Source: a virus. Taken from it: a stretch of DNA of 20,828 bases. Shown here in pieces: positions 1 through 20,828 of the stretch (position 1 is its first letter; the number at the start of each line of letters is the position of its first letter). The notes below the pieces were generated by a model, which saw nothing but the letters and a program-made list of their open reading frames with translations, searched no databases and was not told the DNA's origin. Made by a program: the position numbers and the translations under genes. Where the stretch lies: positions 1-20,828 of the IMG/VR virus record IMGVR_UViG_3300045283_000054, one strand, 5' to 3'.

Positions 1-1286
1 CATATAGGCCTTATTTCCAGTGCTCAGCTAACGGATGCGTGATCGAAGAGGCCGAAAAGTCCCGATTGGACGCCTCCGGCCGCTGGATTCGGACATTTCG
101 GGGCGATTCGAGCGTGAATCCTGCCCCGCCCGACGCTTTTGCGCCCGCCGAGCTCGAGAGATGGTGCGCGCGGCCGACTGAGGGCCGCTATCCCGGCTTT
201 CACATCTGGCAAGCCTATAACCCGCTCGTCTCATGGGAGCGAATCGTCGCTTCCTACCTCTCCGCACTCGCCAGCGGCTCGCAGGCGCTGAAACCGTTTC
301 ACCAGCAGTGGCTCGGCAAGGCCTGGGAAGAGCAGGGCGAGGCGCCGGCGGTGGAGCGGCTGCTCGAGAGGCGCGAGAGCTGGCCGACCGGGCGGATTCC
401 GCCGGGCGTGCTCTTCCTGACGGGCGCGGTCGACGTGCAGGGCAACCGCCTCGAGTACGCGGTGTACGGCTGGGACCGCCGGCTCGGCGGCTGCCTGGTC
501 GACAAGGGCGTGCTCGTCGGCAACCCGAGCCAGGACGCGGTTTGGCTGCAGCTCGATGGCATTCTCGGCACGCAATACACTGATGCTTGGGGCAAGGATT
601 GGCAGGTCAATCGTTGGGCAGTGGACGCCGGGTACCTTTCCTCGAGGGTCTATATGTACGCAAGGCGCCACGCGGCCAGCGGGCGCGTTATGGCAGTCGA
701 CGGCCGCCCGGGCTGGAAACTCCCGGCGATCGGGACCCCGAAGGGCGTGAAATTCCAGGTCGAGGGGCGGTCGCTGACGGCGGTCATTCACCCGATCGGC
801 ACCTGGGAACTCAAGAGCGAGATCTATAGCAAATTGGCGCTGACCGTGCAGGGCCCCGGCGAGGGCGGCGTGTGGCCGCCTGGCGCGATGCGCTTTAACG
901 AGACGGTCGATCTTCAATACCTGCAGCAGCTGACGGCCGAGTATTTGGTCCGCCGCCGCTCGAGGACCGGGCACATAACCCCCGAATGGGTGCGCAAGGC
1001 GGGCCAGGCCAACGAAGCTTTCGACCTCGCGGTCTACAATTTGGCCCTGGCGCATCGCGAGAGCGACGGGTTGTCCACCAAGCGGTGGGACGAGCTCGCG
1101 GCCGCGCGCCTTGGCGAGGCTGATGATCTCGACGGCGAGCTTGCCCCGCTTTGGAGCGAGGAAATCAGGCTGGTAGCCGAGGCGCCGAGGCTGCAGCCGC
1201 TGCCGCAGCACCGCCGCCCGGCGCCGCTCGGCCGCCGCATCATTCACATGGCCTATCACAATAGGATGCGAGGCGAAGATGCCTAG
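1..1286 (+). CDS. Phage terminase large subunit, GpA family (C-terminal part, 5' cut by window edge)
   Basis: This is the nuclease half of the packaging motor, which cuts concatemeric phage DNA at the portal. The reading frame is open to the first base of the window, so the ATPase domain with its Walker motifs lies outside. A GTG at 39 should not be taken as the start, because residues upstream of it read as the end of a GpA-type zinc-ribbon region (FQCSANGCVIEEAEK). In other GpA proteins I would expect a C-x2-C-G pattern here; this copy has Asn at the second Cys position and a Cys two residues later. Candidate metal-binding acidic residues of the RNase H-like nuclease are the Asp codons at 432 (GAVDVQGNRLEY), 624 (WAVDAGY) and 1023 (NEAFDLAVYN). 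The last 8 bases overlap the next gene, as is usual in terminase-gpW pairs. The family call is confident; the active-site assignment is inference. Confidence 0.93.
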   Translation, partial: YRPYFQCSANGCVIEEAEKSRLDASGRWIRTFRGDSSVNPAPPDAFAPAELERWCARPTEGRYPGFHIWQAYNPLVSWERIVASYLSALASGSQALKPFHQQWLGKAWEEQGEAPAVERLLERRESWPTGRIPPGVLFLTGAVDVQGNRLEYAVYGWDRRLGGCLVDKGVLVGNPSQDAVWLQLDGILGTQYTDAWGKDWQVNRWAVDAGYLSSRVYMYARRHAASGRVMAVDGRPGWKLPAIGTPKGVKFQVEGRSLTAVIHPIGTWELKSEIYSKLALTVQGPGEGGVWPPGAMRFNETVDLQYLQQLTAEYLVRRRSRTGHITPEWVRKAGQANEAFDLAVYNLALAHRESDGLSTKRWDELAAARLGEADDLDGELAPLWSEEIRLVAEAPRLQPLPQHRRPAPLGRRIIHMAYHNRMRGEDA

Positions 1287-1500
1287 CTTCCTCCCGACCG
1301 ATCTGGACGGGCTGAAGTCGGCCCTGATCTCGGGCACGCTCACGGTGCGCGACGCGGCCGGGCGCTTTATCACGTACCGGAGCGTCGCCGAGATCCAAGC
1401 CGCAATCCAGGCGGTCGAGGGCGCGCTGGGCACGACTGGCGGCGGCCAGCCGATGATCCGGCGCATTCGCACCTATAGCCGGAACGACAAGGGGCTGTAG
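1279..1500 (+). CDS. gpW-like head-tail joining protein
   Basis: A 73-residue protein of the size and position of lambda gpW, which sits under the portal and completes the filled head so that the tail can join. The fold pattern is right for the family: an N-terminal helix (LDGLKSALISG), a short beta hairpin (LTVRDAAGRFITYRS), then a helix (VAEIQAAIQAVEGAL) and a basic C-terminal tail (RRIRTYSRNDKGL). The ATG at 1279 lies within the end of the terminase gene and is preceded by a purine-rich stretch (GCGAGGCGAAG). The stop at 1498-1500 directly abuts the portal reading frame, so the two are probably translationally coupled. Confidence 0.85.
   Translation: MPSFLPTDLDGLKSALISGTLTVRDAAGRFITYRSVAEIQAAIQAVEGALGTTGGGQPMIRRIRTYSRNDKGL
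1489..1494 (+). promoter_or_regulatory. Ribosome binding site AAGGGG favouring a CTG start at 1501 for the portal gene
   Basis: AAGGGG lies six bases before CTG at 1501, the first codon after the gpW-like stop TAG. No comparable site precedes the GTG at 1519. The spacing therefore argues for the CTG, although CTG starts are rare. Confidence 0.45.
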
Positions 1501-1518
1501 CTGAAGCCAACCTATCGG

Positions 1519-3060
1519 GTGCAGGCCGGGACCGACCGGCACCCGCAGGGCCCCTACCCGGTACAGCAGCTCAAAGCCGAATTCGAGGCGGTGCAGTTCC
1601 GCCGGCGGCTCATGACGTGGCGCGGCACGTCGAGCAACCTCAACACATTGCTCTCGATGTCGGGCACGCTGCTGCGCAACCGGGCGCGCGAGGCGGTCCG
1701 CAATCAAGCCTACGCCGGGAGCGCTTGCGAGAGTTTCGTCGCCAACGCGGTTGGCTGCGGAATCAAGCCGATGCCTCGCGTCGACGACCCGGCTCTCAAA
1801 GACGCGATGCAGAAGCTGTGGCTCGACTGGACCGACGAAGCGGACGCGGACGGCTTGACCGATTTCTACGGCCTCCAGGCGCTCGCGGCGCGGTCGATGT
1901 TCGAAGCCGGCGAGGTGTTCCTACGGTTCCGGCCTCGGCTCCCGATCGATAATCTCAGTGTGCCGCTGCAGCTGCAGATGATCGAGGCCGATCAAGTCCC
2001 GCTCAATCACAATGTGATCGGCCAGAACGGCCGACAGATCAGGTGTGGCATAGAATTCGACGCGATTGGCCAGCGCGCCGCCTATTGGGTGATGCGGTCG
2101 CATCCAGGCGACCAAACCATTGCCATGCCGGACACAACGCCGGTTAGGGTCCCCGCCACCGAGATGCTACATCTGTACCATCCCCTGCGGCCGGGCCAGA
2201 TCCGCGGCGTCCCCTGGATCACGCGCTCCCTGGTCAAGCTGTGGCTGCTCGACCAGTACGACGATGCCGAGCTCGACCGGAAGAAGTCAGCGGCGATGTT
2301 CGCCGGCTTCATCACGAAAATCGCCCCAGATGCCGACATGCTGGGCGAGACCGAGAACCCGGACCCGGACGACCCGCACGCAGGGCTCGCGGAACTGCAG
2401 CCGGGGACGTTCCAAGCGCTAATGCCGGGCGAGGATATCAAATTCAGCGAGCCGGCTGACGTCGGCGGCTCTTACGAGGCGTTCCAGTACCGAAATCTGA
2501 GCGCAGTCGCCGCTGGCATGGGCATTCCGTATACGCAAATGACGGGAGACCTTCGCCAGGCGAATTATTCGAGCTTGCGGGCCGGTTTGGTCGAGTTCCG
2601 GCGCCGGATCGAGCAATTCCAGCATACGACGCTAGTCTACCAGCTCTGCCGGCCGGTCCGGAAGCGATGGATGGACGAGGCCGTACTCTCCGGGGCGCTG
2701 AAGATCCCAAATTACAGGCGCGATCGGCGGATTGTCCAGCAGTGTACGTGGCTGCCCGAGGCTTTCGACTGGGTCGACCCGGAAAAGGACACCAAGGCCG
2801 AGCTTTTGGAGATTGCGGGCGGGCTGAAGAGCCGTTCGCAAGCCATTTCCGAGCGTGGCGACGATATCGAGCAGGTCGACGCGGAGCGGGCGGCCGACAA
2901 GAAGCGCGAAGCCGCCCTCGGCCTCGCCCAGGACGTCGCGCTCGCGTTGTCGCCCAATCAGCGGCCGGTTCTCACCCCGCCCGAAGACACCCAGCAAGCC
3001 CCAGCCGAAACGCCGGCTCCGGCGCCGAAGAAGAAGCCGGCCAAAGGAGCGGCGGCATGA
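1519..3060 (+). CDS. Portal protein, lambda gpB family
   Basis: The portal is the dodecameric ring at one head vertex through which DNA enters and leaves. The protein is 513 residues from GTG at 1519, or 519 if translation begins at CTG 1501 (reading MKPTYRVQAG), which has a much better ribosome binding site. Family features include the N-terminal helical region with LLRNRAREAVRNQAYA and the NAVGCGIKP motif, the central SLVKLWLLDQYDDAELDRKKSAAMFAG clip/stem helix (residues about 240-265), and the DLRQANYSSLRAGLVEFRR motif (about 345-365) typical of lambda-type portals. The C-terminal 40 residues are rich in Pro, Ala and Lys and are probably disordered. The stop overlaps the ATG of the protease gene (ATGA). 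Identity is secure; only the start is open. Confidence 0.93.
   Translation: MQAGTDRHPQGPYPVQQLKAEFEAVQFRRRLMTWRGTSSNLNTLLSMSGTLLRNRAREAVRNQAYAGSACESFVANAVGCGIKPMPRVDDPALKDAMQKLWLDWTDEADADGLTDFYGLQALAARSMFEAGEVFLRFRPRLPIDNLSVPLQLQMIEADQVPLNHNVIGQNGRQIRCGIEFDAIGQRAAYWVMRSHPGDQTIAMPDTTPVRVPATEMLHLYHPLRPGQIRGVPWITRSLVKLWLLDQYDDAELDRKKSAAMFAGFITKIAPDADMLGETENPDPDDPHAGLAELQPGTFQALMPGEDIKFSEPADVGGSYEAFQYRNLSAVAAGMGIPYTQMTGDLRQANYSSLRAGLVEFRRRIEQFQHTTLVYQLCRPVRKRWMDEAVLSGALKIPNYRRDRRIVQQCTWLPEAFDWVDPEKDTKAELLEIAGGLKSRSQAISERGDDIEQVDAERAADKKREAALGLAQDVALALSPNQRPVLTPPEDTQQAPAETPAPAPKKKPAKGAAA
3043..3049 (+). promoter_or_regulatory. Ribosome binding site AAAGGAG for the S49 protease
   Basis: A strong Shine-Dalgarno sequence inside the 3' end of the portal gene, seven bases before ATG 3057. 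It settles the protease start despite the reading frame being open much further upstream. Confidence 0.75.
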
Positions 3061-4355
3061 ATAAGCTCGCTCGCGTCGCGTCGCGGTTGCTCTATGCCCC
3101 CTTGGCGATCGAGCCCCGCAAGGCGGTCGCCATTCTGAACGCCATCGGGCCGCGTGTTCTCGGCCTCGAGGCTCTGACGCCGCCAGATTGGACAGCAGTC
3201 GAGCAGCAGGACGGCCCGCCCTACGCGACCACGCCCGACGGCATCGCCGTTGTAGGCATCGACGGCTCTCTCGTGCGGCGGGCGAGCGGCCTCGAGGCTC
3301 TCTCAGGCCTCACGACTTACGACCAGCTATCGGCGACGTTCGCGGCAGCCGCGGCAGACCCGCAGGTGCGCGCGATTCTCATGCGTATCGACTCGCCAGG
3401 CGGCGAGGTCTCCGGGCTGCTCGACCTGGCCGACCAAATCCGCGCTATCGGCACCCAAAAGCCGATCTGGGCCTCTGTCGACGATATGGCAGCCTCGGCG
3501 GCTTACGCGCTCACCGCTGCCGCCTCGCGCATCTCCGTCACGCAGACGAGCGATGTCGGCTCGATTGGCGTGATCGCAATGCACGTCGACCAGTCCGGCT
3601 ATGACGCGCAGCAGGGCCTCGCGTTCACCTCCGTCTACGCCGGCGCGAGGAAAAACGACCTCAACCCGCACGGCCCGCCGACGCCAGAGGCGCTAGCCGT
3701 CGCGCAGGGCCGGGTCGATCAGGCCTACCAAGGTCTCGTCGCCAGCATCGCGAAGAGCCGGCCCAGCCTGACCGAAGCGGCGATCCGCGGCACCGAGGCG
3801 GGGCTGTTCTACGGCCCAGCCGCCGTCGACGCCGGGCTCGCCGACACTGTCGGAACCTATGACCAAACCCTGGCCGCGATGTCGGCCTGGCTCGCCGAGC
3901 GGCGCCCGCGTGGGGCAGCGCTGCCGACGTTCCGCACCAGCCCCATGAGCGGCATATCCATGGCAGACGTCTCCCTGCCCACGCCCGAGCAGGGCGTCGG
4001 CCAGCCGGCTGCGGTTCCCGCAGTGGCAACAAGCAATGTCGTCGAGCTCGACGCGGCGAGGACCGCCGGGCGAGCAGAGGCGATCGCGTATTTTAGCGAG
4101 GTCGGCGACCTGTGCTCGCTCGCGGGCATGCCCAACCTGGCGGCGGGCTTCATCGCCAAGAGCACCCCGATCGCGGAAGTGCGCAATGCGCTCCTGACCG
4201 CTCGCGCGGCCAAGGCTGACGCGGTCGGCATCACTTCCACCCACCCGGGCGACGGTGCGCCAGTCGACCCGGCCGCGGGCTGGGATCGAGCCATGGCCAA
4301 GGCTGGCGCGTGGCGTAAGCGGGCCATCGCGCAGGCGGGGAGGACATTCGCATGA
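3057..4355 (+). CDS. S49-family (SppA-like) prohead protease with probable nested scaffold, lambda gpC/Nu3 type
   Basis: A 432-residue protein that should process head proteins during prohead maturation. The catalytic region covers about residues 60-270: IDSPGGEVSG forms the ClpP/SppA-type oxyanion region (111-120), the candidate nucleophile is Ser147 in DDMAASAAY, and the candidate general base is Lys199 in YAGARKNDLNP, following TSDVGSIGV. The last 140 residues are Ala/Pro-rich and helical. In lambda the equivalent part is also made separately as the scaffold Nu3. Here in-frame ATGs at 3945 and 3960 lie just after the protease domain and could serve the same purpose, although neither has a strong ribosome binding site. 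The open frame extends upstream to 2667 but overlaps the portal there and is not coding. The gene overlaps its neighbours by ATGA on both sides. Confidence 0.9.
   Translation: MNKLARVASRLLYAPLAIEPRKAVAILNAIGPRVLGLEALTPPDWTAVEQQDGPPYATTPDGIAVVGIDGSLVRRASGLEALSGLTTYDQLSATFAAAAADPQVRAILMRIDSPGGEVSGLLDLADQIRAIGTQKPIWASVDDMAASAAYALTAAASRISVTQTSDVGSIGVIAMHVDQSGYDAQQGLAFTSVYAGARKNDLNPHGPPTPEALAVAQGRVDQAYQGLVASIAKSRPSLTEAAIRGTEAGLFYGPAAVDAGLADTVGTYDQTLAAMSAWLAERRPRGAALPTFRTSPMSGISMADVSLPTPEQGVGQPAAVPAVATSNVVELDAARTAGRAEAIAYFSEVGDLCSLAGMPNLAAGFIAKSTPIAEVRNALLTARAAKADAVGITSTHPGDGAPVDPAAGWDRAMAKAGAWRKRAIAQAGRTFA
3960..4355 (+). CDS. Possible nested capsid scaffold (Nu3-like), in frame with the protease
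   Basis: Internal initiation at ATG 3960, or at ATG 3945, would give a protein of about 131-136 residues consisting only of the C-terminal assembly region. By analogy with lambda C/Nu3 this would act as the internal scaffold. The sequence shows methionines at the domain boundary and a helical, charged, Ala-rich C-terminus (VVELDAARTAGRAEAIAYF), but the upstream bases (CACCAGCCCC) hold no good Shine-Dalgarno sequence. This is inference from gene organisation. Confidence 0.35.
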   Translation: MADVSLPTPEQGVGQPAAVPAVATSNVVELDAARTAGRAEAIAYFSEVGDLCSLAGMPNLAAGFIAKSTPIAEVRNALLTARAAKADAVGITSTHPGDGAPVDPAAGWDRAMAKAGAWRKRAIAQAGRTFA

Positions 4356-5278
4356 CCACAATCACTGAAGCCAGGCATCGTGGCGAATTCATGGTCAGCG
4401 AGGCTGACGGCCAGCTCTCGCGCGCGGCGATTTGGGTCGCCGTAGGCCAGAACCTCCAGGCCGGTACCGTCCTCGGACGAGTTGCTGGCAATGCCGCTGT
4501 CGTCGTCGCCGGCACGAATGTCGGAAACGGTACATTTACAATGGACGCCACGACCCCGCTTCTGGCGGGCGTTATGGAGGGCGCCTACCGCGTCGTGATG
4601 GTCGAGCCGGTCGCCAATCTTGGCACTTTCGAGGTGCTCGATCCAGCGGGGCGGCTCGTCGGCGTGGGCAATGTCGGCACGGCATTCACCGGCGGCGGGA
4701 TCAAGTTCTTGATCGCCGACGGTGCTACCGACTTCTCGGCCGGCGACAGTTGGACGGTCTATATCAGGGCCGGCACAGTGACCGCGGGCACCAATACCGG
4801 CAACGGGACGATGGTCCTCCGCGGCACGTCTAACGGCGCGCTCGTCGGAACCTACGTGCTGACTTGCACGGTAGCGGCAGCGAACGCCGGTACTTTCAAG
4901 GTGGTGACACCCGACGGGCGGAACATCGGCAATGCTACGGTCGGGGTCGAGTTCAACGACGCTGGCCTGCGCTTCATCATCAACGATGGCGCGGCCGACT
5001 TCATTGTCGGCGACAGCTTTAGCCTCTTGGTCACACGCGGCCAGATGAAGGCATACGACCCAGCGGCTATCGACGGGAGCGGCATTCCGGTCGGCATCCT
5101 GTACGGACCGGTCGACGCCACCTCTGCCCTGCAGAAGGGGACCGCCATCGTGCGGCACGCCGAGGTGAATAAGGCCGAATTGGTATGGGGGGCCGGCGTC
5201 ACAACAGACGCTCAGAAGGACAGTGCGCTTGCCGTGTTGAGCGACGCCGTCAACGGTCGCGCTATTATTGCTCGCTGA
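4352..5278 (+). CDS. Head decoration protein, gpD-like core with two tandem inserted beta repeats
   Basis: A 308-residue protein in the gpD position between protease and major capsid gene. gpD forms trimers that staple the expanded capsid; lambda gpD is only about 110 residues. The gpD-like core is split: residues 1-53 (TEARHRGEFMVSEADGQLSR, then AGTVLGRV) and about 230-308 (YDPAAIDGSGIPVGILYGPVDA, then AIVRHAEVN). Between them lie two homologous repeats, about 54-138 and 146-227, sharing GTNxGNGT, NxGTFxVxxPxGR, VGxxF, and DGAxDFxxGDS. The start ATG overlaps the protease stop (ATGA) and has GGGGAGGA eight bases upstream. The core assignment rests on position and the N- and C-terminal motifs; the repeats probably form surface-exposed beta domains on the capsid. 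Confidence 0.85.
   Translation: MTTITEARHRGEFMVSEADGQLSRAAIWVAVGQNLQAGTVLGRVAGNAAVVVAGTNVGNGTFTMDATTPLLAGVMEGAYRVVMVEPVANLGTFEVLDPAGRLVGVGNVGTAFTGGGIKFLIADGATDFSAGDSWTVYIRAGTVTAGTNTGNGTMVLRGTSNGALVGTYVLTCTVAAANAGTFKVVTPDGRNIGNATVGVEFNDAGLRFIINDGAADFIVGDSFSLLVTRGQMKAYDPAAIDGSGIPVGILYGPVDATSALQKGTAIVRHAEVNKAELVWGAGVTTDAQKDSALAVLSDAVNGRAIIAR
4511..4765 (+). repeat. Decoration-protein insert repeat 1
   Basis: Codes for residues 54-138 of the decoration protein. It shares with the following copy the ordered motifs GTN-GNGT, GTFEVLDPAGR, VGTAF, and DGATDFSAGDS. Similarity is at protein level rather than close nucleotide identity, so the duplication is old. Confidence 0.8.
4787..5032 (+). repeat. 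Decoration-protein insert repeat 2
   Basis: Codes for residues 146-227 of the decoration protein, repeating the same motif order as copy 1 (GTNTGNGT, GTFKVVTPDGR, VGVEF, DGAADFIVGDS). A short linker of seven residues separates the two copies. Confidence 0.8.
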
Positions 5279-5292
5279 AGAGGAATAGAACA

Positions 5293-6327
5293 ATGACGAC
5301 TCTAGACGTCTTCAGCACCGATCCGTTCTCCTCGATCACCATGACGGATGCCGTCAACAAGACGGACTTCCTGCCAACGTTGCTCGGGGACATGGGCATT
5401 TTCGAGGAAGTGCCCATCCGGACCACCAAGGCCTTTATCGAGAGCATGGACGGCGTCTTGACGCTCATCCAGACCTCGGATCGAGGCTCGCCCGATGCGC
5501 AGCGCAGGCGTGAGCTGAGGCAGGGTCGGGACGTCCCGACCTCGCGCATCGCGCAGGCCGACACGATCATGGCCGACGAGGTCCAGAACATTCGGGCCTT
5601 TGGCAGCGAAACCGAATTCATGCAGGTTCAGGCGGAAGTTTCCCGCCGCATGAATGGGCCCACGGGGCTTATCCGCAACATCGAGCTGACGTGGGAGAAC
5701 ATGCGGCTGGGCGCCGTGCAGGGCATCGTGTTCGATGCGGACGGCTCGACGATCAACAACTGGTTCACGATCTGGGGCGTGACGCCGCCGACCGAGGTTG
5801 CCTTTGACCTCTCCAATGCATCCCCTGTCGGGGGATCGATACGGAAGCAGTGCGCCCAGATCGTGCGCGCGATGGCGCGCGCCGCCAAGGGCGCATGGCT
5901 CCCTTCGACCCGGATCGTGGGGCTCGCCAGCGATACCTTCTGGGATGCGTTGGTTGCCCATATCGAGGTAAGGCAGACCTACCTAAACCAGATCCAGGCG
6001 GCCCAGCTGCGCGGCCCGACGGCCTGGGAACAGTTCGACTATGGCGGGATCACCTTCGTCAACTATCGCGGCACAGACGACACCAGCTCCGTCGCGATCC
6101 CGACCGACAAGGTAAAGTTCTTTCCGGTCGGGGCGCCCGGAATGTTCAAGGTCGCCTTTGCGCCGGCCGAGCGGATTGAGTTCGTCAACACGCCGGGCCA
6201 GCCTCTGTACTCATGGATCACGACAGATACAGAGGACAACTCCTTCGTTCGCATCAAGGCGCGGTCCTATCCGCTCTTCTACTGCACGCGGCCGGCCATG
6301 CTCCAGTCGGGCCGTCTCGGCGCGTAA
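5293..6327 (+). CDS. Major capsid protein, lambda gpE family
   Basis: A 344-residue protein that forms the HK97-fold shell of the head. The N-terminus (DVFSTDPFSSITMTDAVNK) and following IPxRT-type segment (EEVPIRTTKAFIE) are typical of gpE-like proteins, as are the middle helix region (SEVSRRMNGP, ELTWENMRLGAVQG) and the C-terminal KARSYPLFYCTRPAMLQS. Length agrees with lambda gpE (341 residues). ATG 5293 is chosen because GAAGAGGAA lies about eight bases upstream; the frame is open further back, but that part overlaps the decoration gene. The gene follows its decoration protein by 14 bases, the usual D-E order. Confidence 0.93.
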   Translation: MTTLDVFSTDPFSSITMTDAVNKTDFLPTLLGDMGIFEEVPIRTTKAFIESMDGVLTLIQTSDRGSPDAQRRRELRQGRDVPTSRIAQADTIMADEVQNIRAFGSETEFMQVQAEVSRRMNGPTGLIRNIELTWENMRLGAVQGIVFDADGSTINNWFTIWGVTPPTEVAFDLSNASPVGGSIRKQCAQIVRAMARAAKGAWLPSTRIVGLASDTFWDALVAHIEVRQTYLNQIQAAQLRGPTAWEQFDYGGITFVNYRGTDDTSSVAIPTDKVKFFPVGAPGMFKVAFAPAERIEFVNTPGQPLYSWITTDTEDNSFVRIKARSYPLFYCTRPAMLQSGRLGA

Positions 6328-6338
6328 GGCCGCAGCAA

Positions 6339-6662
6339 ATGACGTTCACGCGCGAAGTCGACGGTGTCACGGGATTCCCCCTGGCGCCGTCGACGCAAGT
6401 CGAGGTGCTGGCCGTCACGGACGCGGCATCTGTCCGGAGTGCCGTGCTCGCGACCAATTTCCTCGTGATCACGGTCGAGACAGGCGCGGTATGGGCGGCC
6501 TGGGGAAGCGCCACACCGACTGCAGACCTCACAGGGATGCCGCTGGGTGTGGGCACAATCCTTCCCTGGGTCGTTGGCGACCGGAACCACAAGATGGCGT
6601 TCATAGCGGCAAGTGCGACCGCAGCGACCGTCAAGATCTTTCGCGGGACCGAGATCATTTGA
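6339..6662 (+). CDS. Small uncharacterised phage protein after the major capsid gene
   Basis: A 107-residue protein that I do not recognise by family. It sits where lambda has FI (capsid accessory). Predicted content is mainly beta: repeated Val/Ile strands (QVEVLAVTDAAS, NFLVITVETGAVWAAWG) and an alternating C-terminus (HKMAFIAASATAATVKIFRG) typical of a small beta-barrel or sandwich. There is no signal peptide, membrane segment or catalytic motif. ATG 6339 follows the capsid stop by 11 bases, with TAAGG about nine bases upstream. The TGA stop overlaps the next start (TTGA). A capsid-associated or connector role is inferred from position only. Confidence 0.7.
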   Translation: MTFTREVDGVTGFPLAPSTQVEVLAVTDAASVRSAVLATNFLVITVETGAVWAAWGSATPTADLTGMPLGVGTILPWVVGDRNHKMAFIAASATAATVKIFRGTEII

Positions 6663-6973
6663 CGGCTTTCGAGTCCATGGTCGATCGGCTGTTCGCGCAC
6701 GCCGATTTCTCGGTCGATGTTGTCTATCGCGCGGGTGGGGTTGGTGGCGGCGTCACTGTCAAAGCGATGCGCCACCTCCCCACGCGCGACGCTGGGCTCG
6801 GCGTGATCGGCGTGCGCACGCCGAGCGATCTATTCGAGGTGACGAAGGCGGCGGTCGCGGCGCCGGCGATCGGGGACACTCTGCAGCTAGGCGCCTCTGT
6901 CTGGCGCGTCCATGCCGCTCCCGACCTCGACGACGGCGGCCTCGTCTGGACGCTGGACGTGGTGCCCGTGTGA
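6659..6973 (+). CDS. Head-tail joining protein (gpFII-like position)
   Basis: A 104-residue protein (from TTG 6659) in the place of lambda FII, which forms the surface on the head to which the tail attaches. The pattern MTAFESMVDRLFAHADFSVDVVYRAGG is characteristic of short phage head-tail joining proteins: an N-terminal helix, then beta strands (VTVKAMRHLP), SDLFEVTKAAVAAPAIGDTL and LVWTLDVVPV. TTG overlaps the preceding stop as TTGA; the only ATG nearby, at 6677, would remove the conserved N-terminal helix. The stop TGA is followed at once by the next ATG (TGATG). Confidence 0.75.
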   Translation: MTAFESMVDRLFAHADFSVDVVYRAGGVGGGVTVKAMRHLPTRDAGLGVIGVRTPSDLFEVTKAAVAAPAIGDTLQLGASVWRVHAAPDLDDGGLVWTLDVVPV

Positions 6974-7623
6974 TGCCCATGCGGCTCACGATCAGGAGCG
7001 AGGGCGACCTGCGCAAGTCGCTGGGCGACGAGAGGCACAGCCTCGCCGGCAAGATCACTATTGCGGCTGGATCTGCCGGGCTCGAGCTACAGCGGAGCCT
7101 GCGGCAGACCACAGAAGGTGCGCTCGGGCGTGGCCTCGCCCAGGCTTGGCGCTTCAAGATCTTTCCGGAGGGCGGGCGCGTCAGCATGGGCCCGGCCGCG
7201 CTCGTCTGGACCAAGGCCCCGACTATAATCGACGCCTTCGATCGCGGCGTTCTGATCCGCGCCAAAAACCGCAAGTTTCTCGCGATCCCCACCGAGAACG
7301 TCCCGCGAACGCTCGGCGGCGGTAGCGAGCGCATCACGCCCGAGCGACTGGAGCGGATCGGCTATGATCTGGAGTTCGTGACTAGCAAGACCGGCCACCA
7401 CTTCCTGATCGCGACCAACCTGCGCGCGCGGCCGCGCGGCGGTTTCGGCAACCGGCGGCGCGGCAGCGGCAAACTCGGGTCGGCCAAGGGCGCCGTCTCC
7501 GTCGTCATGTATATACTCGTGCCCGCCGTGCAGCTGCCGAAGCTGCTCGACCTAGAGGCGGCCGCCGATGCCGGCGCCGCGGCCCTGGCACGCCGGGTCG
7601 ATCAGGCGATGGCGGCGGCCTGA
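6973..7623 (+). CDS. DUF6441 family phage protein (gpZ-like position)
   Basis: A 216-residue protein of a family common in alphaproteobacterial phages and prophages, located where lambda has the minor tail protein Z, involved in tail completion and head-tail connection. Diagnostic stretches are the N-terminal MRLTIRSEGDLRKSL, the LAQAWRFKIFP segment, ALVWTKAPTIIDAFDRGVLI (about residues 75-95), FLAIPTENVP, and ITPERLERIGYDLEFV. An Arg/Gly-rich loop follows (RPRGGFGNRRRGSGK, about 152-172), then a hydrophobic strand (VVMYILVPAVQLPK). ATG 6973 shares one base with the previous stop; ATG 6979 is a possible alternative. The function beyond tail assembly is unknown. Confidence 0.8.
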   Translation: MPMRLTIRSEGDLRKSLGDERHSLAGKITIAAGSAGLELQRSLRQTTEGALGRGLAQAWRFKIFPEGGRVSMGPAALVWTKAPTIIDAFDRGVLIRAKNRKFLAIPTENVPRTLGGGSERITPERLERIGYDLEFVTSKTGHHFLIATNLRARPRGGFGNRRRGSGKLGSAKGAVSVVMYILVPAVQLPKLLDLEAAADAGAAALARRVDQAMAAA

Positions 7624-7643
7624 CCACCAACCGCGAGGCCGCC

Positions 7644-8054
7644 ATGCAGGCCCTCTTGGCCCGCATGCAGACGGCCCTGGCTCCCGCTCAAGTCGACCGC
7701 AACGTCGATGAAGTCCTCGAGGCAAGCTCGGTCGGGCTGGCCCGGCTCCGCGACGGCGAGACGACTATGGAACTCGCCACGATCGGCGTGCGGACCTGGG
7801 ACATTCTCGCCGGCGTCTCTCTCTGCCTCGCCATCCAACTCCCCGACGCTAACGCGCGCTCGCTGGCGCTCGACGGGCTCGTCAAGGCGGCAGTCGACGC
7901 CATCGACCTAGACCCGACGCTCGGCGGCGCCGTCGACTGGACCGAAGCTCGAGGAATCTCGCCGGTTGAAGAAGCGATCACCGGGGCAGCCGGCCTCGCC
8001 AGCGTAACAGTCGATCTCGTGCTCCAATACACTAGCTCAAGCCAGGTGGGATGA
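7644..8054 (+). CDS. gpU-like tail terminator / minor tail protein
   Basis: A 136-residue protein in the position and size range of lambda gpU (131 residues), the hexamer that caps the tail tube and stops its growth. It has the expected mixed fold: helix (QALLARMQTALAPAQ), strands around GETTMELATIGVRTWDI, a helix at NARSLALDGLVKAAVDAI, and a C-terminal strand (SVTVDLVLQYTSS). ATG 7644 has GAGG about seven bases upstream. However, the codons before it continue the family-like N-terminus as TTNREAA from CTG 7620, which overlaps the upstream stop as CTGA, so the real protein may be eight residues longer. The stop is four bases before the tube protein ATG. Confidence 0.75.
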   Translation: MQALLARMQTALAPAQVDRNVDEVLEASSVGLARLRDGETTMELATIGVRTWDILAGVSLCLAIQLPDANARSLALDGLVKAAVDAIDLDPTLGGAVDWTEARGISPVEEAITGAAGLASVTVDLVLQYTSSSQVG

Positions 8055-8058
8055 TGTT

Positions 8059-9336
8059 ATGACTATCCTTTCGGGCGCAAATGCCAAGATCGCCATCAAA
8101 AAGGAGGTCACCTATGGCGTTGCGCCCGGCGGGAATTATGACCTCATCCCGATCGTCTCTTTCGAGCTCGCGGAAACTCAGCAATTCAGCGACAACGACT
8201 TAATTGGCCAGGGCGCCGATACACTCCGGCCGCAGCGCGAGATCTCGACATTCCAGGGCAACGTCACGACGGCGATCGACCTACGCGCCATCGGGCATTG
8301 GTTCAACCTCGCGTTTGGCACGGCCGTTGACACGGGCGTTGTCTCTACCGGGACGATCACCTTCTCTGGCCAACCGGCCGTCGCCTCGACGATCACCATC
8401 AACGGCGTCGTGTTTACGTTCGTCTCGGGCGCCCCGAGCGGCGCGCAGATCCAAATCGCCGCGACGCTGACGCTGACGCTCGACAATATGGTTTCGGTCC
8501 TGAACGCGAGCGTCAACGCCGCGGTGGACGACTGCACCTATAGCAAGGTCGGGACGACCATCCTGCTCGCCACCAACGACACGGCGGGCGCGGCCGGCAA
8601 CACATTCACATTGGCGGCTTCCGCGGCCAGCCTGGGCGTGGCCAGCGCCCCGACGCTCACCGGCGGCGGCTTCTCTCACCTCTGGGTCTCCGGTGCCGCC
8701 GTCCTCGCGAGCTACAGCGCCGAGCGGCAGCACCCGGACGCGACGGTCCCGCTGTATGCGCTCTATTCGGGAATCCGGTGCGACAGTGTCTCGCTACAGT
8801 TGGAACCCACCGGCAAGGCCACGATCCAGTTTGCCGTCAACTACAAGAGCTGCGTGCGCTCGACCGTCACCGCGGCTGGCACGCCCGTCGCAATCAACGT
8901 CGAACGGTTTAGCAATTATCACAACTACATCGAACAGAACGGCACTCCGCTCGCGAAAATCGAGTCGGTAAGTCTGCCCTATGCCCTGAATAACGAAGAA
9001 ATTCGCTATGTCGGAGGCCGCGGAGAGATCGGCGACATTATCGCAGGCATCCGCACAGCCAATGGTCAGATGACGGCTCGCTTCGAGGACTGGAACCTAT
9101 TTGCTACCGCTGCCGCTGAGACGACCTTCAACGTCGGCCTTGGCTTCAGGAAAACGCCCGCCCAAGGCGGATGGAAGTTGGAGATCCTGGTGGAGCAAGC
9201 CGAATTCGGCAACCCGAGCGACCCGATCAACGGCCCCGCGGGGATCAAGGCGACGTTCCCCTTTATCGGCAGCCGGTCGACCGGTACCGGACGCATGATG
9301 AGCGTCCTACTCGTCAACGACGTGGCAAGTTATTGA
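8059..9336 (+). CDS. Major tail tube protein (gpV-like) with inserted beta domain
   Basis: A 425-residue protein that should stack as hexameric rings around the tape measure to make the tail tube. The N-terminus (ANAKIAIKKEVTYGVAPGG, then FELAETQQFSDNDLIG) and the C-terminus (KLEILVEQAEFGNPSDP, then FPFIGSRSTGTGRMMSVLLVND) belong to the tube fold. Residues about 94-204 form a separate domain (GTITFSGQPAVASTITINGV, then DNMVSVLNASVNAAV, then DTAGAAGNTFTLAASAA) seen in assorted phage structural proteins, which makes this copy longer than lambda gpV (246 residues). AGGTGGG lies upstream of ATG 8059. The last seven bases overlap, tail to tail, the minus-strand lipoprotein gene. Confidence 0.85.
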   Translation: MTILSGANAKIAIKKEVTYGVAPGGNYDLIPIVSFELAETQQFSDNDLIGQGADTLRPQREISTFQGNVTTAIDLRAIGHWFNLAFGTAVDTGVVSTGTITFSGQPAVASTITINGVVFTFVSGAPSGAQIQIAATLTLTLDNMVSVLNASVNAAVDDCTYSKVGTTILLATNDTAGAAGNTFTLAASAASLGVASAPTLTGGGFSHLWVSGAAVLASYSAERQHPDATVPLYALYSGIRCDSVSLQLEPTGKATIQFAVNYKSCVRSTVTAAGTPVAINVERFSNYHNYIEQNGTPLAKIESVSLPYALNNEEIRYVGGRGEIGDIIAGIRTANGQMTARFEDWNLFATAAAETTFNVGLGFRKTPAQGGWKLEILVEQAEFGNPSDPINGPAGIKATFPFIGSRSTGTGRMMSVLLVNDVASY

Positions 9337-9587
9337 ACGACCGGTTCACAGTGGAAGATAAAATCGTGCGTCATGCACATAGGGTCAACACAATCGGCGC
9401 GATACCATTCCGCCTTCCGCCCGAAAATGTCGCAGCTGTTGTCCGCCATATTGCGGACCTCGTCGTCTTTAGTCCACGGGGCGGCGATGATATGGACGCC
9501 ACCCTCTGTTATGTCAGTCACTCTCGGAACCGGCATGCAGCCCGCAAGGGCGGCAGCGACGACGGCGACGGCGGCAAGGCGGTACAT
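9330..9587 (-). CDS. Small cysteine-rich lipoprotein, antisense to the tail operon (moron candidate)
   Basis: An 85-residue protein on the opposite strand to everything around it. Residues 1-16 (MYRLAAVAVVAAALAG) form a lipoprotein signal peptide and LAGC is a textbook lipobox with Cys17 as the lipidation site. Met at +2 predicts outer-membrane rather than inner-membrane retention. The mature part has four more cysteines in its C-terminal half (NSC, ADC, PMC, FHC), enough for two disulfides in the periplasm. I do not recognise the family. It fills the gap between the tube and chaperone genes, a place where lambda has no gene. It runs convergently into the tube gene with a 7-bp overlap. Position, strand and export fit a lysogeny-expressed moron, for example superinfection exclusion, but that is inference. 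Confidence 0.7.
   Translation of the reverse strand: MYRLAAVAVVAAALAGCMPVPRVTDITEGGVHIIAAPWTKDDEVRNMADNSCDIFGRKAEWYRADCVDPMCMTHDFIFHCEPVVQ
9334..9348. other. Small inverted repeat at the convergent gene ends
   Basis: TGAAC and GTTCA form a perfect 5-bp stem around a 5-base loop, exactly where the tube gene and the minus-strand lipoprotein gene end. There is no following T-run on either strand, so it is a weak candidate for a bidirectional stop at best. Confidence 0.25.
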
Positions 9588-9652
9588 GGTCCCATCTCAT
9601 TTCTAGGTGCGCGGGACATGGCCCCTCGACGCTCTGTCTACAAGGCACACCG

Positions 9653-10102
9653 ATGATCCGGCTCGGCACGAAGCGCGAACCGGTATGGCTGGAGCTGGGC
9701 AACGGCGTCCGGGTGCGGCTACGCCCATTCACGGCGGTCGCCGAGATGGCCGCCCAACGCGTCGCCCATGCCTACCTCGCGGGCGTACCTGCGGGGCAGG
9801 AGGCCGACCCCGACGCTTTCCAGGAGGCTTGGTATGTCGAGCTCGGCCGCCGAGCAATCGATGCCTGGGAGGGCGTGCTCGACCAGGACGGCGAGCCCGC
9901 GCCCTGCGAACCCGATCTGGTGGAGCAGCTTCTGCGCAACTTCACGGGGATGTGCGTCAATTTTAAACATGAATGGATAATGCGGGTCGTAGTGCTAGGA
10001 GAGGAAAAAAACGTATCCGCGCCCTCGCCCAATGGCACTTCGGCGACGGGCCCGAGTACTGTGCAGGATGCAGCGGCTCCGAGCAGCCTTGCGCTACAGT
10101 AG
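9653..10102 (+). CDS. Tail assembly chaperone, lambda gpG-like
   Basis: A 149-residue protein between the tube and tape measure genes, the fixed place of the G/T chaperones that bind the tape measure and recruit tube subunits. The N-terminal part (residues 1-45) is a short beta domain (VWLELGNGVRVRLRPF), followed by helices (MAAQRVAHAYLAG, then EAWYVELGRRAIDAWEGVL, then EPDLVEQLLRNFTGMCVNF). After residue 117 the frame continues into a low-complexity Ser/Pro/Ala tail, typical of a reading past a frameshift site. Codons 119-120 are AAA AAC within the heptamer A AAA AAC, allowing a -1 shift into the overlapping T frame. ATG 9653 has AAGG about eight bases upstream. Confidence 0.85.
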   Translation: MIRLGTKREPVWLELGNGVRVRLRPFTAVAEMAAQRVAHAYLAGVPAGQEADPDAFQEAWYVELGRRAIDAWEGVLDQDGEPAPCEPDLVEQLLRNFTGMCVNFKHEWIMRVVVLGEEKNVSAPSPNGTSATGPSTVQDAAAPSSLALQ

Positions 10103-10377
10103 AGCCATGGCGCTGCACTTACTCGGTCGAGGCTCCGCAGACGGAGGAGGGCGCGAGCGTCTGGGCTCTGGTCATGCAGTGCCCGGGCCTTTGGCGCGTC
10201 GCTCCCATGGGCGGCATTATCGGCTTGGATTGGCTATCCATCATGACGGCAGCCGATGCCGTCGGCGTGGACAGGGACGCGGTCGCGTTGATGCTGCCGT
10301 CCGTCGAGGCTGGCTTGCGCGCGGCCGTGGCCAACCGCGAGGAGCGGGAAGAAATTGCCGGTCCAGATAAACCGTAG
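9973..10377 (+). CDS. T extension of the tail assembly chaperone, expressed as a G-T fusion by -1 frameshift
   Basis: This frame lies -1 relative to the gpG-like gene and is open from 9973, but the ATG there has no special support; the expected product begins at 9653 and changes frame at the slippery site, after codon AAC 10010-10012, continuing with CGT at 10012. The fusion would be 241 residues, compared with 279 for lambda gpG-T. The T part has a Cys-containing start (YCAGCSGSEQPC, later WRCTYS) and then a helical region (GLDWLSIMTAADAVGVDRDAVALMLPSVEAGLRAAVA), reminiscent of domains that bind tail tube subunits. It ends 23 bases inside the tape measure gene. Confidence 0.8.
   Translation: MDNAGRSARRGKKRIRALAQWHFGDGPEYCAGCSGSEQPCATVEPWRCTYSVEAPQTEEGASVWALVMQCPGLWRVAPMGGIIGLDWLSIMTAADAVGVDRDAVALMLPSVEAGLRAAVANREEREEIAGPDKP
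10006..10012 (+). promoter_or_regulatory. Slippery heptamer A AAA AAC for programmed -1 frameshift
   Basis: Within a run of seven A bases, the zero-frame codons are AAA AAC (10007-10012) preceded by A at 10006, which matches the X XXY YYZ pattern exactly. A tandem -1 slip leads into the T frame, which is open for 121 more codons. Lambda uses GGGAAAG in the same gene position. Confidence 0.82.
10021..10051 (+). promoter_or_regulatory. Candidate frameshift-stimulating hairpin
   Basis: GCCCTCGCC at 10021-10029 pairs with GGCGA (10042-10046) plus GGGC (10048-10051), giving nine base pairs with one bulged C and a 12-base loop. It begins eight bases after the slippery heptamer, the distance typical of stimulatory stems. 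Only the pairing is seen; no energy was calculated. Confidence 0.55.
10339..10344 (+). promoter_or_regulatory. Ribosome binding site GAGGAG for the tape measure gene
   Basis: GAGGAG lies ten bases before TTG 10355 inside the end of the T frame, and GGGAAG lies closer still. Together they support the unusual TTG start. Confidence 0.6.
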
Positions 10378-12385
10378 CATCCGGCTATCGGTCGAGGGCG
10401 GCGAGGAAGCCGCCGACTCGTTCCGCAAGGTCGGCACTGAAGCGGAGTCGTCGCTCGCCAAGATCGGGCCGGCAGCGTCCAACTCGGCGAGGCAATTCGC
10501 CCAGGCGGCGAACCAAAACGAGCAGTCCGCGAACCGAATGCGCTTTGCGTTCGGCAACGTTGCAAATCAGTTCCAGGATGTGATCGTTCAGGTCCAGAGC
10601 GGTACAAACGCCTTCACAATTCTTGCTCAGCAGGGCCCGCAGATTGCCAGCGCATTCGGGCCCATAGGAGCAATAGTCGGCGTCGCCGTGGCCGGCATTT
10701 CGGCTCTCGCCGGCGCCTTCTTCAGGGTCAACGAGACTTCCAGCAAGACGAAGGACGTTCTCGACAGTGCGGTGACGGCCTTCGGCTCTGGCGCCACCGC
10801 GGCAAAACAATTTGCCGACGCGCTCGACGCTACGGACGCGGCGGGCCGACGGGCGCTGGAAACGCTTGCCCGTCTCGAGACGACCCAGCTCCAGACGCGC
10901 AGCAATGCTCTCGTCGGCCAGCTGACGACCGGCGTCGTGCCGACGATACGGAGCCAGGTTGCGCAACCGCCGGGGACATTCGGAACAGTAGGCGAGCGGC
11001 TCGCGCAACTGTCGGGCGAGGAACAAGAGGTTATACGGCGGGCGCGCGGGTTCAGCGAAACGCTGACGCGTGCGGTTCAGACTAACGACATTGATGCTCT
11101 GGCGAGGATATTCTCCGACCCCGCCGTTTCCCGCGACGCTGATCTGGCCGGGCTCGGGGTCGAGCTGATCAGCAATGCCGAGCGCGGCAGGGCGCTCGAG
11201 CTGCTGTCGCGTGGAGATACAGCGGGGCTGCGCACGCTCGCCGGTCCGACGGCGGCCAGCCGTTCGGCCGGCCACTCGGCAGCTCACAATGAGGCGACCG
11301 AGGCCGCGCATGATATCGACGTGATCCAGGAGCTCCAGCGGCAGCTACTCAGCCTCCAGGACGCGCGGGCGGGCGCGGCCGAGACGGCCGGCGCGCGGCT
11401 GTCAGGGATCGCGACGCCAGAGCAGCGCCAGCAGGTCGAGGACCTATCGCACTCGATCACGGACCTGAAGAAGGCCCAAGAAGAGGCGAAAAAGTCGGAA
11501 TCTGAGCTCCAGGCCCTCCAAAAGGAGGGCGCAAAACTGACGCGTGAGTACTCCACCCCGTTGCAGAAACTAGCGACCGATCAGGAGAGATTGGGGATAC
11601 TGCTCGATAAGAACGCAATAAGCCAACAAACCTTTGACAGGGCCATGGAAGAGGCCAGGAAGAGAACCGAGGAAGCGCAGCTTGCTGCGGGCAAAGACCC
11701 GATCACCGGCATCAGGCGGTCGCTTCACGACTTCCTGCTAGAGGCCGACGACCTGTCCAAGGTGACGGCCGAGGCGACGACGCGCGTGCTCGGCGGGCTC
11801 GAGGATGCCTTTATCCAGTTCGCAACGACTGGGAAGGTGACATTCGCTACCTTCGCCGCCAGCGCCATCGCCGACCTCGAGCGCGTCGCGTTCCGCGCGG
11901 CGGTGCTCGCCCCCATCGCGCGGGCGCTCGATAGCGCATTCTCCGGCGGATTCGGGAGCCTGTTCGGGAGCGGGGCAGGGGGCGGCGCCGGCGGGACTGG
12001 CGGCTTCTTCGTCTCGCCGTCCGGCTTTCACACCGGCGGCATCGTCGGCGACATCCAGAACACGCGCCGCGTCGACCCGCGCCTGTTCCTGCGCGCCCAG
12101 CGCTACCATTCGGGCGGGCTCGTCGGCGACGAGGTCCCGATCATCGCCCGCCGGGGCGAGGTTGTCTCGACTCCGGCGCAGTGGGCCGCCCAGGGCCGGA
12201 CTAACGTCGTCGTCAACAACTATGCCGGCGTGGGCGTCAGCACCCGCAGTCGGACCGACGCCAACGGCGGCCAGCAGCTCGAGGTGATGCTCTACCAGCA
12301 GTCGGCCCGCCAGGTGCGCACGGGCTCGCAGGACGGCGCGATGAACGCCCGCTATGGCCTCCGCCCGGTTCCGCTCTCCCGATGA
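10355..12385 (+). CDS. Tail tape measure protein
   Basis: A 676-residue protein, the largest before the tip gene, that sets tail length. Residues 1-90 match the N-terminal part of prophage tape measures (RSIRLSVEGGEEA, then NQFQDVIVQVQSGTNAFTI). A hydrophobic segment follows (about 99-123, FGPIGAIVGVAVAGISALAG), probably inserted in the host membrane during DNA entry. A long charged coiled-coil stretch covers about 363-446. The C-terminus resembles the lambda tape-measure C-terminal domain (LEDAFIQFATTGKVTFATFA, then ERVAFRAAVLAPIARAL), then a Gly-rich stretch and FHTGGIVGD/YHSGGLVGDEVP repeats. At about 0.15 nm per residue the tail would be near 100 nm long. TTG 10355 is the start, within the T frame; the stop overlaps the next ATG (ATGA). 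Confidence 0.9.
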   Translation: MPVQINRSIRLSVEGGEEAADSFRKVGTEAESSLAKIGPAASNSARQFAQAANQNEQSANRMRFAFGNVANQFQDVIVQVQSGTNAFTILAQQGPQIASAFGPIGAIVGVAVAGISALAGAFFRVNETSSKTKDVLDSAVTAFGSGATAAKQFADALDATDAAGRRALETLARLETTQLQTRSNALVGQLTTGVVPTIRSQVAQPPGTFGTVGERLAQLSGEEQEVIRRARGFSETLTRAVQTNDIDALARIFSDPAVSRDADLAGLGVELISNAERGRALELLSRGDTAGLRTLAGPTAASRSAGHSAAHNEATEAAHDIDVIQELQRQLLSLQDARAGAAETAGARLSGIATPEQRQQVEDLSHSITDLKKAQEEAKKSESELQALQKEGAKLTREYSTPLQKLATDQERLGILLDKNAISQQTFDRAMEEARKRTEEAQLAAGKDPITGIRRSLHDFLLEADDLSKVTAEATTRVLGGLEDAFIQFATTGKVTFATFAASAIADLERVAFRAAVLAPIARALDSAFSGGFGSLFGSGAGGGAGGTGGFFVSPSGFHTGGIVGDIQNTRRVDPRLFLRAQRYHSGGLVGDEVPIIARRGEVVSTPAQWAAQGRTNVVVNNYAGVGVSTRSRTDANGGQQLEVMLYQQSARQVRTGSQDGAMNARYGLRPVPLSR

Positions 12386-12732
12386 CTATCTCCTGGCCAG
12401 CCTATCTTCCGCAGGTCGTGCCGACCGGCGGCTACGAGGAGCGGCCGCCGGTGACGGTGCTTCGCTCGGACATGGACGCCGGCCCGGCAAAGGTGCGCCA
12501 GCGGTTCACGAGCGGCGTCCGCCCGATCGCTCTGCAGCTAATCTTGACCGACGCGCAGGCCGACGCGCTCGACTACTTCTATAGGGTCGAGGTCGCCGGC
12601 GGTTCGATCCCCTTCCGCTGGCGCAACCCGCGCACCAACAATCCGGCGTCCGTGCGCTTTGCGGATACGCCCAGCATGGTGGTCGCGGGCCTGCACTGGC
12701 GCGCCTCCGTCCAGCTCGAGGTTCTGCCGTAG
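12382..12732 (+). CDS. gpM-like minor tail protein
   Basis: A 116-residue protein directly after the tape measure, the position of lambda gpM (109 residues), part of the tail-tip hub. The sequence has the family-like order: SWPAYLPQVVPTGGYEERPP, then AGPAKVRQRFTSGVRPIALQLILT, DALDYFYR, IPFRWRNPRT, and a closing strand WRASVQLEVLP. These are strands of a small beta-barrel that rings the tube end. Its ATG overlaps the tape measure stop (ATGA), and its TAG stop is immediately followed by the next ATG. Confidence 0.8.
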   Translation: MTISWPAYLPQVVPTGGYEERPPVTVLRSDMDAGPAKVRQRFTSGVRPIALQLILTDAQADALDYFYRVEVAGGSIPFRWRNPRTNNPASVRFADTPSMVVAGLHWRASVQLEVLP

Positions 12733-13065
12733 ATGGCGCTCCTCGTGATGCAGGACGTCTCGGCCGGCGCCGCCGTCACCTTCGCGGCCGCCTCAGTCGG
12801 CGGCGACGCCTTCCCGACCGACAACCGCGCGCTCCTGATCGTCCGGAACTCGGGCGCGAGCACGCGGACCGTGACGCTCGCGAGCCAGGCCGTCGACCTG
12901 CCGCCCGGCACGGCCGCCGCCCCCAAGGTGCTGAGCGTGCTTGCCGGCACGACGGTCGCATGGGGCCCCATCGCGCGCCGGGGCTGGGCCAATGTCTCTG
13001 GCCAAGTGGCGATGACCTACAGCAGCGCGACCGACCTCACCGTCGCGGTCCTGGCCACGTACTGA
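12733..13065 (+). CDS. Uncharacterised beta-rich protein inserted between the gpM- and gpL-like genes
   Basis: A 110-residue protein that I cannot assign. The content is dominated by alternating hydrophobic strands (AGAAVTFAAASVGGD, ALLIVRNSGASTRTVTLASQ, then SVLAGTTVAWGPIARRGWAN, and DLTVAVLATY), which suggests a small beta-sandwich. No signal peptide, Cys or charged catalytic cluster is seen. The ATG directly follows the upstream TAG, with GAGG about 11 bases before it, and its TGA overlaps the next ATG by one base, so it is fully embedded in the tip operon. Lambda has no gene between M and L, so this is an accessory virion component or an assembly helper; the choice is open. Confidence 0.65.
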   Translation: MALLVMQDVSAGAAVTFAAASVGGDAFPTDNRALLIVRNSGASTRTVTLASQAVDLPPGTAAAPKVLSVLAGTTVAWGPIARRGWANVSGQVAMTYSSATDLTVAVLATY

Positions 13066-13538
13066 TGCCGGCCGACATCTCCTCGACCTTCTGGCGGGCG
13101 CTGTCAGCGCAGGAGAGCGCCGAGATCGCGATCCTCCTGCTCACGATCGCCGACCCGACCTCCGACACGCCGATCCGCCTCACCCTCGATTCGGTCGACA
13201 CGATCAGTCGCGGCGACACATATGTCGCCTACCCCTTCGACTTGCAGTTGCCCGGCCAGATCGGCGATGCTCCGCCAACCGCGCGGTTGACAATTGATAA
13301 CGTTTCTCGGGAACAGTTGACATGGGTCCGCCAGCTCACCGGGCCGGTGGCGGTCACGTTCGAGCTCGTGCTCGGCTCCGACCCCGACACTGTCGAGCAG
13401 GCTTGGGAAGGATTCGAGATCGTCTCGCTCACCTGGGACGCGCTGACGATCGGCGGTGATCTGACCTGTGAAGATATCGGCGTCGAGCCGTTCCCGGCCG
13501 GACGCTACACGCCGGCGGTCGTTCCCGGTGCGTTCTAG
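13065..13538 (+). CDS. DUF1833 family tail protein (gpL-like position)
   Basis: A 157-residue protein of the DUF1833 type found in phage tail-tip clusters just before the NlpC/P60 peptidase, where lambda has gpL. Recognisable segments are SAEIAILLLTIADP, IRLTLDSVDTISRGDTYVAYPFDLQLPGQ, ARLTIDNVSREQLTWVRQLTGPVAVTFELVL, then DTVEQAWEGFEIVSLTWDALTIGGDL, ending in PFPAGRYTPAVVPGAF. It is a mainly beta protein probably forming part of the hub. ATG 13065 shares its first base with the preceding TGA. There are five bases between its stop and the next gene's ATG. Confidence 0.82.
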   Translation: MPADISSTFWRALSAQESAEIAILLLTIADPTSDTPIRLTLDSVDTISRGDTYVAYPFDLQLPGQIGDAPPTARLTIDNVSREQLTWVRQLTGPVAVTFELVLGSDPDTVEQAWEGFEIVSLTWDALTIGGDLTCEDIGVEPFPAGRYTPAVVPGAF

Positions 13539-13542
13539 GGCT

Positions 13543-14010
13543 ATGCGCTTCGCAAACCAAAATATCGGCGCCACCGCCATCCCGACGGTGCCATACGTGG
13601 GGTTGCCTTTCCTCGAGGGCGGCAGGACGCGAGGCGGGCTCGACTGTTGGGGCCTCCTGCGCCTGGTCTATGACGAGCAGCTGCTGCTCAAATTGCCGAT
13701 GTTTGGGGAGCTCGCTGTGCGCCCCGGCGACCCCGCCTCGGCCGATGCCGTCCAGGCCCAGATCGAGGCCTCGGCGGCGGACTGGATCGAGGTCTCGCCC
13801 GGCGAGGAGGAGCCGTATGACGCGCTCCTTTTGCCAGTGATCGGCCGTCCGACACACGTCGCGCTAGTCGTGCTGCGGCCGCTCATGCTCCACGCCGACT
13901 TCATTCGCCGGCAGGTGAACTGCGTCCGCTGGGATGGCCCGGAATGGTCCGCCCGCGCGCGCCGGCGCCGCGTGTACCGGCATCCCATGCTCTGCTGGGG
14001 CGCCGCCTGA
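13543..14010 (+). CDS. NlpC/P60-type cysteine peptidase of the tail tip (gpK-like)
   Basis: A 155-residue protein that probably cleaves peptidoglycan peptide cross-links, or acts in tip assembly. The catalytic triad is visible: Cys35 in GLDCWGLLRLVY, His105 in RPTHVALVV, and a third residue likely His117 in LMLHADF. Lambda gpK has an additional N-terminal JAB domain, which is missing here. ATG 13543 is preceded by TAGGG at only three bases, so the start is plausible but not strongly marked; an earlier in-frame ATG lies inside the DUF1833 gene and would add a Ser/Arg-rich sequence unlike the family. The stop overlaps a possible CTG start of the tip gene (CTGA). Confidence 0.85.
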   Translation: MRFANQNIGATAIPTVPYVGLPFLEGGRTRGGLDCWGLLRLVYDEQLLLKLPMFGELAVRPGDPASADAVQAQIEASAADWIEVSPGEEEPYDALLLPVIGRPTHVALVVLRPLMLHADFIRRQVNCVRWDGPEWSARARRRRVYRHPMLCWGAA

Positions 14011-14021
14011 CGCATCTTCCC

Positions 14022-17000
14022 GTGGTGGCGGGCGCTCGTCCGCCGCCGGCGCAGCTGATTGCATGGCTCGACCCGTTCCGCCGCGAACGCCTGTGTGAGG
14101 CGATCGACGGCCGCCCCACCCTCGAGGAATTGGTCGAGCGACTGCCGCGCCGTAGCGGCCTACCCTTTGAGATCGCCATCCTGATCGGCGGCGAGGCTAT
14201 CCCAGTCGACCGCTGGCGCTACATCCGGCCGCGCCCGGGCTGCCATGTCCTGATGGTCCCGCGGCTTACCGGCGGCGGCGGAGCACTTCGCCTGATCGCC
14301 GGGCTGGCCATCGCGGCCCTCGCCGTCGCGGCGAGCGCGTTCACGTTCGGCGCGCTATCGGCGCCTCTTGGCATAGTCGCGGCCGGTCTCATCGCGGGCG
14401 GCATCGGAGCTGCGGTTAGTATCGGCGGGACGTTGGCGCTCAATGCCCTCATCCCACCCGCCAGCTCGGTCCTAAAACCCCTCGACACCAGTACCAGCCC
14501 GACCTATGCGATCACCGGCTCGCAAAACCAGATCATCCCATGGGGCGTAATCGCCAGGGTCTATGGCAAGCACAGGATCACGCCCGCGCTTGGCGCCAAG
14601 CCTTTCACAGAGCTCGTCGGCAATGACCAATACCTGCGGCAGCTATTCGTCTGGTCGTATGGGCCGTGCATCCTTACAGATGTTAGGATCGGCACGACGC
14701 CGCTCGATCAATTCCAGGAGGTGACGCGAGAGGACCGGCTCGGCTACCTGTCCGATACTCCGCTGACGCTGTTTCCTGGCGTAGTCGACGAGCAGGACTT
14801 CTCGATCGGCCTCGACGTCGGCGTGCAGAACGTCCGCACGACATCTACTCTGGCGACAGAATACAGTATCGATCTCAGCTGGCCGCAAGGCCTCTACCGG
14901 CTTGAGAACAACCCGCCCGGCAAGCGCAACACCGCCGAGGTCGGCATCCGTATCGAGCAATCCCCGACGGGGCTTGGGACTTGGACGATCGACTTTGACC
15001 AGCGGATAAGGCAGGCCCAGGCGAGCCCGCTACGGCTCGGCTTCCGGTTCAGTCTCCCTGCGCAAGGTGCCTATGATATTCGCGTCACGATGACCTTCCG
15101 CGGCTCCGGCGACAATCAGTATGTGACGACAACATTCTGGACGGCGCTTCGCAGCATCGAGGCGAGAGAGCCTATCAACTTCCCGGGACTGACGAAGACC
15201 GCCATCCGGATATTGGCCACCGAGCAGCTAAACGGCGTCGTTAACGAACTGAACGGCGTCGTCTCCTCGATCCTTCGCGACTGGAACGGCTCTGCCTGGG
15301 TCGAGCAGGAAACCGCCAATCCGGCAAGCGTCTACCGTGACGTTCTCCAGGGCAGCGGGAATGCCCGACCGCTGGCCGATGGTCGCATCGACCTTGCGGC
15401 GATCCAGGCGTGGCACGTCTTCTGCGACTCCAACAATATGGAGTTCAACGGAGTATTCGACGACGTCGCCTCGGTGTACGAGCGCCTCCGCTCAATCGCG
15501 GCGACCGGTCGAGGCTTCCCTGCGCAGATCAACGGCCGCTGGTCCGTGATCTGGGACTATCCCGGCCGCCCGCTCGCGCAGCTGTTCACCATCCGCAATG
15601 TGCGCAACTTCGCAGTTGACAAGCCGCTCGTGCGGCGCCCGCATGCATATCGCGTGCGCTTCATCAATCGCGACAAGGATTGGCAATCCGACGAGCGCAT
15701 CGTCCCGGTCGACGGCTTCACCGAAGAGACGGCCGTCCTCTACGAGACGCGCGAAGACCCCTACGTCACGGCCAGCGATCGGGTCTTCAAGGATACGATC
15801 TATGACGATGCGCAGGCACGGCTTCGGCCCGAGAACATAACATTTGAGACGGACTGGGAATACCTTGCCTGTACTGTCGGAGATCTCGTCCAAGTCCAGC
15901 ATGACGTCATGTTCTGGGGCTCTGGCGCCGGTCGGATCAAGGCCCTGACTGTCAGCGCCGGCATCGTCGAGGGTTTTGTACTAGACGAGAAGATAACCCT
16001 CCCCGCGATGCCCGTCGTGGTCCGCCAGCGCTATGCCGACGGCTCGCAAGCCGTCCGCCAGATCGTCGAGCAGCTGATCGTCACGGATACCGTCACACTG
16101 TCGGACTTCATCGCGCTCGTCGACGCGCCGGCGGTTGGCGACCTCGTCGCGATCGGGCAGCAGGGCATCGAGACGGTGTCCTGTGTCGTCCAGAAGATCG
16201 AGCCGCAAGCCAATCTCTCCGCGCGCCTCACGCTGGTCGAGGCAGCCGAGAACATCCATCTGGCCGATACCGGCGAGGTGCCCCCGTTCGTCTCGAGGAT
16301 CACCCTTCCGCCAGGCGACCTGGTCCCCGCAATCGAGGAGCTGATCAGCGACGAGCGCGTGCTGCGGCGGGACACGGACGGCAACCTGCGCCCCGTGATC
16401 CTCGTCGTGCTGCGGCCGAGCCAGCAGCGTCCGGTTGCGGAGCTCGCGAGCATCGAGATCGACTATCGCGACGTCGATACGGTCGCTTGGCGCCAGGAGA
16501 TCGCGCCGCCGGATTCGACGCAAGTCGTGCTCCGCGATGTCGAGACGCCGGTTGTCTACGAGATCCGGGCCCGCTTCATCTACCGGACCGGGCGGGCCGG
16601 CCCATGGTTCGGCCCCATCCTCCACCAGGTTGTGGGGCTCACCGGCCTGCCGCCCGATGTCCTGACCGGCGACGTCGAGGGCGATTTCCTCATATGGCGC
16701 TATCCGACCCAGCCGCCGGACTTTGCTGGGTTCGAGGTGCGCTGGTCGCCCGACGTCACGGTCGCGCCCTTGCAAGCGACGCCTGCTCATGACGGCCTCC
16801 TGTCAGACACGAGTTTTGATCTGCGCCGCATCTCAGGCACGGTCGCCATCCTGTTCGTGTGGGCTCTCGACACCACGGGCAACCGTAGCCTTAACGCCCT
16901 GGCAGTCCTCCGCGGCAATGCCCCCGGCGAGAACTTCCAGACGGTCACGACCAGCGACCAGGCACCGGCTTGGACTGGCGCTCTCACCGATGGGACAGTC

Positions 17001-17591
17001 GCCGGCGGCGATCTCGTCAGCGACGACGCCTCGATGTTCTACCCCGAGCCTGCAATGCAGGACTTCTACCGCGGCGCCCCGACCGATCCATTCTTTACGG
17101 TTTCGCTGGTCACGCTCTCCTACCGCTTTGCGTACGTGGTCGCGGGCACCGCCGAGGCGAGCGACCGGATCGGCGCCACGGTCGTCGCGACCGGTGACTG
17201 GACGCTCTATTATCGCGAGGGCGCATCGACCTCCGATGACCCGGCCGACTATCTCCCGGTGAGCGGACGAATTGTGGCGACGCCGGGCGAGACGATCACC
17301 TTCCTTCTGCTCGCGCGCGGCACCGTCACCTCGCTTGTGATCTCGCACCTCGCGCCCGAGCGGTCGCAGACCTTCGACGGCGTGGCCATCCTCTCCGCGA
17401 GCTCGCGCATAACCGCGGCTGCCGGCGTGTTCCGGGCCATCCGGGCCGTCATCGCCACCATTCACGGCGGCGTGGGCGCATCCGTGCAGGTGCTCGACCG
17501 CAACGCCGTCTCCGGGCCGCTTGTCCAGCTGCTCACGAGCGCGGGCGCTGGCGTGTCCGGCGTCATCGACGCACAGCTGGTCGGCTACTGA
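14022..17591 (+). CDS. Large tail tip / host specificity protein, gpJ (TipJ-like), with gpI-like N-terminal domain
   Basis: The central tip protein, about 1190 residues, closing the tube and carrying receptor binding. Numbering is from CTG 14007, whose CTGA overlap with the peptidase stop gives THLPVVAGARPPP; the coordinates use the first conventional start, GTG 14022. About 1-85 form a beta-grasp-like domain (EAIDGRPTLEELVERLP, then IPVDRWRYIRPRPGCHVLMV) resembling what lambda makes separately as gpI. About 92-150 is a very hydrophobic Ala/Gly hairpin (LRLIAGLAIAALAVAASAF). The tip core follows (GSQNQIIPWGVIARVYGKHR), then AWHVFCDSNNMEFNGVF near 470-485. About 792-972 hold fibronectin III-like strands (YEIRARFIYRTGRAGPWFGP, GFEVRWSPD). 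The last 220 residues are beta-rich. No separate gpI gene exists in the cluster. Confidence 0.88.
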   Translation: MVAGARPPPAQLIAWLDPFRRERLCEAIDGRPTLEELVERLPRRSGLPFEIAILIGGEAIPVDRWRYIRPRPGCHVLMVPRLTGGGGALRLIAGLAIAALAVAASAFTFGALSAPLGIVAAGLIAGGIGAAVSIGGTLALNALIPPASSVLKPLDTSTSPTYAITGSQNQIIPWGVIARVYGKHRITPALGAKPFTELVGNDQYLRQLFVWSYGPCILTDVRIGTTPLDQFQEVTREDRLGYLSDTPLTLFPGVVDEQDFSIGLDVGVQNVRTTSTLATEYSIDLSWPQGLYRLENNPPGKRNTAEVGIRIEQSPTGLGTWTIDFDQRIRQAQASPLRLGFRFSLPAQGAYDIRVTMTFRGSGDNQYVTTTFWTALRSIEAREPINFPGLTKTAIRILATEQLNGVVNELNGVVSSILRDWNGSAWVEQETANPASVYRDVLQGSGNARPLADGRIDLAAIQAWHVFCDSNNMEFNGVFDDVASVYERLRSIAATGRGFPAQINGRWSVIWDYPGRPLAQLFTIRNVRNFAVDKPLVRRPHAYRVRFINRDKDWQSDERIVPVDGFTEETAVLYETREDPYVTASDRVFKDTIYDDAQARLRPENITFETDWEYLACTVGDLVQVQHDVMFWGSGAGRIKALTVSAGIVEGFVLDEKITLPAMPVVVRQRYADGSQAVRQIVEQLIVTDTVTLSDFIALVDAPAVGDLVAIGQQGIETVSCVVQKIEPQANLSARLTLVEAAENIHLADTGEVPPFVSRITLPPGDLVPAIEELISDERVLRRDTDGNLRPVILVVLRPSQQRPVAELASIEIDYRDVDTVAWRQEIAPPDSTQVVLRDVETPVVYEIRARFIYRTGRAGPWFGPILHQVVGLTGLPPDVLTGDVEGDFLIWRYPTQPPDFAGFEVRWSPDVTVAPLQATPAHDGLLSDTSFDLRRISGTVAILFVWALDTTGNRSLNALAVLRGNAPGENFQTVTTSDQAPAWTGALTDGTVAGGDLVSDDASMFYPEPAMQDFYRGAPTDPFFTVSLVTLSYRFAYVVAGTAEASDRIGATVVATGDWTLYYREGASTSDDPADYLPVSGRIVATPGETITFLLLARGTVTSLVISHLAPERSQTFDGVAILSASSRITAAAGVFRAIRAVIATIHGGVGASVQVLDRNAVSGPLVQLLTSAGAGVSGVIDAQLVGY

Positions 17592-17595
17592 CAGC

Positions 17596-18612
17596 ATGAC
17601 AGTTCTTCCGGCTGCCGGCGCGCTCGCGTCGACGATCTCCGTCTCGGATGCCGAAGTTGCGCTCCCCGCGCTGCTGGAGAGCGTGCGCGAGATGCCCGGC
17701 GGCTCTGCCGTCACCACGCTGACGATCGCGGGCGGCGTCATCACGCCAACGGCCTGCCGCCATCTCGTCGACACCGAAAGCGCCGCGGCGACCGACAACC
17801 TCGACAATGTGGCACTGACCAACGTAGCGGCCGGGCGCCTCCTGATCCTCTCGATAGTCAATAGCGCTCGCGTGGTGACGATCCGCCATGCGCGCGGCGG
17901 GCTTGGGCAATTCCTGCTCTCGCCGGGCGCGGACTATGTGCTCTCCGACACGAGCCAGCGGATCATCCTCGAGCGCATCGGCAACGACATAGTCGAGGTC
18001 GGCCGCTGGTATGGCAGCAATATCACCGCCTTTGCCGCGCTGCTCGGGCTCGGCACGGCGGCCTTCCTGAACAGCAACGACCCGGCTTTTCAGAGCGGTG
18101 CCCGCAAGATCTCGACGGGTGTGTTCAGCGGCTCGACAGATCATCTCGACTTCACCGGCTTAACCGGGTTCAATCACTACTGGTTCGAACTCGTCGACGT
18201 CTTGCCGAACAACTCAGAGGCTCTATTCCAGCTTCAGGCATCCGCCGATAACGGAGCAACATGGCTTACCGGCGTCGGGGATTGGTCGATTTTGAGCCAA
18301 TCGACGGAGTCGGGGACTGTCGGGGTGGCCGCTGGTATAACGCTAAATTACGTCCTGCTGATCGCGGGCGGACAGGTGGCGTCCGCGCTTGGGACACAGA
18401 CATTCGGCGTATCCGGCCGTCTAGACCTTTACCGAAAGCCGGGGAACAACCCCAGCGTGCAATCGAACCTGGTGTGGAGGCGAAATAACGGACACATCTG
18501 GTCCAATAGGACGGAAGGCAAATTCCGCACTCTCTCAACGATAAACGCCGTTCGCTTTACCGGAACAGCCGGAAACTTCCAATCCGGCGAGATCGAACTT
18601 TGGGGTGGATAA
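17596..18612 (+). CDS. Tail fibre or tip accessory protein with probable receptor-binding C-terminus
   Basis: A 338-residue protein starting four bases after the tip gene. The N-terminal half (residues 1-165) has the beta-helix or sandwich pattern frequent in phage fibres: TIAGGVITPTACRHLVDTE, AATDNLDNVAL, RLLILSIVNSARVVTIRHARG and ERIGNDIVEVGRWYG. The C-terminal half reads FSGSTDHLDFTGLTGFNHYW, LQASADNGATWL and FRTLSTINAVRFTGTAGNFQ, a beta-sandwich of the carbohydrate-binding type. Base composition falls along the gene: 82 of 120 bases are G or C at 17701-17820, but 61 of 120 at 18481-18600. This suggests the distal part was acquired separately, as is usual for receptor-binding tips. ATG 17596 lacks a clear ribosome binding site and may be translated by coupling. 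Confidence 0.7.
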   Translation: MTVLPAAGALASTISVSDAEVALPALLESVREMPGGSAVTTLTIAGGVITPTACRHLVDTESAAATDNLDNVALTNVAAGRLLILSIVNSARVVTIRHARGGLGQFLLSPGADYVLSDTSQRIILERIGNDIVEVGRWYGSNITAFAALLGLGTAAFLNSNDPAFQSGARKISTGVFSGSTDHLDFTGLTGFNHYWFELVDVLPNNSEALFQLQASADNGATWLTGVGDWSILSQSTESGTVGVAAGITLNYVLLIAGGQVASALGTQTFGVSGRLDLYRKPGNNPSVQSNLVWRRNNGHIWSNRTEGKFRTLSTINAVRFTGTAGNFQSGEIELWGG

Positions 18613-18636
18613 TGCTCGGCATACTGGTCTCAATTT

Positions 18637-18641
18637 GGAGG
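18637..18641 (+). promoter_or_regulatory. Ribosome binding site GGAGG for the holin-like gene
   Basis: GGAGG, eight bases before ATG 18650, in TTTGGAGGA, is the strongest Shine-Dalgarno sequence in the 3' half of the window. It shows that the gene starts at 18650 rather than at the in-frame codon at 18605. Confidence 0.75.
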
Positions 18642-18649
18642 ACAACAAC

Positions 18650-19510
18650 ATGAGCGAACCAATCGTTTCGCCGGCGCCCGCGTCCGTCGTGGTCCCGGAG
18701 AAGGCGCCGCCTTCGGTGGTGGTGCGCATGCCGGCCGCCGAGCCCGCTGCGACGGTCACGCCAACGCCCGAGGTCGACCAGGCCGCCGCGCCCGCGCCGG
18801 CGCTGGAACCCGGCCAGGTGATGGTTCTCCAGCCCGAGCCGGCGCCGATCGACTGGAAGCTTAGCGAGACGATGGTCGCTGGCTTCATCACGCAGTGGGG
18901 CGGCATCGCGCTGACGGTCCTCGGTGCGCTGGGGTTCGTCGTGCCCGACAAGATCCGCGCGGCACTCGGCGACCCGCAGACGATCCAGGCGATCGCCGGC
19001 TCCGTCATGACGCTCGGCATGGTCGCCGCCGCCTTTTTGGGTTGGGTCGTGAAAATCGGCCGGACCAATGGCGGCAAGACGCCGGCCCGAATCGAGACTG
19101 CGGCGAACAAGCCCAAGGCGAAGCTAGCCACGACGCCGGCCGTCGTGGTGGCCGTGGTCCTCACGCTGGCCATCGCGGCCGGGTCTGTGGCCTCGTGCAC
19201 CCCGAACGGGCAGCAGCAGGCCCAGCAGCTCGCCCAAAATCCGACATGGCAGGCGGCGAAGGTCTGCGAGGCGTTCGCCTCCGCGCTCGGCTTCGCGACC
19301 CAGGAGCGGGCCGCGGGCCGTCTCTCGAGCGCCCAGATCGCCGCCGTTGACAGGGCCGTCGACACCTACGGCCCGAGCTGCACGCCCGTCGTAAAGCCAA
19401 GCATAGTCGATCAGGCACAGGCCCTGGTGGCGGCATTCGGTGCTGCGGGGATCGAGATCGCGCTTGCGTCCGGCCCCGACGGGCACCCGACCGTGCACGG
19501 CAAGAGCTGA
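18650..19510 (+). CDS. Membrane protein: holin-like segment joined to a lipoprotein-like C-terminal domain
   Basis: A 286-residue protein with four parts. Residues 1-68 are Pro/Ala/Val-rich and probably disordered. Residues 76-98 and 112-135 are two hydrophobic helices (FITQWGGIALTVLGALGFVV and IAGSVMTLGMVAAAFLGWVV) separated by a short polar turn, as in small phage holins. A basic linker (KTPARIETAANKPKAK) leads to a third hydrophobic segment, 161-182, ending in VASC with Cys183 in lipobox context. The last 100 residues (AAKVCEAFASALGFATQERA, then QIAAVDRAVDTYGPSC) look like a small periplasmic lipoprotein. A GTG at 19049 could start the lipoprotein part separately, but lacks a ribosome binding site. 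A lysis role (holin, spanin-like) is plausible; an assembly role cannot be excluded. Confidence 0.65.
   Translation: MSEPIVSPAPASVVVPEKAPPSVVVRMPAAEPAATVTPTPEVDQAAAPAPALEPGQVMVLQPEPAPIDWKLSETMVAGFITQWGGIALTVLGALGFVVPDKIRAALGDPQTIQAIAGSVMTLGMVAAAFLGWVVKIGRTNGGKTPARIETAANKPKAKLATTPAVVVAVVLTLAIAAGSVASCTPNGQQQAQQLAQNPTWQAAKVCEAFASALGFATQERAAGRLSSAQIAAVDRAVDTYGPSCTPVVKPSIVDQAQALVAAFGAAGIEIALASGPDGHPTVHGKS
19049..19510 (+). CDS. Possible nested lipoprotein inside the holin-like gene
   Basis: In-frame GTG 19049 would give 153 residues beginning MKIGRTNGGKTPARIE, a long basic n-region, then a hydrophobic segment and the lipobox VASC. This would separate the two functions of the parent gene without a gene boundary. 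The n-region is longer than usual and no Shine-Dalgarno sequence is seen, so I keep it as an alternative only. Confidence 0.2.
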   Translation: MKIGRTNGGKTPARIETAANKPKAKLATTPAVVVAVVLTLAIAAGSVASCTPNGQQQAQQLAQNPTWQAAKVCEAFASALGFATQERAAGRLSSAQIAAVDRAVDTYGPSCTPVVKPSIVDQAQALVAAFGAAGIEIALASGPDGHPTVHGKS

Positions 19511-19523
19511 GGGAGGGCGCGAG

Positions 19524-19757
19524 ATGGACCCCGCAACGATCGCCCTCCTCATCAGTGCAGGCGTCGCCGTGACGAACAGCCTTATTGAGCTCGCGCGCGC
19601 TCAGAACGCCACGCCAGAGCAAATCCAGCAGATCGCGCAGGGCGTCGCCGATGGCGTGGCCCAGCGCGTCGCGGCGCAGATCGCCGCGTGGAAGGCGCTC
19701 CCCGCAGCACCCGCACCACCCAAACCTCCGCAGCCGGCGCGCTTGCGCCCCGGCTGA
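19524..19757 (+). CDS. Small hypothetical protein with hydrophobic N-terminus and proline-rich tail
   Basis: A 77-residue protein that I do not recognise. Residues 1-25 (DPATIALLISAGVAVTNSLI) could be one membrane helix or a hydrophobic assembly helix. Residues 30-58 are a Gln/Ala-rich amphipathic helix (TPEQIQQIAQGVADGVAQRV), and the last 20 residues are a Pro-rich basic tail (PAPPKPPQPARLRPG). The start is well supported: GAGGGAGGG lies about seven bases before ATG 19524, 13 bases after the previous stop. Its place after the holin-like gene and before the fibre suits a lysis accessory or small virion component, but the sequence does not decide. Confidence 0.65.
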   Translation: MDPATIALLISAGVAVTNSLIELARAQNATPEQIQQIAQGVADGVAQRVAAQIAAWKALPAAPAPPKPPQPARLRPG

Positions 19758-19769
19758 CCGCCACCAAGG

Positions 19770-19797
19770 CGCCCCACTCCCTCCGGGGGGCGGGGCG
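19770..19797 (+). other. GC-rich hairpin before the collagen-like fibre gene
   Basis: CGCCCC (19770-19775) can pair with GGGGCG (19792-19797), with further C/G pairing inside. It lies in the 58-base gap before the fibre ATG. No T-run follows, so a classical terminator is unlikely; it could affect access to the weak GAGG (19797-19800 region) upstream of the fibre gene. Confidence 0.3.
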
Positions 19798-19815
19798 AGG
19801 TTGTGAGTACAGACG

Positions 19816-20828
19816 ATGTTCCTCTTCGGGACAAACCCCGCTGGCGGTAGTGGCACGGGCGACGGCCCTGCCGGACCGCCAGGGGCCCCTGGACCGCAGG
19901 GACCTCAGGGCCTCCAGGGCCTCCAGGGCCTCCAGGGCACGCCCGGCACTAACGGAGCAACGGGGCCTGTCGGCCTGCCTGGCGTCAACGGCACTAACGG
20001 CAACACGATCCTCAGCGTCTCCGGGCCGCCTGGAGGTGGACTAGGCGTCAACGGCGACTTTGCCTATAATTCTACTACCCAGATCATCTACGGACCCAAG
20101 GCGGCCGGATCGTGGCCTGCCGGTATCGTCCTCAAGGGCGATGTTGGCGCGACGGGCTCCCCCGGCGCCACAGGCTCCCCCGGCTCTACGGGAGCAACCG
20201 GCTCCACCGGCGCAACCGGCTCCCCCGGCGCCAACGGTAACACAATCCTCTCAACCTCCGGCGCGCCTTCGAACGGTACCGGCGCGAATGGGGATTTCGC
20301 GCTCGATACCGCAGCATCGCTTGTTTACGGGCCAAAGGGCGGCGGCGTCTGGCCGGCTGGCGTCTCCATCAGGGGCGCCACCGGCACGGCCGGCACGGCC
20401 GGCACCAACGGGACCAACGGGACCAACGGAACAAACGGGACCAACGGCTTAGACGGTGCGCCGGGCCGTACCATCCTCAGCACTACCGGTGCGCCGTTGG
20501 TCGGCGACGGCATCAACGGCGACTGGGCGCTAGATACCGCTGCCTCCCTCATATACGGCCCTAAAGCTGGCGGGGCATGGCCGGCGGGCGTCTCAATCAG
20601 GGGCACCACGGGCGCGACTGGTACCGCAGGCACCGCAGGGGCAACCGGTGCAGCGGGCACCAATGGAAATACAGTCCTCACCACATCCGGGGCGCCGTCT
20701 AATGGCGTTGGGGTGAACGGGGACTTCGCGATTGACCCGACCGCCAAGCAACTCTACGGCCCGAAGGCAGCGGGATCTTGGCCGGCCGGCACTTCGTTTG
20801 CGGGCGGTGCGGCCGGTGCTGACGGTGC
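19816..20828 (+). CDS. Collagen-like tail fibre protein (3' cut by window edge)
   Basis: The frame from ATG 19816 has no stop up to the window end, giving at least 337 residues; an in-frame TGA at 19804 fixes the beginning of the open region. A short N-terminus (MFLFGTNPAGGSGTGDG) is followed by Gly-X-Y collagen-like stretches (GPAGPPGAPGPQGPQ, GLQ triplets, GATGSPGSTGATG, GTNGTNGTNG) that alternate with four copies of a 42-residue module. The modules begin at 19999, 20236, 20464 and 20665 and carry GNTILS, then SGAP, NGDFA, YGPK and WPAG. Collagen-like stretches in phage fibres form trimeric rods; the modules would be knobs or joints on them. No strong ribosome binding site precedes the ATG. 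Fibre identity is inferred from domain type and from position after the tip genes. Confidence 0.8.
   Translation, partial: MFLFGTNPAGGSGTGDGPAGPPGAPGPQGPQGLQGLQGLQGTPGTNGATGPVGLPGVNGTNGNTILSVSGPPGGGLGVNGDFAYNSTTQIIYGPKAAGSWPAGIVLKGDVGATGSPGATGSPGSTGATGSTGATGSPGANGNTILSTSGAPSNGTGANGDFALDTAASLVYGPKGGGVWPAGVSIRGATGTAGTAGTNGTNGTNGTNGTNGLDGAPGRTILSTTGAPLVGDGINGDWALDTAASLIYGPKAGGAWPAGVSIRGTTGATGTAGTAGATGAAGTNGNTVLTTSGAPSNGVGVNGDFAIDPTAKQLYGPKAAGSWPAGTSFAGGAAGADG
19909..19935 (+). repeat. Three perfect 9-bp repeats coding for Gly-Leu-Gln
   Basis: GGCCTCCAG occurs three times in a row and codes for three collagen triplets. Gain or loss of a copy would change rod length without changing the frame. 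Confidence 0.9.
19999..20124 (+). repeat. Fibre module 1 (42 residues)
   Basis: First copy of the non-collagen module (GNTILSVSGPPGG to SWPAG), exactly 126 bases. It has a more diverged centre (FAYNSTTQIIYGPK) than copies 2 and 3. Confidence 0.9.
20236..20361 (+). repeat. Fibre module 2 (42 residues)
   Basis: Second copy, 126 bases, separated from the first by 111 bases coding for collagen-like triplets. It contains SGAPSNGTGANGDFALDT and ends VWPAG. Confidence 0.9.
20401..20445 (+). repeat. Five 9-bp repeats coding for Gly-Thr-Asn
   Basis: Five consecutive Gly-Thr-Asn triplets, mostly GGGACCAAC with third-base changes, within the linker between modules 2 and 3. The in-frame period makes it a length-variable region of the rod. 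Confidence 0.88.
20464..20589 (+). repeat. Fibre module 3 (42 residues)
   Basis: Third copy, 126 bases, after a 102-base linker. It starts GRTILS rather than GNTILS and ends AWPAG. Confidence 0.9.
20665..20790 (+). repeat. Fibre module 4 (42 residues)
   Basis: Fourth copy, 126 bases, after a 75-base linker; linkers thus shorten along the gene (111, 102, 75). It starts GNTVLT and has DPTAKQLYGPK. The gene continues past the window. Confidence 0.9.

Follow-up and report, generated by a model that had tools for sequence, protein, structure and literature searches.

Small phage lipoproteins that jam the receptors of their hosts are known mainly from coliphages. One of them is Cor of the phages N15, phi80 and T1, a lipoprotein of 78 aa that is encoded by a moron and is active in the lysogen. 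The mechanism has been solved for Llp of phage T5, which binds FhuA from the periplasm and folds its extracellular loops inward (PMC9586334), and for the periplasmic lipoprotein Rtp45 of the Escherichia phage Rtp, which binds LptDE in a manner comparable to that of Llp and FhuA (PMC12685063). An exclusion moron, gp15, is also found in the tail module of HK97, near the tube and chaperone genes, and the defence hotspots of P2 and P4 are small variable loci between conserved phage genes that hold diverse anti-phage cargo, including a TIR protein (PMC9122126). Here we analyze a putative lipoprotein gene lying antisense in the tail operon of the IMG/VR virus record IMGVR_UViG_3300045283_000054, of which a stretch of 20,828 bases, called the window below, was studied.

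The plus strand of the window holds the genes for terminase, portal, protease, decoration protein, capsid, tail terminator, tube and a chaperone pair, as well as tape measure, tip proteins and a collagen-like fibre; thus all the recognised terminase, head and tail genes are on that strand, in agreement with the original prediction. The same prediction placed the lipoprotein gene in a gap between tail tube and chaperone genes, and the identity of both neighbours was confirmed by matches to PF18906 and phrog_313, respectively (Table 1). Among GenBank phages, the closest tube genes are those of Rhodobacter capsulatus phages (33-35% identity). Searches of the window for RNA families and tRNA genes returned none. 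In the window and in the Rhodobacter phages, the tube protein contains an additional stretch of approximately 110 residues (about residues 94-200) that is missing from the shorter tube relatives of L002 and L004 and probably represents a surface domain acquired by insertion. An in-frame A AAA AAC heptamer (10006-10012) occurs shortly before the end of ORF 9653-10102, the chaperone ORF, where it overlaps ORF 9973-10377 in the -1 frame, and the heptamer is a candidate for a programmed -1 frameshift of the G/GT kind.

Table 1 Features around the insertion in the window, and accessory genes at the tube-chaperone junction of related phages.
Feature	Location	Strand	Details
Tail tube gene (Phage_tube_2)	window, 8059..9336	+	PF18906, E 6e-30
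Insertion, tube stop to chaperone start	window, 9337..9652		316 nt
Putative orphan lipoprotein gene, 85 aa	window, 9330..9587	-	ATG 9587, stop 9330
Predicted signal peptide and lipobox region	window, 9537..9587	-	MYRLAAVAVVAAALAGC
Competing ORF, 107 aa	window, 9333..9656	+	TTG overlaps tube stop, TGA overlaps chaperone ATG
Tail assembly chaperone (G-like)	window, 9653..10102	+	phrog_313, E 9e-10
J-like tip protein	window, 13944-17591		
Phd-PIN toxin-antitoxin	L121/L326		
BrnTA	L280; L015/L251		L015/L251 by similar antitoxin
TIR protein, SpbK-like, with a further ORF of 312 aa	L150, 1198-3658		SpbK match, PADLOC E 3e-20
LysE exporter	L023		
MFS transporter	L276		
Nudix hydrolase	L182/L263		
UPF0149/SEC-C	L016		PADLOC candidate defence model PDC-S12, E 1e-35
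DUF1186/SEC-C	L147		
DsbD-like, ArsR-like, ArsP permease and thioredoxin genes	L005, 3930-6633		faecal phage
IS110 element	L311		
Second lipoprotein	L269	-	MLIRYVVGMALCGALGGC...
Related exported proteins (MKWVLIW...), two Cys	L283, 4276-4482; L277, 4246-4488	-	
One-helix membrane protein, ~83 residues	L114, L143, L156, L157, L160	-	255-nt gap

The minus-strand ORF had been predicted to encode a lipoprotein with an LAGC lipobox, a lipidated Cys17 and four further cysteines, and we find each of these elements in its translation, MYRLAAVAVVAAALAGCMPVPRVTDITEGGVHIIAAPWTKDDEVRNMADNSCDIFGRKAEWYRADCVDPMCMTHDFIFHCEPVVQ. The N-terminus reads MYR-LAAVAVVAAA-LAGC17 and thereby combines a positively charged n-region, a hydrophobic h-region and a lipobox of the form [LVI][ASTVI][GAS]C within the first ~25 residues, as in bacterial lipoproteins that are substrates of signal peptidase II; residues 1-16 would form the signal peptide and Cys17 is the predicted site of lipidation. 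The residue after Cys17 is a Met and not an Asp, and under the general Lol rule of E. coli such lipoproteins go to the outer membrane, which is therefore the predicted destination. The mature part is 69 aa long and has its remaining cysteines at positions 52, 66, 71 and 80. A small lipoprotein in a tailed phage could also be an outer-membrane spanin subunit (Rz1-like) or another lysis protein, but we regard this as highly improbable, as the mature part is not Pro-rich (5 Pro), no family match points that way, and the gene is not embedded in an Rz gene and lies among tail genes, outside a lysis cassette and on the strand opposite to the late genes. AlphaFold2, run on the single sequence without relatives, gave a weak strand-helix-strand outline at a pLDDT of 42 that was unusable, and a fold search with this model returned no match.

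The antisense gene ends within the tube gene, whose last codons provide its stop codon in a convergent overlap of 7 nt. At the other end, 65 nt separate its start from that of the chaperone gene, so that any promoter on the minus strand would have to be located in this interval or within the chaperone gene itself. We found no sigma-70-type promoter for the ORF, and its ribosome-binding site is no better than those in shuffled sequence. The convergent arrangement with the tube gene, along with a weak terminator-like hairpin on the minus strand (9379-9365), could alternatively mean that an antisense RNA dampens tail gene expression and that the ORF is incidental. We find this very improbable, since the hairpin has just 5 pairs and lies inside the ORF, no Rfam match was obtained, and the cargo found at the same place in sister phages (see below) codes for protein.

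The length of the ORF is not significant in itself, as one of at least 85 aa occurs in 35% of the dinucleotide shuffles of the gap. The lipoprotein signal, on the other hand, appeared in 0 of 3000 gap shuffles, and the ORF is the sole one with such a signal in the six frames of the window. When 1.68 Mb of related DNA was scanned for the same pattern, it was found at 8 of 16,345 ATG starts, the eight being the window gene, the true lipoprotein YecR of E. coli, and six false hits that represent approximately three independent events. None of the other five frames reaches the coding score of the minus frame (p = 0.0005 against shuffles), and the codon adaptation of the ORF, 0.603, falls between the mean of the true genes of the window (0.683 +/- 0.076) and that of antisense frames (0.543 +/- 0.060). 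In combination with the codon signal and the existence of the gap, the lipobox makes it likely that the minus ORF is a real gene.

A challenge to this comes from the opposite strand, where a longer ORF, absent from the original prediction, could be the real gene and the minus ORF no gene at all. The apparent signal peptide would then be nothing but the antisense of a Gly/Asp-rich stretch, GGSDDGDGG read backwards giving AAVAVVAAA. The plus frame stays open across the gap and overlaps both neighbours, by TTGA and ATGA, in the manner of coupled genes; the difference in codon score is small (0.097 bits per codon for the minus ORF and 0.054 for the plus ORF), and 2.9% of the true gene segments in the window would appear reversed to that degree. 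Nevertheless the codon adaptation is lower for the plus ORF (0.523), its product has neither a homologue nor a PHROG match, a full lipobox rightly spaced from an ATG is as rare as the scan above indicates, and the identifiable cargo at this junction is antisense in most related phages. Although one sequence cannot separate the two ORFs with certainty, we judge the plus ORF less likely than the minus ORF, and consider it improbable that it is the gene.

Homologues of the putative lipoprotein were searched for in several collections. None that was credible turned up in IMG/VR, GenBank phages, plasmids or GTDB contigs, and comparison with Pfam, NCBIfam, PADLOC and PDB likewise yielded nothing credible. 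With this single protein as query, the scans of collections recover only relatives that share near-exact stretches of 8 residues, and moderately diverged homologues may have escaped them. The one match in the genome contigs, L006, was rejected as spurious, since it falls in a gene for ribosomal protein S8 and does not follow its reading frame, and a non-significant match to phrog_902 (E 0.0097) was set aside as uninformative since at a loose cutoff 12 of 14 control genomes match as well. The PHROG model of Cor matched at E 0.2, which is not significant, and only over the signal peptide. There was no BLASTP alignment with N15 Cor and none with E. coli YecR, and no Pfam match at E 10. The suspicion that the family might be undescribed thus agrees with the searches, none of which matched a described family. 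It follows from the lack of homologues that there is no conservation to report and no test of selection.

Relatives of the locus were fetched with the tube and chaperone profiles, and the 308 loci obtained were grouped into 119 clusters at 90% nucleotide identity. None of the other junctions holds a homologue of the window lipoprotein. In 96 of the 119 clusters the gap between tube and chaperone is at most 60 nt, and in 19 it exceeds 200 nt. RcKvothe has a gap of 12 nt and the nearest IMG/VR relative, G004, one of 57 nt, both devoid of the lipoprotein gene. These short junctions, in the nearest relatives as well as in the majority of clusters, identify the lipoprotein gene as an addition that related phages lack at this position, which is what defines a moron. 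By the test that the original prediction set itself, a homologue at this locus in related phages, the claim would be refuted; we consider this requirement excessive, given the rapid turnover of cargo at sites of this kind. Another part of the prediction, a separate antisense insertion, is supported by the survey. The window contains late genes only, which counts against the moron reading insofar as a temperate lifestyle has to be inferred. All in all, we hold it probable that a real moron lipoprotein is encoded here.

A direct empty and filled pair is seen in L022 and L023, which are 93-95% identical in nucleotide sequence on both sides of the junction and have gaps of 22 and 803 nt, respectively, the latter holding a gene for a LysE-family exporter exactly between the tube stop and the chaperone start. 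It is clear from this pair and from the accessory genes present in about a dozen other phages (Table 1) that the tube-chaperone junction is a recurrent cargo site. The idea that it alone is special was weakened by the junction between tail terminator and tube, which exceeds 200 nt in 9 of 109 clusters; the corresponding figure for the tube-chaperone junction is 16 of 109 (p = 0.20). In at least one of the nine enlarged terminator-tube junctions, that of L295, the content resembles a head-tail gene and not cargo. As a separate observation, cargo named by eye at the terminator-tube junctions of L155, L137, L185, L189, L261 and L279 comprises bactofilin-like, RES-Xre-like, HigBA-like and HNH-type homing genes.

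The cargo at the tube-chaperone junction includes four kinds of small envelope protein on the minus strand when the window lipoprotein is counted. The exported protein of L283 matches PHROG 5579 (E 3e-5), a family whose function is not known. The one-helix membrane protein of L114 and its like is conserved, the end of its gene overlaps the tube gene, and it has no confident family match. In L150 the TIR gene is accompanied by a second ORF, antisense and 312 aa long, for which no matches were obtained, and the two are a candidate defence pair. The gene cluster of L005 is possibly an assembly artefact, the record being marked unverified. By our own count, 10 distinct cargo families are antisense and 3 are sense (about p = 0.09), a bias that is suggestive only. 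Repeated insertion of accessory genes, among them defence and envelope proteins and mostly antisense, fits lysogenic conversion.

The lipoprotein of L269 is of particular relevance for the function of the window gene. It shares 57% identity with a lipoprotein encoded on a Paracoccus megaplasmid, in the midst of ordinary host genes, and it is not related to any exclusion protein. This similarity shows that the tube-chaperone junction can take up lipoproteins of the host, so that the window lipoprotein may have a role other than exclusion. Accordingly, the latter could be a moron lipoprotein that was captured from a bacterial chromosome and alters the envelope or the stress physiology of the lysogen with no exclusion of phages. 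Besides L269, the transporters and the Nudix hydrolase among the other cargo speak for this explanation, while no relative of the window protein was found in plasmids or genome contigs, in scans that demanded near-exact 8-residue matches. We regard it as a serious, if somewhat doubtful, possibility.

Our best reading, which we put forward tentatively, is instead that the moron makes an outer-membrane lipoprotein that protects the infected cell by blocking a receptor. By analogy with the systems introduced above, superinfection exclusion, though unproven, comes first among the candidate functions, and we consider it about half as probable as the moron lipoprotein itself. The accessory gene inserted at the tube-chaperone junction would have a promoter of its own, directed against the late operon, and could thus be expressed in a lysogen whose tail genes are silent. 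After export, its product would receive a lipid at Cys17 and travel to the outer membrane, probably to the periplasmic face, and one or two disulphides would probably hold the mature domain together. From the periplasm, the lipoprotein would most likely bind an outer-membrane phage receptor, as Llp binds FhuA and Rtp45 binds LptDE, with the result that additional phages using this class of receptor might fail to adsorb or inject. A still more speculative view, which we find rather doubtful, is that the window gene represents an undescribed family of exclusion lipoproteins with two internal disulphides, and that the junction is an undescribed, largely antisense site of envelope-blocking and defence cargo, swapped by prophages, in a large group of siphophages related to the Rhodobacter phages.

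If true, an unrelated exclusion lipoprotein in the present group of phages would widen the set of such proteins and point to host receptors. In our opinion the site outweighs the single gene in importance. Cargo is accepted on either side of the tube gene, and since the junctions there carry easily recognised variable cargo in many IMG/VR phages, they offer a simple route for harvesting candidate exclusion and defence genes.

In comparison with known systems, the window protein resembles Llp, Cor and Rtp45 in size class and plan (a lipid-bearing Cys and internal disulphide) and not in sequence. Like the window protein, T5 Llp is a small phage-encoded lipoprotein of approximately 60-70 aa in mature form, with a lipid Cys and internal cysteines, and its gene is likewise transcribed opposite to the neighbouring late gene. 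Llp, however, has two internal cysteines where the window lipoprotein has four, and its gene adjoins the receptor-binding gene (pb5) of a virulent phage, whereas the window gene lies in the gap between tube and chaperone with the J-like tip gene 4.3 kb away, so that an Llp-like proximity to a receptor-binding gene is not upheld. Family searches found no similarity of the window lipoprotein to Llp, which itself was compared by cysteine pattern only. Cor is similar in size, but has two internal cysteines in place of four, and its gene follows the tail tip gene on the same strand and is not antisense. The traits of the Llp/Cor class, namely sequence similarity, a single internal disulphide and a location beside the receptor-binding or tail-tip gene, are thus absent, and homology to Llp or Cor finds no support, given the differing cysteine pattern of the former and the failure to align the latter. 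Rtp45, with one disulphide, is a small lipoprotein blocking an outer-membrane receptor and may be likened to the window protein by this plan. HK97 gp15 shares the tail module with the window gene, but is encoded on the plus strand between chaperone and tape measure and is a predicted inner-membrane protein, not a lipoprotein (PMC10883804). The hotspots of P2 and P4 lie beside cos and others are in regulatory regions (PMC9122126), while the present site is inside the tail operon; unlike them, it usually holds a single gene or gene pair, often antisense, and is empty in most phages.
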